Shown here one piece after another: positions 1-64,000 of a stretch of DNA of 64,000 nt. Every line of letters starts with the position of its first letter. Position 1 is the stretch's first letter. Both the position numbers and the translations under genes were made by a program. This DNA comes from Pseudomonadota bacterium (GTDB lineage: Bacteria; Pseudomonadota; Alphaproteobacteria; Dongiales; Dongiaceae), in assembly GCA_021792365.1 (NCBI GenBank), contig JAJYUT010000009.1:124001-188000 (forward strand). Direction: 5' to 3'. A model generated the notes under the pieces. It saw nothing but the letters and a program-made list of their open reading frames with translations, did no database searches and was not told the origin of the DNA.

Positions 1-2
1 AC

Positions 3-1208
3 ACCTGGACCTTGTTCACCATTCCCTTCGGAGACGTCGTCTCACTGTCGTTCAACTGGACGTTTGTGATCGGCACGATCCTGATGCTGTTGGCCTTCGC
101 CATCCAGCATCGCGGGATCCTCGCGACTGCGGGCGTGCAGACGGTGGTCGGGTTGATAATCGTGATCACCCTGTTCGTCGTCGGCGTCGTGCCGTTCTTC
201 AACGGCAACTTCCATGCCGAGAACTTCACGCCCTTCGTGCCGCTCGCCGCGCCTTATGCGGCCGAGCCCGGTGCGTGGAACATCGCCGGCTGGACCTTGG
301 TGCTGGGCGGCATGTTCATCGCGGCCTGGTCCACCTACGGCTTCGAGACCGCGATCTGCTATACGCGCGAGTTCAAGAATCCGGAGCGGGATACCTTCAA
401 GGCGATCTTCTATTCGGGCCTGTTGTGCCTCGCCTTGTTCATCCTGGTGCCGATCACCTTCCAGGGCTATCTCGGCCTCGACGGCATGCTCGCCACCAAC
501 ATCGTGGATGGCACCGGCATCGCGCACGCCATGGGCGCGATGGTGGCGGGCGGCAGCCAGATCATCACGATGCTGTTCGTGATCCTGATGATCGCCGCGT
601 TGATCCTCATCATCGTCACGGCGATGGCCGGCTCGTCTCGCACGCTCTATCAAGGCTCGATCGACGGATGGCTGCCGCGCTATCTCTCGCGCGTCAACCA
701 CAACGGTGCGCCCACCGCGGCGATGTGGACCGACCTTGTCTTCAACCTGGTCCTGCTCTCCATCGCCTCGACCGATGCGACCGCCTACTACTTCATCCTG
801 GCGGTCAGCAATTGCGGCTACATCATCTTCAACTTCCTCAACCTGAATGCCGGCTGGATTCACCGCATCGATAGCGGCCACATCAAGCGTCCCTTCAAGG
901 CGCCGACCATCATCCTGGCGGCCGGCACGCTGCTGGCGTTCGTGAACGCGGTCTTCATGGGCGCGGGCGCGAAGGTGTGGAACCCCGACGCCCTGTGGTA
1001 CGGATTGGGCTTCGCGGCCGTCATCCTCCCGGTGTTCTGGTTCCGGCACTACATCCAGGACAAGGGCCAGTTCCCGCCGCAGATGATGGCGGACCTTGGT
1101 CTCAAGGGCGGCGATCTCGGCGAGCGCAAGGCCGGCGTCCTGCCCTATCTGGTGCTCGCCGCCGGTGTCGCGGTGGTGTTGATCTCAAACTGGTTCTTCA
1201 CCTTCTAA
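3..1208 (+). CDS. APC-family amino acid permease, C-terminal part (cut by left edge)
   Basis: The reading frame is open from the first complete codon of the window, so the true start lies upstream; the TTG at 12 is internal. About 400 residues are visible, with roughly eight hydrophobic segments separated by short loops. The block around FETAICYTREFKNPERDT, with its charged cytoplasmic loop, and the following LALFILVPITFQGYLG helix are typical of the APC (amino acid-polyamine-organocation) superfamily, which imports amino acids or amines by cation symport or exchange in the inner membrane. The substrate cannot be read from the sequence. The gene ends at a strong terminator and is not in an operon with the next gene. 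Confidence 0.85.
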   Translation, partial: TWTLFTIPFGDVVSLSFNWTFVIGTILMLLAFAIQHRGILATAGVQTVVGLIIVITLFVVGVVPFFNGNFHAENFTPFVPLAAPYAAEPGAWNIAGWTLVLGGMFIAAWSTYGFETAICYTREFKNPERDTFKAIFYSGLLCLALFILVPITFQGYLGLDGMLATNIVDGTGIAHAMGAMVAGGSQIITMLFVILMIAALILIIVTAMAGSSRTLYQGSIDGWLPRYLSRVNHNGAPTAAMWTDLVFNLVLLSIASTDATAYYFILAVSNCGYIIFNFLNLNAGWIHRIDSGHIKRPFKAPTIILAAGTLLAFVNAVFMGAGAKVWNPDALWYGLGFAAVILPVFWFRHYIQDKGQFPPQMMADLGLKGGDLGERKAGVLPYLVLAAGVAVVLISNWFFTF

Positions 1209-1230
1209 CTCCGCACCTCTGCTTAATGAG

Positions 1231-1266
1231 AAAGCGGGCGGGGCTTCGGCTCCGCCCGTTTCTTTT
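1231..1266 (+). terminator. Rho-independent terminator after the APC permease
   Basis: GC-rich stem (about 10 bp, including one G-U pair) closed by a TTCG tetraloop at 1245-1248, followed by TTTCTTTT. It lies 20 bases after the permease stop codon. Confidence 0.85.
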
Positions 1267-1377
1267 GTGCACTGCAGATCTTGAATCGGGACCTCGGATG
1301 CGAGCACCGCCCAGATCAGGCCTCGCAAGAGGCCTATAGCTGCGATAGTCTCCCCGGCGTGTCTTGGGGGCCGCATC

Positions 1378-4143
1378 GTGCTCACTCGTATCTGGATGGC
1401 TGTGACCGCAGCGATCGCCATCGTCATCGCGACGATGGCCGCGCTGTGCACGCTCCAGTATGAACAGGTTCTGTCGCAACTGGTCCGCCAGCGGCTCGGC
1501 GTCACAGTCGAAGCAGCGGCCGGCCCGTTCCGTTCGGTTGTCGAACTCGGCCTGCCGGCGTCTATGGTGCGCAATAGCGTGGACTTGCTGTCCAGAGCGC
1601 GTGAAAGCGATCCGGCGATCAGCGAGGTTCGATTGTTCAACCCCTCGGGAATCGTCGTCGCATCGACGCGAGAGGGCGAAGCCAAACCGATGCGGCCGGA
1701 CGTGCTGCGCGCCCAAGGGGAGACGCCTGCCGAGCGCTGGAGCCTGGAACTCGACGACGTGCTGATCAGCGGCATATCGATCCGGAACGACGCCCATGCG
1801 AATGTCGCAGGCATCGCCGCCTATTACCCGATCAGCGAACTGACAAAGCCGGCCCGACAGGTAGCCATCGAGATCTCGCTCGTTGGAGCCGGCCTTTTCG
1901 TTCTGTTCTCGACCCTGGCGGTGCCGGCATTGCGATTGCGGCTCAGAGGCGTCCGTGCCGCGCTGGCCCAGCTCGATGGCGTCGCGGCGCGCCTGCGCGA
2001 AGGCCGAGGGTCGGGCGAGGCTGTCGAGCGCCGTCGACTTGGGCTGCTCGAAGAGGATTTCGACCTGCTGACGAGTGGTCTCGATGAGGCTGCGCGGTGC
2101 TACGAAGCTGGCCTCGGCCTGCTGCAGGAGGCGCCGGGCAAGACCGCGTGGACCCGCTCCGGCCGCCGCGTGCTGATCGCAATACCGGAAACGCGTCTTG
2201 CGCGTCGGTTCGCCCGCCGGCTCGCGCCTCTTATCGCGCTTCTTGTCGTTGCGGCGATGCTAATGCTGGGAATTTTCTCATATCTGCGCATCGAGCAATC
2301 GCTGACGCCGGAATTTGAGCGGCGACACGAATTGATCGGCTCGATCGCGCAGGCGGCGATCGCCAGGACGCTGGAGGCCGGCGTTCCGCTCGACGGCCTC
2401 GTCGGAGCGGGCGAGTATTTCGAGCGGCTGCTGGAGGATTTCCCGGAAGTCTCGTATTTCGCGATCACGACCGACCGGCCGCTGGTTGAAGTGGGCGCGC
2501 ACATCGGTGGAAACGCCTCGGTCCTGCCCATAACCGCCGCAGGCGGCAAGACCGCGTCCATTGTAACCGAGAGCAATCCGCAATATCTCGGCGAGCAGTT
2601 CCGCACCGTGGCGCTCGATCTTGCCGTGATCGTGATAGTGGCCGTGCTGTTCTCGTTCGAGCTGGTTGTCCTGGTGATGGGTGGGTCCGTGACCGGCCCG
2701 TTCGATCGCCTTCAGCACCTGGTCGACCTGCAGGCGGCGGGCGACTTCACGAAGCGGCTGAGCAGACGCGGCCGCGGCGTGATCGATCAGATCGGCGCCA
2801 TCCTGTCGGCGCGGGCCGTGGAGCTCAACGCGAGGCTTGCTGCCCGTACCGCGCCGGCGCAAGCTGAGAGCGACTTCCCGAAAATTCACCTCACTGGCCG
2901 ACCCCCCGACGTGATGCGATTCTGCAGTGTCGGCGATGTCCGCCTCGCGCTGTTCCTCTTCGCGGCCGCCGATCAACTGCCGCTTTCATTCTTTTCGCTC
3001 TTCGCGCGCGACGTCGAAAATCCGTTCTCCTGGATTGACCAGGGCGTGGCAAGCAGCCTGCCGCTGGCGGCGTATCTCCTCGCTGCCTTGTTCGGCGCCG
3101 GAGCCGCAAGACCGCTCTCCGGCCGGTTCGGCCATCGCGGACAATATCTTGCGGCAGCGGTGGTGACGGTCCTTGCCAATATCGGATTGAGCCTTGCGGG
3201 GAACCTGGTCGAGGTCGTCGCTTATTCTGCGCTCAACGGCATCGGCTTTGCCGTCGCCTCGCTAGCCTGCCAGGACTACGTGATCGACCGTCTGCCCAAG
3301 GAGGAGCGGTCGCGATCGATCGGCTTCGTCTCGGGTGCCCTGTTCGCCGGCATCTTCGCCGGCACGGCGCTTGGCGGTGTCATGGCCGACCGGATCGGGC
3401 AACGCCCGGTCTTTGTCGTTGCGGCGGCCCTGGCCTTGGCTTCCGCCCTGCTGATCCTCTGGCTGATGCCCATCGGCGACCGGCCCGGCAAGGACGATCC
3501 GATCGAGCCGATGGAGACGTTCTCGCTCAATCTCGTCGCGCCGCTCGGCTCGTTCGGATTTGCGGCGCTGGCGCTGGGCATCGTAGTTCCACAGATCGTC
3601 GCCGACCAGGTGTTCGTCTCTTATCTCATTGCGCTGGCGCTCGATGCGCTACAGGCCTCGATCGCCGATATTGCCCGACTGATGATGATCTATTTCCTGG
3701 CGGTGATCATAGCCGGCTACGTGGTGGCGAAGCTTCCTCCGTCAATGGCGGCACCGGCGCCCTTGGTGCTCGCCGCTTCGCTGATCTCGGGCGTGGCGCT
3801 CCTCACGCCGGTTTTTTGGCCGACGCCGGCCGGCTACTTTCTTGCGGCCGTGGGGGCAGGCTTCGGACACGGGTTGTCTCGCGGCCCGGTCGCCGATCTG
3901 GTCGTGCGGTTCGCCGAAGGGCCTCTGGCGCATCTGGGAACGAGCTCGGTTCTGGGCGCGTCGCGCGTGCTCGAGCGCGGCAGCAGCGTCGCCGGCCTTC
4001 TAGTGATCGGCGCACTTACGGGGATCGTCGGCTATGCAGGGGCAACCGCCGCAATTGCCGCCATGCTGCTCGGCGGAGCGGCGCTGTTCGCGCTCTCCCT
4101 GGCAGCACCATTTCATCATGGGATCGCAAAGCAAGGAGATTAG
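1378..4143 (+). CDS. Sensor-HAMP-MFS fusion transporter
   Basis: A 921-residue membrane protein with a GTG start. In order: membrane segment 1-26; extracytoplasmic region about 27-160; membrane segment about 163-188; cytoplasmic, charged and probably coiled segment about 190-275; membrane segment about 281-303; second extracytoplasmic region about 304-408; membrane segment about 411-438; HAMP-like linker about 439-490; then from about 515 to the end a full set of some 12 MFS helices, including the loop motif GGVMADRIGQRP at the half-way point. The sensor half looks like two membrane-anchored Cache-type modules as found in receptors and cyclases, here placed in front of a transporter. MFS proteins are normally about 400 residues, so about 500 extra residues precede the transporter. 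It is followed after 3 bases by a periplasmic binding protein gene. I infer ligand-gated or ligand-reporting transport. Domain limits are by eye. Confidence 0.8.
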   Translation: MLTRIWMAVTAAIAIVIATMAALCTLQYEQVLSQLVRQRLGVTVEAAAGPFRSVVELGLPASMVRNSVDLLSRARESDPAISEVRLFNPSGIVVASTREGEAKPMRPDVLRAQGETPAERWSLELDDVLISGISIRNDAHANVAGIAAYYPISELTKPARQVAIEISLVGAGLFVLFSTLAVPALRLRLRGVRAALAQLDGVAARLREGRGSGEAVERRRLGLLEEDFDLLTSGLDEAARCYEAGLGLLQEAPGKTAWTRSGRRVLIAIPETRLARRFARRLAPLIALLVVAAMLMLGIFSYLRIEQSLTPEFERRHELIGSIAQAAIARTLEAGVPLDGLVGAGEYFERLLEDFPEVSYFAITTDRPLVEVGAHIGGNASVLPITAAGGKTASIVTESNPQYLGEQFRTVALDLAVIVIVAVLFSFELVVLVMGGSVTGPFDRLQHLVDLQAAGDFTKRLSRRGRGVIDQIGAILSARAVELNARLAARTAPAQAESDFPKIHLTGRPPDVMRFCSVGDVRLALFLFAAADQLPLSFFSLFARDVENPFSWIDQGVASSLPLAAYLLAALFGAGAARPLSGRFGHRGQYLAAAVVTVLANIGLSLAGNLVEVVAYSALNGIGFAVASLACQDYVIDRLPKEERSRSIGFVSGALFAGIFAGTALGGVMADRIGQRPVFVVAAALALASALLILWLMPIGDRPGKDDPIEPMETFSLNLVAPLGSFGFAALALGIVVPQIVADQVFVSYLIALALDALQASIADIARLMMIYFLAVIIAGYVVAKLPPSMAAPAPLVLAASLISGVALLTPVFWPTPAGYFLAAVGAGFGHGLSRGPVADLVVRFAEGPLAHLGTSSVLGASRVLERGSSVAGLLVIGALTGIVGYAGATAAIAAMLLGGAALFALSLAAPFHHGIAKQGD

Positions 4144-4146
4144 GGC

Positions 4147-5154
4147 ATGAGAAATCCGGGAAAGCTTGCCGCCCTCGCAATCGTGCTTGCCGCATTCGCG
4201 CTCGCCGTCGCGCCGGCGACCGCCGCGCCCAAGCGCGTGATGATGGTGGTCTGGATCGGCTGCGAGGATGTGTGCCGCGGCGTGCAGGACTACTTCAAGG
4301 AGAACGGCATCGACGTCGACTTCTTGGTTCGGGATGCGGCGCAGGACAGCTCGAAGTTTCCCGGATTCGTCCAGGAGGCGCGGGCGATGAAGGCCGATCT
4401 CGTTCTCACCTGGGGCACCAAGACCACGCTCGGGATCGTGGGAACGCTTGCCGACCGCGACGATCCCACCATGCTGAACGATATCCCGGTCGTTTTCACC
4501 GTCGTTGCCGATCCGGTAGGCACCAAGATCATCGAATCCTACGACAAGACCGGCCGGCCCAACGTGACGGGAACGCGCAACCGCGTGCCCGAGGAGGTGA
4601 ACATCAAGAGCATCCGGCGATACCTGCCCGGCTTTAATCATCTGGGCGTGTTGTACGATCCAAGCGAGGTGAATTCGGTCGCCAAGGTCGAGGAGCTCAA
4701 CGGCCTCGCAGGCCCGCTGGGCTTCACGCTCGACGTCCTGCCGCTCGGGCTCGATGCGAGCGGCGCGCCGACAATCGATTCGATCAAGCCGCAGATGGAC
4801 AAGTTCAAGGCCGCGGGAGCGCAGTTCATCTATCTCGGCTCGAGCACGTTCCTTGAGAAGCAGCAGGATGCCTTCACCGGCGCCGCTGTCGACAGCGGGT
4901 TGCCGGTCCTTGTGTCCTACGAGCACATGGTGACCGAGTCCCAGGCGCTGATGTCGGTCGCCGCGCGCGACTACGACGTCGGCAAGCTCGCCGGACAGCA
5001 GGCCGCGAAAATCCTCGTCGACGGGCGGAAGCCGGGAGATCTGCCGGTGTTGCCGATGGAGGAGTTCGCCTATCTGGTCAACATGAAAGTTGCCAAGAAA
5101 CTCTCGCTCTATCCCCCCGTCGAGTTCCTGCAGTTCGTGGAAACGGTCGAGTGA
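4147..5154 (+). CDS. ABC_sub_bind (TrpX-like) periplasmic binding protein
   Basis: 335 residues with a clear Sec signal peptide (hydrophobic stretch LAALAIVLAAFALAVAPATAAP, cleavage after about residue 27). The rest matches the two-lobed ABC_sub_bind/COG2984 family: VLTWGTKTTLGIVGTLAD, IPVVFTVVADPVGTKII, and the C-terminal block with GQQAAKILVDGRKPGDLPV. Family members bind tryptophan, tyrosine or other small molecules for ABC importers. The start has AAGGAG at 4132-4138 and lies 3 bases after the sensor-MFS stop, so the two are surely co-transcribed. No ABC permease or ATPase gene is nearby; an ABC_sub_bind protein paired with an MFS sensor protein is unusual and suggests it presents ligand to the sensor domain. 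Confidence 0.9.
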   Translation: MRNPGKLAALAIVLAAFALAVAPATAAPKRVMMVVWIGCEDVCRGVQDYFKENGIDVDFLVRDAAQDSSKFPGFVQEARAMKADLVLTWGTKTTLGIVGTLADRDDPTMLNDIPVVFTVVADPVGTKIIESYDKTGRPNVTGTRNRVPEEVNIKSIRRYLPGFNHLGVLYDPSEVNSVAKVEELNGLAGPLGFTLDVLPLGLDASGAPTIDSIKPQMDKFKAAGAQFIYLGSSTFLEKQQDAFTGAAVDSGLPVLVSYEHMVTESQALMSVAARDYDVGKLAGQQAAKILVDGRKPGDLPVLPMEEFAYLVNMKVAKKLSLYPPVEFLQFVETVE

Positions 5155-5215
5155 GGAGCTGGGACGGAGCCCGGCAACTTCCCGGCAGCTTCTTTGGCCC
5201 GCATTCCAGATCGAC

Positions 5216-5249
5216 GGGCGGCGCTAAGGCGCCCTGCCCTGTTTCTTTT
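5216..5249 (+). terminator. Terminator after the sensor-MFS/binding protein operon
   Basis: A 9-bp stem in two blocks (GGGC and GGCGC on the left arm; GCGCC, a CT bulge and GCCC on the right), TAAG loop, then TGTTTCTTTT. It separates the two-gene operon from the cyclase gene. Confidence 0.75.
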
Positions 5250-5300
5250 GTAATCGTGGAACGTTCAGGGACAGGCTTGTATGATCGTCTCCGGGCTTGA

Positions 5301-7484
5301 ATGAGGGCTCCTCGAATCGGGGCTGCGATCTTGCGCAAGGAAGCGATACCGGTCGACGAGTCAGGGAACGCGCACGTGGTCGAAGATAGGGCGGCGGCGC
5401 TCGCCGAACTGGCGCGGCGCACGGCGATGCTGGACGCCATCTCCTATGGCGCGGCCCAGATCATCGGCGCGGAGGACTGGCGCGCCGGCATCCAGGAGAT
5501 GCTCAACCGCCTCGGCCGCGCAACCGAGGTCAGCCGCGTCACCCTGTTCGAGATCCACCAGGGCGCCGACGGCCAGCCGGTCGAGACCTGCCGCTATGAC
5601 TGGGCGGAGCCCGGCCTGCCCCGGCTCAGCGGCGATCCGCGCTATCGCGACATGCCGCTGGTGGAGCACGAAGGCGGCCAGCTCGGCGACTGGCTGGCGG
5701 CGCGGCGCCGCGGCGAGATCGTGCAGGCGACGCTGAAGGACGTGACCGGCGAGACCCGCAGGACCTTCCTCGAGCACGGCACGCAGAGCTTCATCTCCGT
5801 CCCCATCATGCTGCGTTCCGGCGTGTGGGGCTTCCTCGGCCTCGACGATTGCCGCAGCGAGCGCGTCTGGCACACGCTGGAGATCGACGTGCTGAGGACC
5901 GCCGCCGCTCTCGTCGCCGGCGCGCTGGAGCGCGCCGCCTCCGATGAGGCGCTGCGCAACAGCCGCGAGCGCTACGCCCTGGCGGCGCGCGGCGCCAATG
6001 ACGGGCTGTGGGACTGGGACCTGACGGCCAACCGCACCTATTTCTCGCCGCGCGTCTACGAGATCCTCGCTCTGCCCGAAGGCACCCTCGCCTCGCCCAA
6101 GGCCTTCGCCGGGCAGCTGATGCAGCGCGACGCAGTGGTCTGGCGCAAATACCTCGCCCACTGCATCATCGAGCGCCGGCGCACCTTCGAATTCGAGGCG
6201 CGGCTGCGCTCCAGCACAGCCCGGCCGGAACAGGACCCCGAACCGCACCTCCGGCCGTATCCCGGGCCGCACCCCGAAGCGGGCCAGGCGGCCTCGCGCT
6301 GGGTGGTGATCCGCGGCCTCATCGTCTACGAGGAGCACGGCGCCGCGGCCCGCCTGGTCGGCTCGCTGCGCGACATCACCGACCGCAAGCGCATGGAGCT
6401 CGACCTGCGCGCCAGCGAGACCCGCGTGCGCGCCATCCTCGACACCGCGTTCGATGCCATCATCACCATCGGCGAGGCCGGCCGCATCGTGGAGTTCAAC
6501 AACGCCGCGACGCGCATCTTCGGCCATGCCCGCGCCGACGCGATCGGCCAGCCGCTGGCCGAGCTGATCATTCCGCCGATCTACCGCGCCGCGCACAAGG
6601 AGGGCCTGCGGCGCTATCTGGAGACCGGCCAGCATTCGGTGCTCAACCGCCTGATCGAGGTCGAGGCGCTGCGCGCCGACGGCACGCACATCCCGGTCGA
6701 GCTCTCGATCACCGAGGTGCCGGTCTCGGAGGGGCGCCTGTTCACCGCCATGCTGCGCGACATCTCGGAGCGCAAGCGCTTCGAGGCGCAGCTCGCCACT
6801 GCCGAGCGCCAGCGCGCGCAACTGACGCGCCACTTCTCCCCCAACATGGTGGAGGAGCTCATGCAGGCCGGCGGGCGCATCGGCGTCGCGCGCACCCAGC
6901 CGATGGCGGTGCTGTTCTCCGACCTCTACGACTACACCGAGATGAGCGCGACCATGTCGGGCGAGCAGGTGATCGAGCTGCTGCGCGCGTTCCACGCCAT
7001 CGTCGAGGACGCCGTCTTCAACCACGGCGGCACCCTCGACAAGTATATCGGCGACGGCCTGATGGCGACCTTCGGCACGCCGACGCCCGGCCCGATGGAC
7101 GCCACCAACGCGATCGCCGCGACGCGCCAGATGCTGCGCGAGCTCGCGCGCTGGAACCAGCGCCGCGAGGCCGCCGGCGAGCGCCGCATCCGCGTCGGCG
7201 TCGGCCTCCATTTCGGCCAGGCCACCCTGGGCGACGTGGGGACGGAGCAGCGCTTCGAGCTCACCGTCGTCGGCGACACCGTCAACATCGCCAGCCGCAT
7301 CGAGCAGATGAGCCGCCTCGTCCGCATGGCGGTGGTGGCGAGCGACGACATCATCCGCCAGGCCGTCGCCGAATGCGGCCAGGAGGCTGCCGAGGGCTTC
7401 CGCGACCTCGGCGAGCACCGGGTCCGCGGCCATCCCGCCCTGATCCGCCTCTGGGGCCTCAGCGCGGAATCGCAACGTCCATAG
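5301..7484 (+). CDS. Class III adenylate cyclase with GAF and two PAS domains
   Basis: 727 residues, soluble. An N-terminal GAF domain spans about 40-215 (FISVPIMLRSGVWGFLGLDD), a first PAS about 222-365 (ANDGLWDWDLTANRTYFSPRV, ending RDITDRKRMEL), a second PAS about 370-490 (ILDTAFDAIITIGEAGRIV, ending RDISERKRFE), a short linker, and a cyclase catalytic domain about 530-720. The two metal-binding aspartates are in LFSDLYDY and KYIGDGLMATFG, and the purine/transition-state block is TVVGDTVNIASRIE, which fits ATP as substrate. It would make cAMP in response to a cytoplasmic signal sensed by GAF/PAS; the ligand is unknown. The PAS-1 loop has an inserted Pro-rich stretch. It lies 146 bases after the sensor-MFS operon but behind a terminator. 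Confidence 0.92.
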   Translation: MRAPRIGAAILRKEAIPVDESGNAHVVEDRAAALAELARRTAMLDAISYGAAQIIGAEDWRAGIQEMLNRLGRATEVSRVTLFEIHQGADGQPVETCRYDWAEPGLPRLSGDPRYRDMPLVEHEGGQLGDWLAARRRGEIVQATLKDVTGETRRTFLEHGTQSFISVPIMLRSGVWGFLGLDDCRSERVWHTLEIDVLRTAAALVAGALERAASDEALRNSRERYALAARGANDGLWDWDLTANRTYFSPRVYEILALPEGTLASPKAFAGQLMQRDAVVWRKYLAHCIIERRRTFEFEARLRSSTARPEQDPEPHLRPYPGPHPEAGQAASRWVVIRGLIVYEEHGAAARLVGSLRDITDRKRMELDLRASETRVRAILDTAFDAIITIGEAGRIVEFNNAATRIFGHARADAIGQPLAELIIPPIYRAAHKEGLRRYLETGQHSVLNRLIEVEALRADGTHIPVELSITEVPVSEGRLFTAMLRDISERKRFEAQLATAERQRAQLTRHFSPNMVEELMQAGGRIGVARTQPMAVLFSDLYDYTEMSATMSGEQVIELLRAFHAIVEDAVFNHGGTLDKYIGDGLMATFGTPTPGPMDATNAIAATRQMLRELARWNQRREAAGERRIRVGVGLHFGQATLGDVGTEQRFELTVVGDTVNIASRIEQMSRLVRMAVVASDDIIRQAVAECGQEAAEGFRDLGEHRVRGHPALIRLWGLSAESQRP

Positions 7485-7486
7485 CC

Positions 7487-8047
7487 TTGTCTAAAGCCAC
7501 GCCCGATCAACCCGCGCCAGATCACAAGTCTAACCTGGCTCGGCTTGCCTTGGTTGCGGGCCCGGCAGTGCTGAGCGTGCTGCTGTCGCTGGTTGCCTGG
7601 CTGTTGCCGCAAGAGGCTGCCTGGAGCTGCGCGCCGTTTGTGACGAGAGAACTTATGGGCAGTATCGATCGGCTGGAGCCGCGACAACAGGAGATCGTGT
7701 CGCCCTGTTCGGTGCTCGCCGTCCAAATAAGTGTACTGCTTCCTTTTGCCGTTCTCGTCATCGTGATGCTCAGGAAGGGCATGGCCGACCCGCCCGGAAG
7801 CCGTGGCAGGGTCAATCTTGTTGTCTACCTTTTCGGCCTTGCGGTGCTCTTTGTGCTTTGGATGGACCTCTTTGTCGTTGGCACCGCTCTTATGGTTTTG
7901 ACAACGGGTAGGCGGGCGGCCTCGAGTTGGCTCGCGGGTATGGCCCTGATCTCCTCGGCAACTACTTTCTTCACCTTGGGTGCCGTTGCAATTACCTTCC
8001 ATCATTGCCGGGCATGGTTTGCCAAGCTTCGGGACGCTGGTCGTTAG
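7487..8047 (+). CDS. Small four-helix membrane protein, unknown function
   Basis: This frame continues from codons antisense-free of the cyclase stop and contains four hydrophobic segments: LALVAGPAVLSVLLSLVAWLL, SVLAVQISVLLPFAVLVIVML, VNLVVYLFGLAVLFVLWMDLF and GMALISSATTFFTLGAVAI. No ATG is available near the start; TTG at 7487, two bases after the cyclase stop, gives 186 residues, but the ribosome site is weak. Two cysteines lie in predicted loops. I do not recognise the family. Its position directly after the cyclase suggests co-transcription. The codon use is slightly less GC-rich than in the cyclase. Confidence 0.55.
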   Translation: MSKATPDQPAPDHKSNLARLALVAGPAVLSVLLSLVAWLLPQEAAWSCAPFVTRELMGSIDRLEPRQQEIVSPCSVLAVQISVLLPFAVLVIVMLRKGMADPPGSRGRVNLVVYLFGLAVLFVLWMDLFVVGTALMVLTTGRRAASSWLAGMALISSATTFFTLGAVAITFHHCRAWFAKLRDAGR

Positions 8048-8151
8048 ACAGGCGCTTGGCTCTCCTGAGCGAGGTGCGGCAACCAAATCGATTGCCGGTG
8101 CTTAATTCTTCTGACGGTTCTCACGTGCGGGCAGGTGAGCGGAGCAGCGGA

Positions 8152-9264
8152 ATGGTCGAAGCAAGGACGGCGGTGCGGGGAACCGCGTGGGCGATCTACA
8201 CCATCCTGGTGGGCGAGATCCTGTTCCTCATCAGCCCGCTGGCGCCGCTGTTCTATTCCTTCTACGGGCCGGTGCTCCGCTTCCTCGACAGCCATCGCGA
8301 GACCGCCTGGCTGACGCAGTTCTTCCTGCCGCACATCTCGGTCACGGGGAACCCGCTGCTCGACCTGCTGCCGCCGCTCGGCTGGGTCCTGCTGGTGCTG
8401 GGGACGGTCTTTTTCCTGGCGAGCGCCGTGCCGCTCTACTGGTCGATGGCGACGCGCCGCAGCCAGGTCGTCGGCGGGCTCTACAACATCATCCGCCACC
8501 CGCAATATGTCGGGCTCGCCATCATGGGCTTCGGCGTGCTGCTGGTCTGGCCGCGCTTCCTGGTTCTGGTCAGCCTGCTCGTCATGCTTGGCCTCTACCG
8601 CGTGTTCGCGGGCACCGAGGAATCGCAATGCCTCGCGCGCTTCGGCGACAGCTATCGCGCCTACATGGCGCGGACCGGCCGGTTCCTGCCGCGCGCCTGG
8701 GCCGACCGCCTGCCGCGCATCCTGCCGGAGGAAGGGCCCGGCCGGATCGCCGCGGGAATCGCGGTGTTCCTGGCCGTGCTCGGCGGCTCGCTCGCCGCCG
8801 CCTTCGTGCTGCGGGGTTACGCGCTCTCGCAGGTGGCCGCCCTCTATCACGAGCAGGAGGCCATCCTGTCGCCCTCCGGGATGGCGGCGGGGGACCTGGA
8901 ATCCGCCTATCGCACCGCCGTCGCGGATCCCGCCGTCCGCGCCGCGCTCGGCGCGGCCCTGCCCGGCCAGCGCCTCGTCTATGTCGTCCCGCAGGACTGG
9001 ACGCTGCTGCCCGCTGCGGCGCGGCCCGAGGCGAACGGCATCCCGCTGCGCAAGGACGCCTTCGACCGGACCCGCTACAAGCTGCTGTTCGCGCGCGCGC
9101 GCAGCCACGACCCCGAGGCCGCCGGTCAGGAGATCGTGAAGGATGCCTACGGCCTCGACCCCATCATCTTCGCCCATGTCGACATCGCCGCGCGCAAGGT
9201 GACCGCCATAGAGCAGCCCCCCGCCCACGTCCGCTGGGCCGACATCCCGATCCCCATGTTCTGA
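8152..9264 (+). CDS. ICMT/PEMT-like membrane methyltransferase with extra C-terminal domain
   Basis: 370 residues from ATG at 8152, preceded by GGAGCAGCGGA. Residues about 1-190 hold several membrane helices and the signature of isoprenylcysteine/phospholipid methyltransferases: GGLYNIIRHPQYVGLAIMGF (SAM site) and the later TEESQCLARFGDSYRAYMARTGRFLP. These enzymes methylate lipid-linked or hydrophobic substrates at the membrane using SAM. After another membrane helix (about 200-225) there is a 140-residue, mostly hydrophilic tail that the family normally lacks; I do not recognise it. The gene converges on the DddP-like gene. Confidence 0.75.
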   Translation: MVEARTAVRGTAWAIYTILVGEILFLISPLAPLFYSFYGPVLRFLDSHRETAWLTQFFLPHISVTGNPLLDLLPPLGWVLLVLGTVFFLASAVPLYWSMATRRSQVVGGLYNIIRHPQYVGLAIMGFGVLLVWPRFLVLVSLLVMLGLYRVFAGTEESQCLARFGDSYRAYMARTGRFLPRAWADRLPRILPEEGPGRIAAGIAVFLAVLGGSLAAAFVLRGYALSQVAALYHEQEAILSPSGMAAGDLESAYRTAVADPAVRAALGAALPGQRLVYVVPQDWTLLPAAARPEANGIPLRKDAFDRTRYKLLFARARSHDPEAAGQEIVKDAYGLDPIIFAHVDIAARKVTAIEQPPAHVRWADIPIPMF

Positions 9265-9278
9265 CGCTTGGACTCTCC

Positions 9279-9297
9279 CTTCCCCCTCGCGGGGAAG
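9279..9297. repeat. Short palindromic repeat between convergent genes
   Basis: CTTCCCC, a CTCGC loop and GGGGAAG form a perfect 7-bp hairpin in the 65-base gap between two convergent genes. It shares its core with the palindrome inside lptM at 38232-38254, so it is probably a dispersed palindromic element that can also act as a bidirectional terminator. Confidence 0.5.
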
Positions 9298-9329
9298 GTG
9301 ATGGTCGCGCACCGGCGCAATTGTGCGCC

Positions 9330-10529
9330 TCAATACTCCGGCCGCAGCCCCAGCGGCGCGGTCGACAGCAGCTCGTATCCGGTGTCCGTCACCAGCACCT
9401 GCTGCTCCAGCTTGACGCATTCCTTGCCGCCCACCGCGCCGATCAGCGCCTCGACGCAGATGGTCATGCCGGCCTCCAGCACGCCCTCGAAGCCCCAGCG
9501 CTGCCAGTCCTGCGGATAGACCGCGAAGGGATACTCATCGCACAGCCCGACGCCGTGCATGATGCAGGAATAGCGCCGTGCCACCAAATCCTCGGGCAGG
9601 GGAAAGCTCTTCTCGGTGAACGCGCGCAACGACAGCCCCGCTTTCACCAAAGCGAGGTTGTGGTGCAGGTTGTCCAGCGCCACGCCGTAGAGCCGCCGCT
9701 GCTCGTCGGTCGGCCGCACGTCGCCCGCGACCCAGCTGCGGCTGATATCGGCGCAATAGCCGTTCGGGCCGATGAGGTCGGTGTCGAACGCGACGATGTC
9801 GCCGTTCTGGATCACGCGGTCGGAGCATTCCTGGAACCAGGGATTGGTGCGCTCGCCGGAGGTCAGCAGCCGGCACTCGATCCACTCCCCGCCCTTGGCG
9901 ATGTTGGTGGCGTGAAGATGCGACCACAGCTCGTTCTCGGTCATGCCCGGCGTAAGCGCGCGCCACATCGCCGCGATCCCTGCCTCGCAGGCGGCGATCG
10001 CCTCCTTCATCGCCACGATCTCATCCGCGTTCTTGATGCAGCGCGCCCATTCCATCACCTCCTCGCCGTCGGTGACAGTGACGCCTTCGCGCTCCAGCGC
10101 GTGGAGCGCGGGCGGGTCCAGCTTGTCGATTGCGAGGCGCGGGTTGCCGCCGCCATGCTGCCGCACCAGGTCCGCGACTTCCTTCGCCCAGTTGCGGTGA
10201 TACTCGGCATGGCGCGGGCCGTTGGTGAAGTAGGTGTGCGGAAAGGCGGTGCGCGTCTCCGCGATCAGGTCGTCGCCCGCGCTCAGGTGCCGCGCGCAGC
10301 CGTAGTCGAACAGGATGACGGGGCCCTCCGCCGGCACGTAGACGTAGCGGCATTTGTTGTGCAGCGCCCAGACCTGCATGTTGGGGATGTCGGTGGCGTG
10401 CCGGATGTTCGGCGGATCGAACAGCAATGCCCCGCCATAATCGCGCCGGATGAGCTCCCGCCGGATGCGCCCCAGACGATAACGCCGGAGACTGGCTCGG
10501 TCGACCTGGCTCTGGTGATAGGCTGTCAT
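9330..10529 (-). CDS. dddP: M24-fold enzyme, probable DMSP lyase DddP
   Basis: 399 residues of the creatinase/aminopeptidase P fold. The metal and active-site residues are present with a distinctive arrangement: D249 and D251 (FDTDLIGP), D261 (CADISRSW), Y320 and H325 (YSCIMHGVG), D331, E360 (CVEA) and E375 (KLEQQ). With a constant offset of 46 these match residues I recall for the characterised DMSP lyase DddP of Ruegeria (D295, D297, D307, Y366, H371, D377, E406, E421), with no insertion or deletion between them. DddP cleaves dimethylsulfoniopropionate to dimethyl sulfide and acrylate in the cytoplasm. The N-terminus is about 46 residues shorter than that protein. A related M24 hydrolase acting on another substrate remains possible. 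It is divergent from a binding protein gene. Confidence 0.7.
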   Translation of the reverse strand: MTAYHQSQVDRASLRRYRLGRIRRELIRRDYGGALLFDPPNIRHATDIPNMQVWALHNKCRYVYVPAEGPVILFDYGCARHLSAGDDLIAETRTAFPHTYFTNGPRHAEYHRNWAKEVADLVRQHGGGNPRLAIDKLDPPALHALEREGVTVTDGEEVMEWARCIKNADEIVAMKEAIAACEAGIAAMWRALTPGMTENELWSHLHATNIAKGGEWIECRLLTSGERTNPWFQECSDRVIQNGDIVAFDTDLIGPNGYCADISRSWVAGDVRPTDEQRRLYGVALDNLHHNLALVKAGLSLRAFTEKSFPLPEDLVARRYSCIMHGVGLCDEYPFAVYPQDWQRWGFEGVLEAGMTICVEALIGAVGGKECVKLEQQVLVTDTGYELLSTAPLGLRPEY

Positions 10530-10550
10530 GCAGGTTTCTCCCCTCGCCCA

Positions 10551-10590
10551 ACGTTAAGCATCCCGACATCAGGCGCCCCGACGTTAAGCA
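10551..10590. promoter_or_regulatory. Direct repeat upstream of the DddP-like gene
   Basis: ACGTTAAGCA occurs twice, at 10551-10560 and 10581-10590, exactly 30 bp apart (about three helical turns), 20-60 bases upstream of the DddP-like start codon. This is the layout of tandem operator half-sites bound on one helix face; the regulator is unknown. Confidence 0.45.
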
Positions 10591-10924
10591 CTGCCGCGCC
10601 GCTTGCCACGTGAGAAATCCGCAATCGCCTTAGGACGTTGCCGGGCAGGTCGTCCGCACGCCCCCGCCAATCGGGAAAGCGGCGGCGCAGGCGGGCGTCG
10701 ATGGACCGCCCGGCCCGGATTTGTCGCTGTCGTTTAATCGGGTGTCGTGATTGACGTCTTGCCCCTCCGCCGATAACGTAACAATGATCAACTAAAGTGC
10801 CGCGCCGCAAGGAAATGCGCGGACCAGACACGTCGCCGGAACCCGGTCGCCTCCGCGATCCGTTTCGGGCCTCGGACGGCTGAGTTCGGCGAACACGCCA
10901 ACTATAAACAGGGAGGGTATGCAC

Positions 10925-12622
10925 ATGCGTTCCGGTTCGGGCGGCAAGGACCGCCATCATCCAGCCATTCCGCGCCTCGTCGATGCGCTCGAGCAGCGCA
11001 AGCTCGATCGGCGCGAGTTCCTGCGCACGGCCACGCTGCTCGGCCTCGGCGCGCCGGCGGCGTATGGTATTGCCGGCAAGATCCTGGGCGAGCCCGCCAT
11101 CAAGGCGGCCCAGGCCCAGACGCCCGTGAAAGGCGGCATCCTGCGCGTCGGCATGCGCATCCCGGCGCTCGACAGCCCGCACATCTTCTCCTGGGTCTAT
11201 GACTCGAACGTCGTGCGCCAGACCAACGACTATCTCTCGCGCACCCAGTCGGACGGCGTCACCGTTCCCTACCTGCTCGAGAGCTGGGCGCCGAGCGAGG
11301 ACCTCAAGACCTGGACGCTCAACCTGCGCAAGGGCGTGAAATGGTCCAATGGCGAGGACCTGGTCGCGGATCACGTCATCTGGAACCTCCAGCGCTGGTT
11401 CGATCCGAATGTCGGCTCGTCGACCCTGGGCCTGTTCAAGGGCTTCCTGCTGAAGGATGTCGATACCGGCGAGAAGAACGAGGACGGCTCGCCGAAGATG
11501 ACGACCGACCTCTGGGACGCCAACGCGATCGAGAAGGTCGACGACCACACCATCCGGCTCAACGGCTCTGTGGCGCAGCTCGCGGTTCCGGAGAACCTGT
11601 TCCACTACCCGGCCTTCATCCTGCATCCGAAAGACGAAGGGAAGTACGGCGTCGGCGCAATCGGCACCGGGGCCTATGAGCCGGCCGAGATCGAGGTCGG
11701 CAAGAAGGTCGTGCTGAAGCGGCGCGGCTCCTACTGGAAGGAGGGCGGCTACCTCGACGAGATCCATTTCGTCGATCTGGGCGACGATCCGGCCACCAAG
11801 CTGGCGGCCCTCGCCTCCAAGCAGGTAGACGGCCTCTACGATGCCGACATCAAGATCTACGAGAGCATCAAGAAGATCCCCGGTCTCGAGTTGCACCAGA
11901 TCACGACGGCGCAGACCGCGTGCGCCCGTATGAAGATGGGGCATAAGCCGTTCGATGATCCGCGCGTGCGCAAGGCGCTCCGCCTAGCGACCGACAGCGC
12001 CAGCATCCTGAAGATCGCCTATCGCGATCTCGGCGCGCCGGGCGATCACCATCACTGCTGCCCGGTTCATCCGGACTATGCGGAAGTGCCGGTGATGAAG
12101 CGCGACATCGAGGCCGCGAAGAAGCTGCTGGCCGAGGCCGGCCATCCGAACGGCATCGAGGCCGAGCTGCATTGCAAGAAGGACCCGGACTGGGAGCCGA
12201 CCGCCTGCCAGGCGCTGATCGAGCAGTGGGCCGAGGCCGGCATCAATGTGAAGCTCAACGTCATGCCGGGCGCCCAGTACTGGGACGTCTGGACCAAGGT
12301 GCCGTTCGGCTTCACCACCTGGACCCATCGTCCGCTCGCGATCATGGTCCTCGGCCTTGCCTATCGCACCGGCGTGCCGTGGAACGAGAGCGACTACTCC
12401 AACCCCAAGTTCGACGAGCTGCTGACCAAGGCGGAAGGCATCATCGACCTCGAGGAGCGCAAGAAGGTGGTCCGCGAGCTCGAGCTCATCATGCAGGAGG
12501 ACGGCACCATCGTCCAACCGCTGTGGCGTGCCAGCTACCAGCCCTTCACCAACAAGCTGAAGGGCTACAAGCCGCACCCGACGGAGTACTACTTCTTCGA
12601 GGATGTGTGGATGGAAGCGTAA
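10925..12622 (+). CDS. Family-5 (peptide/opine type) ABC substrate-binding protein, Tat-exported
   Basis: 565 residues. The N-terminus carries a Tat signal: DRREFLRTATLLGLGAPAAYG. The mature part is a SBP_bac_5 protein (LLESWAPSEDLKTWTLNLRKGVKWSNGE; C-terminal EEDGTIVQPLWRASYQPF-type region), the family that binds oligopeptides, nickel, opines and other cationic solutes in the periplasm. ATG 10925 is preferred to ATG 10919 because GGAGG at 10912-10916 is 8 bases from the former and only 2 from the latter. No permease or ATPase gene adjoins it, so its importer must be elsewhere. It ends at a strong terminator and is divergent from the DddP-like gene. Confidence 0.92.
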   Translation: MRSGSGGKDRHHPAIPRLVDALEQRKLDRREFLRTATLLGLGAPAAYGIAGKILGEPAIKAAQAQTPVKGGILRVGMRIPALDSPHIFSWVYDSNVVRQTNDYLSRTQSDGVTVPYLLESWAPSEDLKTWTLNLRKGVKWSNGEDLVADHVIWNLQRWFDPNVGSSTLGLFKGFLLKDVDTGEKNEDGSPKMTTDLWDANAIEKVDDHTIRLNGSVAQLAVPENLFHYPAFILHPKDEGKYGVGAIGTGAYEPAEIEVGKKVVLKRRGSYWKEGGYLDEIHFVDLGDDPATKLAALASKQVDGLYDADIKIYESIKKIPGLELHQITTAQTACARMKMGHKPFDDPRVRKALRLATDSASILKIAYRDLGAPGDHHHCCPVHPDYAEVPVMKRDIEAAKKLLAEAGHPNGIEAELHCKKDPDWEPTACQALIEQWAEAGINVKLNVMPGAQYWDVWTKVPFGFTTWTHRPLAIMVLGLAYRTGVPWNESDYSNPKFDELLTKAEGIIDLEERKKVVRELELIMQEDGTIVQPLWRASYQPFTNKLKGYKPHPTEYYFFEDVWMEA

Positions 12623-12643
12623 GCGCCATCGCCACCAACGCAA

Positions 12644-12675
12644 ACGGCGGCCCCCAAAGGGCCGCCGTTTTTTTT
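12644..12675 (+). terminator. Rho-independent terminator after the binding protein gene
   Basis: Perfect 10-bp stem (12644-12653 with 12659-12668), five-base loop, then eight T residues. Confidence 0.92.
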
Positions 12676-12778
12676 GCCTTCAATCCCCGCGCTTCGTCAG
12701 GTCCGATCATCCTCTTGCAGGGAGATCGGAGCACGACGCCTCGACCGGCGCGGGTCGGGTCGGGTAGTGTCTCGCCGC

Positions 12779-13939
12779 ATGCCCGTCCTCAACGATACGA
12801 TGGAGACAAGGAACCGCAACCGGGCGCTGGCCGCCGTCATCGGCACGGCGTTCGGCGTCGGCGTGGCCGTCGGGGCCATCGTGCCGCTGCTGTCGCTGAT
12901 CCTGGAGCACCGCGGGTTCGACGCGACGGCAATCGGGATCAACGCCGCGATGTTCCCGCTCGGCGCGGTCGGCTTCAGCTTCCTGGTGCCGCGCATCGTC
13001 GCTTGGCTTGGCCTCTACAACGCGATCCTCGCCAGCATCACCCTGACCGCCGCGCTGATGCTGCTGTTCCCGGCGACGGACAGCTATGTCGCCTGGTGCG
13101 CAATCCGCCTCGCGATCGGCTGCATCGGCGTGGTCCACTGGATCGCGAGCGAGACCTGGATCAACATGCTGGCGCGCGACGCGAGCCGCAGCCGGGTGAT
13201 GGCGGTCTACGCGACGGTCATGGCCGGCGGCTTCGTCTGCGGGCCGCTGCTGCTGTCGTGGACGGGCCTCGAGGGCTGGCCGCCCTTTCTCGCCGTCGCC
13301 GCGGCGTCCCTCTGCGCGCTGGTGCCGGTGCTCCTGATCCGCTCGCGCCCCCCGGCGCTGGGCGAGAAGATGCACCTCGACCTGTTCCGGGTCATCCGCG
13401 CGGTGCCGATCGTGATGGCGGCGGCGCTGGTGGCCGGCTTCGTCGATGCCTCCCTGTTCAGCCTGATCCCAATCTACCAGGTGCGCGCCGGCCACGCGGA
13501 GCAGCTGGCGGTGCTGAGCCTCAGCGTTTTCATGGCAGGCAACCTCGTGCTGCAATACCCGCTGGGCTGGATCGCCGACCACACCAGCCGGCGGCAGGCC
13601 GCGATCGTCACGGCGGGCATCATCACCCTCGGCGCGATCGCCTATCCGCTGATGTTGCCCGATTTGGGCCCGTCCTTCTGGCTCATGATGTTCGTCTGGG
13701 GCGGGGTGAGCTGGGGCATGTATACGCTGGGCCTGGCGCTGCTGGGCGAGCGCTTCCAGCCGGCGCAACTGGCGGCGGCCAATGCCGCCTTCGTGATGGT
13801 GTACGAGGTGGGATCGATCGCCGGCCCGGTGGCCTCCGGTGCCGCGCTCGATCGCTGGCCAGTCTACGGCTTGCCGATCTCGGTGGGCGCGGTGGCCGCG
13901 CTCTTCATCCTCGTCGCGATGATTCGGCGAGGACGTTGA
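12779..13939 (+). CDS. MFS transporter (YcaD-like)
   Basis: About 386 residues and 12 predicted helices. The segment HWIASETWINMLARDASRSR between helices 4 and 5, followed by YATVMAGGFVCGPLL, resembles YcaD-type MFS proteins. The start is uncertain: ATG 12779 and ATG 12800 are in frame, and an earlier frame extension would run into the terminator. Substrate unknown. Convergent with the Rieske oxygenase gene. Confidence 0.85.
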   Translation: MPVLNDTMETRNRNRALAAVIGTAFGVGVAVGAIVPLLSLILEHRGFDATAIGINAAMFPLGAVGFSFLVPRIVAWLGLYNAILASITLTAALMLLFPATDSYVAWCAIRLAIGCIGVVHWIASETWINMLARDASRSRVMAVYATVMAGGFVCGPLLLSWTGLEGWPPFLAVAAASLCALVPVLLIRSRPPALGEKMHLDLFRVIRAVPIVMAAALVAGFVDASLFSLIPIYQVRAGHAEQLAVLSLSVFMAGNLVLQYPLGWIADHTSRRQAAIVTAGIITLGAIAYPLMLPDLGPSFWLMMFVWGGVSWGMYTLGLALLGERFQPAQLAAANAAFVMVYEVGSIAGPVASGAALDRWPVYGLPISVGAVAALFILVAMIRRGR

Positions 13940-13960
13940 GCGAGGGGCGGGCCGCTCCGG

Positions 13961-15061
13961 CTATCGCAGCCAATCCTCTTCCACGATTCCCGCGCGCGCC
14001 ATCGCTTGCCGCACGCGGTCGTGGAAGTAGCGCACGCCGATTTCGTGCTTGGGACTGAGAAGGCCGCGCTGGAATATGCCGGCTTGGAGATTGGCCTGCG
14101 AGCGCTCGCAGATGCCGAAATCCTCGCGCACGATATCGCAATTGGTCTCGATCGTGCGCTCGTTCTGCTCCTGCACCGCCTCGCTCACGTCGCGGAAGAA
14201 GAAGTTGTAGACGAGGCGCGTGCGCTTCTCGTCCACCGGCACGATGCGCGAGCAGTTCATGCCGCCGGGATAGACCGAGAGCGTGAAGTTCGGCCAGCCC
14301 CACAGCCACAAACCGCCATAGATCGAGCCGTTCCTCTGCGGCGCGGTCATGATGACCAGCGCGTCGCCATGGGTCGTCTCGAATTTCGAGAAATCGATCA
14401 CCGCATGGAAGCTCGGATGGATGCCGGGGATGTGGTAGCCCTCGACGAAATTGTCGGTGTAGTTCTTCCAGTTGCAGTTCATCTCGAACTCGGCCTGGCG
14501 CACCTTGGTGAAGGTCTCGATCGGGTAGTCCTTCACCGTCTCCGGCAGGCTGCCGAGCGAGTCAACCAGCGCGGGCGCCGCCGCATCGAAATTCACGAAC
14601 ACCAATCCGCGCCAGGTCTCGACCCGGATCGGCATCAGCCCGTTCTCCTCCTTGCGGAACCATGCGGCCTCGCCGAAATCCGGGGCGCGGCGCAGGTTGC
14701 CGGAGGTGTCGAACACCCAGCCGTGATAGCGGCAGCGCAGCAGGTCGCAATGGCCCGCGCCGTCGTCCAGCAATTGCGAGGCGCGGTGCGGGCATACATT
14801 GTGGAAGCCGCGCAGCGCACCGTCGCGGTCGCGGATCACGAAGAAGCGATAGCCCGCAACCTCCGCCGCGACGTAATCGCCGGGATTCGGCAGATCGCTC
14901 GCCGGCCCGACCAGTTGCCACTCGCGCGCGAAGATCTGCCGCCGCTCGGCTTGCCAGATCGCGCGTTCCCAGTACCACCGCGCCGGCAGGCCGTAGACGC
15001 CGCGCGCCGCCGCCTCCCCCGCTCTGTCTTGCTGAGGACTGTCCTGCTGAAGAATCGCCAT
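13961..15061 (-). CDS. Rieske non-haem iron oxygenase, alpha subunit
   Basis: About 366 residues from ATG 15061; a GTG at 15070 is also possible. The Rieske [2Fe-2S] ligands are in CPHRAS and CRYHGW, near residues 90-115. The mononuclear iron site is in NYTDNFVEGYHIPGIHPSFH, giving two histidines. The overall form (aromatic-ring-hydroxylating dioxygenase alpha-like) includes choline, carnitine and glycine-betaine oxygenases, which open with a similar iron-site segment. No reductase gene is adjacent, so the electron donor must be encoded elsewhere. With the DddP-like enzyme 3 kb away this could act on an onium compound, but that is inference. Confidence 0.88.
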   Translation of the reverse strand: MAILQQDSPQQDRAGEAAARGVYGLPARWYWERAIWQAERRQIFAREWQLVGPASDLPNPGDYVAAEVAGYRFFVIRDRDGALRGFHNVCPHRASQLLDDGAGHCDLLRCRYHGWVFDTSGNLRRAPDFGEAAWFRKEENGLMPIRVETWRGLVFVNFDAAAPALVDSLGSLPETVKDYPIETFTKVRQAEFEMNCNWKNYTDNFVEGYHIPGIHPSFHAVIDFSKFETTHGDALVIMTAPQRNGSIYGGLWLWGWPNFTLSVYPGGMNCSRIVPVDEKRTRLVYNFFFRDVSEAVQEQNERTIETNCDIVREDFGICERSQANLQAGIFQRGLLSPKHEIGVRYFHDRVRQAMARAGIVEEDWLR

Positions 15062-15158
15062 CACACCCACCGCGCCCTCACGGCCAGTCTGCCGTGCGGC
15101 GCGATGGTGCGGGAGCCGGCGGGAAAACTCAAGCAGCCGAAAGTTTCAGGAATCCGGT

Positions 15159-15812
15159 CTAGGCCGGCACGCCCACGGGGTAGCTCACGCCCGTGCTGCC
15201 CAATCCGCAATAGCCGTTCGGATTTTTCGCCAGGTATTGCTGGTGATAGTCCTCGGCGTAGTAGAAGGGCGGCGCATCCAGGATTTCGGTCGTAATGGCG
15301 CCGTGGCCAGCCTTGGCCAGGTGCTCCTGGTAGGCCTTGCGCGACTCCTCCGCGAGGCGGCGCTGCTCCGGCGACGTGACATAGATGCCGGAGCGGTATT
15401 GCGTGCCGACATCGTTGCCCTGGCGCATGCCCTGAGTCGGGTCGTGGCCCTCCCAGAAGGTCTTGAGCAGCGTCTCGTAGCTCACCGTGCGGGGATCGAA
15501 CACCACCAGCACCACTTCGTTGTGCCCGGTCATGCCGCTGCAGACCTCCTGGTAGGTCGGGTTCGGCGTGACGCCCGCCGCGTAACCGACGGCCGTGGTA
15601 TGGACGCCCGGCAATTGCCAGAACTTGCGCTCCGCCCCCCAGAAGCAGCCCAGTCCGAAGATCGCCGTTTCCATGCCCGCCGGGAACGGCGGCTGCAACG
15701 GGTTGCCGTTGACGAAATGCCGGCGCGAAGTCGGGATCGGGTTCGCCCGGCCGGGCAAGGCCTCCTCCTTGGTCGGGATGGTTATGGGCTTCTGCTTGAA
15801 CAACGAGAACAA
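15159..15812 (-). CDS. msrA: Peptide-methionine (S)-S-oxide reductase
   Basis: 217 residues. The catalytic motif GCFWG follows METAIFGL, and the blocks [38 protein letters not shown] and [16 protein letters not shown] are diagnostic. MsrA repairs S-methionine sulfoxide in oxidised proteins using thioredoxin. The N-terminal extension ([18 protein letters not shown]) matches that of the E. coli enzyme and needs a TTG start at 15812; AGAGGAG lies seven bases upstream, which supports that start. Confidence 0.95.
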
Positions 15813-16005
15813 GGTGTGTCTCCTCTGGCGCTTTCCGCCGAGCGGCAGCAGCCGCTCGGCTTCAAATGCCGCCATTTCAAGATTACGGGCGCAGCCCACG
15901 AAATGTAGGAAGCGCGGGCGCGCTTGCCAACTGCCGGCCTGCCCTTGCGACCGGAGCCGGCGCCGTGCTTGACTTCCTCGCCTATGGGGATCGGGGGAAC
16001 ATCGC

Positions 16006-17304
16006 ATGGCGGATGAGGCACCGGCGCTGAGCGGCCTTGCCGTGGGGCGGGCTGGTGCCCGCGCGGCGATGCCGAAATCGGCGGTCTCCGGCGCGACCGG
16101 GTTCGCGGGCCTGTGCGGATTGTCGGGCGCACTCGCCATCGTGGCGAACACCGGAATGGACAGCTCCCTGGGCGCCCTCCTGTGCCTCGCAGGTGTGGCC
16201 GCGCCCATGATCTTGTGGACGACCTTGGTCGAGCGCGCCTATCGCAGCCCCGATGTCGAAATGGACTTTACGAGGCCGCGCCCGCTCGCCGACACGCTCG
16301 CGACCACCGGCGTCAAGCTCGTCGGGTTGGGCGCGACCGGGCTTGTCATCGCCGCCTTCTACGGTCTGGTCCGGCACTACGACGCGCCACGCTACAACTT
16401 CTATTTCGACCTGCTCCGCGATTGGGCGATTCCGCTGATCCTGCTGTCGGTCCTCTATGTCTTCCTGGTCGACCGCTACATGATGAACCCGCGCGACAGC
16501 CTGTGGCACGCCGGGTCCTGGCTTCTCCGCTTCGGGCGCGCCGACTTGGAGATGGTGAAGGAGCATGCGCGCTGCTGGGGCATCAAGGCGTTCTTCATCC
16601 CCTTCATGTTCGGGATCCTGCGCGGGCCGCTCGAGCGGTTGCGCGGAGATGTCACCTTCGATCCGGCCAGCCTCGCCTCGTTCAGCCTCAATCTGGCCCT
16701 GATCTTCGAGATCTACTTCGCCACCATCGGCTACATCCTTACAATCCGGCCGCTCGATTCCCATATCCGCTCGGCCAATCCCTTCGTGGCGGGCTGGGTG
16801 GCCGCCCTTCTCTGCTATCCGCCGTTCCTGCTGGCCTATCGGGACGGCCCGCTCGACTACCAGTCCTCCTCGCCCGGCTGGGTGAAAGCGCTCGGCGAGA
16901 ACGAGGCGGTAATGGTGGTCTGGCTTGCGCTGCTGATCGCGACCTCGGTGGTGTGGGTCTGGTCGACCATGATCTTCGGCCTGCGCTGGTCGAACCTCAC
17001 CCATCGCGGGATCATCACCAACGGCCCCTACCGCTATTTCAAGCACCCGGACTATCTCGCGAAGAACATCCGCTGGTGGCTGCTCTACGTGCCGTTCCTC
17101 TCCGCCTCCGCCTTGGATGCGGTCCAGAACTGCGCGCTCCTGCTGGTGATGAACCTGATCTACTACTGGCGCGCCAAGACCGAAGAGCGTCACCTGTCCG
17201 AGGACCCGCGCTACGTGGCCTATTCCGCCTGGATCGCGGAGCATGGCGTAATCCCGAGGACCCGGCGCTGGCTGGCGTCCGGAGCAAAATCGCTACGGAC
17301 GTGA
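16006..17304 (+). CDS. ICMT-like membrane methyltransferase, multi-span
   Basis: 432 residues with about ten predicted membrane helices. The C-terminal part carries the isoprenylcysteine carboxyl methyltransferase-like site [20 protein letters not shown] and the trailing [19 protein letters not shown]. The N-terminal two thirds is an additional polytopic domain I do not recognise. A SAM-dependent methylation of a membrane-embedded substrate is likely. This is the second such enzyme in 8 kb. It is divergent from msrA. Confidence 0.7.
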
Positions 17305-17339
17305 CGCGATGATCAGCGGCTGAAGCTGGCGGACGGGTC

Positions 17340-18188
17340 TCAGCTCATCGCCAGCGGCTGCGCCTTGCGCGGCGGCGGAAAGGCCTTGCCGAGCTCCGCC
17401 AGGTCCTCGGTCGAGAGCATGATGTCCGCCGCCTGCACATTCTCCCGCACGCGCTCGGGCTTGGCGGATTTCGGGATCGCGATCACATGCTCGTGACGCA
17501 GCACCCAGGCCAGCATGATCTGCGCCGGCGTGGCCCGGTGGCGCTCCGCGACCCGCACCAGCGCCGCGTTGCGCGGGATCCCGCCCTGCGCCAGCGGGCA
17601 ATAGGCCATCACCGCGATTGCGCGCTCGCGGCACCAGGGCAGCAGGTCGAAATCGATCCCGCGGCTCTCGATGCTGTACTGCACCTGGTTGGCCAGTGTC
17701 TTGTCGCCCCGGCTCAGCCCCGACCACTCCTTCATTTCCTTGAGATCGAGGTTGGAGACGCCGAAGCCGCGGATCTTGCCCGCCTGCATCAGGTCGTCGA
17801 ACCCCGCCAGGGTCTCCGCGAACGGAACGGAGCCGCGCCAGTGCAGCAGATAGAGGTCGATGCAATCGGTCTTCAGACGCTTGAGCGAGGCCTCGCAGGC
17901 CTTCACCGTCCCCGCGCGGCTGGCATTCTGCGGCAGCACCTTGCTCACCAGGTAGACGCCCTCGCGCCGCCCCTTGATGGCGGCCGCCACCAGTTCCTCA
18001 GAGCGGCCATCGGCATACATCTCCGCCGTGTCGATGAGCGTTGCGCCGAGATCGATGCCGGTGGCAAGCGCTCGCACCTCCTGCGCGCGCTGGCGCACAT
18101 CCTCGCCCATCTTCCAGGTGCCGAGCCCCAAGGCCGGCACCCGCGTGCCATTACGCAATGCGACCTGCCGCATGCCGTGCAACTCCAT
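17340..18188 (-). CDS. Aldo/keto reductase
   Basis: 282 residues, a single TIM-barrel enzyme. The catalytic tetrad is visible: Asp and Tyr in DTAEMY, Lys in VSKV, His in LLHWRG. The NADPH-binding end is AIPKSAKPERVREN. It reduces aldehydes or ketones with NADPH; the physiological substrate is not predictable. It converges with the methyltransferase gene. Confidence 0.92.
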   Translation of the reverse strand: MELHGMRQVALRNGTRVPALGLGTWKMGEDVRQRAQEVRALATGIDLGATLIDTAEMYADGRSEELVAAAIKGRREGVYLVSKVLPQNASRAGTVKACEASLKRLKTDCIDLYLLHWRGSVPFAETLAGFDDLMQAGKIRGFGVSNLDLKEMKEWSGLSRGDKTLANQVQYSIESRGIDFDLLPWCRERAIAVMAYCPLAQGGIPRNAALVRVAERHRATPAQIMLAWVLRHEHVIAIPKSAKPERVRENVQAADIMLSTEDLAELGKAFPPPRKAQPLAMS

Positions 18189-18264
18189 GTTCGTCCCGCC
18201 TGCGCGAATCTGCCGCCAAACTTAGCCCTGTGACGCCCGCTGGCAAGCCGATATAGTTGGCGCC

Positions 18265-18465
18265 ATGGCGACGTTTTTCATGATCCTGACCGCGATCTTC
18301 GCGCTCCTGACGCTTGCCTCGCTGATGGTGGGCGTGGTTTCGATGGGCAAGGCCGGCGAGTTCAATCGCAAATACGGCAACAAGCTGATGCGGCTGCGCG
18401 TCATGTTCCAGTTGCTGACCATCGGCTGCCTCATCCTGGCGATCGTGGCCTATCAGGCGGGCTAG
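18265..18465 (+). CDS. HIG1-domain twin-transmembrane protein
   Basis: 66 residues: two hydrophobic helices (ATFFMILTAIFALLTLASLMV and VMFQLLTIGCLILAIVAYQ) joined by a basic loop with NRKYGNKLMRLRV. This is the HIG1/twin-TM family, whose mitochondrial relatives associate with respiratory complexes. In alphaproteobacteria it is commonly found, as here, just before the cobalamin adenosyltransferase and etfBA genes. Confidence 0.85.
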   Translation: MATFFMILTAIFALLTLASLMVGVVSMGKAGEFNRKYGNKLMRLRVMFQLLTIGCLILAIVAYQAG

Positions 18466-18469
18466 ACGC

Positions 18470-19042
18470 ATGGTCCGATTAACGCGCATCTACACCAAGG
18501 GCGGCGACAAGGGCACCACCTCCCTCGGCACCGGCAAGCGCGTGCCCAAGCACGATCTGCGGGTCGAGGCCTATGGCACGGTGGACGAGGCCAACGCCGC
18601 CATCGGGCTCGCGCGGCTGCACACCAGCGGCGACGCCGACGCGGCGCTCGCGCGCATCCAGAACGACCTGTTCGATCTGGGCGCCGATCTCTGCGCGCCG
18701 GAGAACGATCGTGCGGGCGAGGGATCGAAGGAGCGCCTGCGCATCGCCGACGCCCAGGTCGAGCGCCTCGAGCAGGAGATCGACGCCATGAACGAGGAAC
18801 TGGCGCCGCTCAATTCCTTTGTCCTGCCGGGCGGCAGCGCGGCGTCCGCCTACCTGCACATGGCCCGCACCATCGCCCGCCGCGCCGAGCGCGACATGAC
18901 GCGCCTTGCCGCGCAGGAGCCGGTCAACCCCGCCGCCATCCGCTACATCAACCGCCTCTCCGACCATTTGTTCGTGCTGGCGCGCTACGAGAACGACAAG
19001 GGCGCCAAGGACGTGCTGTGGAAGCCTGGCGCGAATCGCTGA
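18470..19042 (+). CDS. pduO: PduO-type cob(I)alamin adenosyltransferase
   Basis: 190 residues. The N-terminal P-loop-like segment TKGGDKGTTSLGTGKR binds ATP, and the C-terminal helical block with ARTIARRAERDM and INRLSDHLFVLARYEN is diagnostic. It converts cob(I)alamin and ATP to adenosylcobalamin. Four bases follow the HIG1 stop, so the two genes form an operon. The product would supply the B12-dependent ribonucleotide reductase at 52981. Confidence 0.96.
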   Translation: MVRLTRIYTKGGDKGTTSLGTGKRVPKHDLRVEAYGTVDEANAAIGLARLHTSGDADAALARIQNDLFDLGADLCAPENDRAGEGSKERLRIADAQVERLEQEIDAMNEELAPLNSFVLPGGSAASAYLHMARTIARRAERDMTRLAAQEPVNPAAIRYINRLSDHLFVLARYENDKGAKDVLWKPGANR

Positions 19043-19184
19043 TCGACCGGCGCTAGGCGGGCTGGTGGCGGCGGCGATTGCCTCCTTGCGCACCTGCGGG
19101 ATGCGGCATCCGGCCTCACCTAGCCCATTGAAACTTCGCCAAATAGCCGCTTCCCGGCGCATTTGGGCAAGTGGCGTGGGCGCG

Positions 19185-19213
19185 TTGACACCAGATTGTC
19201 GTAACCCTATTGT
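19185..19213 (+). promoter_or_regulatory. Sigma-70-type promoter of etfB
   Basis: TTGACA at 19185-19190, a 17-base spacer and TATTGT at 19208-19213. The 327-base gap between pduO and etfB has no credible gene, and this is its strongest signal; it would give a leader of about 150 bases. Confidence 0.6.
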
Positions 19214-19369
19214 GCGCCTGCGAAATGCCCGGCTGGCGGATGTCCCCGGGAATCAAATGTTGGGCGGTTTCGCGGCCTTCAGGGGAAAAGGCAGACGGGA
19301 CAATGGCGGCCGCCAAGGCCGGCCCGGTTCTGCAAGGGACAGACCTTTTTTTCGAGCCGAGCATACAAG

Positions 19370-20122
19370 ATGAAAGTACTGGTCGCGGTTAAGCGGGTGG
19401 TCGACTTCAACGTGAAGGTGCGCGTGAAAGCGGATGGCACCGGCGTGGAGACCGCCAATGTGAAGATGTCCATGAACCCGTTCGACGAGATCGGGGTGGA
19501 AGAGGCGGTCCGCCTCAAGGAAGGCGGCAAGGCCACCGAGGTGATCGCGGTGTCGCTGGGCCCGACCCAGTGCCAGGAAACCATTCGCACCGCCCTTGCC
19601 ATGGGCGCCGATCGCGGCATCCACGTGCAGACCGATGTGGAACTGCAGCCCCTCGCCGTCGCCAAGCTGCTGAAGGCGGTGGTGGACAAGGAGCAGCCGC
19701 AATTGTGCATCCTCGGCAAGCAGGCGATCGATGACGACGCCAATCAGACCGGCCAGATGCTCTCCGCTCTGCTCGGCTGGTCGCAGGCGACTTTCGCCTC
19801 AAAGCTGGTCATCAACGGCGACGGCACCGCGAACGTGACGCGCGAGGTGGATGGCGGCCTCGAGACCATCCAGGTCAAGATGCCGCTGGTCATCACGACC
19901 GACCTGCGTCTCAACGAGCCACGCTATGCCTCGCTGCCGAACATCATGAAGGCGAAGAAGAAGCCGATCGAGCAGGTGACGCCGGAGGCGCTGGGCGTCG
20001 ATCCCGCGCCGCGGCTCAAGACCCTGAAGGTGGTGGAGCCGCCGAAGCGCAAGGCCGGCGTGAAGGTGAAGTCGGTGGCGGAGCTGGTGGACAAGCTGCG
20101 CAACGAAGCCAAGGTCATCTGA
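19370..20122 (+). CDS. etfB: Electron transfer flavoprotein, beta subunit
   Basis: 250 residues beginning [19 protein letters not shown]. The AMP-binding region and the ETF-beta signature (around [43 protein letters not shown]) are intact. It pairs with EtfA to carry electrons from acyl-CoA dehydrogenases to ETF-quinone oxidoreductase. EtfA follows after 35 bases. Confidence 0.97.
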
Positions 20123-20157
20123 CCTCTCCGCAAATTTGCTCTGGGATTACGCGAACC

Positions 20158-21093
20158 ATGACCAACCTCGTTCTCGTCGAACATGACAACAGCGCCGTGA
20201 AGTCGGCGACCCTGCATGCCGTCGCCGCAGCGCAGAAGATCGGCGGCGACATCCATCTGCTGGTGGCCGGGCAGAATTGCCGCGCCGTCGCCGATGAAGC
20301 CGCCAAGATCGCCGGCGTTTCCAAGGTGCTGCTGGCGGACGATGCCGCCTATGCCAGCCGCCTGGCGGAGAACACCGCCAAGCTGATCGTCGGCCTCGCG
20401 CCGAGCTACAGCCACGTCCTCGCCGCCACCACGGCCATGGGCAAGAACGTGATGCCCCGCGCCGCCGCTCTGCTCGACGTGCAGCAGATCTCGGACATCA
20501 GCGGCGTCGAGAGCGCCGACACCTTCGTGCGCACCATCTATGCCGGCAACGCGGTGGCGACCGTGCAATCCGCCGACAAGGTCAAGGTCATCACCGTGCG
20601 CCCGACCGCGTTCGAGGCGGCGGCAGCGACCGGCGGCTCCGCCGCAATCGAGAACGTCGCCGCCGCCGGCGAGACCGGCCTTGCCGCTTTCGTGGGCCAG
20701 GAACTCTCCAAGTCCGAGCGGCCGGAGCTTACCTCCGCGCGCATCGTCATCTCCGGCGGCCGCGGCATGCAATCGGGCGACAACTTCCACATGCTGGAGA
20801 AGGTCGCGGACAAGCTCAATGCCGCGGTCGGCGCCTCGCGCGCCGCGGTCGATGCGGGCTTCGTGCCCAACGACTACCAGGTCGGCCAGACCGGCAAGAT
20901 CGTGGCGCCGGAGCTCTACATCGCCGTCGGCATCTCCGGCGCGATCCAGCATCTCGCCGGCATGAAGGACAGCAAGGTCATCGTCGCCATCAACAAGGAC
21001 GAGGATGCGCCGATTTTCCAGGTCGCCGATTACGGGCTCGTCGCCGATCTCTTCCAGGCGGTGCCCGAATTGGAACAGGCCCTTTCTAAATGA
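20158..21093 (+). CDS. etfA: Electron transfer flavoprotein, alpha subunit
   Basis: 311 residues. The C-terminal FAD domain is complete: [63 protein letters not shown]. It binds the redox-active FAD of the ETF heterodimer. Its stop lies about 65 bases before the preferred hbdA start. Confidence 0.97.
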
Positions 21094-21158
21094 CGCGATT
21101 CAAATACATGCCGGACGGTGAAGGTCGTGGAGTGGCGCAGCAGCAAGGCAAGGTCGCG

Positions 21159-22031
21159 ATGATCGACAAGGTCGGTGTGATCGGCGCGGGCGCGATGGGC
21201 AACGGGATCGCTCATGTGTGCGCCCTCGCCAAGCTGGACGTGAAGCTGATCGACGTCAGCGAGGACCAGCTCAGGAAGGCGCTGGAGACCATCCGCTTCA
21301 ACATGGATCGCCAGGTCAAGCGCAACCTCATCACGGCGGAGGAAGAGAAGGCCGCCATCGCCCGCATCACGACCGGCCAGAAGGTCGAGGATCTCGCCAA
21401 TTGCGACATGGTGATCGAGGCCGCGACCGAGAAGGAGCAGGTCAAGAAGGACATCCTGAAGGCGCTCTGCCCGGTCCTGAAGCCGGAAGCGCTGATCGCC
21501 TCCAACACCTCCTCGATCTCCATCACCCGCCTCGCCGCCGTCACCGACCGCCCGGCCAAGTTCATCGGCATGCACTTCATGAACCCGGTGCCGGTGATGC
21601 AGCTTGTCGAGCTGATTCGCGGCCTCGCCACCGATGACGACACCTTCAACGCCACCCGGACGCTGGCGGAGCGGCTCGGCAAGACCACCGCGACGTCGGA
21701 GGATTTCCCCGCCTTCATCGTCAACCGCATCCTGCAACCGATGATCAACGAGGCGATCTACACGCTCTATGAGGGCGTCGGCACGGTGGACTCGATTGAC
21801 ACCGCCATGCATCTCGGCGCCAACCACCCGATGGGCCCGCTCGCTTTGGCCGACTTCATCGGCCTCGACGTGTGCCTCGCGGTCATGCAGGTGCTCTACG
21901 AGGGCTTGGCGGACAGCAAATATCGCCCCTGCCCGCTGCTGGTGAAATACGTCGAAGCCGGCTGGCTCGGCCGCAAGACCGGCCGCGGCTTCTACGACTA
22001 TTCCGGCGAGAAGCCGGTCCCCACGCGCTAG
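21159..22031 (+). CDS. hbdA: 3-hydroxybutyryl-CoA dehydrogenase
   Basis: 290 residues. The Rossmann NAD site is [16 protein letters not shown]; the 3HCDH C-terminal domain contains [20 protein letters not shown] and [15 protein letters not shown]. It oxidises 3-hydroxybutyryl-CoA (beta-oxidation, or polyhydroxybutyrate turnover). An in-frame ATG at 21090 overlaps the etfA stop and would add 23 residues not seen in the family, so ATG 21159, preceded by AAGG, is preferred. The etfB-etfA-hbdA order is a classic alphaproteobacterial operon. Confidence 0.95.
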
Positions 22032-22054
22032 CGGACGGCGCACACAAGGTCTCG

Positions 22055-22086
22055 AAACGGGCGCCCCACGGCGCCCGTTTTCGTTT
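22055..22086 (+). terminator. Terminator of the etfBA-hbdA operon
   Basis: Perfect 11-bp stem (22055-22065 with 22070-22080), CCAC loop, followed by TTTTCGTTT. Confidence 0.9.
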
Positions 22087-22231
22087 CCGGCTCACCTCCT
22101 GGGCTGGCGGACATGCGGCTCGCCAGCCCGCCTCCCGGGCGACGGGGCGAAAAACCCCGCCTGAACTGTTCCTTGTCTCTGTCCGCCCACGCGAACGGAC
22201 GCGGCAAGGCGCTCGGAAGGAGGATTGCATC

Positions 22232-23248
22232 GTGCCCGCACGCACATCGGCTCGGAGGGAGTCCGTCATCCTGGTGTTTTCGGGCGGTGTTTCGCTCGGC
22301 GCCTACCAGGCCGGCGCCTACGAGGCGCTGCAGGAGGATGGGTCGGTGCGGCCGAGCTGGTTCGCCGCCTCCTCGATTGGCGCCATCAATGCCGCGCTGA
22401 TCGCCGGCAGCGCCCCCGGCGCGGCGATGACGTCCTTGAGCCGGTTCTGGGCCGCCGGCGAGCATTCACCCGCAGGCCATCCGGCCCGGCCCGCCGCGGG
22501 TCCCGCCCGGCACGCCTGGAACTGGATGAGCGCGATCGGAACGCGGCTCGCCGGCGCGCCGGGCTTCTTCTACCCGCGCCTGGCCCTGCACCTGCTCGAC
22601 CGGACCCAGAGCCTCTACGACCTCGCGCCGACGCGCGCCAAGCTCGAGACCCTGATCGATTTCGGCCGGCTCAACGCGGGCGAGATCCGCATCACCGTGG
22701 CCACCACGGACGTCGAAAGCGGCGAATGCGTCCTGTTCGACACTGCGCGGGGCGATCGCATCACCTGCGACCACCTGCTCGCCAGTTGCGGATTCCTGCC
22801 GGAATTCGCGGCAGTGGAGATGGACGGCCGCCTGCTGGGCGACGGCGGCCTTTCCGCCAACGCGCCCATCGAGCCGGTCTTCGACGAAGCCGATCGCGAG
22901 GGCCGCGCGATCTTCATCCTGGATCTCTTTGCCCGTGACGGCGGACGGCCCGGCAACATCGCGGAAGGGCTGGCGCGCCGCAACGATCTCATGTTCGGCA
23001 ACCAGACTCTCGGCCGCCTCCAGGCCTATCAAAAGGCAAGCAAGGCGGCCGGCCAGGCCAAGCGCATCTTCTATCTCAGCTACCGCGCGCCGGGGCACGA
23101 AGCCGGGCCCGACCGGCAATACGATTTCTCGCGTCCAACGCTCGATGACAGGTGGCAGGCCGGACGCCTCGACATGGCCGACGCCCTGCAATTGCTGAAG
23201 CACGGCCATGCGGCCGAAGGCGAGACGGTCCTCATCCGCCGGACATGA
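22232..23248 (+). CDS. Patatin-like phospholipase, variant serine motif
   Basis: 338 residues from GTG 22232, which has AAGGAGG about nine bases upstream. The oxyanion loop is SGGVSLGAYQAGAYEAL; the nucleophile block reads ASSIGAINAALIAG, so the first Gly of the usual GXSXG is Ala; the catalytic Asp is in LGDGGLSANAPIEP. It probably hydrolyses acyl esters of lipids in the cytoplasm or at the membrane. It resembles the second patatin at 34068 in the core but has a different C-terminal half. Confidence 0.9.
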   Translation: MPARTSARRESVILVFSGGVSLGAYQAGAYEALQEDGSVRPSWFAASSIGAINAALIAGSAPGAAMTSLSRFWAAGEHSPAGHPARPAAGPARHAWNWMSAIGTRLAGAPGFFYPRLALHLLDRTQSLYDLAPTRAKLETLIDFGRLNAGEIRITVATTDVESGECVLFDTARGDRITCDHLLASCGFLPEFAAVEMDGRLLGDGGLSANAPIEPVFDEADREGRAIFILDLFARDGGRPGNIAEGLARRNDLMFGNQTLGRLQAYQKASKAAGQAKRIFYLSYRAPGHEAGPDRQYDFSRPTLDDRWQAGRLDMADALQLLKHGHAAEGETVLIRRT

Positions 23249-23296
23249 CCCCCCGCTCTGGCGATCTCTGGTGATCATCGTACCTGCGCCGTCGAC

Positions 23297-24541
23297 CTAC
23301 CCTTGTCTTCCGTCGCGACGCACGGGGCCGCGCAACTCCTCGGGTGGCTTGACGTGCCGGAACTGGATCAGCAGCAGCAGGTCGTAGACGATCTTGAGGC
23401 CGCCGCAGATCACGAGCGGCCAGGCGCGGAACGAGGCAGCGAACAGGGCGCCGGCCAGCATCGGGCTGATTGCCGCGGCGAGGCTGCGCGGCACGGACGT
23501 GAAGCTGGCGGCGGCGGCACGCTCCGCCTCGGTGACGACGGCCATCACGTAGGACGACCGGGTCGGGACGTCCATCTGGGACAGCGCGGCGCGGATCAGC
23601 AGCAGGGCCAGGGCGCTGTGCAGCGTGGGCGCGATCGCGGCCAGCACCAGGGCGATGCTCGACGGAATGTGCGTGAATACCATGGTGTTGACGAGGCCGA
23701 TGCGCTGCGAGAGCCACGCCGCCACGGGGAACGAGAAGGCGGAGAGCACGCCTGACCAGAAGAAGAAGGTTGCCGCTGCGGCCAGCGACAGGTCGAAACG
23801 CTCGAACAGCCACAATGCCAACAGCGATTGCACCACGAACCCGCCGGCGAACGCATCCAGGCTGAACAACGCCGCAAGCTTGTACACGATCCGCTTGGAT
23901 GGCCCCAGCGCGCTTGCCGGCGCCTTGTCCTCGGATGGCGGACGTCGTGGAATGCGGCGATAGATGAGGCCACCGAGCAGCCCGAGGCAGGCGTAGAGGA
24001 CAAACATCAGCTTGAGCGCGGCGAGCTGGGTGATGCCCATGGGCTCGACGACGTCCGGCAGGGCCGCGGCGAGCGAACCGCCGGCACCGGCCAGCGCGCC
24101 GACCAGGCTATACCGGGCGAACATCTTCGTGCGCTCTTCGCTGGCCGCCGCGCGCGCCAGGACCGCATGCTCCAGGGGCACGAACACGCTGACGCTCCCG
24201 GCGGACGGATTGGCGGTGCCGGCGAAAGCCACCACCAGCAGGATCGCGTAGTTGTCGACCACCGCGAACGCAACGCCTGTTGCGATCATCAAGCCGGCCG
24301 CCGCGAGCAGGAGCCGGCGTGGATCGTGTGTTGCCCCCAGGAAGCCGATGCCGAGCGTCAGCAGCGCGGATCCAAGCAGCGCCGCCGTCGAAACGATGCC
24401 GACTTGGAGCGGCCCTAGTCCGATCGCAAGCAGATAGACCGGCAGCAGCACCGCGACGAAACCGTCGCCGAAGTCGCGCAGCGCCCGCGCCCAAAGGAGG
24501 CGCGCGATCGTCGGTTTGCCGTGCGATGCGAAGGCACCCAT
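23297..24541 (-). CDS. MFS transporter
   Basis: 414 residues with about 12 predicted helices and a long basic central loop (YRRIPRRPPSEDKAP). Motif-A-like charged loops are weak. Substrate unknown; drug or metabolite efflux is the default for such solitary genes. Convergent with the patatin gene. Confidence 0.85.
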   Translation of the reverse strand: MGAFASHGKPTIARLLWARALRDFGDGFVAVLLPVYLLAIGLGPLQVGIVSTAALLGSALLTLGIGFLGATHDPRRLLLAAAGLMIATGVAFAVVDNYAILLVVAFAGTANPSAGSVSVFVPLEHAVLARAAASEERTKMFARYSLVGALAGAGGSLAAALPDVVEPMGITQLAALKLMFVLYACLGLLGGLIYRRIPRRPPSEDKAPASALGPSKRIVYKLAALFSLDAFAGGFVVQSLLALWLFERFDLSLAAAATFFFWSGVLSAFSFPVAAWLSQRIGLVNTMVFTHIPSSIALVLAAIAPTLHSALALLLIRAALSQMDVPTRSSYVMAVVTEAERAAAASFTSVPRSLAAAISPMLAGALFAASFRAWPLVICGGLKIVYDLLLLIQFRHVKPPEELRGPVRRDGRQG

Positions 24542-24717
24542 ACTACCCCGCTGACCTCAGAGCCTGCGGCCGGTAGCAGAGCTTGGACGCTGGAGCGTCT
24601 GGGAAACGGGGAGTCTGCTTCCGTCCCCGTGGCGACCAGATTAGCGGAACTCGGCCTGGCGCTGCAACCTCTCGGGACCCGCCGCCCCGTTTTCCGGACG
24701 CGCGACACTCCACGCTT

Positions 24718-25146
24718 CTATTCGGGCATTGCCTCGCCGGTTCCGCCCGCGTGGGCGGGAAAGTCCCTCAGCTTCGGGAGCCCGTCCTTGATCGGCAGCA
24801 CCGTTTGCGCGTAGTGGAGGTGGACACTCGGTTTGAAGGCCACAGTCGGGATCGCAGCCGCATAGACGTCGGTGAAGCCCATGGTCGGATGGCCGGTCAT
24901 GATATGACCGCCGCATTTCGTGCAGAATTGCCGTTCGCTCATCTCGGTTTTCTTGAACCGGCCGATGAGTTCCGCTCCCTTGGTGATTCTGACGTTCTCC
25001 GCCTTGAACAGGACGAAGGCGACCAGCGGCCCGCCGGTATAGGACCGGCACGAGTTGCAATGACAGTACCCCATCTCCTCGGGCGCGCCCGCGACCTCGA
25101 TCTCGACGGCGCCGCAGAAGCAGCCGCCCTTATGTATGCTCGCCAT
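24718..25146 (-). CDS. GFA-family zinc-binding protein
   Basis: 142 residues. Two zinc sites are visible: GCFCGAVEIEV followed by YCHCNSCRS, and FCTKCGGHI. This is the GFA/CENP-V fold, named for glutathione-dependent formaldehyde-activating enzyme, though many members have no proven activity. It lies 18 bases downstream of a GNAT gene and is probably co-transcribed with it. Confidence 0.92.
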   Translation of the reverse strand: MASIHKGGCFCGAVEIEVAGAPEEMGYCHCNSCRSYTGGPLVAFVLFKAENVRITKGAELIGRFKKTEMSERQFCTKCGGHIMTGHPTMGFTDVYAAAIPTVAFKPSVHLHYAQTVLPIKDGLPKLRDFPAHAGGTGEAMPE

Positions 25147-25164
25147 GTTGCGTTCTCTGGATGC

Positions 25165-26049
25165 TCAATAAAGGATCGATGGCAGGTATGCGCCCTGCGG
25201 CTCCTGGTAGGGACCCATCGTCATCAGCGTCATCGGCTGCACGATGGTGAGGCCGTGCGCGAGGCACCAGCGCAGCAGGGCGCTGTTGCGGGTCGGCAGC
25301 ATGAAACCGGGTCCCGCGAATGACGGCGCCGCGCCGATCAGCGCCTGCAGATCCTCGTTCGTCTCGGCGACCGCATGGCCGAAGAACCCGATTCCAGTGG
25401 TGTAGCCGGTGATGCGGCCGCCGCGCTCCACCACCATCGCCGCGCCCTGCGCGATCGCCCCGCGCAACTCGCCGGCGCGGACATGCCCGTGCACGCGCCG
25501 GCACAGCGCATCCGCCGCCTCGGCATCCGCCGCGCACGCCGCGCGCACGTCATGGCCCGCGGCGCGCAGGTTGAGTGCCGGGCCCTGTATTACGGACAAG
25601 AGCTCGCGCACCTCGAAACCGAGCTTGGTGTAGAGCGACATCGACCGGTTGTGATAGGCGGCCTGCAGCAGGCGCACCGCGGGGATGCCCCGCTCCCGCG
25701 CGCGCTCGAGCACCGCCTCCATCAGCCTGCGGCCGAGCCCCTGGTCCTGCGCCGCGGGATCGATGGTGATGGGGCCGACGCCCGCGACCGCGCCATCCTC
25801 CCACAGGAAGTTGCTGCCGATGACGCGGCCCGCCGCCTCGGCCATCACGCCATGGATGTCCGCGCGCGAGACCAGATGCTCCATCAACCCGATGGCTGCC
25901 TCGGGATCGGGAAAGTCCGGCGCGAAATTGTGCCGCTCGGCAATGCTCTTGAACGCCTCGTAGCAGATGCGGCCAGCCGCCGCCGCGTCCTCCGGCTTCG
26001 CTTCGCGCAGGATCGGCTGCACCGCGGGAACTCCTGAATCGGGACCCAT
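25165..26049 (-). CDS. GNAT-family N-acetyltransferase
   Basis: 294 residues, about twice the usual single GNAT domain. The N-terminal half carries the acetyl-CoA site QDQGLGRRLMEAVLERARE after the beta-strand GVGPITIDPA. The C-terminal half (GHVRAGELRGAIAQGAAMVVERGGRITGYTTG) looks like a second, degenerate GNAT unit. The acceptor is unknown. Confidence 0.88.
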   Translation of the reverse strand: MGPDSGVPAVQPILREAKPEDAAAAGRICYEAFKSIAERHNFAPDFPDPEAAIGLMEHLVSRADIHGVMAEAAGRVIGSNFLWEDGAVAGVGPITIDPAAQDQGLGRRLMEAVLERARERGIPAVRLLQAAYHNRSMSLYTKLGFEVRELLSVIQGPALNLRAAGHDVRAACAADAEAADALCRRVHGHVRAGELRGAIAQGAAMVVERGGRITGYTTGIGFFGHAVAETNEDLQALIGAAPSFAGPGFMLPTRNSALLRWCLAHGLTIVQPMTLMTMGPYQEPQGAYLPSILY

Positions 26050-26076
26050 GATTGGTTCTCTCCGTCTCTTGTCTTG

Positions 26077-26730
26077 CTATTGCTGATGCGCCGCGTGGGT
26101 GTGCGCGCCGGTGTGGTGCGCGCAGGAGACCCGCGGATTGTACGGCGCGAACACGCCGTTCGGATTGTCGCGATAGATCCAGACATGCCGGTCGTAATGC
26201 GGCTCGAATGCGTGCGCCTCGTCGGTCGGCGTGCTGGGATCATCCGCCATCGTGTCGTAGGCGACGCCGTGGAAGCGCGGCGGCTCCGCATGGCCGCGCG
26301 CGTGCCAGGCCTTGGCGAAGACCAGGTTCTCCACCGCGACCAGTTCCAGCGATCCGTCCGCCTGCGGCTCATAGATCAGGATCGCCGGCTTCAGGAAATC
26401 GGTATGCGTGCCGGCGCCATCGACGCGCGGCGCGGGCGGCGCGCTGATGCCGAGCAGGTCCGGGCGGAAGTAGTGGATGCCCATCGCGCCGAGCGAGGCC
26501 GGCTGGCCCATCATCTCCGCGGTGTCGCACAGGTCGAACGGGTCGCGGAGATAGCCTTCCGCCAGCGCCACGTTGACGTCGCGGAAGCGTTCGGTGGCGC
26601 GGCGCACCTGCTCGAGCGTGGGCTCGCCGGCCGCGGGTTCATGATGGGCGCTGCAGGCGCCTGCCGCGCCGGCCTGCGCCGCGAGGCCGAGGCACGCCAG
26701 CGCCAGCAGGGTCTTGGGCATGCGGATCAT
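26077..26730 (-). CDS. Secreted protein of unknown function
   Basis: 217 residues from ATG 26730, with AAAGGA upstream. A signal peptide (KTLLALACLGLAAQAGAAGA) is followed by a mature domain rich in His, Asp and aromatic residues: FRDVNVALAEGYLRD, MGIHYFRPDLLG, ILIYEPQADGSLELVAVENLVF, HYDRHVWIYRDNPNGVFAPYNPRVSC, and a His-rich C-terminus. I have seen this type of conserved secreted protein but know no function; metal binding is plausible. It is divergent from a LysR gene that may control it. Confidence 0.8.
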   Translation of the reverse strand: MIRMPKTLLALACLGLAAQAGAAGACSAHHEPAAGEPTLEQVRRATERFRDVNVALAEGYLRDPFDLCDTAEMMGQPASLGAMGIHYFRPDLLGISAPPAPRVDGAGTHTDFLKPAILIYEPQADGSLELVAVENLVFAKAWHARGHAEPPRFHGVAYDTMADDPSTPTDEAHAFEPHYDRHVWIYRDNPNGVFAPYNPRVSCAHHTGAHTHAAHQQ

Positions 26731-26855
26731 GTCTGGTCCTTTCACCGGGTTCGTCCTGGGGCGGCGCGGCCACTCCAGGGCGCGCCGAAAAGCGGCGGGA
26801 ACATAGTGGCGGCGGGGCCGCCCCGGAATGCATCGCCTTGCACAGTCGTGCTGCG

Positions 26856-26870
26856 CCCATGCAGTATGGG
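26856..26870. promoter_or_regulatory. Possible LysR operator
   Basis: CCCAT-GCAGT-ATGGG, a perfect 5-bp inverted repeat with a 5-base spacer, 5 bases before the LysR start in the 145-base divergent intergenic region. The form (short arms, A/T at the inner edge) fits a LysR-type site, but the arms are short. Confidence 0.35.
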
Positions 26871-26875
26871 ACACC

Positions 26876-27805
26876 ATGCAGTGGAATGATCTCCTATACA
26901 TTCTGGCGGTGGTGCAGACCGGCTCCGCGCTGCGCGCGGCGGAGCGGCTGGGCGTCAACCAGGCGACGGTCCTGCGCCGGTTGGACGCGATCGAGGCCGC
27001 CGCCGGGATGCAATTTTTCGAGCGGCGGCGCTCCGGCCTGAAGCCGACGGAGATCGGCGCCCTCGCGGCGCAGACCGCCATGCGCATGGAATGCGAGGCC
27101 CAGGCCTTCCAGAACGCCTTGGCCGCGCGCCGCCGCACCCTCGCCGGATCGGTGCGCCTGACCACCAGTGTCGGCCTCGCCGACCGCCTGGTCATGCCGG
27201 GCATGCGGCGGTTCCAGGCGCTCTATCCCGCGATCACGGTGGAACTGCTGATCGCCGACGAGAAGCTGGACATCGCCCGCGGCGAGGCGGATGTCGCCCT
27301 GCGCGCCGGCTCGGGGCCGGAAGGCGGCGGTATCGTCGCCCGCCGGCTACCCGACGCGCATTGGACGGTCTATTGCAGCCGCGCCTATGCCGCCGAGCAC
27401 GGTGCGCCGCAGGACCGCACCGCCATCCACGGGCACCAGGTCGTGGGCCTCGACGGACAGATGGGCCGCCTGCCGGCGTGGCTCTGGCTCAGGGATTCCG
27501 CGCCCGGCGCGGTGATGCGGTTCCGCAGCAACAGCCTCGTCAACCTGGTCTCGAACCTGAAGGCGGGCCTCGGTCTTGGCGTGCTGCCGACGATGATCGG
27601 CGATGCCGAGCCGGAGCTGGTGCGATGCTTCCCGCCGCCGCCGGAGCTCGCCTCCGAGCTGTGGCTGATCGTGCGCGAGGAGATCAAGGCGCAGCCGCAT
27701 GTCCGCGCCCTCACCGACTTCCTCGACCACTACATCCGCGGCGTCTCCTCCAGTGGCGGCGATCACCACGCCGCGACCCCGGCCGCACCGAGAGATGCGA
27801 CGTGA
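26876..27805 (+). CDS. LysR-family transcriptional regulator
   Basis: 309 residues from ATG 26876. The N-terminal winged helix-turn-helix is VVQTGSALRAAERLGVNQATVLRRLDAIEAAAG, followed by the effector-binding domain (LADRLVMPGMRRFQALYP; GLGLGVLPTMIGDAEPEL). It probably controls the divergent secreted protein and itself. Confidence 0.93.
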   Translation: MQWNDLLYILAVVQTGSALRAAERLGVNQATVLRRLDAIEAAAGMQFFERRRSGLKPTEIGALAAQTAMRMECEAQAFQNALAARRRTLAGSVRLTTSVGLADRLVMPGMRRFQALYPAITVELLIADEKLDIARGEADVALRAGSGPEGGGIVARRLPDAHWTVYCSRAYAAEHGAPQDRTAIHGHQVVGLDGQMGRLPAWLWLRDSAPGAVMRFRSNSLVNLVSNLKAGLGLGVLPTMIGDAEPELVRCFPPPPELASELWLIVREEIKAQPHVRALTDFLDHYIRGVSSSGGDHHAATPAAPRDAT

Positions 27806-27883
27806 GCGCGCGCGCCTATCGCTTCGGCGCGGCCGGACCAGAGCCGGCCGTACCTTAGAGCGACTCGCCGCGCGCGACTCTCT

Positions 27884-28687
27884 CTACTCGTACGGAAGGC
27901 TGCCCAGCGCCGAATAGCGCTCGTTCAACGCGTCCAGCGAGGCCATGTCCTCGTCGCTGATCGCGAAGTCGAACACGTCGATGTTTTCTTCCAGGTGATG
28001 CTTCTGGTTGGCCTTGGGCAGCGGAACCGTGCCGCGCTGCAAGTTCCACCGGATCAGGATCTGCGGCGCGGTCTTTCCGTATCTGGAGGCAATCCCCGCG
28101 AGCGCGTCATCTGTCAGCCGTCTGGCGCGTGTGAGCGGGCTGTAGGCCTGGAGGACGATGCCGCGTTTCCTGCAATAGTCCAGCATGGCCTGGCTATGGC
28201 CGAACGGGCTCCATTCGATCTGGTTGACGGCGGGCATCTCGCCGCCCGCATCGATCAGCGCTTCGATCTGCCCGGTGGTGTAGTTGCTGACGCCGATGTC
28301 GCGCGCGAGCCCGTCCTGTTTCGCGCGCATGAGGCCGCTCCAGAGCTGCTCCCCCGCACTCGTCGGTGGGGGCCGATGGATGAGCATGAGATCGGCATAG
28401 TCCGTTTGCAGCTCATCCAGGTATCTGCGCGTGGCGTCGTAGGCGTCGTCCATTTCCTCGACCTTCGCGACCAGGTAGATGCTGCTTCGGTCCGTGCCGC
28501 CGCGCTTGATGGCTTCGCCGATGCCGGGCTGCGAGCCGTAATCCGAGGAGGTGTCGATCATGCGATACCCGAGGCCAAGCGCCGCCTGAACGGTTTCCTC
28601 CGTGTCCTTGGTCAATTGCCACGTGCCGAGTCCCATGACCGGCATCGGATGCCCCGTGTGCAGGGCTACGGTCGCGTTCGGATTCAT
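27884..28687 (-). CDS. Aldo/keto reductase (2,5-diketo-gluconate reductase type)
   Basis: 267 residues from ATG 28687. Catalytic residues: Asp in MIDTSSDYG with Tyr, Lys in VAKVEE, His in LIHRPPP. The closing region PLPKANQKHHLEENIDVFDF binds NADPH. The family reduces aldehydes, keto-acids or diketo sugars. Not in an operon with the previous gene. It is distinct from the AKR at 17340. Confidence 0.92.
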   Translation of the reverse strand: MNPNATVALHTGHPMPVMGLGTWQLTKDTEETVQAALGLGYRMIDTSSDYGSQPGIGEAIKRGGTDRSSIYLVAKVEEMDDAYDATRRYLDELQTDYADLMLIHRPPPTSAGEQLWSGLMRAKQDGLARDIGVSNYTTGQIEALIDAGGEMPAVNQIEWSPFGHSQAMLDYCRKRGIVLQAYSPLTRARRLTDDALAGIASRYGKTAPQILIRWNLQRGTVPLPKANQKHHLEENIDVFDFAISDEDMASLDALNERYSALGSLPYE

Positions 28688-28849
28688 GTGCTCGCTCGCT
28701 GTGTGGGTTGCGCGTCGGCCGCGTCGTTGCGTCGTCCCCGTGCCAGCAAACAGGTTCACCGCGACCGCCGTTCCAGGCTGCACATGAGCGTTGCCGATCC
28801 CCGCGGCGGCTGGGAACATGGGCGTGGTCGAACCGGGCTGGCTTGAGCA

Positions 28850-29737
28850 ATGAACAAGGTCGTGGTGTTCGGCGGCACAGGATTCCTGGGGCGACGCATC
28901 GTGCGCCACCTGCTGGATCACGGCTATGCGGTGCGCGCCGCGTCGCGGCATCCGGAACGCGGCAGCGGCCTCTTCTCCGCGGATCCGCGCTTGGACCTGG
29001 TCCGGGCCGATATCGGCGAGGACGCGTCGACGCGCGAGGCCGTCCAGGGCGCGGTCGCGGCCGTGAACGCGGTGAGCCTCTATGTGGAGCGCGGCAGCCG
29101 CACCTTCCATTCCGTGCATGTCGAAGCCGCGCAGAGACTGGCGCGGCATGCGCGCGCGGCGGGCGTCGCGCGGCTGGTGCATGTCTCCGGCATCGGCGCC
29201 GATTCCGACTCGCCATCGCCCTATATCTGCAGCCGAGGGCAAGGCGAGCATGTCGTCCGCGCCGCCTTCCCCGAGGCGACCATCATCCGCCCGGCGGTCA
29301 TGTTCGGGCCGGACGACGCGTTTCTGACGCCGCTCGCCGGCTTGCTGCGCAGGTTTCCCGTGTTTGCGCTGTTCGGCAGCGGCGGCACCAGGCTGCAGCC
29401 GGCTCATGTGGACGACGTCGGGGAGGCGATCACGCGCATCATCGGCGCGCCGCAAGCGCAGGCGCTTTATGAGTTCGCCGGCCCGCGCATCTACACGTAC
29501 AAAGAACTCCTGGAGACCATCGGCCGCCATCTCGGCGTGCGCCGCGTGCTCGTCCCTGTTCCATTCGCGATCTGGCAGGCTGTTGCCGGCGTCGCCGAGC
29601 TTTTGCCCCGGCCTCCCATTACGCGAAACCAGGTCGCGCTCATGAGGATCGACAACCTCGCCGCGCCCCGGCAACCCGGATTCGACACACTCGGGATTCA
29701 ACCGCGCGGACTCGAAACGGCTCGTGCCGCCAGGTGA
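28850..29737 (+). CDS. NDUFA9-like NAD(P)-binding protein
   Basis: 295 residues. An atypical short-chain dehydrogenase: NAD(P) motif VVFGGTGFLGRRIVRHLL, then LVHVSGIGADSDSPSPYICSRGQGEHVVR, where the usual Tyr-x3-Lys is changed to Y-x3-R, and the QPAHVDDVGEAITRII block. It matches the complex I NDUFA9-like family of alphaproteobacteria, whose members often lack catalysis and may help respiratory-complex or quinone biology. Confidence 0.82.
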   Translation: MNKVVVFGGTGFLGRRIVRHLLDHGYAVRAASRHPERGSGLFSADPRLDLVRADIGEDASTREAVQGAVAAVNAVSLYVERGSRTFHSVHVEAAQRLARHARAAGVARLVHVSGIGADSDSPSPYICSRGQGEHVVRAAFPEATIIRPAVMFGPDDAFLTPLAGLLRRFPVFALFGSGGTRLQPAHVDDVGEAITRIIGAPQAQALYEFAGPRIYTYKELLETIGRHLGVRRVLVPVPFAIWQAVAGVAELLPRPPITRNQVALMRIDNLAAPRQPGFDTLGIQPRGLETARAAR

Positions 29738-29948
29738 GACACGTCGCGATCGGCCCTCAGCCGATCCGGCGCGGATGGTGCGGCCGAAGGCGGCCTCCAT
29801 TGAAGCCACGCTGCCGGCCTGAGGCAGCCGTAATGCTGAATCCGGACTGGACTTCCGGCATTTCCGACCGGATGGGCGTTCGGCGGAACGAAAAGCGCCG
29901 CACTTTGTAAACCTCGGGGTCTGGACCGTGATAGTGCGAGAGAGCTCG

Positions 29949-30416
29949 ATGAATCGCCTGCATAGCCCTGCCGCTGCCGCGATCGCCAAGCATCCGATCC
30001 ACGCCACACTCGCCCCGTTTCCGATCGTGTGCTTCACCCTCACGTTGCTGACCGACATCGCCTATTGGCGGACATCGAACCTGATGTGGCAGCATTTTTC
30101 CGAATGGCTGCTGCTGGCCGGGCTCGTCTTCGGCGTTCTCGCCGGGCTTGCGGGCGCCGTGGATTTCCTGTTCCGCCCGGAGCTTCGCGCATCGCGGCCG
30201 GCCTGGCCGCACGCCATCGGCAGCGTGATCGTCCTCGTCCTCGCCTTCTTCAACAGCCTCGTCCATGCCGCCGATGGCTGGACCGGCGTTGTCCCCTACG
30301 GCCTGGTCCTGTCGGCCGCGACCGTGCTCGTCATGGGTCTCAGCGATTGGTTCGGACGCGCGATGGTCTTTCGCCACGGCGCCGGCGTAAGCCGGGACGG
30401 AAGCGGGCTGACATGA
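29949..30416 (+). CDS. DUF2231 membrane protein
   Basis: 155 residues with four helices. The opening HPIHATLAPFPIVCFTLTLLTDIAYW with conserved His, Pro and Asp is the DUF2231 hallmark. It is usually found with secreted redox enzymes, and here it overlaps the sugar dehydrogenase start by four bases (ATGA at 30413-30416), so the two are translationally coupled. It may carry electrons or haem in the membrane; that is inference. Confidence 0.88.
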   Translation: MNRLHSPAAAAIAKHPIHATLAPFPIVCFTLTLLTDIAYWRTSNLMWQHFSEWLLLAGLVFGVLAGLAGAVDFLFRPELRASRPAWPHAIGSVIVLVLAFFNSLVHAADGWTGVVPYGLVLSAATVLVMGLSDWFGRAMVFRHGAGVSRDGSGLT

Positions 30417-31990
30417 ACAATCGCTTCTTGCCCCGCAAATCAGCTCTGGCTGGAAGCGCCCTCGCCCTCGTCCTGCTCGCCGGCTGCGGCGATGACGGCG
30501 GCGATTTCGACGTGTCCCAGCAGATCGGCCCCGATCCGGTATTGCCCGAGCCCGACCCGGGTCTTCTTCCCGACCTGAAAGTCGCGGAGGTCGTCCCCTG
30601 GCAGGAGGGCGAGGCGCCGGCCGTCCCCGAAGGTCTCGCCGTCACCGCCTATGCACGGGACCTCGTCAACCCGCGGACGGTCCACACCCTGCCCAATGGC
30701 GACGTGCTGGTCGTCCAGTCGCGCGGGCCCAGCGGCAAGCCGGTCATCCGGCCCAAGGACGTGATCCGCAACTGGATCATGTCGATCGCCCATGGCGGCG
30801 GCGGCAGCCAAGAGAAGGAGAGCAACCTCATCACGCTTCTGCGCGACACCGATCGCGACGGGCAGGTGGATGAGCGCAGCGATCTCCTGACCGGCCTCCA
30901 TTCGCCGTTCGGCGTCGCATGGTATGCGGGAACGCTCTACGTCGCCGCGGCCGATGCGATCCTCGCTTATCCCTATGAGCTCGGCCAAACGGAAATCGCC
31001 GCCCAGCCGCGCGTGCTGGCGCCGCTGCCGGGCGGGCCGGTCAATCACCATTGGACCAAGGACCTGGCCCTCAGCCCCGATGCCCGCTACCTCTATGCAT
31101 CGGTCGGCTCGAACTCCAATGTCGGGGAACGCGGGCTGGAAGCCGAGAAGAACCGCGCCGCGATCTTGCAGGTGGACCGGGAGACGGGCGCCACCCGCCT
31201 CTACGCCTCCGGCCTGCGCAATCCCAACGGCCTGAACTTCCATCCCGAGACCGGCGAGCTGTGGACCGTCGTCAATGAGCGCGACGAACTTGGGCCCAAC
31301 CTTGTGCCCGATTACATGACGTCGGTGCAGGAGGGAGCCTTCTACGGCTGGCCCTGGAGCTATTTCGGCGATCACGTGGACAAGCGAGTCCATCCGCCGC
31401 GGCCCGATATGGTGGAGCGGGCGATCGTGCCCGACTACGCGCTCTCCAGCCACGTGGCGGCGCTCGGCCTGACCTTCTCCAACGGCTCCGCCTTGCCGGA
31501 TGCGTACGCGAACGGCGCCTTCATCGGAGAGCACGGCAGTTGGAACCGCAATGCCTTCAACGGCTACAAGGTGGTCTACGTGCCGTTCGAGAACGGCAGG
31601 CCGGCCGGCAAGGCGCAGGATGTCGTGACCGGCTTCATCGATGGCGATCAGGCGAAAGGCCGGCCGGTCGGTGTGGCGATCGACGGCACCGGCGCGCTCC
31701 TGATCGCCGACGATGCCGGCAACGTCGTCTGGCGCGTCGCGGCGGCGGACGGCTCGGTCACGCCGGAGCCGATCGGCACGGATCGGGTCGCGGCCGGTCC
31801 GACCGCGGCCGCCCCGCAGGGCGGCGAGGAAGCTGCGACTGAAGGGATGGCGCCAGACACGCCCGCAGAAATACCTGCAGACACACCCGCAGACCCGCCC
31901 GCGGTCCCGGCCAGGGAGGAAGGCGGCGCGGAGTCCGGCGGTGCAGCACCGCCTTCCGACACCGCTCCGGCGGCGCCAGCGCCGCAATAA
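30413..31990 (+). CDS. Sorbosone dehydrogenase-like PQQ sugar dehydrogenase, lipoprotein
   Basis: 525 residues. A lipobox (LALVLLAGC) anchors the protein after signal peptidase II. The beta-propeller part includes GLAVTAYARDLVNPRTVHTL, SPFGVAWYAGTLYVAAADAIL, NHHWTKDLALSPDARYLYASVGSNSN, YASGLRNPNGLNFHPETGELWTVVNERDELGPN and FIGEHGSWNRN, as in soluble aldose/sorbosone dehydrogenases that use PQQ. After about residue 455 there is a 70-residue Pro/Ala/Glu/Thr-rich tail of low complexity containing repeats of PADTPADPP type, probably an unstructured spacer. Electrons would pass to the respiratory chain, perhaps through the coupled DUF2231 protein. Confidence 0.9.
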   Translation: MNNRFLPRKSALAGSALALVLLAGCGDDGGDFDVSQQIGPDPVLPEPDPGLLPDLKVAEVVPWQEGEAPAVPEGLAVTAYARDLVNPRTVHTLPNGDVLVVQSRGPSGKPVIRPKDVIRNWIMSIAHGGGGSQEKESNLITLLRDTDRDGQVDERSDLLTGLHSPFGVAWYAGTLYVAAADAILAYPYELGQTEIAAQPRVLAPLPGGPVNHHWTKDLALSPDARYLYASVGSNSNVGERGLEAEKNRAAILQVDRETGATRLYASGLRNPNGLNFHPETGELWTVVNERDELGPNLVPDYMTSVQEGAFYGWPWSYFGDHVDKRVHPPRPDMVERAIVPDYALSSHVAALGLTFSNGSALPDAYANGAFIGEHGSWNRNAFNGYKVVYVPFENGRPAGKAQDVVTGFIDGDQAKGRPVGVAIDGTGALLIADDAGNVVWRVAAADGSVTPEPIGTDRVAAGPTAAAPQGGEEAATEGMAPDTPAEIPADTPADPPAVPAREEGGAESGGAAPPSDTAPAAPAPQ

Positions 31991-32194
31991 AGCGCGCAGT
32001 GCTCGATCGCAATCCAGCGGAGGCCGGTCGGCATCGCGATCGTGACTCTGCCGTGGCGCGCCGCGGCTCTGCGCCGATGCCACCGGATCATTGAACTCAT
32101 AGAGCACCAGCATTTCCGCCAAGCCGCGCAATCCGCGATCCTCCGGGCGTACGGCGCCATCGGGCGTCCGCTTTCAGCCGCAGAGGAGCTCAAG

Positions 32195-32683
32195 ATGTTT
32201 TCCAGGTTCGCGTTGCCGTGGCGCAGGATCGCCATGGCCTCCGTGGTGGCAGCCGCCGGGCTCGCCACCGCCGCCACCGCCATGGCCGCCGATTGTCCAG
32301 CCGACAAGATCGTCGCCGATGGCAAGGGCCAGCCGATGGGCGCCACCGCGCCCAAGGATGTCACCGATACCGTGCTCGCCGCCATCGACCTCTCCAAGGA
32401 GATGGTGGCGCTGCAGGACCGCCAGTTCCGCATGCGCCGGCTGGAGATCCAGCCCGGCGGCGTCGTGCCCTGGCACAGCCATGCCGACCGGCCGGCGCTG
32501 ATCTATGTCGTGTCCGGCGAGATCATGGAATACGCCAGCACCTGCGCCGTCCCGCTGCTGCACAAGGCCGGCGAGGTCTCGGTGGATGCGGGCAGGTCGC
32601 ATTGGTGGCAGAACACCGGCGAGAAGCCGGTGGTGCTGATCTCCGCCGACATCCTGCACGACCCCAGCGACACCAACATGTGA
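32195..32683 (+). CDS. Secreted cupin protein
   Basis: 162 residues from ATG 32195, with GAGGAG six bases upstream. Signal peptide (ASVVAAAGLATAATAMAA), then one cupin barrel with GGVVPWHSHADRPALIYVVSGEIMEY and HWWQNTGEKPVVLI. The His residues of the first motif bind a metal. Binding or an oxidase/isomerase function in the periplasm is possible; the substrate is unknown. Confidence 0.88.
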   Translation: MFSRFALPWRRIAMASVVAAAGLATAATAMAADCPADKIVADGKGQPMGATAPKDVTDTVLAAIDLSKEMVALQDRQFRMRRLEIQPGGVVPWHSHADRPALIYVVSGEIMEYASTCAVPLLHKAGEVSVDAGRSHWWQNTGEKPVVLISADILHDPSDTNM

Positions 32684-32751
32684 CCGTCATCCGCGCGCGG
32701 CGCTCGCAAGGGCGCAAGCGTCGCGCGTGGATGCGGCGATGGAGCCTCTCG

Positions 32752-34059
32752 ATGACCGTTGCGCAGGAGAGCATCGGCGCGCCGGCGGGGCCGGCCTTTG
32801 CGCGCGGCGCCGTCGTCGGGCTGATCGCATTTCTCACCCTCGTCGATCTCTTCGCCGCCCAGGCTCTGCTGCCGACCCTCGCACGCGCCTATGGCGTCAG
32901 CCCCGCCGCCATGGGCGCGGCGGTGAACGCCTGCACCTTCGGCATGGCGGTCTCGAGTCTGCTGGTCGCTTTCGTCAGCCGGCGCATCGAGCGCCGGCGC
33001 GGCATCTGGATCAGCCTCGCTTTGCTCTCCCTTCCGACCGCGCTGCTCGCCGCCGCGCCGAATCTCGCGGTGTTCGCCGCCTTGCGCGTCCTTCAGGGCG
33101 TCTTCATGGCGGCCGCTTTCGCGCTCACCCTGGCTTGGCTCGGCGAACGCTTCAGCGCACGCGATGCCGCCGGCGCCTTCGCCGCCTATGTGACGGGCAA
33201 CGTCGCAAGCAACCTGTTCGGGCGCCTGATGGCGAGTGCCATGGCGGACCAGTTCGGGCTTTCCGGCGCCTTCTATCTTTTCGCGCTGCTCAATCTGTCC
33301 GGCGCCGCGCTGGTCTTCGTCGCGGTTGCGAAGCCAACCCCGCTGCGCGCGGTGGCGGAGGCGGATGGAGTCTCGCTTGCCGAATGGCTGGCACGCCTGC
33401 GGCGGCCGCCGCTCCTGGCCTGCCTCGGAATCGGCTTCTGCATCCTGTTCGCGTTCATCGGCACCTTCACCTACGTCAACTTCGTTCTGGTGGCCGCACC
33501 GTTCGGGCTTGGCATGATGTCGCTCGGGCTGATCTATTTCGTGTTCCTCCCCTCGATCGTCACCACGCCCTTCGGCGGATGGATCGCGCGCCGTGTCGGC
33601 GTGCGCGCCACGTTGTGGGCCGCGCTCGGGATCGCGGGCTTGGGAACGCCGCTCGTCCTCGCCGGCAGCTTGGCCGTGGTGATCCTCGGCCTCGCGCTCA
33701 TCGGCATCGGCACGTTCCTCGCCCAGGCCGCGGCGGCCGGCTTCATGAGCGCCGCCGCGCCCTTCGACAAGGTGGTGGCGAGCGGCCTCTACTTGGCGAG
33801 CTATTTCCTGGGCGGCCTCGTCGGCAGCCTGCTGCTGGGCCAGATCTATGTCGACTATGGCTGGCCGGCCTGCGTCGCCGGGATCGGCGGCGCGCTCGCG
33901 CTGGCGACCCTCCTCACCGCGTTGCTGAAGCAGCCGCGGGACAGCGGCAGCGCCCGCATGCCGCGGCGGCATGAAACCGATAGGAGCTCGGCAATGGCTC
34001 CCCTTGCGCATTCGCGCGGTGGTCGCGACAGCACCGCATCCCGCACCTCATTCTGCTAG
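32752..34059 (+). CDS. MFS transporter (DHA1-type)
   Basis: 435 residues, with ATG 32752 behind GGAG at about 32740. Twelve helices; opening GAVVGLIAFLTLVDLFAAQALLPTLARAYG, then FAAYVTGNVASNLFGRLMAS. Similar to YnfM/AraJ-like efflux MFS proteins. The last 30 residues are polar and may be a terminal extension. The patatin gene follows after eight bases. Confidence 0.88.
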   Translation: MTVAQESIGAPAGPAFARGAVVGLIAFLTLVDLFAAQALLPTLARAYGVSPAAMGAAVNACTFGMAVSSLLVAFVSRRIERRRGIWISLALLSLPTALLAAAPNLAVFAALRVLQGVFMAAAFALTLAWLGERFSARDAAGAFAAYVTGNVASNLFGRLMASAMADQFGLSGAFYLFALLNLSGAALVFVAVAKPTPLRAVAEADGVSLAEWLARLRRPPLLACLGIGFCILFAFIGTFTYVNFVLVAAPFGLGMMSLGLIYFVFLPSIVTTPFGGWIARRVGVRATLWAALGIAGLGTPLVLAGSLAVVILGLALIGIGTFLAQAAAAGFMSAAAPFDKVVASGLYLASYFLGGLVGSLLLGQIYVDYGWPACVAGIGGALALATLLTALLKQPRDSGSARMPRRHETDRSSAMAPLAHSRGGRDSTASRTSFC

Positions 34060-34067
34060 AGGCCACC

Positions 34068-35213
34068 ATGAACATCATGACTCGCCGTTCCGACGCATCG
34101 CGCAAGCCGGTAGGCCAAATTGTCCTGGTGCTGCAGGGCGGCGGCGCCCTCGGCGCATATCAGGCCGGTGTTTATCAGGGGCTGAGCGAGGCCGGCATCC
34201 AGCCCGACTGGGTGATCGGCACCTCGATCGGCGCCATCAATGCGGCCCTCATCGCCGGCAACAAGCCCGCCGACCGCCTCGACCGGCTCAAGGCGTTCTG
34301 GGACCGCGTGACCATGCGTTCGCCGCTCAGGGCGCCGTGGATGTCGCTGCTCGGCAACACGCTGTCCAATCTCGGCGTGCTGGCTCAGGGCGTGCCGGGG
34401 TTCTTCCGGCCAAACCCCGACGCCGCCTGGGGCCTGCACTTTCCCGCCGGCCCGGGCCTTGCGGCCTATTACGGCACCGATCCGCTGCGGGACACCCTCT
34501 CCGGCCTCATCGACATCGAGCGGCTCAACAGCGGCGCGATGCGCGTGACCGTCGGGGCCGTCAATGTGAAGAGCGGCGAGATGCGCTACTTCGACAGCCG
34601 CGACATGCGGCTCGCCATCCCGCATGTCATGGCGTCCGGCGCGTTGCCGCCGGCCTTTCCGGCAATCGAGATCGAGGGCGAGCATTACTGGGATGGCGGC
34701 ATCTACTCGAACACCCCCATCGAGGTGGTGTTCGACGACATGCCGCGTCGCGACGGCCTGATCTTCGCCGTGGATCTCTGGCAGCCCCATGGCGACCTGC
34801 CGGAGACGCTGTGGCAGGCGATGACGCGCCACAAGGACATCCAGTATTCCAGCCGCGGTCTCAGCCACGTCGCCCGCCAGCAGCAGCTCCATCGCCTGCG
34901 CCACGTCGTCCGGGAGCTCACCGCCCGCCTGCCGAAGGAGATGACCGGCGATCCGATGGTTGCGGAGCTCTCCTCCTATGGCTGCGGCAGCACGATGCAC
35001 CTCGTGCGCCTGCTGGCGCCGCGCCTCGATCGCGAGGACCACACCAAGGACATCGATTTCAGCGCGGAAGGCATCGAGCTGCGCTGGCAGGCCGGCTACG
35101 ACTATGTCCGGCGCGCCATCGAGAAGAAGCCCTGGGATTGCGAGGTGGACGCGCTGACCGGCGTGCTGATTCACGAGGCCCACGAAGAACCGACGATGGT
35201 GGAACATGCCTGA
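34068..35213 (+). CDS. Patatin-like phospholipase with DUF3734 domain
   Basis: 381 residues. Oxyanion loop QGGGALGAYQAGVYQGLSEA, nucleophile block IGTSIGAINAALIAG (full GTSIG), catalytic Asp in WDGGIYSNTPIEVV. The C-terminal region fits DUF3734, found on bacterial patatins. Its stop overlaps the start of bdhA by 8 bases, so the products probably act together: the patatin could release 3-hydroxybutyrate from polymer or esters, and the dehydrogenase would oxidise it. That link is inference. Confidence 0.94.
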   Translation: MNIMTRRSDASRKPVGQIVLVLQGGGALGAYQAGVYQGLSEAGIQPDWVIGTSIGAINAALIAGNKPADRLDRLKAFWDRVTMRSPLRAPWMSLLGNTLSNLGVLAQGVPGFFRPNPDAAWGLHFPAGPGLAAYYGTDPLRDTLSGLIDIERLNSGAMRVTVGAVNVKSGEMRYFDSRDMRLAIPHVMASGALPPAFPAIEIEGEHYWDGGIYSNTPIEVVFDDMPRRDGLIFAVDLWQPHGDLPETLWQAMTRHKDIQYSSRGLSHVARQQQLHRLRHVVRELTARLPKEMTGDPMVAELSSYGCGSTMHLVRLLAPRLDREDHTKDIDFSAEGIELRWQAGYDYVRRAIEKKPWDCEVDALTGVLIHEAHEEPTMVEHA

Positions 35214-36045
35214 TACATCCCGATCCGAACACCAATCCGCGGCAGTGCCGCCGGCGCACCGCCCCCTCGCGGGCCGCGTCGCTGTCGTCACCGGCTCGAC
35301 CAGCGGCATCGGCCTCGCAATTCTGGAGCGGCTTGCCGGTGCCGGCGCCAGCGTGGTGATGAACGGCCTGGGAGACCCCGGCATCATCGAAGCGGAATTG
35401 GACCGCATCCGGCGAGACCACGATATTGCGGCCGCCTATGTCGCGGCGGACCTGACGGATGCGAAGGCTTGCGCCGATTTGATCGCGACGGCGGCGGAGC
35501 GCCTGGGCCGGGTGGACATCCTGGTCAACAATGCCGGCATCCAGCACGTCGCGCCTGTGGAGAGCTTCCCGCCGGAGAAGTGGGATGCGATCGTCGCGCT
35601 CAATTTGTCCGCCGCGTTCCACACCATCCGCGCCAGCTTCGGCGCGATGAAGGCGCGCGGCTGGGGCCGCGTCATCAACATCGCCTCGGCCCACGGGCTG
35701 GTCGCTTCGCCCTACAAATCCGCCTATGTGGCGGCCAAGCACGGCATCATCGGCCTGACCAAGACCGTCGCGCTGGAAGGCGCGGAATGCGGCGTCACCG
35801 CCAACGCCATCTGTCCCGGCTACGTGTGGACGCCGCTGGTGGAGCGGCAGATCGAGGATCAGGCCCGCGCGCACGCCATCCCGCGCGAGCGGGTGGTCAA
35901 GGAGATCCTGCTGGCCAAGCAGCCCACCAAGGCCTTCGCCGAGGCCGGCGAGGTCGGCGCCCTCGCGGTGTTCCTCGCCAGCGATGCCGCGCGCTCAATC
36001 ACCGGCACGGCGCTGCCCGTAGACGGCGGCTGGACGGCGCAGTAG
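35206..36045 (+). CDS. bdhA: 3-hydroxybutyrate dehydrogenase
   Basis: 279 residues. Short-chain dehydrogenase: NAD site VTGSTSGIG, NNAG motif LVNNAGIQH, catalytic Ser in NIASAHGL and Tyr-x3-Lys in SAYVAAKHG, with the closing CPGYVWTPLVERQIEDQA block typical of 3-hydroxybutyrate dehydrogenase. It oxidises 3-hydroxybutyrate to acetoacetate with NAD. It carries about 20 extra residues at the N-terminus and overlaps the patatin gene. Confidence 0.93.
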   Translation: MPDTSRSEHQSAAVPPAHRPLAGRVAVVTGSTSGIGLAILERLAGAGASVVMNGLGDPGIIEAELDRIRRDHDIAAAYVAADLTDAKACADLIATAAERLGRVDILVNNAGIQHVAPVESFPPEKWDAIVALNLSAAFHTIRASFGAMKARGWGRVINIASAHGLVASPYKSAYVAAKHGIIGLTKTVALEGAECGVTANAICPGYVWTPLVERQIEDQARAHAIPRERVVKEILLAKQPTKAFAEAGEVGALAVFLASDAARSITGTALPVDGGWTAQ

Positions 36046-36060
36046 CGCGCGGCGCGCGCC

Positions 36061-36678
36061 TCACTCGCACTTGCCGAGATCATCCTCGATCACCGCGCCC
36101 TCCGCGATGAAGGCCCGTACCGCCGCCAGCGCCGTGCCGCAGTTCCAGCGGGCATCGCCGGTCAGCGTCGCCTTGATGGTGCCGTCGCGCTCCACCAGCA
36201 GGCTGGTGGGCAGCGCCATCACCTTCGTGACCTTGTCGATGGTGCGGTCGCGGTCGATCAGGACCGGCAGGTTCTCCGCGCCGTGCCTGGCGAGGAAGGG
36301 CGCGATCTTCTTCGGGTCGCGCTCGTCGATCGCGAGGGTCACGACCTGGAAATCCTCACCGCCCAGCTCCCGCTGCAATTCCCCGAGCGACGGCAGCTCC
36401 TCGATGCAGGGCGCGCACCAGGTCGCCCACAGATTGACCAGTAGCTTCTTGCCGCGATAGGGCGTCATGTCCGCCGCCCGGCCGTCCCCGTCCACCGGCG
36501 CGACCGCCGTGAAATCGCCGCCCGGTGCCGGAATGAAGCGGCCCACCGGCGCGGAAGGCGCCGGCGCGGTTGCCGCGATGGGCGGCGCGGGCTCCGGCGC
36601 CTGCCCGTAGAGCAGCGCGCCCACCACGCCGATCACCGCCAGCACCGCCGCGATCGCGATGAGGAGAATCCGGTTCAT
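36061..36678 (-). CDS. tlpA: TlpA-family thiol:disulfide oxidoreductase
   Basis: 205 residues from ATG 36678. An N-terminal membrane anchor (LLIAIAAVLAVIGVVGALLYG) and a Pro/Ala-rich linker lead to a periplasmic thioredoxin domain with the redox site ATWCAPC (WCxxC) and the cis-Pro loop in ALPTSLLVERDG. TlpA keeps cysteines of periplasmic partners, such as cytochrome oxidase assembly factors, reduced. Divergent from argH, a common arrangement in alphaproteobacteria. Confidence 0.94.
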   Translation of the reverse strand: MNRILLIAIAAVLAVIGVVGALLYGQAPEPAPPIAATAPAPSAPVGRFIPAPGGDFTAVAPVDGDGRAADMTPYRGKKLLVNLWATWCAPCIEELPSLGELQRELGGEDFQVVTLAIDERDPKKIAPFLARHGAENLPVLIDRDRTIDKVTKVMALPTSLLVERDGTIKATLTGDARWNCGTALAAVRAFIAEGAVIEDDLGKCE

Positions 36679-36783
36679 CGCCGGCCTGACCCAAAGCGGA
36701 GCCCAGCCGGCTTGACCCCATCGTCCCCGTCGGTCACAAGTCGGGGGCGATCGGGGGCGTGCCCGGGGACATGATTGCGAGCG

Positions 36784-38211
36784 ATGGACAAGAAACCCTC
36801 CAAACCGGATACCCAGAAGAACGCGCCGTCCGGCGCCAGCCGGATCTGGGGCGGCCGCTTTGCCGCCGGCCCGGCCGCGATCATGCAGCAGATTAACGCC
36901 TCCATCGACGTGGACAAGCGCCTCTACAAGGAGGACATCGAGGGCTCCCTCGCCCACGCCGCGATGCTGGTGAAGCAGGGGATCCTCTCGCGGGCGGACG
37001 GCGATGCCATCGCCGATGGCCTCGCGCGCATCCGCAGGGAGATCGACGAGGGCCGCTTCGAGTTCCAGGTCGCCCTCGAGGACATCCACATGAACGTGGA
37101 GCAGCGCCTCAAGGAGCTGATCGGCGACCCGGCGGGGCGGCTGCACACCGCGCGGTCGCGCAACGACCAGGTCGCGACCGATTTCCGCCTCTGGGTGCGC
37201 AGCGCGATCGACGAGATGAGCGTCGCGCTCAAGGACTTGATCCACGCCCTCCTCGACCGCGCGGAGGAACATGCCGCGACGGTGATGCCGGGCTACACCC
37301 ATCTGCAGCCGGCGCAGCCCGTCACCTTCGGGCATCACCTGATGGCCTACGTGGAGATGCTGGGGCGCGATCTCGGCCGCCTCGCCGATTGCCGCAGGCG
37401 CCTCAACGAATGCCCGCTCGGCGCCGCGGCGCTCGCCGGCACGCCGTTCCCGATCGACCGCCACGCGACGGCTGAGGCGCTCGGCTTCGACCGCCCGACC
37501 GCGAACTCGATGGATAGCGTCTCGAGCCGCGACTTCGCGCTGGAATACCTCGCCGCGCTCTCCATCCTCGGCGCGCATCTCTCTCGCTTCGCCGAGGAGA
37601 TCGTGATCTGGATGAGCGACGGCTTCCGCTTCATCGCCCTGAGCGATGCCTACACGACCGGCTCCTCCATCATGCCGCAGAAGCGTAACCCCGACGCCGC
37701 CGAGCTGGTGCGCGGCAAGGTCGGCCAGGTGGTCGGCGCGCTCACGCAGCTGCTCATCATCGTGAAGGGACTGCCGCTCAGCTACGGCAAGGACCTGCAG
37801 GACGACAAGGCGCCCACCTTCGCCGCCAGCGATGCCATGGCGCTCAGCGTCGCCGCGATGGCCGGCATGGTGCGCGACATGACGGTGAACGCCGAGCGCA
37901 TGCGGCAGGCAACCGATGGCGGGTTCCTCACCGCCACCGACCTCGCAGACTGGCTGGTGCGCACGCTCGACATGCCGTTCCGCAACGCCCATCACGTGAC
38001 CGGCGAGCTGGTGCGCCTCGCCGAATCGAAGAAGTGCCGCCTGCAGGACCTGGGCCTGGCCGAAATGCAAAAGGTGGAGCCGCGCATCGACGATCGGCTA
38101 GTCTCGGTGCTCGGGATCGATCAATCGGTGGCGAGCCGCACGTCCCACGGCGGCACCGCCCCCGACAACGTCAAACGCGCCATCGCAGAGGCACGGGAGC
38201 GATTCAAATGA
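36784..38211 (+). CDS. argH: Argininosuccinate lyase
   Basis: 475 residues. The family signature is [21 protein letters not shown]; the catalytic His is in [16 protein letters not shown]; the substrate site includes [16 protein letters not shown]. It splits argininosuccinate into arginine and fumarate, the last step of arginine synthesis. Start at ATG 36784; the N-terminus is about 18 residues longer than the conserved core. Its stop overlaps the next start by four bases. Confidence 0.97.
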
Positions 38212-38429
38212 AGCGGCAGAAGCCTACGAAGCCTTCCCCCCAGGCTGGGGAAGGGAGAGGGCGTTCCACGGTCTCGCGCCTCGTCCTGCTCGTCCTGCTC
38301 GGCGCCCTCGCGCTGGCGCCGGCAGCCTGCGGACGCAAGGGCGCGCCGGGCCTGCCGGAAGGCCAGACCGACCAGTTCCCGCACCAATACCCGCAGAGCA
38401 CCGAGCCTCAGCAGGGCGTGTTCAACTAG
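38208..38429 (+). CDS. lptM: LptM-like small lipoprotein
   Basis: 73 residues. Lipobox ALALAPAAC followed by GRKGAPGLP, the short conserved mature segment of the LptM/YifL family, which assists LptD maturation in the outer membrane. ATG 38208 overlaps the argH stop (ATGA). The N-terminal region before the signal helix contains [11 protein letters not shown], encoded by a palindromic repeat at 38232-38254 that appears to have inserted in frame. Confidence 0.88.
38232..38254 (+). repeat. Palindromic repeat inserted in lptM
   Basis: CCTTCCCC at 38232-38239 and GGGGAAGG at 38247-38254 form a hairpin that lies inside an open reading frame. It shares its core with the element at 9279-9297. Its translation, [10 protein letters not shown], has the low-complexity character of in-frame repeat insertions. 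Confidence 0.6.
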
Positions 38430-38449
38430 ACCAGGGCCGAGTCTCCGTC

Positions 38450-39712
38450 ATGACCCACTTCCCTTACGTCGACGGCCAATTGCACGTCGAGCAGGTGCCG
38501 GTGCGGCGCATCGCGGAGGCGGTCGGCACGCCCTTCTACTGCTATTCCACCGCCGCGCTCGCCGCCAACTACCAGGCCTATCTCGACACGCTCGGCAAGC
38601 TCGGCGTCGGGATCTTCTATTCGCTGAAGGCCAATTCCAACCAGGCGGTCATCCGCACGCTGGGCAAGCTCGGCGCCGGCGCCGACGTGGTCTCGGTCGG
38701 CGAGATGTATCGCGCGCTGAAGGCCGGCATCCCTGCCGACAAGATCGTGTTCGCCGGCGTCGGCAAGACCATCCCGGAGATGGAGGCGGCGCTGAAGGCC
38801 GGCATCCACCAGTTCAATGTCGAGAGCTTCGGCGAGCTCGAGACCCTGAGCGAGGTTGCCGCGCGTCTCGGCGTGACCGCGCCGGTGACGCTGCGCATCA
38901 ACCCGGACGTGGACGCCAGGACCCATTCCAAGATCTCCACCGGCAAGGCGGAGAACAAGTTCGGCATCGACATAGACCACGCCGCGCAGTTCTATTCCGC
39001 CGCGGCGCGGATGAAGGGCATCCGGATCGTCGGCCTCGCTGTCCATATCGGCTCGCAGCTCACCGACATCGCGCCCTATCGCGCCGCCTTCGCCAAGATC
39101 GCGGAGCTCGCCCAGACCCTGCGCAAGGCCGGACTGCCGGTCGAGCGCATCGACCTTGGCGGCGGCATCGGGATCGCATATCGCGACGAGAGCACGATCA
39201 GCCTCAAGGACTATGCCGCGCTGGTGGACGAGCTCATCGTGCCCCTCGGCACCAGGATCGAGGTCGAGCCGGGGCGCAGCATCGTCGGCAATGCCGGCCT
39301 GCTGGTTTCGCGCGTCATCAACGTGAAGCAGGGCGTCAGCCGCAAATTCGTGATCGTGGACGCGGCGATGAACGACCTCCTCCGTCCCAGCCTCTACGAC
39401 GCGTATCACGACATCATCCCGATCGCCCTGCCACCAAGCGATGCGCCGGTCGAGCGCTGGGACGTGGTCGGCCCGGTCTGCGAGACCGGCGACCGCTTCG
39501 CCGAGCAGCGGCCCCTGCCGCCCGTGCAACCCGGAGATCTGGTGGCGTTTGCGACCGCCGGCGCCTATGGCTCGGTCATGTCCTCGACCTACAACACCCG
39601 CCTGCCGGCCGCGGAGGTCCTGGTGCAGGGCGGCCGCTATGACATCGTGCGGCCCCGGCCATCTTATGACCACATTATTGACCTAGATAAGGTTCCCGAC
39701 TGGCTCGCTTGA
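38450..39712 (+). CDS. lysA: Diaminopimelate decarboxylase
   Basis: 420 residues. PLP lysine in FYSLKANSNQAV, the phosphate-binding glycines in DLGGGIGIAY, EPGRSIVGNAGLL, and the active-site Cys region in GPVCETGDRFAEQR. It decarboxylates meso-diaminopimelate to lysine, the last step of lysine synthesis. Twenty bases after lptM, in one operon with argH. Confidence 0.97.
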   Translation: MTHFPYVDGQLHVEQVPVRRIAEAVGTPFYCYSTAALAANYQAYLDTLGKLGVGIFYSLKANSNQAVIRTLGKLGAGADVVSVGEMYRALKAGIPADKIVFAGVGKTIPEMEAALKAGIHQFNVESFGELETLSEVAARLGVTAPVTLRINPDVDARTHSKISTGKAENKFGIDIDHAAQFYSAAARMKGIRIVGLAVHIGSQLTDIAPYRAAFAKIAELAQTLRKAGLPVERIDLGGGIGIAYRDESTISLKDYAALVDELIVPLGTRIEVEPGRSIVGNAGLLVSRVINVKQGVSRKFVIVDAAMNDLLRPSLYDAYHDIIPIALPPSDAPVERWDVVGPVCETGDRFAEQRPLPPVQPGDLVAFATAGAYGSVMSSTYNTRLPAAEVLVQGGRYDIVRPRPSYDHIIDLDKVPDWLA

Positions 39713-39810
39713 CACACTTTGCGACGAACTTGTCCTCGCAATCGAACCAAGGGCTGGCTACATTGTTAACCACTCTGGGCTAGGATCGGATCGGAAAGCC
39801 GGCGCTACCC

Positions 39811-42324
39811 ATGCAGGACTCTAGGCCCTCTTTGCGATCGCAGGCCGCCGCCGACCCGATGGCGGCGCTGCCGGGCCGTGTCCGCGGCTGGACCTGGGCG
39901 GCCTGGGCCCTGATGCTGCTGGAGCGCACCGGCCGGGCCCTCATCCCCGCTTTGGCGGTGATCGCCGCCTTCGCCATCGTCAGCCTGTTCAACCTGTTCC
40001 GCTTCATGCCCCTGTGGCTGCACTGGGGCGTGCTGGCGCTGTTCGGCGCCGCTCTGCTCGCCGCCTTGTGGTGGGGCTTCCGGAGCTGGCGCGCGCCCCT
40101 GCCGGGCGACGCCCTGCGCCGTCTGGAGGCCGATAGCGGCCTCGTCCACCGCCCCCTCACCCACCTGGCCGACCGGCAGGCCAGCAACCTGGTCGACCCC
40201 CTGGCCACGATCCTGTGGTCGCATCACCAGCGGCGCCTGCTCGCGGGCCTGGGCGAGCTGACCCTGGCGCCCCAGCCGAGCGACCTGCCCCGCCGCGACC
40301 CGCTGGCGCTGCGCGGCCTTGCCGTCCTGCTGCTGGCGCTGGGCATCGCGATCGCCTGGGACCAGTCCGGCAACCGGCTGTGGGCCGCGGTGACGCCGCA
40401 GCCGCGCACCACCGCCGACATCGCCGCCATCACGGTCGAGGCCTGGATCACGCCGCCCGATTACACCCGCCTCGCCCCGATCTCCCTCAAGGCGGATCCC
40501 GCCGCCCAGCCGGTCGAAGCGGGCGCGGAATCGAGCCCGATCGAGGTGCCGGTGGGCAGCAAGCTGCTGGTCCAGATCCAGGGCCTCGGCTCGGCCGCGA
40601 CCCTCGCCGCCAACAACGAATCCAAGCCGCTCGAGATGCTGGATGAAGAAACCCAGCGTGCCGAGCTGGTGCTGAAGCAGGGCGACCGCATCGGCATCAC
40701 CGGCAGCGGGCTCGATGTCGGCTGGCCGATCGCCCTGCGCCCCGATTTGCCGCCGACCGCCGCCTTGCAGGAGCCGCGCGCGACCGAGCGCGCCGTCCTG
40801 CACGTGGTCTATGGCGCCAAGGACGATTTCGGGGTGGCGGAGATGCGCCTCGCGATCACCCAGGGCAAGGAGACGCAGGAGCTGCCGCTCACCGCCCACG
40901 GCGCCGATCCGCGCGAGGTGAAGGGGCAGGGCTTCCAGGACCTGACCGCTCATCCCTGGGCCGGCCTTCCGGTGGAGCTGCGCGCGGTGGCGCGCGACGC
41001 GCTTGGCCAGATCGGCGCCTCCGCTCCGGTCGCCATGACCTTGCCGGAACGCAAGTTCTATCACCCGGTGGCGCGCGCCATCATCGAGCAGCGCAAGCGC
41101 CTCGCCCAGGATTCCGGCGCCGGCGCCATCGCCGTCGCGCGCAAGCTGGTGCCGCTGCTGATGCAGCCGGACGCCTTCGAGAACGACATCACCACCTTCA
41201 TGGCGCTGGATTTCATGGTCAAGCGCCTGACGTCCAACCCGCTGGACAAGCAGGAGCTCGGCAACGTCCTGCAACTGATGTGGGACACCGCCTTGGCGCT
41301 CGAGGATGGCGGCGTCTCGATGGCGATGCGCGAATTGCGCCGGCTCCAGCGTGCGCTGGAGGAAGCCTTGCAGCGCGGCGCCTCCGACGAGGAGATCGAG
41401 CGCCTGATGAACGAGCTGCAGCAGGCGATGAACGAGTATCTGCGCCAGATGCAGGAGCAGCTCGCCCAGGCGATGCAGAAGGGCATGCAGCTCCAGCAGA
41501 TGGATCCCAACTCGCTCCAGCTCTCGCAGCAGGATTTGAACCAGATGCTGAACGAGGCGCGGCGCATGGCGCAGAACGGCGCGCGCGAATCGGCCCAGCA
41601 GATGCTCCAGCAGCTCCAGAACATGCTGGAGAACCTGCAGATGGCGATGCCCATGCCCGGCCAGACCAACGGTCCGGCGCAGCAGATGATGAACGATCTG
41701 GGCAAGATCATGCAGGAGCAGCAGCAATTGCTGCAGGACACCTTCCGTCGCCAGCGCGGTCAGCAGCCGGGGCAGCAGCCCGGCCAGCAACCAGGCGAAG
41801 GCCAGGAGCAGGGCATGGGCCAGGGCCAGGGACAGGGCATGCCGGGCGGCGGCGGCGCCGAGGCGCAGGAGGCCCTGCGCCAGCAGCTGGGCGAGCTGAT
41901 GCGCCGCTTCTCGAACGCCACCGGCGACATCCCGCAGGGGCTGGGCCAGGCCGAGCAATCCATGCGCGGCGCGACCGACGCCCTGCGCGGCGAGCAGCTC
42001 GACAGCGCCGCCCAGGCGCAGAACGACGCGCTCGAGCAGTTGAAGCAGGGCATGCAGCAGATGAACCAGGCGATGCAGCAGCAGATGGGAGCCCAGCGCG
42101 GCCCTGGCCAGCGCGACCCCATGGACCCCTTCGGCCGCGCGCTCAGCGACGACGAGGGCCCCGGCGGCGACGCCTTCGCCCGCGAAGGCTCCGACATGGT
42201 GCCGCTGGAATCCGAGGTCGACCGCAGCCGCCAGATCTTCGAGGAACTACGCCAGCGCCGCAACCAGCCCCAGCGCCCCAAGATCGAGCGCGACTACCTC
42301 GACCGCCTGCTGCGGCAGTTCTAG
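39811..42324 (+). CDS. TIGR02302 family (DUF4175) membrane protein
   Basis: 837 residues. Two or three helices near the N-terminus (LIPALAVIAAFAIVSLFNLF; LHWGVLALFGAALLAALWWG; AVLLLALGIAIAWD) anchor a large extracytoplasmic region. The middle is Ig-like or beta-rich (ITVEAWITPPDYT, DDFGVAEMRLAI). From about 520 to 760 it is rich in Gln and Met and predicted to be long helices (QQMLQQLQNMLENLQMAM), with a GQQPGQQPGQQPGEG repeat and Gly/Gln tract. This is the alphaproteobacterial TIGR02302 protein that follows lysA in many genomes; its role, probably envelope-related, is not known. Start at ATG 39811. Confidence 0.9.
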   Translation: MQDSRPSLRSQAAADPMAALPGRVRGWTWAAWALMLLERTGRALIPALAVIAAFAIVSLFNLFRFMPLWLHWGVLALFGAALLAALWWGFRSWRAPLPGDALRRLEADSGLVHRPLTHLADRQASNLVDPLATILWSHHQRRLLAGLGELTLAPQPSDLPRRDPLALRGLAVLLLALGIAIAWDQSGNRLWAAVTPQPRTTADIAAITVEAWITPPDYTRLAPISLKADPAAQPVEAGAESSPIEVPVGSKLLVQIQGLGSAATLAANNESKPLEMLDEETQRAELVLKQGDRIGITGSGLDVGWPIALRPDLPPTAALQEPRATERAVLHVVYGAKDDFGVAEMRLAITQGKETQELPLTAHGADPREVKGQGFQDLTAHPWAGLPVELRAVARDALGQIGASAPVAMTLPERKFYHPVARAIIEQRKRLAQDSGAGAIAVARKLVPLLMQPDAFENDITTFMALDFMVKRLTSNPLDKQELGNVLQLMWDTALALEDGGVSMAMRELRRLQRALEEALQRGASDEEIERLMNELQQAMNEYLRQMQEQLAQAMQKGMQLQQMDPNSLQLSQQDLNQMLNEARRMAQNGARESAQQMLQQLQNMLENLQMAMPMPGQTNGPAQQMMNDLGKIMQEQQQLLQDTFRRQRGQQPGQQPGQQPGEGQEQGMGQGQGQGMPGGGGAEAQEALRQQLGELMRRFSNATGDIPQGLGQAEQSMRGATDALRGEQLDSAAQAQNDALEQLKQGMQQMNQAMQQQMGAQRGPGQRDPMDPFGRALSDDEGPGGDAFAREGSDMVPLESEVDRSRQIFEELRQRRNQPQRPKIERDYLDRLLRQF

Positions 42325-42335
42325 CCCTCTCTAAG

Positions 42336-42373
42336 CTGTCATCCCAGGCGGGCGCAGCTTGAGCCGGGACCCA
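42336..42373. repeat. Dispersed palindromic repeat, copy 1
   Basis: GCTGTCATCCCAGGCGGGCG...CCGGGACCC: an imperfect palindrome closely related to 49569-49606. It lies just after the TIGR02302 gene and resembles the abundant intergenic elements of alphaproteobacterial chromosomes. Confidence 0.6.
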
Positions 42374-42696
42374 TGCGGCCTCTCAGCGGCAAATCTACAG
42401 AGCGGAATCCCTTCTCTCCTCGCGAGCGAAGCTGGATGAAAGGTCGTGCCGCCAGGCCCGCAGCGAACAATCGCCCGCCACCTGTCGCGGACACGCGCTC
42501 GCGTGAGGCTCTCGTTCACTAGCGACCGCCTCAGCTCCGCCAAGCGCTCGGCCAATCGCGCCAGGACGATGTCGAGTGTTTCGCTCCTACCTTGCAGGGC
42601 GGCTTCGATCGTCGTCGGAATCGGCGTCAGAGCGCTGCACTTGCTGGGCGCGCGAAACGGCTGATGGATCTCGGCCCCTGCACATTGATGACTGGC
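42374..42696. other. Intergenic region without a recognisable gene
   Basis: About 320 bases between convergent genes. A minus-strand frame through the repeat encodes an Arg-rich segment (SETLDIVLARLAERLAEL...) of about 90 residues with no start site or family that I can support. Nothing else is visible. Confidence 0.4.
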
Positions 42697-43272
42697 TCAT
42701 CGCCCTCCACGCGGAAGCACGGAGAGAACGCGGCCGATGAACGTGTGGAACTCGCTCATGTAGGTGCGCAGGAACTCTTTCGTCGATGGCACGGTGACTT
42801 CGCCCTCGTCCGTGATCATCCCGTCCTTGAACTGGATGTAGGCCTCCGGCGCGTTCATCTGGGGCGCGTTGCAGTAGGTGAGCACGCCGCGCAGGTCGCG
42901 CTGCGCGAGCGCGGTGCCGATCGCCCCCGGCGACGTGCCGATCACCGCGCATGGCTTGTCCGTGAAGGCATTGCTTCCATACGGGCGGCTCGCCCAATCG
43001 ATCGCGTTCTTGAGGCCACCCGGTATGGACCGGTTGTATTCCGGCGTCACGAACAGGATGGCGTCGGACGCGGTGATGGCCGCCTTGAAGGCCCGCGCCA
43101 CCGGCGGATAATTGTCGTCATAATCGTAGCTGTAGAGCGGCAGGTCCTTGAATGAGATCTCGCTGAACTCCAGCTCCTCCGGCGCGAGCTTGATCAAGGC
43201 GCGGGCGAGCTTGCGATTGATGGATGCCGTGGCAAGGCTGCCGACCAGATAACCGACCTTGTAGCGGGCCAT
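42697..43272 (-). CDS. NADPH-dependent FMN reductase
   Basis: 191 residues. Flavodoxin-like fold with FMN loop GSLATASINRKLA and the family signature TPEYNRSIPGGLKNAIDW. Such enzymes reduce FMN, quinones, chromate or azo dyes with NAD(P)H. ATG 43272 is chosen over a TTG 18 bases upstream because GGAAGGA is 6-7 bases before it. Confidence 0.93.
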   Translation of the reverse strand: MARYKVGYLVGSLATASINRKLARALIKLAPEELEFSEISFKDLPLYSYDYDDNYPPVARAFKAAITASDAILFVTPEYNRSIPGGLKNAIDWASRPYGSNAFTDKPCAVIGTSPGAIGTALAQRDLRGVLTYCNAPQMNAPEAYIQFKDGMITDEGEVTVPSTKEFLRTYMSEFHTFIGRVLSVLPRGGR

Positions 43273-43518
43273 GAGCATTCCTTCCGGCAATCCGGGCCCT
43301 CGATCGGATTGCGCCTCGTGTCACGGTACGAACGGTCAACACGGCGCTGGTCCGCGCTGTTCCATGCCGCCGCGCCCAAGGCCAACCGCCTGCTCCTGCC
43401 GATGGAAGATCACGCGCGACGCGGGGACAAACGCGGTCAGAGTCGACTTACACTCCGCTCCGCTCATAGGTCAAAGACCGGCGTCCGGCGCAATCACCCT
43501 GACTTTGCATCAGTCTTC

Positions 43519-43926
43519 TCACCGCTCTTGCGACCCCGAGTCAGTCGCGCCAGGGCTCGCAATCAAGCAGCCGACATGGGCGCGCGAAAACGGGTTCGCC
43601 CAATGCAGCGGCACGTCCAGAAGGCCCAACTCGAGTCCAATGTCCCTGGCTCTTTGTGCCGCGGCACATATCCAGACGTAAACTCCGACCAGAAAGAAGC
43701 CCAGGAAGATCAGCTCGGGATTGATCGGCCTCAAAGTCGATTCGACGAACTCTGCGCTCGCCCTGCTCCAGAACCTTTCCTCATCGCTCCCGATGCCCCA
43801 GGGAACGGAAAGCAGCCCGATGATCAACGGCACTGCAGCGCCCATCACCATGATCAGCAGTCCGATGATGATCCGCAGAACAAAGCCGACTCGCCCGATG
43901 CGGCCATCGCGCGAGAACAGACTCAT
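43519..43926 (-). CDS. DUF805-like small membrane protein
   Basis: 135 residues. Opens FSRDGRIGRVGFVLRIIIGLL (a DUF805-type beginning), then two further helices (LIIGLLSV and ELIFLGFFLVGVYVWICAAA) and the RARDIGLE motif characteristic of the family. Function unknown. The C-terminus is hydrophilic. It lies just downstream of the PIN toxin gene. Confidence 0.6.
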   Translation of the reverse strand: MSLFSRDGRIGRVGFVLRIIIGLLIMVMGAAVPLIIGLLSVPWGIGSDEERFWSRASAEFVESTLRPINPELIFLGFFLVGVYVWICAAAQRARDIGLELGLLDVPLHWANPFSRAHVGCLIASPGATDSGSQER

Positions 43927-43965
43927 ATCGTCCGTTCGATGGTGATCGTGATCATGCTTCAGCTC

Positions 43966-44529
43966 TCATCTGTAGAACACCACCGCCCCGCTCGGCACCA
44001 GCTGCTCCAGCAAGTCGAAATCGCGGACGTTGCGCGTGAGGATCGCGGCGCCGACCCTGCGCGCCTGGAGGTAGATGAGGCTGTCGTTGAGCAGCCTTCC
44101 CCCCGCTTGCCCGGATGGAGTCCCGCCAAGCCGAAGCGCCTTGCCTGCCAGCATGCCGGCCTTGCCCCACATGTCGACATCCGGCGCGAACAGCCGGTGC
44201 CGGGGAATGTCGTCGATAGTGCCGGCGATCGCCGCCAGCGCCGCCTTGGTGCCACGGTGGGCCGGATCGAGCCGACCGAACGCGTGCGTCAGTTCCGACA
44301 GGCAAACGGCGGAGTGGAAGAGGGTGCGGTAGCGCAGCAGATCGTCGAGGGCCGCCGGCGTCCTGCCCTGGAGAACGTCGACATACACCGTGGTGTCGAG
44401 GAGAAGCGGACGCCCGGTCTTCGGCTCGCTTTCCGCCCAGCGCAGTGCGCTTTCTGCGCGAGGCTTGAGCGGACGCCTCGCCTGTTGCGGCTTGAGCGCC
44501 CGCTCGGCGCGCTTGAGGTCAAAGCTCAA
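43966..44529 (-). CDS. PIN-domain toxin (VapC-like)
   Basis: 187 residues. PIN nuclease: Asp in LLLDTTVYVDVL, Glu in CLSELTHAF, and Asp pairs in LNDSLIYLQARRVGAAILTRNVRDFDLLEQL, forming the acidic metal site. It would cleave RNA when freed from its antitoxin. A 40-residue basic N-terminal extension precedes the PIN core, unlike the second VapC at 56720. Its start overlaps the upstream gene by 11 bases, the usual toxin-antitoxin coupling. Confidence 0.85.
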   Translation of the reverse strand: MSFDLKRAERALKPQQARRPLKPRAESALRWAESEPKTGRPLLLDTTVYVDVLQGRTPAALDDLLRYRTLFHSAVCLSELTHAFGRLDPAHRGTKAALAAIAGTIDDIPRHRLFAPDVDMWGKAGMLAGKALRLGGTPSGQAGGRLLNDSLIYLQARRVGAAILTRNVRDFDLLEQLVPSGAVVFYR

Positions 44530-44851
44530 GGTCGAGATCCGGATCGACCGCGCCCTTGCGTTTCAGGAACTTGTCGCCGAAATCGTCCGCCAGCGCGAGG
44601 TTCGAGAGCGCGAGCTCGACCAGCTCGGTATCCGATCTGACGCCGGCGCGCTTCTTCGCGGCCTTGACGAGAGCGGTGGAGACCCGGCCGCGGATCACCG
44701 CGTCCTTCGGACCGCCGACGAGCCCGGCGTTTCTCGCCTCGCTCATGATGAGATCGGCGCGGGTGCGCTGGACGGCGGCCTCTCCGGGCGCAGCAACACC
44801 CTTCGCGATGCGCTCCCGCTTCCGTGCCCGCTCAAGCATCCTCTTCGACAT
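44519..44851 (-). CDS. Antitoxin partner of the PIN toxin
   Basis: 110 residues. The C-terminal half VSTALVKAAKKRAGVRSDTELVELALSNLAL looks like a ribbon-helix-helix DNA-binding unit, after a basic N-terminus. The start is preceded by AAGGAGG. It should neutralise the PIN toxin and repress the operon. The gene has its own promoter just upstream. Confidence 0.8.
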   Translation of the reverse strand: MSKRMLERARKRERIAKGVAAPGEAAVQRTRADLIMSEARNAGLVGGPKDAVIRGRVSTALVKAAKKRAGVRSDTELVELALSNLALADDFGDKFLKRKGAVDPDLDLEL

Positions 44852-44875
44852 TGCGAGTGCCTCCTTGTGCTACAA

Positions 44876-44904
44876 ATCATACGAGATGTGGCACGCGGTG
44901 TCAG
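44876..44904 (-). promoter_or_regulatory. Promoter of the toxin-antitoxin operon
   Basis: On the minus strand: CTGACA (44904-44899), a 17-base spacer, TATGAT (44881-44876), about 25 bases before the antitoxin start. The -35 element lies 12 bases from the tRNA-like element. Confidence 0.6.
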
Positions 44905-44915
44905 CCGTAAAAGGA

Positions 44916-45003
44916 AGCCCGCCCGGATTCGAGCCGGGATGCGCTGGGGCTCGCAGAATGAGCCGCCGTATAAAGCGGGTGCTTGCCAGGTGATCTACGC
45001 GCC
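44916..45003 (-). tRNA. Degenerate tRNA-like element A (UAU-type loop)
   Basis: Minus strand. The T-arm CCCGG-CTCGAAT-CCGGG is perfect, but the acceptor pairs at only about 5 of 7 positions and the D-arm is poor. The anticodon loop is TTTATACG (8 bases) flanked by CCGC/GCGG, giving TAT at the anticodon position, and a variable arm (GCTC...GAGC) follows. It is similar to element B including about 15 bases beyond its 5' end. Folded by hand; probably a tRNA pseudogene or tRNA-derived element. Confidence 0.4.
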
Positions 45004-45093
45004 GTGATCAGGCGTGCGGCAGCCCTGTTCGGCAGCCCTGGCTCGACGGCCCTGGATGGCCGCCGTCATCTGGCATGCGTGCGGCACGGCGCG

Positions 45094-45903
45094 CTATAGA
45101 AACGCGCTCAACCGCTCCAGCACGAGATCCGCGGCCTCGAGCTGAGGAAGGTGGCCGATGCCAGGCAACGTCTCGAATGTTGCCTGTGGAACCAGCGCGT
45201 GCAGTGCCTTGCCGCGCGTCAGCGGAATCCATGGATCGTCCTCGCCCCAGACGATCTTGACCGGACACTGGATGGTCCCGAATAGCGGCTCGATCTCGGC
45301 GGTATAGCTTTCGTCCGCCTGCGCGAATTGCCGGTAGAAACTGCCCCGCCCCTCCTCCGAAAGCCACGGCTCGACCAGTCGCGCGAAATCGTCGGGCGCG
45401 ATGTCGTTCACGATCGCGCCCCTGATATACGCTTCCACGACCGCGCGGTGGATATGCGGCGGCAGGCCCAAGAACGCGTCCACATGGCGACCGACATGAT
45501 CGAAGAAGGCAGATCCCCATGGGCGCATCGCGACGACATTCATCAGGACGTACCGTTCGAACGCACAGCCATGCAGCAGATGCGCGCGCAGCGTGGTCGC
45601 GCCGCCGAAGTCATGCGCAATGACGGCGGGACGTGCGAGGCCCCAATGCGCCACCATCTCGGCGAACACTTCCCCCTGCACATCGAGCGACGTGCGCTGC
45701 GCCGCGCTTTTGGCGGATTGCCCGTATCCGGGCATGTCGTACCAATGGACGCTGTACCGCCTCGCCAGCCCCGGAATGATGCGGTGCCAGGAGAACGAGG
45801 ACCAGGGCCAACCGTGCGCCAGCACGAGCGCAGGCCCACTGCCGAACCGACCCGCTGCGACCGCGCCTGCAGACGTCTCAAATGTCTCGTCGAGTTTCCA
45901 CAC
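45094..45903 (-). CDS. Alpha/beta hydrolase, Asp-nucleophile type
   Basis: 269 residues. Oxyanion loop HGWPWSSFSW; nucleophile elbow AHDFGGATT, where the nucleophile is Asp as in epoxide hydrolases and haloalkane/haloacetate dehalogenases; acid in WGEDDPWIP; His in GIGHLPQLE. It is flanked by the two tRNA-like elements, as if carried with them. Substrate unknown. Confidence 0.9.
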   Translation of the reverse strand: MWKLDETFETSAGAVAAGRFGSGPALVLAHGWPWSSFSWHRIIPGLARRYSVHWYDMPGYGQSAKSAAQRTSLDVQGEVFAEMVAHWGLARPAVIAHDFGGATTLRAHLLHGCAFERYVLMNVVAMRPWGSAFFDHVGRHVDAFLGLPPHIHRAVVEAYIRGAIVNDIAPDDFARLVEPWLSEEGRGSFYRQFAQADESYTAEIEPLFGTIQCPVKIVWGEDDPWIPLTRGKALHALVPQATFETLPGIGHLPQLEAADLVLERLSAFL

Positions 45904-45972
45904 CTGGCGATCTCCATGCTCCGGTGGAGAATATCACTGATCCGCACGGCACCATGGGTCGGCGCACCAAGT

Positions 45973-46062
45973 AGCCCCGCCCGGATTTGAACCGGGATAG
46001 CTCTCCGGTCCGGAGACGAGCCGCGCATAGGGCGGGTGTTTTGCCAGCTAAGCTACCGGGCC
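45973..46062 (-). tRNA. tRNA-like element B (UAU-type anticodon, long variable arm)
   Basis: Minus strand. T-arm CCCGG-TTCAAAT-CCGGG is perfect; the A-box-like TAGCTTAGCTGG is present; the acceptor GGCCCGG / CGGGGCT pairs at six of seven positions, one of them G-U. The anticodon arm has four of five pairs around loop CCTATGC, placing TAT at the anticodon but C at position 33. A long variable arm contains TCTCC...GGAGA. No CCA is encoded. This is a hand fold; a functional tRNA is not proven. Confidence 0.5.
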
Positions 46063-46152
46063 GCGATCAGGCGCGCGGCGTCCGTATTCGGTCGCCCGTC
46101 ATCGGCAGGGCTTCGCTTTGCGTCGCCGTCATCCGACGTGGCCGAGGCATGG

Positions 46153-46599
46153 CTACGCAACGCCCCGCGCCTGCAGCGCGTCCTGCACCACGGCGCAGAT
46201 CTCCTTCAGCGAGAACGGCTTCGAAACCACGCGGTCGATCAGCGCGTCGAGGTTGTGCGCGCGCTGGCGCTCCGCGGCGAACCCGGTCATCAGCACCACC
46301 GGCAAGGCGGGCCGATCCTTCGTGGCCTTCAGGGCCAGCGCGATGCCGTCCATGCCGGGCATCACGATGTCGGTCAGCAGCAGGTCGTAGGGTGATTGCT
46401 CCAGCGCCGCGAGCGCGGCGCCGCCGTCGCCCACCGCCGTGACCTCGTGACCGTAATGGGCGAGTGCGCGCTTGACGAATTCGCGCACGGCCTCGTCGTC
46501 TTCCGCGAGCAGGATTGCCGCCACCGCCTCACCGCCTGATTGGCCGGCGCTCTCCGGATCGTCCCCACGTTCCGGCTGCCGGTCTAGCCCATCGCTCAT
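46153..46599 (-). CDS. cpdR: CpdR-like single-domain response regulator
   Basis: 148 residues with one receiver domain and no output domain. The acidic pocket is LAEDDEAVREF, the phospho-acceptor Asp in LLLTDIVMPGMDG, the switch Thr in LMTGFAAE, and the Lys in VVSKPFSL. It closely follows the CpdR pattern; CpdR delivers substrates to ClpXP in the alphaproteobacterial cell cycle. The N-terminal 25 residues are extra; a GTG at 46524 would give the usual CpdR start. The neighbouring zinc-ribbon and ftsEX genes agree with this assignment. Confidence 0.82.
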   Translation of the reverse strand: MSDGLDRQPERGDDPESAGQSGGEAVAAILLAEDDEAVREFVKRALAHYGHEVTAVGDGGAALAALEQSPYDLLLTDIVMPGMDGIALALKATKDRPALPVVLMTGFAAERQRAHNLDALIDRVVSKPFSLKEICAVVQDALQARGVA

Positions 46600-46692
46600 G
46601 GCTCAACTCATTCTTAAGCATCGCAGGGCCCAGGCGCCCCGCGCAATGCCTTAGACAGCATAGGCGCGTCGCTCTTAAGATTTGGTGAGGAG

Positions 46693-47655
46693 TCACTCCG
46701 CCGTCGCGACGCGCAGCTCGAAGTTCGGCGCCGTGGGCGGCCAGTCCTCGAACGATTTCCGGAATTTGATGTTCTGCCCCGGCTCGATCACGCTCTCCGC
46801 CAGGCGGAAGGTCAGCGGCGGCATCGGGCTGCCCACGTCGTCCACCGGGATGACCACCAAAGGCGGCATGCTCAGCGGCTCCTGCGACAGGTTGAACACG
46901 GTGGCGGTCAGGTCGAAGATCTTGCGCCCGGTCTCGACGTTGGTGTTGATCCGCGCGTTGTCGATCGAGATCTCGAGATCGGCGGCGGCGTTGTCGGTCG
47001 GGATGCGCAGCAGCGAGTAGATGATGTCGGCGCCCGGCACGGTGCGCGCGATCACGTCGCGGAACACGTAGCCGGCGATCAGCAGCCCGACCACCAGCCC
47101 CGCCGCCAGGACAAGCCAGAGATGCGAGGCGCGCTTGGCCGGCCGCAGCGGCTTCATGCGCGGCGGCGCGGTGATCGCCGCCGGGTCCGCGGCCTCCGGC
47201 TGGGCGCGCCGCGCCAGCCGGGCGATCGGATTGTCGTCCGCCTCCCGGTCTGCCGCCCGGTCTGCCGCGGCATCCTCTCCCGCGCCGTCCTGTGCTGCCT
47301 CCTCGACCGCCGTGCCCTCGGGCCGCACGCCGGTCACCTGCTCGGCGATCGCCGCCAGGGATTGCGCCATCTCGGCTGGGGTCTCCGGCGGGCGCGGCGG
47401 AAGCGACTCCGTCTCCTCCGGCGGCGCGGGCATGGCCGCCGCGAACTCGGGCGAGGCCGATGACGGGGGGAATGGCGCGACTTCGGGCTGCGGCGGCTCC
47501 GGCGCGGCGGACGGCTCCGGCGGCGGCGCCATGCCTTCCGGCATCTGGCGCCAGCGGTGGCTGCATTTGGCGCAGCGCACATTGCGCCCTGCCGGCAGCA
47601 GCTTGGCCGGATCCAGGTTGAACCGGGCTCCGCAGGACGGGCAGGCGATGATCAC
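46693..47655 (-). CDS. MJ0042-type zinc-ribbon / DUF3426 protein
   Basis: 320 residues. N-terminal zinc ribbon MIIACPSCGARFNLDPAKL...VRCAKCSHRW with two CxxC pairs; a Pro/Glu-rich linker of about 130 residues; one membrane helix (WLVLAAGLVVGLLIAGYVF); and a C-terminal extracytoplasmic beta-rich domain (DUF3426: LTATVFNLSQEPLSMPPLVVIPVDDVG). Function unknown; commonly next to ftsE in alphaproteobacteria, here divergent from it. Confidence 0.9.
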   Translation of the reverse strand: MIIACPSCGARFNLDPAKLLPAGRNVRCAKCSHRWRQMPEGMAPPPEPSAAPEPPQPEVAPFPPSSASPEFAAAMPAPPEETESLPPRPPETPAEMAQSLAAIAEQVTGVRPEGTAVEEAAQDGAGEDAAADRAADREADDNPIARLARRAQPEAADPAAITAPPRMKPLRPAKRASHLWLVLAAGLVVGLLIAGYVFRDVIARTVPGADIIYSLLRIPTDNAAADLEISIDNARINTNVETGRKIFDLTATVFNLSQEPLSMPPLVVIPVDDVGSPMPPLTFRLAESVIEPGQNIKFRKSFEDWPPTAPNFELRVATAE

Positions 47656-47781
47656 GCTCTTAAGAGTCCCCTGTAAGCGCCTCTAAAAGGTTATAGTTCT
47701 GCGGCGCGAGGGCCGGCAAGCCTGGACCTTGGGCGGACAGGCGTGCATTCTCCCCAGCCGAAGGGGTGACTCGGCTAGTCG

Positions 47782-48651
47782 GTGAGGGGCCTGATCGTGG
47801 TTTTGTTCGACGGCGTCGCCGTGCGTTATGGCGCTGGGCCGGAAGTGCTGCGCGGCATCTCCTTCACCCTGGCGCCCGGCTCGTTCCATTTCCTGGTCGG
47901 GCCAAGCGGCGCGGGCAAGTCCTCCCTGCTGAAGCTGATCTATCTCGGCCTGCGCCCCGCCGCCGGCCGGGTCGAGCTGTTCGGCCGCAACGTCTCGGTC
48001 CTGAAGCGCTCGGATTATCCCGCCATGCGCCGGCGCATCGGCGTCGTGTTCCAGGATTTCCGCCTGATCGACCATCTCTCCGCCATCGACAACGTGGCGC
48101 TGCCTTTGCGCATCGCCGGCGTGCGCGAGAGCGACATCAGGCGTCACGTGCCGGAGCTGCTGGCCTGGGTGGGCCTCAAGCATCACCTCGACGCCCTGCC
48201 CGCGACCCTCTCCGGCGGCCAGCAGCAGCGCGTGGCGATCGCGCGCGCCGTCATCTCCCGGCCCAGCCTGCTGCTGGCCGACGAGCCGACCGGCAATGTC
48301 GATGACGGCATCGGCGTGCGGCTCATGTACCTGTTCGAGGAGTTGAACAAGATGGGCACGACGGTGGTGATCGCCACCCACAACGAGGGGCTCGTCGGTC
48401 GCTTCACCCATCGCCAGCTCCGCATCGCCAACGGCACCGTGCGATTGGTCGATCCCGCCGCCGCGATGCCGCTCGCGCAATCCCAGGCCGCTACGCAGCC
48501 CCAGATCGACATGCGGCATGGGACGGCTGCCCAGCCCGAGCCTGCCGCACAGGGCGATGCCGGCGCGCGGCAGATGCAGGCGGGGCGGGAATACGCCGCC
48601 GATGAGCGTGATCCCGGAGAGCCGCATCGCACCTGGGAGGAGCCGGCCTGA
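47782..48651 (+). CDS. ftsE: Cell-division ABC ATPase FtsE
   Basis: 289 residues. Walker A GPSGAGKSSLLK, Q-loop VFQDFRL, signature LSGGQQQRVAIARA, Walker B LLLADEPTGNVD, H-loop ATHNEGL. FtsE with FtsX activates peptidoglycan hydrolases at the septum. The core ends about residue 225; a 65-residue hydrophilic Ala/Gln/Glu-rich tail is unusual. GTG 47782 or GTG 47797 may be the start. One base separates it from ftsX. Confidence 0.95.
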   Translation: MRGLIVVLFDGVAVRYGAGPEVLRGISFTLAPGSFHFLVGPSGAGKSSLLKLIYLGLRPAAGRVELFGRNVSVLKRSDYPAMRRRIGVVFQDFRLIDHLSAIDNVALPLRIAGVRESDIRRHVPELLAWVGLKHHLDALPATLSGGQQQRVAIARAVISRPSLLLADEPTGNVDDGIGVRLMYLFEELNKMGTTVVIATHNEGLVGRFTHRQLRIANGTVRLVDPAAAMPLAQSQAATQPQIDMRHGTAAQPEPAAQGDAGARQMQAGREYAADERDPGEPHRTWEEPA

Positions 48652-48652
48652 C

Positions 48653-49546
48653 ATGCTGCGCTTCCGCACAGACCTGCCGCTCGACCGCGACCAGACCGCG
48701 CGCTTCCTGCCCTGGATCATCGGCTTCATGGTCTATCTCGCCATCATCGCGGCGACCATCGCGCTGCTGGTCCATCACGCGACCCAGCGCTGGCAGCGCG
48801 ATTTGAGCGGCCAGCTCACCATCGAGCTGCCGGTGCTGGAGAACGAGGATGCGGATTCGCGCCGGCAGCGCGTCGATGCTGCGGTGGAGGAGATCGCCGA
48901 CACCAACGGCATCATCGGCACGCGCCTGCTGGACGAAGCGGAGATGCGTCGCCTGCTGCAGCCCTGGCTGGGCGATCAGGTGGACCAGCTCGGGATCCCG
49001 CTGCCCGATCTGGTCGCGGTATCCCTTGCGCCCGACATCAGCCCCAATCTCTCCGAGCTGGCCGAGCGCCTGCAGGCGGTCTCGCCCGGCGCGGTGATCG
49101 AGGATCACGTCGCGTTCAATGCCGGCGCGATCGGCTTCCTGCGCACGATCGAGGTGGTGGCGATCAGCCTGCTCGTTCTGGTGCTGGCGGCGACCGCGGG
49201 CGTGGTCGCCTTTACGGCGCGCGCGGGCCTCTCCATCCATCGCCGCATCGTCGAGGTCGTGCACCTGGTCGGCGCGCATGATTCCTATGTCGCGCGCCAG
49301 TTCCAGGCCCAGGCCTTCCGCTACGGCTTCTACGGCGCCTTCATCGGCTCGCTGCTGGCGACCGCGACCCTGCTCATGGCCGCCATCTTCGCCACCCGCG
49401 GCGCCGCGCCCATGACCGCCGTGGTCCGCACCTTCGAGCCCTGGATGATCTGGCCCCTCGTCCTCATCCCCCTCGCCGCCATCCTGATCGCCATGGTGAC
49501 CGTCCGCATCGCGGTCCTGACCGCGCTCAGACGGATGGCGTATTAG
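48653..49546 (+). CDS. ftsX: Cell-division protein FtsX
   Basis: 297 residues, four helices in FtsX order: one N-terminal (WIIGFMVYLAIIAATIALLVHH), a periplasmic domain about 50-160, then three (VVAISLLVLVLAATAGVVAF and the C-terminal pair ending in VTVRIAVLTALRRM). GGGAGGAG precedes ATG 48653. Partner of FtsE. Followed by a dispersed palindromic repeat. Confidence 0.94.
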   Translation: MLRFRTDLPLDRDQTARFLPWIIGFMVYLAIIAATIALLVHHATQRWQRDLSGQLTIELPVLENEDADSRRQRVDAAVEEIADTNGIIGTRLLDEAEMRRLLQPWLGDQVDQLGIPLPDLVAVSLAPDISPNLSELAERLQAVSPGAVIEDHVAFNAGAIGFLRTIEVVAISLLVLVLAATAGVVAFTARAGLSIHRRIVEVVHLVGAHDSYVARQFQAQAFRYGFYGAFIGSLLATATLLMAAIFATRGAAPMTAVVRTFEPWMIWPLVLIPLAAILIAMVTVRIAVLTALRRMAY

Positions 49547-49568
49547 CCCGCCGGCCCGCGCTTCTTTC

Positions 49569-49606
49569 GCTGTCATCCCGGGCGCGCGCGGCGCGACCCG
49601 GGACCA
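49569..49606. repeat. Dispersed palindromic repeat, copy 2
   Basis: GCTGTCATCCCGGGCGCGCG...ACCCGGGACC, a long imperfect palindrome (CCCGGG(C) arms) between ftsX and ydcF, related to 42336-42373. Confidence 0.65.
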
Positions 49607-49669
49607 GAGAAAAGGTGCGGAAGCCCCGATGCATGACATCGCCCCCTTCCTCTGCTAAGAGCGATTCCC

Positions 49670-50362
49670 ATGAGGAGCGCGCGAATCAGTTTCCGGGATC
49701 AGCGCCACGCCCCGGCGAGTCTGGGGCGGCGCCTGTTCCATGCCGCGCTGGCGCTCCTCGTCCTGTGGCTGGGCGGGTTCCTGGCCTTCGCCGCCGCCAT
49801 CCCCGCCACGGTGCCGGAGCCAGAGCGTCCGGTGGATGCGATCGTGGTGCTGACCGGCGGCGATGTGCGCCTGGCGGAAGGCTTCGCGCTGCTCGACCGG
49901 GGCCTTGCGCGCAAGCTGCTGATCTCCGGCGTCTCCGCCGGAGTCGACCTGCCGGCCCTCATCGACACGCTGGACGGCAATCCCCGGCCGGACCAAGCGC
50001 TGCTCGATTGCTGCGTCACCCTCGGCTATGACGCGCGCTCGACCGAGGGCAATGCGCGCGAGAGCCTGCGCTGGCTCACCGACAACAACTTCGCCAGCCT
50101 GCGGCTGGTCACCGCCAGCTATCACATCAACCGCAGCCTGCTGGAGTTCCGCCGCGTGATGCCGGGCGTCACCATCGTTCCCAACCCGGTCTTCCCGCGC
50201 CAGATGCAGGACCCCTACTGGTTCGTGCGGCCGCACACGCTCATCCTGCTGGTCAACGAATATCACAAGTATCTGGCCGCCGCCGCCCGCGCGCGGGTCG
50301 GCGATGCCGGCAACGCCGCCGCCGGCCTCGCCACCCGCCTCGCCGCTGCGGTCGGGTTGTGA
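49670..50362 (+). CDS. YdcF-like DUF218 membrane protein
   Basis: 230 residues. One N-terminal helix (LFHAALALLVLWLGGFLAFAAA), then a DUF218 domain: VDAIVVLTGG, GLARKLLISGV, STEGNARESLRWL, LRLVTASYHINRSLLEFRR, and the NEYHKYL end. The family resembles SanA/ElyC, linked to envelope polysaccharide or peptidoglycan metabolism. Follows ftsX on the same strand. Confidence 0.9.
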   Translation: MRSARISFRDQRHAPASLGRRLFHAALALLVLWLGGFLAFAAAIPATVPEPERPVDAIVVLTGGDVRLAEGFALLDRGLARKLLISGVSAGVDLPALIDTLDGNPRPDQALLDCCVTLGYDARSTEGNARESLRWLTDNNFASLRLVTASYHINRSLLEFRRVMPGVTIVPNPVFPRQMQDPYWFVRPHTLILLVNEYHKYLAAAARARVGDAGNAAAGLATRLAAAVGL

Positions 50363-50399
50363 TGCGCGGCGGTCGCGCGCCGACGGCCTGGGTCCACCC

Positions 50400-51110
50400 A
50401 TGACCACGCTCCGCTCGCTCCTGTTCAACCTCGCCAATTTCGTCTGGTCGCTGGTCATGCACGTCGTCTGCCTGCCGCTGCTGCTGGCGCCGGCGGCATG
50501 GGTGTGGAAGGCGGCGCATCTGTGGATCGACGGCACGCTGTTCCTGCTGCGCGTGATCTGCGGATTGGGCTGCCGCGAGATCGGCCTCGAGCACTTCCCG
50601 AAAGGCCCGGCGATCATCGCCGCCAAGCATCAATCGGCCTGGGAGACGCTGTTCCTCTCGCGCCGCCTCAACCGCCCGGCCTTCATCCTGAAGCGCGAGC
50701 TGCTGATGATCCCGCTCTTCGGCTGGTTCCTGCGCAAGACCGGCATGATCGCGGTCGATCGCACCGGCAAGGCGGCCGCGCTGAAGCAGATGGTGCGCGA
50801 TGCCGGCGCCGCCTTCGCCGCGGGGCGGCAGATCATCATCTTCCCCGAAGGCACGCGCGTCGCGCCCGGCACGCACCGGCCCTACCAGCCCGGCATCGCC
50901 GCGCTCTACAGCCAGCTCAACGTCCCGGTGGTGCCGGTCGCGCTCAATTCCGGCCTCTATTGGAGTCGCCAGGCCTTCACCAAGAAGCCCGGCCGGATCC
51001 TGATCGAATATCTCCCGCCCATCCCGCCCGGCCTCGGCCGCAAGGCCTTCATGGCCGAATTGGAAGCCCGCCTCGAGCCGGCGGCGCAGAGGCTGCTCAC
51101 CGGTCTCTAG
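50400..51110 (+). CDS. plsC: 1-acyl-sn-glycerol-3-phosphate acyltransferase
   Basis: 236 residues from ATG 50400. Acyltransferase motif HQSAWET (Glu in place of the usual Asp at the fifth position after His, as is common in alphaproteobacteria), the substrate block FPEGTRVAPG, and VPVVPVALNSGLYW. It makes phosphatidic acid from lysophosphatidic acid at the inner membrane. 38 bases after ydcF. Confidence 0.93.
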   Translation: MTTLRSLLFNLANFVWSLVMHVVCLPLLLAPAAWVWKAAHLWIDGTLFLLRVICGLGCREIGLEHFPKGPAIIAAKHQSAWETLFLSRRLNRPAFILKRELLMIPLFGWFLRKTGMIAVDRTGKAAALKQMVRDAGAAFAAGRQIIIFPEGTRVAPGTHRPYQPGIAALYSQLNVPVVPVALNSGLYWSRQAFTKKPGRILIEYLPPIPPGLGRKAFMAELEARLEPAAQRLLTGL

Positions 51111-51240
51111 CTATCCCGGGCGATCAGCGTTTTGACGGCTTGTCACTATCGCCTATACTCAATGTCAATATTGCCATCTCGCCTGCTCCAGGCGACCGCC
51201 TTACCTTGCCGCCGTCTGCGTCTAAGCAAGGAGACGTTCT

Positions 51241-51516
51241 ATGAAGCAGTACGTGATCGAGCGTGATCTTCCGGGAGTCGGCAACCTGACAGGCCAACAG
51301 CTCAAGGAAGCCGCCGCGAAGTCCAACGACGCGCTTGCCAGGCTGGCTGGCAAGGCACAGTGGATCCAGTCCTTCGTGGCGGACAACAAGACCTTCTGCA
51401 TCTACTTGGCCGAGACCGAGGCGGACGTGCGTGAGCACGCGCGTATCAGCGGATTCCCCGCGACCAAGATCACCGCAATCGCGGACGTGATTGATCCCAT
51501 GACCGCGACCCGATAG
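51241..51516 (+). CDS. DUF4242 (SCO4226-like) protein
   Basis: 91 residues; opens MKQYVIERDLPGVGNLTGQQLKEAAAKSN and closes AREHARISGFPATKITAIADVIDPMTATR-like, a ferredoxin-fold family that has a nickel-binding member. AAGGAG precedes the start by seven bases. Function here unknown; it is directly upstream of the GlxA-like regulator. Confidence 0.85.
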   Translation: MKQYVIERDLPGVGNLTGQQLKEAAAKSNDALARLAGKAQWIQSFVADNKTFCIYLAETEADVREHARISGFPATKITAIADVIDPMTATR

Positions 51517-51603
51517 GGATCGGTCCGCGCCGCCTGGCTGCCGGGCAGCCGGGCGGTGCGGATTGAAAAGCGTCGGGTTGTGGTCGGAAGAGAAGAGCGC
51601 ACC

Positions 51604-52638
51604 ATGCTTGACGTGACCGTCCTCCTCCTGAACGACAACTACGCCTCGACCGCCATCGGTCCCATAGAGGTCTTCCACAGCGCCGGTCTGCTGTGGAACG
51701 CCTTGAAGGGAGAAGCGCCCGAGCCCCGCTGCCGCGTCACCATCGCCTCGCTGGATGGCGCAAGCGTGACGAGTCCGTACTCCCTGCGGCTTAGCCCGCA
51801 AGTATCCATTCACGACATCGAGCACACCGACGTGATCATGGTCCCCGCCTCCGGCTTTGGTCTCCAGGACCAGTTCGCGCGTCACGCCGCGATCTTTCCC
51901 TGGCTGAGGGATCGGGCCGCGCGCGGTGCGCACATCGCCGGGATCTGCACCGGCGCGGCCTATCTGGCCGAGGCCGGCCTCCTGGACGGGCGGCTGGCGA
52001 CAACCCATTGGGCCGTTGCCGACGATTTCCGCCGCCGCTATCCCAAGGTGGACTGGCATCCGGAACGATTCGTGACTGAAGACAGGCGGATGCTCTGCAG
52101 CGGCGGAGTCTACGCCTCGATCGACCTCAGCCTTTATCTCGTGGAGAAATTCTGCGGCCACGAGATCGCGCTGCAATGCGCGAAGGCGCTGCTCCTCGAC
52201 ATGCCTCGGACCAATCAATCGGGCTATGCCGTCTTGCCGGTTTCCCGGCCGCACGACGATGACAAGATCCGGGCCGCCGAAGCGTATATAGAGAAGCATT
52301 TCGCCAGCGATATCTCTGTCGAGCGGGTCGCCCGCCACATCCATATGAGCCCGCGCAACTTCATCCGCCGCTTCAAGAGCGCCACCGGACGGCTGCCTGG
52401 AAACTACCTGCAGGCGCTTCGGATCATCATCGCCAAGAAGATGCTCGAGGACGGTCGGCAGTCCGTGCAGGCCATCAGCGCTGCGGTGGGGTATGACGAC
52501 GCGGCGTTCTTTCGCAAGCTGTTCAAGCGTTCGACCGGGATGACGCCGGGCGAATACCGCGAAAGATTTGCCGGCCCGCGCTATCGGGCGCCACGCCGGG
52601 CCACAGAGTCTCCCCAAGCCGCCGGCGAGCATGCTTGA
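51604..52638 (+). CDS. GlxA-type regulator (DJ-1 domain plus AraC HTH)
   Basis: 344 residues from ATG 51604. Residues 1-200 form a DJ-1/PfpI fold with the elbow AGICTGAAYLAEAG; residues about 225-325 contain two AraC helix-turn-helix motifs (ISVERVARHIHMSPRNFIRRFK and QAISAAVGYDDAAFFRKLFKRSTGMTPGEYR). GlxA-type regulators respond to small nitrogenous metabolites (choline, carnitine, arginine) in some bacteria. A candidate for control of onium catabolism, but its targets are not evident. Confidence 0.93.
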   Translation: MLDVTVLLLNDNYASTAIGPIEVFHSAGLLWNALKGEAPEPRCRVTIASLDGASVTSPYSLRLSPQVSIHDIEHTDVIMVPASGFGLQDQFARHAAIFPWLRDRAARGAHIAGICTGAAYLAEAGLLDGRLATTHWAVADDFRRRYPKVDWHPERFVTEDRRMLCSGGVYASIDLSLYLVEKFCGHEIALQCAKALLLDMPRTNQSGYAVLPVSRPHDDDKIRAAEAYIEKHFASDISVERVARHIHMSPRNFIRRFKSATGRLPGNYLQALRIIIAKKMLEDGRQSVQAISAAVGYDDAAFFRKLFKRSTGMTPGEYRERFAGPRYRAPRRATESPQAAGEHA

Positions 52639-52738
52639 CGTGCATCGCCGCTACCGCGTTGCCGACAGCTAACCGCAACGACCGTGCTTGGGCATCCCGC
52701 ACTGCTCCCGGTCAGCAACGGGCGCGGGCTGGCCGCGA

Positions 52739-52845
52739 TTGTCCACAGGCGCCGCGCAACTCTGCCTGCGAGTCCTGTGGATAATGTGGATAACTTCGTT
52801 TTCACAATGTTCTGCAATATCTTGGTGTGGCCGGCCTGGGGATAA
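52739..52845. promoter_or_regulatory. Cluster of DnaA-box-like 9-mers
   Basis: TGTGGATAA occurs twice in direct contact (52776-52784 and 52785-52793), both exact matches to the DnaA box complement; TTGTCCACA (52739-52747) and TGGGGATAA (52837-52845) each have one mismatch. An AT-richer segment lies between. The 342-base region ends at the ribonucleotide reductase start; no cobalamin riboswitch is apparent. Confidence 0.6.
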
Positions 52846-52980
52846 GTTTGGGTGAACCCTGTTGAAACAAACAGGGAACATTCATTCGACTCCTGTGGAG
52901 CGATTTGCTAGCCTCTTTGCCCCGCCGATGGTTAAAGCGGCGTCCCGAGCACACATATCGATAGGGTTGAGGATTAGGTG

Positions 52981-55329
52981 ATGGCGCAGGTAGCCGCGAT
53001 CTCGCAGCAGATCTGGGACATGAAATACCGGCTCAAGGGGCCGGACGGCGCGCCGGTCGACAAGACGATCGAGGATAGCTGGCGCCGGGTGGCCGACGCG
53101 CTCGCGGAAGCCGAGGCGCCCGAGATCCGCGCCCAGTGGGCGGAGGCCTTCTACGACGCCCTCTCCGGCTTCAAGTATCTGCCCGCCGGCCGCATCCTCG
53201 CCGGCGCCGGCGCCAAGCGCAACGTGACGCTCTTCAACTGCTTCGTCATGGGCACCGTCCCGGACGACATGAGCGGCATCTTCGAGCACCTGCGCGAGGC
53301 CGCGCTCACCATGCAGCAGGGCGGCGGCATCGGCTACGACTTCTCGACCCTGCGCCCCAAGGGCGCGCTGGTGAAGGGCGTCGGCGCCGACGCGTCCGGC
53401 CCGCTCAGCTTCATGGATGTGTGGGACGCGATGTGCCGCACCATCATGTCCGCCGGCCACCGCCGCGGCGCCATGATGGCGACCATGCGCTGCGACCATC
53501 CGGACATCGAGAGCTTCATCGAGGCCAAGCAGCAGCCCGGCCGCCTGCGCATGTTCAACCTCTCCGTCCTCGTCACCGATGCCTTCATGCAGGCGGTGAA
53601 GGAGGACGGCTCCTGGGAGCTGAAGTTCAACGGCACCACCTGGCGCGTGGTGCGCGCGCGCGAGCTGTGGGACCGCATCATGCGCGCGACCTATGCCGCA
53701 GCGGAGCCGGGCGTGATCTTCATCGACCGCATCAACCGCGCCAACAACCTTGCCTATTGCGAGACCATCCAGGCGACCAATCCCTGCGGCGAGCAGCCTC
53801 TGCCGCCCTATGGCGCGTGCCTGCTCGGCTCGATCAATCTCACCACCTTGATCCGCGACCCCTTCAGCCCGGAGGCGCATCTCGACCTCGCGGAGCTCGA
53901 GCGCCTGGTGCGCGTCGCCGTGCGCATGATGGACAACGTGGTGGACGTCTCCAATTTCCCGCTGCCGCAGCAGACCCACGAGGCGCATTCCAAGCGCCGC
54001 ATCGGGCTCGGCGTCACCGGCCTCGCCGATGCGCTCATCCTGTGCGAGGCGCGCTACGGCAGCGCGCGCGCGGTCGAGCTGACCGACCAGTGGATGCGCG
54101 CCCTGACCCGCGCCGCCTATCTCGCCTCGGTCGAGATCGCCAGGGAGAAGGGCCCGTTCCCGCTGTTCGACCGCGACGCGTATCTCAAGAGCGAATTCGT
54201 CAAGACACTGGGCGAGGACGTGCAGGACGCGATCGCCGCGCATGGCATCCGCAACGCGCTGGTGACCTCGATCGCGCCGACCGGCACCATCTCGCTGTTC
54301 GCCGACAACGTCTCCTCGGGGCTGGAGCCGGTCTTCAGCTTCAAATACACCCGGAACGTCCTGCTGCCCGACGGCTCGCGCCAGGCGGAGGAGGTGAGCG
54401 ACCATGCCTACCGCCTCTATCACCGCCTGAAGGGCGAGGATGCGCCGCTGCCCGATTACTTCGTCGATGCGCAGACGCTCTCGCCGCAGGACCACGTCCT
54501 GATGCAGGCGACGGTTCAGCGCCACATCGACAGCTCGATTTCCAAGACCATCAATTGCCCGGTCGACCTCTCCTTCGAGGCCTTCAAGGACGTCTACATG
54601 ATGGCCTATGACACCGGCTGCAAAGGCTGCACCACCTATCGCCCGAACGAGGTGACCGGCGCCGTGCTGGAACTTGCGAAGGACAGGGAGAAGGCGCGCC
54701 AGCCCGAGCTGCCGCTCGGCTACAAGGCCGAGACCAGGCCGCAGGACATCTACGAGGCCGGCGCCGTGGTCTACATGACCCAGCCGCTCGACCGGCCCGA
54801 GGCCCTGCCCGGCCAGACCTACAAGGTGCGCTGGCCGGAGAGCGACCACGCCATCTACATCACGCTCAACGACATCGTGCAGGACGGTCGCCGCCGGCCG
54901 TTCGAGATCTTCATCAACTCCAAGAACATGGAGCACTACGCCTGGACCGTGGGCCTGACGCGCATGATCTCGGCCGTGTTCCGCCGCGGCGGCGACGTCT
55001 CGTTCGTGGTGGAGGAATTGAAGGCCGTGTTCGACCCACGCGGCGGCTCCTGGGTCGACGGCAAATACGTCCCCTCGCTCCTGGCCGCGATCGGCGACGT
55101 GATCGAGCGCCACATGATCGCCATCGGATTCTTGCCGGATCCCCGCAAGGAGCAGGAAGAGCTGCAGCACATGGCCGCCCGCAAGGTCGCCAACCTCGCC
55201 GACGGCCTCGGCAACGGCGACGCCGGCAGCATGCGCCTGCGCCACTGCCCCAAATGCAACTCGCCGAGCCTCATCCGCCAGGAAGGGTGCGACCTCTGCA
55301 CGAGCTGCGGCTACAGCAAGTGCGGGTAG
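52981..55329 (+). CDS. nrdJ: Adenosylcobalamin-dependent ribonucleotide reductase
   Basis: 782 residues. N-terminal barrel with NCFVMGTVPDDMSGIFEHL and MQQGGGIGYDFSTLRP; the radical-site Cys in NPCGEQPLPPYGACLLGSINL; SIAPTGTISLFADNVSSGLEPVF; DTGCKGCTTYRPN; and a C-terminal zinc-ribbon-like tail CPKCNSP...CTSCGYSKCG that can serve the redox pair. It makes all four deoxynucleotides from ribonucleotides with a B12 radical and needs no oxygen. PduO at 18470 supplies its cofactor. ATG 52981 is preferred to GTG 52978. Confidence 0.95.
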   Translation: MAQVAAISQQIWDMKYRLKGPDGAPVDKTIEDSWRRVADALAEAEAPEIRAQWAEAFYDALSGFKYLPAGRILAGAGAKRNVTLFNCFVMGTVPDDMSGIFEHLREAALTMQQGGGIGYDFSTLRPKGALVKGVGADASGPLSFMDVWDAMCRTIMSAGHRRGAMMATMRCDHPDIESFIEAKQQPGRLRMFNLSVLVTDAFMQAVKEDGSWELKFNGTTWRVVRARELWDRIMRATYAAAEPGVIFIDRINRANNLAYCETIQATNPCGEQPLPPYGACLLGSINLTTLIRDPFSPEAHLDLAELERLVRVAVRMMDNVVDVSNFPLPQQTHEAHSKRRIGLGVTGLADALILCEARYGSARAVELTDQWMRALTRAAYLASVEIAREKGPFPLFDRDAYLKSEFVKTLGEDVQDAIAAHGIRNALVTSIAPTGTISLFADNVSSGLEPVFSFKYTRNVLLPDGSRQAEEVSDHAYRLYHRLKGEDAPLPDYFVDAQTLSPQDHVLMQATVQRHIDSSISKTINCPVDLSFEAFKDVYMMAYDTGCKGCTTYRPNEVTGAVLELAKDREKARQPELPLGYKAETRPQDIYEAGAVVYMTQPLDRPEALPGQTYKVRWPESDHAIYITLNDIVQDGRRRPFEIFINSKNMEHYAWTVGLTRMISAVFRRGGDVSFVVEELKAVFDPRGGSWVDGKYVPSLLAAIGDVIERHMIAIGFLPDPRKEQEELQHMAARKVANLADGLGNGDAGSMRLRHCPKCNSPSLIRQEGCDLCTSCGYSKCG

Positions 55330-55336
55330 GTGCCGA

Positions 55337-55549
55337 ATGCGAGACTTCGCGTCTCAGATCTATGCCGCTGTTCGCTCAAGCCGGCTCAAAGAACCCTTCA
55401 ACGCCGACATGGTACGGCGCGCGTGCCCTGGATGGGCAGATAAGACCTATAGTGTCTTTCTGAGTAAGCACGCGGTTGGAAACGGCACCACTACAGAGTT
55501 ATTCATTCGGATCGCGCCGGGGAGTTACAAACTCAACGTACTCGGGTGA
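55337..55549 (+). CDS. Small conserved hypothetical protein
   Basis: 70 residues: RDFASQIYAAVRSSRLKEPF, then NADMVRRACPGWADKTYSVFLSKH, ending GTTTELFIRIAPGSYKLN. The layout (helical pair then a short beta hairpin) recurs in small bacterial proteins that I recall only as hypothetical. Seven bases after nrdJ but with lower GC content, so probably part of the accessory segment that follows. Confidence 0.6.
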   Translation: MRDFASQIYAAVRSSRLKEPFNADMVRRACPGWADKTYSVFLSKHAVGNGTTTELFIRIAPGSYKLNVLG

Positions 55550-55601
55550 AGTGCTTGAAACAATGTGAGGGAGCAAGCCAGAAACAGGGTCAGAGTCGAT
55601 T

Positions 55602-55750
55602 CCCCTGCTCGCCTCATTGATCGAACCTTATAAGCTGAACGACATCGACCCACAGGCCTATCTCGCCGTATCCTCGCCCGCATCGCCAACGATCATCCGA
55701 TCAATCGGATCGACGAGCTCCTGCCGTGGGCATGGGCTGGCCAACGCTGA
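55602..55750 (+). pseudogene. Remnant of an IS66-family transposase (C-terminal tail)
   Basis: Frame 1 gives LASLIEPYKLNDIDPQAYLA and, after loss of one base near 55667, the next frame gives LARIANDHPINRIDELLPW, ending in a stop at 55750. This is the closing segment of IS66 transposases (LIETAKLNDVDPQAWLADVLARI...HPINRIDELLPW). The rest of the element is gone. Confidence 0.75.
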
Positions 55751-55770
55751 ATGCGGGGCCGACGCTCCGA

Positions 55771-56277
55771 TCAATCGGCGATCGGCTCGCTTCCACTCGC
55801 TAGAAGCAACTCGACTAGGGCGACAAAAGACGACGCGATCTCCTCGCGAATGTCGATCTTTTCCTTGGTAAGGATCGACTCATGGTCGAGCCGGACAATG
55901 CGAGACTCGGAGTTCCCTCGGGATGCTCTGGTGTCGAAGCAAATCGCATCATAACTGCCACCGGCTGGATGAGCGAAATAGATGAATCCGGCACTAAGTG
56001 CCGTATTCCACATCACGCTGTCGTGCAGAACAGCAGCGGGAAAATCGCTCTCTTGATTCCCACTCGAATTGCCAAAGAAGGAGACTGGCCCCCACTCGAA
56101 CGGCCTAAAAGCATAGCGTTTTACAAGAGAGATGAATGACCGCGGCAGTCGCTTCGGTAGGCGTTGCTCCAGACTATCGATCCACGGAGCGCTATCGATC
56201 GATGCAACCAGGAGACCGGCGCTCTGGAGCCGCTCGGAAAACCTGTCAATGACGCAATCGAGGTCCCTAGTGGTCAT
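55771..56277 (-). CDS. SUKH (SMI1/KNR4-like) immunity-type protein
   Basis: 168 residues from ATG 56277, with AAAGGAC upstream. Contains the family pattern: a short amphipathic N-terminal helix, LPKRLPRSFISLVKRYAFRPFEWGPVSFFGN, FIYFAHPAGGSYDAICFDTR, and the C-terminal helix EIASSFVALVELLLASG. SUKH proteins are immunity factors for contact-dependent or polymorphic toxins. No toxin gene is beside it, so it is an orphan, and its lower GC content and the IS66 remnant next to it suggest transfer. Confidence 0.7.
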   Translation of the reverse strand: MTTRDLDCVIDRFSERLQSAGLLVASIDSAPWIDSLEQRLPKRLPRSFISLVKRYAFRPFEWGPVSFFGNSSGNQESDFPAAVLHDSVMWNTALSAGFIYFAHPAGGSYDAICFDTRASRGNSESRIVRLDHESILTKEKIDIREEIASSFVALVELLLASGSEPIAD

Positions 56278-56436
56278 CACGCTTGTCCTTTGGTTGTGCT
56301 GACTTGTGGCACCGGTCACCGGGTACGAACTGCTGATCTCTAAGGAGCGTCAGTGCACCATCGCCAAGAGGGCCTCACAACAGCGCTTACACTAGAGTCA
56401 GTTGGCGCGTCACCTTGATCTGCACTCCAGAATGCT

Positions 56437-56453
56437 ATATATCATTGATATAT
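56437..56453. promoter_or_regulatory. VapBC operator palindrome
   Basis: ATATATC-ATT-GATATAT, a perfect 7-bp inverted repeat, 16 bases before the antitoxin start. This is where VapB normally binds to repress its own operon; it also sits over the likely -10 region. Confidence 0.7.
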
Positions 56454-56468
56454 CTCATGGAGGCGCCC

Positions 56469-56723
56469 GTGGACAACGAAACCGCCAAGCTATTCTGGTC
56501 CGGCCGTTCCCAGGCGGTGCGGCTGCCGAAGGAATACCGCTTCGAGGGCGAGGAGGTCCGCATCCGCCGCCACGGCTCGGCCGTCATCCTGGAGCCGGTG
56601 CCGAAGGATTGGTCCTGGCTCGACGCGATCTCGGGCTCGCTCGATCCGGACATGATCGAGGCCGCGCGCGAGCAGCCGGCCGAGCAGGAACGGCCTGAGC
56701 TCGACAAGCTGTTTCCGGAATGA
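56469..56723 (+). CDS. vapB: VapB-type antitoxin (AbrB/SpoVT fold)
   Basis: 84 residues from GTG 56469, with GGAGG five bases upstream; ATG 56457 is in frame but has no ribosome site. The N-terminal swapped-hairpin motif is [33 protein letters not shown]; the C-terminal tail binds the toxin. Its stop overlaps the vapC start by four bases. Confidence 0.88.
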
Positions 56724-57115
56724 GGTATCTGCTGGATACCAACACGCTTATCGCCATTCTCAATGATCGGCGTTCGAAGCCGTCCAAGCGGCTGCGCCGG
56801 CACGAGCCCGGTGATGTCGTGACCAGCGCCATCGTGATCCACGAGCTCTATTTCGGAGCCTTCAAGAGCGGACGCCCTGCCGAGAACGTTGCGCGCCTGG
56901 ACGAGCTCCAGGTCCACGCCCTTGCATTCGATCGCGAAGACGCGCGATCCGCGGGCGAGATACGCGCGGCCCTGAAACAAGCCGGCACGCCGATTGGACC
57001 CTACGACACCATGATCGCCGGCCAGGCGCTCGAGCGGAACCTCATTCTCGTCACCGACAACACGCGCGAGTTCTCGCGCGTCGGCGGCTTGCAGATCGAA
57101 AACTGGCATCGCTGA
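56720..57115 (+). CDS. vapC: VapC-type PIN-domain toxin
   Basis: 131 residues. Conserved acidic residues: Asp in YLLDTNTLI, Glu in VIHELYFGA, Asp in [11 protein letters not shown] and Asp in LVTDNTREF. It cleaves tRNA or rRNA when unopposed. Together with vapB it makes a complete type II module. Confidence 0.93.
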
Positions 57116-57626
57116 GCGTTCCGGCTACGCCTCTCCCCAACCTTCGCCCCCACAGGCGGCCCCAGCCGCTTTGCGCGCTCGACAGTAAGACGTGGCTATA
57201 GAGCTTGGCGATCCACTACGTGCCCTCGATCGTCAGCCCGAGATAGCCGAGCGTGTCGCCGATACAGGGCTCCGGTAAGCACGACACTCGACAAAGCGAG
57301 CGTCTCGCACTGGAAGAGCTGCCCTCCCTGACCGGGCGCACCTCTGCCTAGCGGCGGTGGGACACGCTCCGCGCCGGTCTGGCGCGACCTGATCCGATTG
57401 CATGCGCGGCGGCATCCACTCAGGGCGCCCGCCCAGAGCCGTGGCGGCCTCCCCTTGCCCTGTACTCGTGTCATTTGATGGTTGCGCGGGAACGCCGTCG
57501 CCGGTTCTTCCATCGCTCCAACCCCATCTGCGCGACGTTTTCTGTCCACCTCCGTTTACTGCACATCGGACCGCGCCGCGGCTCGAGCGCTCGAGCGCGG
57601 CCAGGCGCTCCAGGAAGGAGTCCACC
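57116..57626. other. Non-coding region with a degenerate gene fragment
   Basis: No gene is supported over 510 bases. It contains an 86-base block (57187-57273, see its own entry) derived from the gene at 60532-61401; the rest has short palindromes but no family I recognise. Confidence 0.5.
57187..57273 (-). pseudogene. Degenerate copy of the C-terminal part of the HD-like gene
   Basis: About 86 bases match 60599-60685 with 8 substitutions and no gaps. On the minus strand it reads EPCIGDTLGYLGLTIEGT, stop, WIAKLYSHV, against EPYIGDALGYLELTIEGKQWIANLYSHV in the intact gene. One in-frame nonsense codon shows it is dead. Confidence 0.75.
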
Positions 57627-58550
57627 ATGAACCAGAGATACGCACCCGACACGCCGCGGAACCGCGGCGACCAAGACGCCCCGCACGTGACGCCCGTCAC
57701 GCCCGCAGAGGACGCCCGCACCATCCTCATCAACCGCGTCGCCTGGGGCGCCGTCTTTGCAGGCGTCGCGGTGTCGCTGGTGACCCAGTTGCTGCTGAAC
57801 ATGCTCGGCATCGGCGTCGGCGCCTCGACGCTCGATCCCGGCTCCGGGGACAACCCGGAAGCCAGCACGTTCTCGATCGCCGCCGGCATCTGGTGGACCG
57901 TCTCCGGCGTCATTGCCGCCTTCATCGGCGGCCACGTTGCCGGCCGCCTGTCCGGCCAGCCGAAAGGATCGACGAGCGCCTGGCACGGCCTGATCTCCTG
58001 GGCGGTCGCCACGCTGGTCGTGTTCTATCTTCTGACCAGCGCTGTCGGCGGCATCGTGGGCGGAGCCTTCAACCAGGTGACCAGGGTGATCGGCGGCGCG
58101 ACCCAGGCGGCTGCCACCGCCGGCGGCCCTGCCGCCCAGGACGAGGACCCGTTCGCCGCCATCCAGCGGCAGATCACCGAGGCCGTCGGCGGGTCGGGGG
58201 ACGTCGCGGCGCTCCGCGACGCGGCGGTTGCCGCGGTCCGCGCCGCCGTCACCGGGAACCAGGCGGAGGCTGCGCAACAGCAGGAGCAGGCCGCCCAGGC
58301 GCTCGCCCAGGCCAGGGAAATCCCGATCGAGCAGGCGCGCAACGAAGTGCGGCAATACACCGAGCAGTACAAGCAGGTCGCCGCGCAGGCCGGCGAGGCT
58401 GCGGACACGGCCGCAACCACCGTGAGCACCGGAGCCCTGGTGGCGTTTGTCGCCCTGCTGCTCGGAGCGATTGCCGCCTGGTTCGGCGGGCGGCTCGGTG
58501 CGGTCGACCCGACCGTGACGTCGCAGCATGTCGACACCAGGGTGCCGTAA
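57627..58550 (+). CDS. Membrane protein with glycine-zipper-like helices
   Basis: 307 residues from ATG 57627, with AAGGAG ten bases upstream. Helices: NRVAWGAVFAGVAVSLVTQLLLNMLGIGVGAS, AAGIWWTVSGVIAAFIGGHVAGRL, LISWAVATLVVFYLLTSAVGGIVGGAF and a C-terminal ALVAFVALLLGAIAAWFGGRLG. Between residues about 165 and 260 there is a soluble Ala/Gln-rich helical segment (RAAVTGNQAEAAQQQEQAAQALAQ). Similar proteins are known as general-stress membrane proteins in soil bacteria; function is unknown. It ends at a hairpin. Confidence 0.8.
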   Translation: MNQRYAPDTPRNRGDQDAPHVTPVTPAEDARTILINRVAWGAVFAGVAVSLVTQLLLNMLGIGVGASTLDPGSGDNPEASTFSIAAGIWWTVSGVIAAFIGGHVAGRLSGQPKGSTSAWHGLISWAVATLVVFYLLTSAVGGIVGGAFNQVTRVIGGATQAAATAGGPAAQDEDPFAAIQRQITEAVGGSGDVAALRDAAVAAVRAAVTGNQAEAAQQQEQAAQALAQAREIPIEQARNEVRQYTEQYKQVAAQAGEAADTAATTVSTGALVAFVALLLGAIAAWFGGRLGAVDPTVTSQHVDTRVP

Positions 58551-58565
58551 CGACGCTGACGGATA

Positions 58566-58608
58566 CGATCCGCTCCGTCCGGGCCGCAGCCCGTGACGGA
58601 GCGGATCG
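58566..58608. terminator. Long perfect hairpin downstream of the membrane protein gene
   Basis: CGATCCGCTCCGTC (58566-58579) is exactly complementary to 58595-58608; the 15-base loop itself pairs (CGGGC with GCCCG). It starts 15 bases after the stop. No T-run follows, so termination may be Rho-dependent or protein-assisted. Confidence 0.6.
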
Positions 58609-58841
58609 TCCAGGTGCCCGCGATCAGCGGCCTCGCCTCCGTCCCGTGCGGCGTTCGATCCCAGGCTCATCGCCCCGAGGTAAGCGCCGAGATGGACGAG
58701 GACAGCCAACGCCATACCAAGCTTCGAGCATGTGCATCGCGCGCGCTTTCGCAGGCGGCGGCCGGCGGCTTTTCAGTATTTGACGGAACGGAGACGGGGT
58801 TTGTACGTTGTCGTACATTCCGAATTCCGGCGAGTGGGTGC

Positions 58842-59033
58842 ATGGTCGGGAGCCAGTGGAACCGCTTAGTGAGCAGGGCTGACGAACAAGGCGGTCATGC
58901 CCCGAAGCCGGCGCTGGAGGAGCCTGGCCGATTTGCCGCGACCGACGCCGCCGATTGGTGGATCCTGCTCCTCTGTCTCGTCGGGCTGGTCGGCCTGCTG
59001 TTTGCCGCTGCCATGATCCTGGTGGCGCTGTGA
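58842..59033 (+). CDS. Possible small single-helix membrane protein
   Basis: 63 residues from ATG 58842, ending in a strong helix WILLLCLVGLVGLLFAAAMILVAL. No convincing ribosome site, and a short frame could be chance; a larger frame from 58593 has no family support. It lies 13 bases from the convergent Crp/Fnr gene. Confidence 0.35.
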   Translation: MVGSQWNRLVSRADEQGGHAPKPALEEPGRFAATDAADWWILLLCLVGLVGLLFAAAMILVAL

Positions 59034-59046
59034 TCGGGGTGGTCCG

Positions 59047-59763
59047 CTAGGCGGAGCCGACCGAACCCAACAATCGACTGAACTCCGCTTCCGGCGCACC
59101 GTAGGCGCCGTCCGAGAGCTGCTCGAGCCCCTTGCGGTCGATGACCAGGATGGAGCCGCGGCTCGCCTGGATGACTCCCAGCTCCTGGAGGCTGTTCAGC
59201 GCGACGGTGACGCCCGGCCGGCGCACGCCCAGCATGATCGCCAGGAACTCATGGGTCAGCGGCAACGCGTCTCCGTCGATCCGGTCATGCGCCATCAGGA
59301 TCCAGCGCGCCAGCCGCTCCTCGAGCTTGCTCCGGCCGTTGGCCATGGCGGTATAGCCGGTCTGCATCAGAAAGACGTGGCAGTACAGCAGAAGGCGCTG
59401 GTGCAGGCTGGGCCGCTCATGCATCGCGTCGCGAAAATGATCGGAGCTGATCCGTAGCCCGCTTCCGGCGCATTGAATGTAGGTGCGATGGAGCGTGCGG
59501 TCCGTCCCCATGACAATGGGAAGGCCCGTCATTCCTTCGCGGCCGATCAGGCCCACCTCTATGGTTCGATCGTCGCCTCCTTCGGCAACGACGGAGGCGA
59601 TGCCACTCTCCGGAAAATAGACATGCTCGATCGGTGTGCTGGGCGCTTCCAGCTGCCGCCGCAACGGCAGGTCGACCGCTGTCAGGGCCGGCCCGAGCAA
59701 CGCCGCGTCTGTTGCGCATAGTCGCGACAGGATGCGATTGGAACTGTGGGCGAGATCTTTCAA
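59047..59763 (-). CDS. Crp/Fnr-family transcriptional regulator
   Basis: About 238 residues from TTG 59763, which has GGAAGAG six bases upstream; an ATG at 59853 is in frame but lacks a ribosome site. Residues about 30-140 form the cyclic-nucleotide-like beta-roll (HVYFPESGIASVV, TIEVGLIGREGMTGLPIV), followed by the HTH domain (LTHEFLAIMLGVRRPGVTVALNSLQELGVIQASRGSILV). No FNR-type cysteines are seen, so it is not an iron-sulfur sensor; cAMP or another ligand is possible. The adenylate cyclase at 5301 makes cAMP in this genome, but no link is shown. Confidence 0.9.
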   Translation of the reverse strand: MKDLAHSSNRILSRLCATDAALLGPALTAVDLPLRRQLEAPSTPIEHVYFPESGIASVVAEGGDDRTIEVGLIGREGMTGLPIVMGTDRTLHRTYIQCAGSGLRISSDHFRDAMHERPSLHQRLLLYCHVFLMQTGYTAMANGRSKLEERLARWILMAHDRIDGDALPLTHEFLAIMLGVRRPGVTVALNSLQELGVIQASRGSILVIDRKGLEQLSDGAYGAPEAEFSRLLGSVGSA

Positions 59764-60531
59764 GGAACGCTCTTCCCGATTCAGGCAAGAGCACTGTCGC
59801 GTCTCCCAGCCACCTGCGCGCCCCGGAATACCAGCTGGCGACGCCGACAGCATACGCCGAAACGGTCACCTGTCTATGAAGTCCTCTAACTACCGCTTCG
59901 CGCAGACTTTTCTGATGACCTGCCATTCATGAGGCAGGAGAAGCCGGCTCCGCACTATTCTCCTGGAGACGCAGACACGCTCAACCGGCGCGGTCGCCGC
60001 GACGGTGACGCCGGGCCAAATCGCATCCTGTCTCGCCTTTCTGCCGGTGACCTCTCGCTTCTGCAAGGGCATCTCCAACGGAGGGTCAGCCATCTGTTGC
60101 TACTTTGACCAGGGCGGGAGCACACGGTTCTCCCAAGCGTCTGCGCCCGAGAGCTATGGCAAACGACGAGACAAACTACCGCCAATTGCGGGACTGTCAT
60201 CAGCGACGTCTGGTCGTAATCAGACAAACGACCTTGCAAGCGCCACCGACGGCCGCCGACCGGTGTGCCGTGATTGGCGAACACGGCGTTGAACAGAGCG
60301 GGACAAGTGCAGCTTGTTCGTCGTCAGCAGAGCGCAACTCCGCAGCGTGGTGTTGCGGCTTGACTATGCGGTCATCGCTGCGGCGGTTCTTGCCCGCAAT
60401 CGGGGCCTCGGCGCCGTTGAGATTTGGACATGGCGCCTGGTTGGACGCGCGCCGGGCGTTGCAGCAGCGGCACAGCGGCCGCTGCGCCGGCGTTCACCCA
60501 TGAGCGATCAAGCATCGGCGCGCGATCGCCG
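59764..60531. other. Intergenic region without a recognisable gene
   Basis: About 770 bases between divergent-facing accessory genes. Frames on both strands are short, Arg-rich and lack family signs. I see no RNA gene. Confidence 0.4.
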
Positions 60532-61401
60532 CTAAGACTCCTGGCTGTCCTTCGGCACAAGATGCGGTCCCAACCGTCGCCGCGCGTGCTCCACTGTGAA
60601 GACGTGGCTGTAGAGATTGGCGATCCACTGCTTGCCCTCGATGGTCAGCTCGAGATAGCCGAGCGCGTCGCCGATATAGGGCTCGACCTGCCCCCAGAAG
60701 AACGCCGGATACTTCTCGATCATGTCGGCGGGGCTTGAATACCCGCACTGCCCGGCCATGCCGGTCTCCAGGAACTCGTAGTAGAGCGCGTTGAGCCGCC
60801 GCAGGTAAAGCGGATCGGCAAGCTGGCCGATCAGGTCTGCCGCGCGCACCAGCCCCGCCTCGGTGCCGGTCTCGTCGTGCAGACCGTCCTTCGGCACCGG
60901 GAAGCGCGTCATCTCGATCGCGCGGGCGATGCGCTCGGCGTCCACGCCCGGCACCGACCTGAAGCGATTGCGCACGAAGACCTTCGACCGGTCGACGTGA
61001 TAGGGCGCCAGCGCCGCGTCGGACGCGCCGCGCTTGAGCGTCACGGTCGCGCCGCTCTCGTCGATCACGAAGCGATCGGCCTCGTCGCCAGGGCACGCGC
61101 CGCGCACATAGCCGATGTCGTGCGTGATGAGCGCCAGCGTGAAATGCAGCCAGTCGGCCGGCTCCAGCGGCTGCCGCAGCAGGCGCCCGCGGAGGATCGC
61201 CTCGCCGACCAGTGCCGCCAGCGCGGTGTGGTTGCTGCTGTGATAGAGCGCATCGCTGTTGGCGATCCACTCGATCACCAGCCGCCCGGCGCTCTCCAGG
61301 ATGCGCCCGTATTCCGGCTCCCGCCCGCCATAGCGCCGGTCATAGGTTTCCGCGAGATGGCGTCCCAACGCTTCCGCTAACAAGGTGGTCGGATTGAACA
61401 T
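60532..61401 (-). CDS. HD-like metal-dependent phosphohydrolase
   Basis: 289 residues from ATG 61401, with GGAGG upstream (an ATG 12 bases earlier is less good). The metal site looks like HD-type: H in HSSNHTALA, then LITHDIGYV (His-Asp), and RAADLIGQLADPLYLRRL with a late Asp. HD enzymes hydrolyse phosphate esters, often of nucleotides. A decayed copy of the C-terminal quarter lies at 57187-57273. Substrate unknown. Confidence 0.75.
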   Translation of the reverse strand: MFNPTTLLAEALGRHLAETYDRRYGGREPEYGRILESAGRLVIEWIANSDALYHSSNHTALAALVGEAILRGRLLRQPLEPADWLHFTLALITHDIGYVRGACPGDEADRFVIDESGATVTLKRGASDAALAPYHVDRSKVFVRNRFRSVPGVDAERIARAIEMTRFPVPKDGLHDETGTEAGLVRAADLIGQLADPLYLRRLNALYYEFLETGMAGQCGYSSPADMIEKYPAFFWGQVEPYIGDALGYLELTIEGKQWIANLYSHVFTVEHARRRLGPHLVPKDSQES

Positions 61402-61455
61402 CTCCGCCTCCATCGGCCCGGCGCGCGCTCGCCGATTATAGGCCTGCCGGGGAGT

Positions 61456-62949
61456 TCAGCGGTAGTCCGCCGTTCGCGCCCCCTCTCTCCCGTTGCTGCC
61501 GCCGGCGAGCAACGCCCGTCTGGCCATGGCGCCGCTCCAGATCGCAATCGCGAGCGCGACCGCGATCAGGCCCGCCGCGACCGCGAAGGTGAGGCGCATG
61601 CCGGCGGCGACCGCCTGGGGATGCGCGGCGGTGATGTCGCTCGCCGCCGCGCCGAGCGCGAACACCGCGCCCATGACGGAGGCGCCGGTGATGAGCCCAA
61701 GGTTGCGCGACAAGTTGAGCATGCCGGAAACGACGCCGCGCTGGTCCGGGCCGACGTCTCCCATCACGGCGGTGTTGTTGGCCACCTGGAACAGCGCATA
61801 GCCTGCCGTGATCACGACCAGCGGGCCGACATAGCCGGCGATGCCGAGTAGCGCCGGCATCGCGGAGAGGGCGAGGCACCCCGCCGCCATCCCGGTGAGC
61901 CCAACCAGGATCATGCGCGGCGCGCCGAGGCGGTCCACGATGCGTCCCGACGGCACGCCGGCCAGCGCCGCGATCAGCGGTCCGGCGGACATTACCAGCC
62001 CGACCGCGGCCGCTTGGAGCCCCAGCGCGCCCGACAGATAGAACGGCCCGACCACCAGCGTCGCCATCATGACTGTCATGACTAGCGCGCTCATGGCGAG
62101 GCCCGCGCTCAGCACCGGGTCGCCGAACATCGCCAGCCGGATCAGGGGCGATGCCGCCTTGGCCTCGGCGCGCACGAAGAGCCCGGCGCTGGCGAGCGCG
62201 GTCACCAGCAATCCAATGCCGAGCGGCCCCAAGCTGCCGCGCTCCATCGTCATGGCAAGCGCATAGCAAGCGAGCGTGACCGCCAGCAGCAGCGTGCCTG
62301 CGCCATCGAAGCTTGGCCGGCCGGCACCCTGCCGCGCGCGGTCCGCCGGCAGGCAACGGTATGCCAGGACCAGCGCGAGGATGCCTAGCGGCGCGGTCAC
62401 GAGGAAAATCGCCCGCCAGCCGAACCCGGCGATCAGCGCGCCGCCGAGCGTCGGGCCCAGCGCCGTGCCGATTGCGGACATCGTGCCGAGCAGCCCCATG
62501 GCGCTGCCGGTCCTTGCTTTCGGGACTGTCTCGCCCACCAGCGCCATGGCGAGCGCCATCATGATGGCCGCGCCAAAGCCCTGCGCCGCCCGCGCCGCGA
62601 TCAGCAGCCAGAGCGTGGGCGCGAGGCCGCACAGGATCGACGCCGCGGTGAACAGAACAAGCCCGGCGATCAGGAGCCTTCGCCGTCCGACAAGGTCGCC
62701 GAGCCGTCCGACGCTGACGATCAGGATGGTGATGGCGAGCAGGTAGGCGAGCACGATCCACTGCACCGCCTGGAACGAGGCGCTGAACGCCTCGGCCAGG
62801 GTCGGCAAGGCGACATTGGCGATGCTGGTGCCGAGCGCAGACAGCAAGGTGGCCAGCGCCAGGCTGGCGATCGCCCAGCGGGCCGACGGTCCCCGATCCG
62901 CGGTGTCCGTGACGGACGCCTCCCCTGCTGCGATGATTGACTTCGACAT
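61456..62949 (-). CDS. DHA2-type MFS efflux transporter
   Basis: 497 residues, about 14 predicted helices. DHA2 signatures: ALGTSIANVALPTLAEAF in helix 1, the motif-A loop SVGRLGDLVGRRRLLIAG, RAAQGFGAAIMMALAMALVGE, and the motif-C GTALGPTLGG. It expels drugs or toxic metabolites using protons. A broken LysR gene lies divergently upstream and probably once controlled it. Confidence 0.94.
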   Translation of the reverse strand: MSKSIIAAGEASVTDTADRGPSARWAIASLALATLLSALGTSIANVALPTLAEAFSASFQAVQWIVLAYLLAITILIVSVGRLGDLVGRRRLLIAGLVLFTAASILCGLAPTLWLLIAARAAQGFGAAIMMALAMALVGETVPKARTGSAMGLLGTMSAIGTALGPTLGGALIAGFGWRAIFLVTAPLGILALVLAYRCLPADRARQGAGRPSFDGAGTLLLAVTLACYALAMTMERGSLGPLGIGLLVTALASAGLFVRAEAKAASPLIRLAMFGDPVLSAGLAMSALVMTVMMATLVVGPFYLSGALGLQAAAVGLVMSAGPLIAALAGVPSGRIVDRLGAPRMILVGLTGMAAGCLALSAMPALLGIAGYVGPLVVITAGYALFQVANNTAVMGDVGPDQRGVVSGMLNLSRNLGLITGASVMGAVFALGAAASDITAAHPQAVAAGMRLTFAVAAGLIAVALAIAIWSGAMARRALLAGGSNGREGARTADYR

Positions 62950-63037
62950 GATCTCCGCCTCCTGAGGCTCCCGAACCGAGCCGCCGGAAACCTACTTCGA
63001 TGCGGGACATGGCGGAAGATGCACGATTTGCACTCTA

Positions 63038-63240
63038 CTCGTGCGTTTGACGCCTCATCGCCTGCAGCTCAGCCCCTCCGCCCTGAGCAGGACGCTCGCC
63101 CGGCTGCGCCAAGCAACGGGCGAAACTGCTGCTGATCCGGGCCGGGCGCGGCCTTGTTGCCATGCCCCGCGCGCTCGAGTTGCGCGGCCGTGATCCGGCT
63201 CTTGGCGAGTGGGTGGCACATGCCTGGCGGGCGGCGCGCC
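63038..63240 (+). pseudogene. LysR-family regulator fragment, frameshifted
   Basis: Frame a reads HRLQLSPSALSRTLARLRQATGE (a LysR winged-helix core), and one base later frame b continues LLLIRAGRGLVAMPRALELRGR, the standard next segment. The effector domain is missing. It is divergent from the DHA2 transporter gene. Confidence 0.7.
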
Positions 63241-63266
63241 ATCCACCGGGTGGGCTGTGTCCCGGA

Positions 63267-64000
<734 letters not shown>

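Follow-up and report, generated by a model that had tools for sequence, protein, structure and literature searches.

Described systems closest to the locus

Several bacterial receptors read a periplasmic binding protein through a Cache/PAS-like or helical sensor followed by a HAMP-type relay, as exemplified by LuxP-LuxQ, TorT-TorS and MBP-Tar. The two-gene unit described here follows the same plan, but its output is an MFS domain and not a kinase or chemotaxis domain, its receptor is made of two different paralogous modules, and its binding protein belongs to PF04392. In other systems, as in this unit, a whole transporter domain and signalling modules share one chain: CbrA and CrbS are SLC5-STAC-HK transporter-kinase fusions (PMC9100948, PMC5715377), and an ammonium sensor kinase carries an Amt domain (PMC5764959). 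There, the transporter provides the input and the kinase the output, and no binding protein takes part, whereas our unit places Cache-HAMP sensors N-terminal to the MFS domain and does without a kinase. S-component fold transceptors, termed the first prokaryotic transceptor case in an article that does not mention MFS proteins, also bring a transporter-like fold into sensing, although the fold is a different one (PMC11109136). TRAP and TTT systems are likewise secondary transporters served by a dedicated binding protein, but their membrane subunits are unrelated to MFS and lack Cache and HAMP modules. The co-component system VtrA/VtrC resembles the present unit as a two-protein receptor encoded by overlapping genes and linked to a secretion system; however, its lipocalin-like sensor and DNA-binding output have folds unrelated to those found here (PMC9214523). 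A 2016 survey of Cache domains lists as outputs chemotaxis proteins, kinases, c-di-GMP enzymes, phosphatases, cyclases, Ser/Thr kinases, transcription factors and ion channels; neither MFS nor any other transporter is mentioned in the text (PMC4822843). Searches of the open-access literature turned up no named system of this kind.

A receptor-like protein fused to an MFS domain

Positions 1378-4143 (+) of the window, the 64,000-nucleotide stretch of DNA analysed here, form a single unbroken open reading frame with a GTG start and 921 codons for amino acids. An earlier note, made from the sequence, had described its product as a receptor-like half followed by an entire MFS half. The reading frame, Pfam and an AlphaFold2 model of the whole protein, a prediction that the note had proposed, agree with this description: two successive TM-Cache-TM-HAMP modules precede a 12-TM MFS domain in one confident global model (pLDDT 92, pTM 0.89). 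Upstream, an intrinsic-terminator-like hairpin with a U-run (1232..1261, +; -27.4 kcal/mol, z -4.8) follows a TMAO/amino-acid permease gene and sets the unit apart from it. With this strong terminator between them and no conservation of the permease beside the unit, the permease was dropped as a candidate member.

Sensor module 1 (residues 1-248; 1378..2121, +) consists of a TM helix, an sCache domain, a second TM helix and HAMP-like helices, as seen by AlphaFold2, Foldseek and profile search. Modelled alone (pLDDT 89.8), it adopts the sCache fold of the sensor domains of WalK/YycG, CitA, DcuS and KinD (Foldseek matches 5is1, 2j80, 3by8 and 4jgo). Sensor module 2 (residues ~273-489; 2194..2844, +) repeats the order TM, Cache, TM, HAMP according to profile search, Pfam matches in relatives and AlphaFold2. 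Neither extracytoplasmic module of the window protein has a Pfam match of its own, and its HAMP stretches are below Pfam detection (PF00672); in relatives, the sensor modules match sCache_3_2, dCache_1 and HAMP, the last in 2 of 41 proteins (best 1.1e-6) and at 1.3e-11 in one paralogue. The model of the window protein nevertheless shows each Cache domain followed by a HAMP-like stretch of the AS1-connector-AS2 type, so that Cache lies between two TM helices and HAMP follows the second, as in a Cache-HAMP transmembrane receptor. The receptor nature of this half is thus supported by the sCache fold and by the quality of the full-length model.

By alignment, the two sensor modules are paralogous. 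In most relatives, module 1 is a separate gene of ~260 aa, and in a profile search these genes align with the first ~240 columns of the sensor2-HAMP-MFS profile. The sensor 1 rows likewise aligned onto sensor 2 in the full-set alignment (A7), from which they were dropped, a behaviour that itself indicates homology of the two sensors.

The MFS domain (residues ~519-909; 2932..4104, +) is recognized by Pfam as MFS_1 (PF07690, residues 524-854; 81.7 bits against a cut-off of 33.4). Its nearest solved folds are NorA, VMAT and MdfA, with target-normalised TM-scores mostly of 0.72-0.82 in Foldseek; the motif A and motif B signatures are not needed for this assignment by fold. Residues R522, P562, G666, R767, R863, E866 and R867 are invariant across 56 sequences. 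In the window protein, the motif-B Arg617, present in 48 of the 56, is replaced by Ser and Glu533, conserved in 47, by Gln; the motif-A Asp is missing. These three changes suggest that the window copy may not transport. Pfam finds only the MFS domain after the sensors and no cytoplasmic signalling output domain of known type in the chain. It also detects no HisKA/HATPase or receiver domain in either gene, and the unit therefore lacks a histidine kinase, as the earlier note had stated.

A dedicated binding protein without an ABC importer

After a gap of 3 nt, the second gene (4147..5154, +; 335 aa) encodes a secreted binding protein of the PF04392 ABC_sub_bind family (Pfam, 97 bits), with a signal peptide placed by eye at ~1-27. 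Its Shine-Dalgarno-like AAGGAG (4133..4138, +) is located within the 3' end of the MFS gene. The secreted protein three bases downstream is thus as first described, but the label 'TrpX-like' holds at the superfamily level only: the PF04392 fold is common to TrpX, the binding protein of a tryptophan ABC system, whereas the window protein scores 103 bits with the NCBIfam TrpX model (NF041285; cut-off 390), has no ABC partner and belongs to a subfamily with a conserved GCExxC motif. Its solved relatives (6hni, 3lkv, 3lft) do not settle the ligand.

No open reading frame with an ABC signature occurs in the 12 kb upstream or in the window before an ABC ATPase at 47782, which bears out the claim that no ABC importer accompanies the binding protein. 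According to Pfam, the membrane protein is MFS_1 and not a TRAP DctM/DctQ or TTT TctA/TctB subunit. Between the binding-protein gene and a cyclase gene (5301-7484) lies a terminator-like hairpin (5216..5239, +) followed by TGTTTCTTTT, rated weak at z -1.6. With this hairpin in between and no counterpart in clade relatives, the cyclase was not adopted as a member of the unit.

Conservation and genomic links of the pair

With the binding protein as the sole query, a search of 84,980 species genomes yielded 80 loci, and a Cache-HAMP-MFS protein adjoins the binding-protein gene in 76 of them, usually directly upstream. Adjacency is kept across Alpha-, Beta- and Gammaproteobacteria, Thermodesulfobacteriota and Myxococcota, and also in a divergent HAMP-less family. 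The coupling of the two genes, which the earlier note would have given up had homologues never neighboured the binding protein, is therefore real as a genomic linkage, which is not in itself proof of physical coupling. These linked loci, together with the SpoIIE linkage described below, rule out a chance neighbourhood.

The usual layout, missed in the earlier note, is two overlapping genes of ~260 and ~690 aa. The fused form occurs in 13 of the 80 loci, with seven changes on the tree; its carriers include Mesorhizobium, Ensifer, Sneathiella, Oceanimonas, Marinobacter and Defluviimonas. A sequencing error or chimeric reading frame, named in the note as a possible source of the 921-aa form, is rejected on this recurrence. 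In a class sample of 23 genomes with a strong binding-protein match, 17 have the MFS protein in the same locus, and in one the two genes lie on different contigs. The remaining five (G065, G088, G204, G298 and G375) encode, immediately upstream of the binding protein, a Cache1-Cache2 protein of ~360 aa devoid of HAMP and MFS.

The unit lies inside type VI secretion (T6SS) clusters in 25 of the 80 loci; the window genome lacks TssC, and its unit is not in such a cluster. Among 17 alphaproteobacterial genomes, ten carry in the locus a gene for a dCache-HAMP-SpoIIE phosphatase, and two have a nucleotide cyclase gene beside the unit; the linked phosphatase is the top-scoring SpoIIE of each of the ten genomes and the sole one in four. 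Elsewhere, in G301 and G378, the same split pair has a known signalling output, as sensor1' with sensor2'-HAMP-HAMP-SpoIIE, and paralogues with degenerate MFS' domains occur in operons with a cyclase or SpoIIE as third gene. No further conserved neighbour was found in the window clade. That genes for T6SS, SpoIIE phosphatase and cyclase are repeatedly linked to the unit points to signalling rather than nutrient uptake. These links were missed in the initial reading of a transporter gated by, or reporting on, a ligand presented by the binding protein, which is partly supported.

Proposed mechanism and alternatives

We give even chances to a mechanism in which a split, pseudo-dimeric Cache-HAMP receptor reads the ligand-loaded binding protein and has the MFS domain as its regulated output. 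The products of both genes would form one ligand-responsive membrane unit. The PF04392 protein would bind a small ligand in the periplasm, perhaps amino-acid-like judging by its family, and we infer that it docks, once loaded, on the two non-identical TM-Cache-TM-HAMP modules, paired like the halves of an ordinary homodimeric Cache receptor. By way of the HAMP bundle, the signal would then reach the attached MFS domain and switch its transport cycle; this domain occupies the usual place of a kinase, cyclase or chemotaxis domain. In many lineages, SpoIIE phosphatase, cyclase and T6SS would act in the same pathway. The partner of the binding protein may be the Cache pair, the MFS domain or both; the five genomes without MFS keep the binding protein with the Cache pair, in support of the receptor reading.

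That this is a new class, in which an MFS domain is switched directly by a heterodimeric Cache-HAMP receptor for a dedicated binding protein, in several lineages as a module controlling T6SS and PP2C/cyclase signalling, is put forward tentatively, at slightly less than even chances. If true, a transporter would join the list of Cache-HAMP receptor outputs. The unit would represent one of three things: a transporter gated by a receptor, a secondary transporter served by a binding protein in a third way, or a bacterial MFS transceptor. It would also offer a candidate environmental input for the T6SS clusters of marine Vibrionaceae, Oceanospirillaceae and Roseobacteraceae. A cassette of two or three genes makes the question testable, with the natural MFS-less variants as built-in controls.

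The most serious alternative, to which we assign about one chance in four, is a transceptor that no longer transports, its MFS domain relaying the signal from binding protein, Cache and HAMP to separate cytoplasmic partners such as SpoIIE, cyclase or T6SS components. The residues lost from the window protein, the degenerate MFS' paralogues, which adjoin cyclases, and the strong SpoIIE linkage speak for it. Against it, the motif-B Arg and Glu533 are retained in most of the family, and the core residues of the MFS do not vary. The MFS also carries no cytoplasmic output domain, and no cytoplasmic partner is conserved with the window pair.

An importer in which the binding protein passes its ligand to the MFS domain for uptake, as a third class beside TRAP and TTT and with the Cache domains as docking scaffolds instead of sensors, is unlikely. 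It would account for one dedicated binding protein per MFS, for their tight translational coupling and for the missing ABC partner, but the closest MFS folds are exporter-type antiporters, HAMP and Cache are signalling modules, five operons retain binding protein and Cache modules without MFS, and the adjoining genes are those of T6SS and phosphatase, not catabolic ones.

Cache domains often bind ligands themselves, as in CitA and DcuS, and the Cache modules could sense a different ligand directly while the operon provides common regulation only; such separate action is still less probable, given the adjacency kept across five lineages and the HAMP-less family and the retention of the Cache pair with the binding protein where the MFS is missing. 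One locus (L087) encodes MFS and binding protein as a single reading frame. This was not relied on as Rosetta-stone proof, since the contig is metagenome-assembled and a single indel would join genes that overlap by 4 nt, as they do in its close relative L088.

Gene organisation and domain architecture

The receptor-MFS gene of the window (1378-4143, + strand, GTG start) encodes 921 residues and is followed after 3 nt by the gene of a 335-residue secreted binding protein (SBP; 4147-5154, + strand) of Pfam family PF04392, whose AAGGAG sits within the 3' end of the receptor gene. A strong terminator-like hairpin (1232-1261) lies between the upstream TMAO/amino-acid permease and the pair, and a weaker one (5216-5239) stands ahead of the downstream GAF-PAS-PAS-cyclase gene. 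The SBP is close to TrpX in NCBIfam, yet scores far under the cut-off of that model.

The AlphaFold2 model of the whole receptor (pLDDT 92.0, pTM 0.89, 56 aligned sequences) places two Cache modules, each followed by a HAMP-like segment, ahead of 12 MFS helices; the Pfam MFS_1 match covers residues 524-854. Modelled separately (pLDDT 89.8, 38 sequences), the first module, sensor1, comprises a TM helix, a single Cache domain, a TM helix and two HAMP-like helices, with the sensor domains of WalK/YycG, KinD, CitA and DcuS as top PDB matches. In relatives, sCache_3_2, dCache_1 and HAMP were detected (Pfam). Since stand-alone sensor1 genes match the profile of the second module, sensor2, over about 240 columns, the two are paralogues, and this paralogy and the pTM suggest that both Cache modules pair with each other.

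Conservation of the pair

The earlier note had proposed that the fusion is coupled to the orphan SBP. Genome contigs were searched with the SBP alignment only, so that the partner was not selected for, and a Cache-HAMP-MFS protein adjoins the SBP in 76 of the 80 resulting loci (L numbers). In most of them its gene immediately precedes that of the SBP, overlapping it by 4 nt or ending a few bases before it; the genes are convergent in L093 and L106, the copies of L095 and L102 are cut or frame-broken, and the flanks examined of L138, L153, L165 and L166 hold no such protein. Most loci are split into a sensor1 gene of about 260 aa and a sensor2-HAMP-MFS gene of about 690 aa, the fused form occurring in 13 of the 80. 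The maximum-likelihood tree groups the window protein with fusions of Mesorhizobium and Ensifer at a support of 99; fused and split forms interchange seven times on it, one truncated row (L087) being scored as split.

The unit is found in Alpha-, Beta- and Gammaproteobacteria, Thermodesulfobacteriota and Myxococcota. Its distribution is patchy: among 17 genomes searched from the window organism's own family two carry it, and all three congeners lack it. All parts belong to known families; the novelty is their combination and wide conservation, and no description of this gene set was found in the open-access literature.

Proposed mechanism and alternatives

Our leading reading, held with middling confidence, is that the ligand-loaded SBP would dock on, and be read by, a pseudo-dimeric Cache pair, from which the change would pass through HAMP to the MFS part as output, presumably with an effect on transport. 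LuxPQ and TorTS are SBP-reading receptors with a kinase output; the present unit resembles them in working, and is not classed with them because that output is missing here. Transporter-kinase fusions (PMC9100948, PMC5715377, PMC5764959) have the opposite polarity, and transporters are not among the output classes listed in a Cache survey (PMC4822843).

By fold and sequence, the solved structures closest to the MFS part are the amine/drug:proton antiporters VMAT, NorA and MdfA. Seven of its residues (R522, P562, G666, R767, R863, E866 and R867) are invariant across 56 sequences; motif B Arg617 is kept in 48 of these and Glu533 in 47. Because the window protein carries Ser and Gln at these two positions and its motif A has no Asp, transport by this copy is uncertain. 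That the MFS part is a transceptor which does not transport is an alternative we take seriously and judge rather unlikely; the S-component fold has been termed the first prokaryotic transceptor case, in a paper that leaves MFS unmentioned (PMC11109136). An importer dependent on the SBP seems less likely still.

Several variants of the unit bear on the mechanism. Among 385 genomes drawn from the class (G numbers), 23 matched the SBP strongly (E below 1e-70). The MFS protein shares the SBP locus in 17 of these; G082 has the two proteins on separate contigs, the SBP close to a contig end. In G065, G088, G204, G298 and G375 the SBP gene is preceded by a protein of about 360 aa that holds both Cache modules and stops after the second, without HAMP or MFS, and no MFS of the family was found elsewhere in these genomes. 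These reduced operons (L167:6526-8648, L168:6071-8123, L169, L170 and L040) are therefore without any cytoplasmic output. Five genomes thus retain Cache pair and SBP together, which shows that the two belong to each other. The least probable reading is that SBP and receptor-MFS are independent units.

A divergent HAMP-less family of two sensors and MFS (G031, G049, G095, G108, G163 and G177) has a PF04392-like SBP adjacent or within about 4 kb. Paralogous modules are marked by a prime. The same split receptor recurs in G301 and G378, where sensor1' is accompanied by a sensor2'-HAMP that continues into an extra sensor-HAMP segment and a SpoIIE phosphatase; at L171 and L187 it is the sensor2' module itself to which SpoIIE is fused. 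G179 and G276 hold a second sensor1'/sensor2'-MFS' pair, its MFS degenerate, ahead of a dCache-HAMP-class III cyclase. In Terasakiella pusilla (L132:46-7939) six genes stand in a row, sensor1', sensor2' and SpoIIE directly before the sensor1-MFS-SBP set, and sensor2' carries a short unrecognised membrane part.

Genomic neighbours

A dCache-HAMP-SpoIIE gene shares the locus in 10 of 17 operon-bearing genomes searched (L171, L172, L176, L179-L183, L185 and L187). The link is far beyond chance, because these ten genes outscore every other SpoIIE match of the entire search and the neighbour is the genome's sole SpoIIE in G137, G261, G301 and G378. ATPase genes resembling anti-sigma kinases often adjoin SpoIIE-linked units in several loci. 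The window genome has one SpoIIE, on another contig. A protein of about 325 aa that looks PanB/PEP-mutase-like by eye separates SBP from SpoIIE in L181 (5674-6663) and L182 (6949-7917). In L171 the SBP is flanked by ATP-grasp-like genes.

In 25 of the 80 loci (within L124-L163, e.g. L127:3997-14915 and L148:4031-14907) the operon lies inside a T6SS cluster with VgrG, DUF6931, TssA, Hcp, TssB or TssC. These are main clusters of marine Vibrionaceae, Oceanospirillaceae and Roseobacteraceae, and the T6SS-linked units form essentially one clade on the tree (2 changes). T6SS genes also stand beside the operon in G287 and G031; no TssC occurs in the window genome. The three-gene unit is possibly an unrecognised T6SS input. 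Many genomes with a T6SS-linked unit have two tandem TssC-like matches. Four loci (L121:8063-11897, L149:7954-11926, L156 and L157) instead have a conserved set of neighbours beside the unit: a TAXI-type SBP (NMT1_3), a TPR-secretin and a pentapeptide-repeat protein.

Other observations

A second orphan SBP adjoins an MFS protein at 10919-13939 of the window, where no ABC partner is adjacent: a 567-aa SBP_bac_5 protein is followed after 51 nt by an MFS_1 protein (421 aa if called from the first start codon). The cluster upstream of the unit (L026:4058-13209 and window 12-1208) encodes a glutamate-synthase-domain protein and, judged by eye, a glutamine-synthetase-like protein, an FAD oxidoreductase and an amidotransferase, together with the TMAO permease (NCBIfam TmaoPrem, 614 bits on a copy truncated by the window edge), and probably serves methylated-amine use.

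Follow-up and report, generated by a model that had tools for sequence, protein, structure and literature searches.

A DddP-like enzyme of the M24 fold in a conserved methylated-amine gene neighbourhood of a Dongiaceae genus

We report a DddP-like protein encoded in a 64,000-nucleotide stretch of an alphaproteobacterial genome (the window; GenBank contig JAJYUT010000009.1). On balance, we lean towards reading its gene as that of a DddP-type onium lyase, with either DMSP or a trimethylammonium analogue as the natural substrate. The protein is a variant of the known DddP kind, and its conserved amine setting was unexpected. The original prediction of a DddP-like enzyme able to release DMS from DMSP was correct at the level of residues and right in part as an interpretation. 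Its DddP-like identity is upheld by the DddP-type active site, by the predicted fold and by a clade that unites it with known DddPs and leaves out seven other M24 proteins of the genome, whereas the protein belongs to a group distinct from canonical DddP, scores 164 bits below the curated DddP cut-off, and has a conserved neighbourhood that indicates methylated amines at least as much as DMSP.

Results and discussion

Active-site residues

The gene is an uninterrupted reading frame from ATG to stop, and Pfam assigns its product to Peptidase_M24 together with a weak Creatinase_N match. Three features define the locus.

9330..10529, minus strand: DddP-like M24-fold metalloenzyme, 399 aa (ATG-to-stop reading frame, alignments, profiles and predicted structure)
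9747..9785, minus strand: metal-ligand stretch D249-x-D251 ... D261 (DTDLIGPNGYCAD), aligned to RlDddP D295, D297 and D307
9537..9572, minus strand: Y320, metal ligand H325 and proposed catalytic base D331, aligned to Y366, H371 and D377 (roles as described in PMC4108388)

The observation that had singled out this gene is real: D249, D251, D261, Y320, H325, D331, E360 and E375 are all present in that order, and alignment places each at a constant offset of +46 to RlDddP and RdDddP (D295, D297, D307, Y366, H371, D377, E406 and E421). Near the N-terminus the pairwise alignment gives +41 instead, with W54 of the window protein matching W95 of RlDddP, because RlDddP has five extra residues in between. 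The six metal ligands (three Asp, two Glu and one His, namely D249, D251, D261, H325, E360 and E375) are complete, W54 and Y320 correspond to the conserved Trp and Tyr of DddP, and every catalytic residue, Asp and Tyr included, is kept in the alignment.

For RdDddP, Hehemann et al. describe six metal ligands, among them Asp297, a residue that methionine aminopeptidases do not conserve, and suggest that Asp377 is the base, with Tyr366 as an alternative (PMC4108388). According to a review, five of the six DddP ligands are common to M24 peptidases, Phe and Asp take the place of the two M24 histidines in DddP (after Wang et al. 2015), and, in a passage that gives no residue numbers, one Trp and one Tyr hold the sulfonium sulfur (PMC5395565). 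In an alignment with seven further M24 proteins encoded by this genome, the histidine columns read F232 and D331 in the window protein, and the Asp-Thr-Asp motif occurs in none of the seven. This motif sets the protein apart from ordinary M24 members, as had been proposed, and the phrases FDTDLIGP and CADISRSW both occur in the 399-residue product.

Sequence and fold comparison

A phmmer search against solved proteins ranked RlDddP first (E 4.1e-102), with the RlDddP entries (4RZY and two mutants) at 7e-101 or better and RdDddP (4B28) at 2e-97; the next M24 protein, a prolidase, followed at 2.9e-14. By this comparison, the likeness to DddP is far beyond chance. An AlphaFold2 model of the monomer, built from 55 aligned sequences of the family set, reached a mean pLDDT of 93.7 and a pTM of 0.91, and superposed on RlDddP and RdDddP with Z 48.8-49.0 and an rmsd of 1.8 A over 398 residues. 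Prolidases, creatinases and the ectoine hydrolase DoeA trailed at Z <= 36.2, and the Foldseek ranking likewise put RlDddP and RdDddP far ahead. The predicted monomer has the DddP fold.

With M24B peptidases (prolidase, aminopeptidase P), creatinase and DoeA the protein shares the pita-bread fold but differs from them in its DTD motif and its His-to-Phe and His-to-Asp exchanges. An ordinary M24 aminopeptidase or prolidase is ruled out by the phmmer gap, the replacement of both histidines and the fold scores, DoeA by 41.7 bits on its NCBIfam model against a cut-off of 575, and creatinase by a fold Z of only 34-35. Creatinase is also not known to have a metal site.

A hydrolytic role can also be imagined, in which an amidase or imidase of the prolidase/creatinase kind would act on, for example, imported N-methyl amino acid conjugates and hand its product to an enzyme resembling dimethylglycine dehydrogenase (DMGDH). 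The M24 fold, the complete metal site and an operon of the sister genus that unites an SBP_bac_5 transporter with a DMGDH-like protein (see below) would all suit such a role. However, both peptidase histidines are replaced, the fold Z is 49 to DddP against at most 36 to prolidases and creatinases, and RlDddP was reported to be without Val-Pro activity (PMC5395565), and we regard this hydrolase as improbable.

The solved DddPs (RlDddP 4RZY, 4S00 and 4S01; RdDddP 4B28) share with the window protein the fold, the six metal ligands, the Tyr, Asp and Trp, and both histidine exchanges. They differ from it in that the window protein lacks the N-terminal loop-helix appendix (residues 10-50 of RdDddP), stays below the cut-off of the NCBIfam DddP equivalog model NF043017 (435.9 bits against a curated 600), falls in a separate clade and has amine genes as neighbours. 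The NF043017 match starts only at profile position 51, because the appendix is missing. Identity is 43.8% to RlDddP, 52.4% to L163 (a long Oceanimonas-type DddP that passes the NF043017 cut-off and is itself 53.3% identical to RlDddP) and 52.4% to L174, a short-type protein.

Placement in the DddP family

We placed the protein in a tree of 134 rows (153 distinct sequences minus 20 of the 23 Mesorhizobium rows, plus an RlDddP fragment), inferred by a quick method with SH-aLRT support only and without DddP2, HWgs001 or fungal DddPs. In it the canonical Roseobacter and long-Oceanimonas DddPs form a starred group that excludes the window protein, which sits elsewhere with its own genus and the sister genus G012, among short DddP-like proteins. 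A more careful tree of 32 rows separated the DddP family, window protein included, from the seven other M24 proteins of the same genome with support of 100/99, subject to a long-branch warning; members without D331 branch early in this tree, and Roseobacter-type DddPs are deeply nested. The protein does not cluster outright with a distinct M24 group, yet it groups apart from canonical DddP. Because it lies both under the model cut-off and outside the canonical clade, we name it DddP-like rather than file it as DddP.

The full set of nine residues (six metal ligands, Y320, D331 and W54) is kept in 111 of the 134 rows. Gly or Val replaces the catalytic D331 in 20 of the 134, with the three-Asp metal site intact, and across the family this metal site therefore goes with more than one function, a point that counts against the lyase reading. 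Judged by their residues, these proteins (L014, L036, L038, L040, L043, L115, L119, L123 and L160-L162 among them) probably catalyse another reaction; the window protein falls within the base-keeping majority.

Short DddPs can be active. The DddP of the scallop symbiont HWgs001 is short by its numbering, with the first Asp at position 263; in E. coli it yields DMS, and its nearest relative is O. doudoroffii DddP2 at 55% identity (PMC10989825). Short Oceanimonas-group proteins (L169, L170 and L174), which are possibly this DddP2, have a short N-terminus like that of the window protein, and BCCT and Rieske genes adjoin them. L174 matches the window protein's active site except for M in place of F232, and belongs to another clade within the short group; the first metal Asp stands at 265 in L174, 263 in HWgs001 and 249 in the window protein. 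The nuo/atp neighbours reported for HWgs001 were not recognised beside L175 and L176, where homocysteine methyltransferase-like and other genes occur. DddD-like frames of about 839 aa with two CoA-transferase domains were seen in three genomes (G407, G412 and G418).

Relatives of the protein are widespread. Every one of the 17 genomes in the window's order has a match with an E-value of 1e-60 or lower; several carry two to four copies, and no match exceeds the DddP cut-off. Of 385 genomes sampled evenly across the class, 78 match, 12 of them above it. Among the named relatives (the best 80 of 557) are Mesorhizobium, Roseibium, Kiloniella, Psychrobacter, Oceanimonas and some Bacillaceae; D331 is missing from all three Bacillaceae rows. 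The window's genome itself holds a second DddP-like gene (G000, C21:1053560-1054714; rows L013 and L184), 49% identical to the first, which keeps all metal ligands and D331 but has Phe for W54 and is followed by a transporter gene of the carboxylate, amino acid or amine type. Two or three DddP-like genes lie within a few kb at L230 and L235, and MttB-like and DMGDH-like genes are also present at L235.

Gene neighbourhood and the case for an amine substrate

Gene calls were made with a small custom codon-bias script. The features around the DddP-like gene are as follows.

3..1208, plus strand: C-terminal part of a trimethylamine-N-oxide (TMAO) permease whose gene starts upstream of the window (NF053774 615.5 bits, 401 aa)
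5301..7484, plus strand: GAF/PAS adenylate or guanylate cyclase, syntenic in 4/4 genus members
10530..10918, no strand: intergenic region separating the divergent DddP-like and binding-protein genes, with blocks conserved in an alignment of four species
10919..12622, plus strand: SBP_bac_5 (peptide/nickel-type) ABC substrate-binding protein, adjoining the DddP-like gene in 4/4 genus genomes
13961..15070, minus strand: Rieske oxygenase whose nearest solved relative is carnitine monooxygenase CntA (E 1e-41)

The order TMAO permease, cyclase, DddP-like gene (reversed) and SBP_bac_5 is kept in all four genus genomes, and full-length relatives of the permease (L177 and L178) score 823.5 and 838.7 on NF053774, where the cut-off is 690. 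The Rieske gene, which also gives a weak glycine-betaine monooxygenase match (125 of 670 bits), lies near the DddP-like gene in two of the four genus members. A repeat pattern tried on the intergenic region 10530..10918 found no match. Further upstream on the same contig, some 15-27 kb from the DddP-like gene, are genes for a trimethylamine monooxygenase (849.7 bits; cut-off 675), a TMAO demethylase (1228.2 bits; cut-off 1100) and proteins with Glu_synthase, GXGXG, glutamine-amidotransferase (GATase) and glutamine-synthetase (Gln-synt) domains, which we take to be the N-methylglutamate route.

The window contains other frames as well. A 921-aa frame at 1378-4143 has a C-terminal half matching MFS transporters and an N-terminal half resembling a membrane sensor, and an ABC_sub_bind protein at 4147-5154 adjoins it. 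Membrane proteins with isoprenylcysteine/phospholipid methyltransferase-like domains are encoded at 8152-9264 and 16006-17304, on either side of the DddP-like locus.

In the sister genus G012, the DddP-like protein (70% identity) is encoded in an operon of the order SBP5-B-C-DF-DddP-like-DMGDH-like; besides the DddP-like gene it includes SBP_bac_5, a pair of permeases, a fused ATPase and a DMGDH-like gene, and the SBP_bac_5 protein of the window is 57% identical to its counterpart there. Counterparts of both permeases and of the ATPase (73, 72 and 65% identity) lie about 83 kb off in the window's genome, without a binding protein, and transporter and enzyme therefore look like one module that has since split. 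In two further lineages (L053 and L108) the same transporter set lies beside a DddP-like gene, and at L227 the binding protein alone does.

To survey this context more widely, we counted methylated-onium genes (MttB-like, MtgC-like corrinoid, betaine-homocysteine methyltransferase, DMGDH-like, TMADH-like, BCCT and Rieske) within 8-kb flanks. Such genes occur at all 23 Mesorhizobium loci, at 21 of the 56 named non-Mesorhizobium DddP-like loci and at 12 of the 29 unnamed ones. In arbitrary stretches the count is 2 of 20, and at other M24 loci of the window's genome it is 1 of 6. For the 33 of 85 non-Mesorhizobium loci against the 2 of 20 arbitrary stretches, Fisher's test gives p = 0.017, which we treat as a lead rather than a test because DddP loci served to seed the models and are related to one another. 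The DddP gene was called in 79 of the 80 named loci, some contigs end inside the flank, L045 and L185 are apparently one contig, and the thresholds were our own.

These observations would fit a lyase that releases trimethylamine from a 3-trimethylammonio-carboxylate; beta-alanine betaine, for example, would yield trimethylamine and acrylate, the former feeding the trimethylamine, TMAO and N-methylglutamate genes. The synteny with the TMAO permease throughout the genus, the presence on one contig of the monooxygenase, demethylase and N-methylglutamate-type genes, the CntA-like Rieske gene close by and the excess of methylated-amine genes at the 85 loci all speak for it. Against this, trimethylamine leaves less readily than DMS, the context models share the seeding and relatedness noted above, and the TMAO link was found in the window's genus only. 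To our knowledge, moreover, no trimethylamine-releasing betaine lyase of this kind is known, and the open-licence PMC literature yielded nothing pertinent on beta-alanine betaine lyases and no paper linking DddP with MttB, soil or betaine clusters. We hold a trimethylamine-releasing enzyme to be possible, though rather doubtful.

The case for DMSP

The alternative within the same lyase reading is a dedicated DMSP lyase, for which DMSP would be the natural substrate and the DMS formed would be oxidised to DMSO by the nearby trimethylamine monooxygenase (Tmm). Every residue reported necessary in DddP is kept, the protein is about as near to the above-cut-off L163 as RlDddP is, and the short DddP of HWgs001 shows that a short form can be active (PMC10989825). 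Tmm is reported to oxidise DMS to DMSO and to co-occur with DMSP lyases (PMC8498191). On these grounds, DMSP cleavage with release of DMS by the candidate enzyme is plausible. However, the genome search returned no BCCT carrier and no DmdA above its cut-off, the gene neighbourhood suits amines, and known DddPs have a Km of 14-17 mM (PMC5395565), so that even for these DMSP says little about the physiological substrate. A dedicated DMSP lyase appears possible, if rather doubtful.

The same genome has 16 GcvT-like matches, many in frames 800-1050 aa long like those of dimethylglycine or sarcosine dehydrogenases, and it encodes four OpuAC-type binding proteins; by its sequence, the organism seems rich in N-demethylases. 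It also encodes an AcuI/YhdH at 453 bits, above the cut-off, as do 2 of 14 control genomes. This enzyme fits acrylate as the product from either substrate and is not specific.

Proposed mechanism

The onium lyase that we favour would be an M24 'pita-bread' enzyme that has lost the peptidase histidines and binds two metals through three Asp, two Glu and one His. We infer the metal and the chemistry from the residues described above. A small methylated onium acid would be bound at its carboxylate by the metal and at its onium head by W54 and Y320, and D331 would act as the base that removes a proton from the carbon adjacent to the carboxylate. The ensuing beta-elimination would expel the methylated head group and leave acrylate behind: DMSP would give DMS, and a nitrogen analogue, beta-alanine betaine for example, would give trimethylamine. 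The neighbouring SBP_bac_5 transporter may import the substrate, the head group may pass to the nearby trimethylamine-monooxygenase, TMAO-demethylase and N-methylglutamate genes, and acrylate may be handled by AcuI/YhdH.

Several observations weigh against this proposal. No operon joins the methylamine genes to the DddP-like gene, and other members of the order have DddP-like genes without methylamine genes nearby. The score below the NF043017 cut-off and the lack of a BCCT carrier or an above-cut-off DmdA in the genome count against a lyase as well.

Implications for the DddP family

A more far-reaching view is that short DddP-like proteins are in general onium-carboxylate lyases of methylated-amine metabolism, that the marine DMSP lyase is a branch derived from them, and that the beta-elimination by which DMSP yields DMS serves the enzyme described here to free trimethylamine from a 3-trimethylammonio acid, beta-alanine betaine for instance. 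In this full form the proposal is speculative, and we consider it unlikely.

The distinction matters since counts of DddP serve to estimate the DMSP-to-DMS capacity of sea and sediments, and a metagenome study counts Mesorhizobium-type sequences as dddP (PMC7039863). If the large short-form branch acts on nitrogen betaines, DddP-based counts would be too high; if it cleaves DMSP, DMS production would reach many bacteria beyond the marine groups. The origin of DddP may lie in betaine metabolism, not in peptide digestion.
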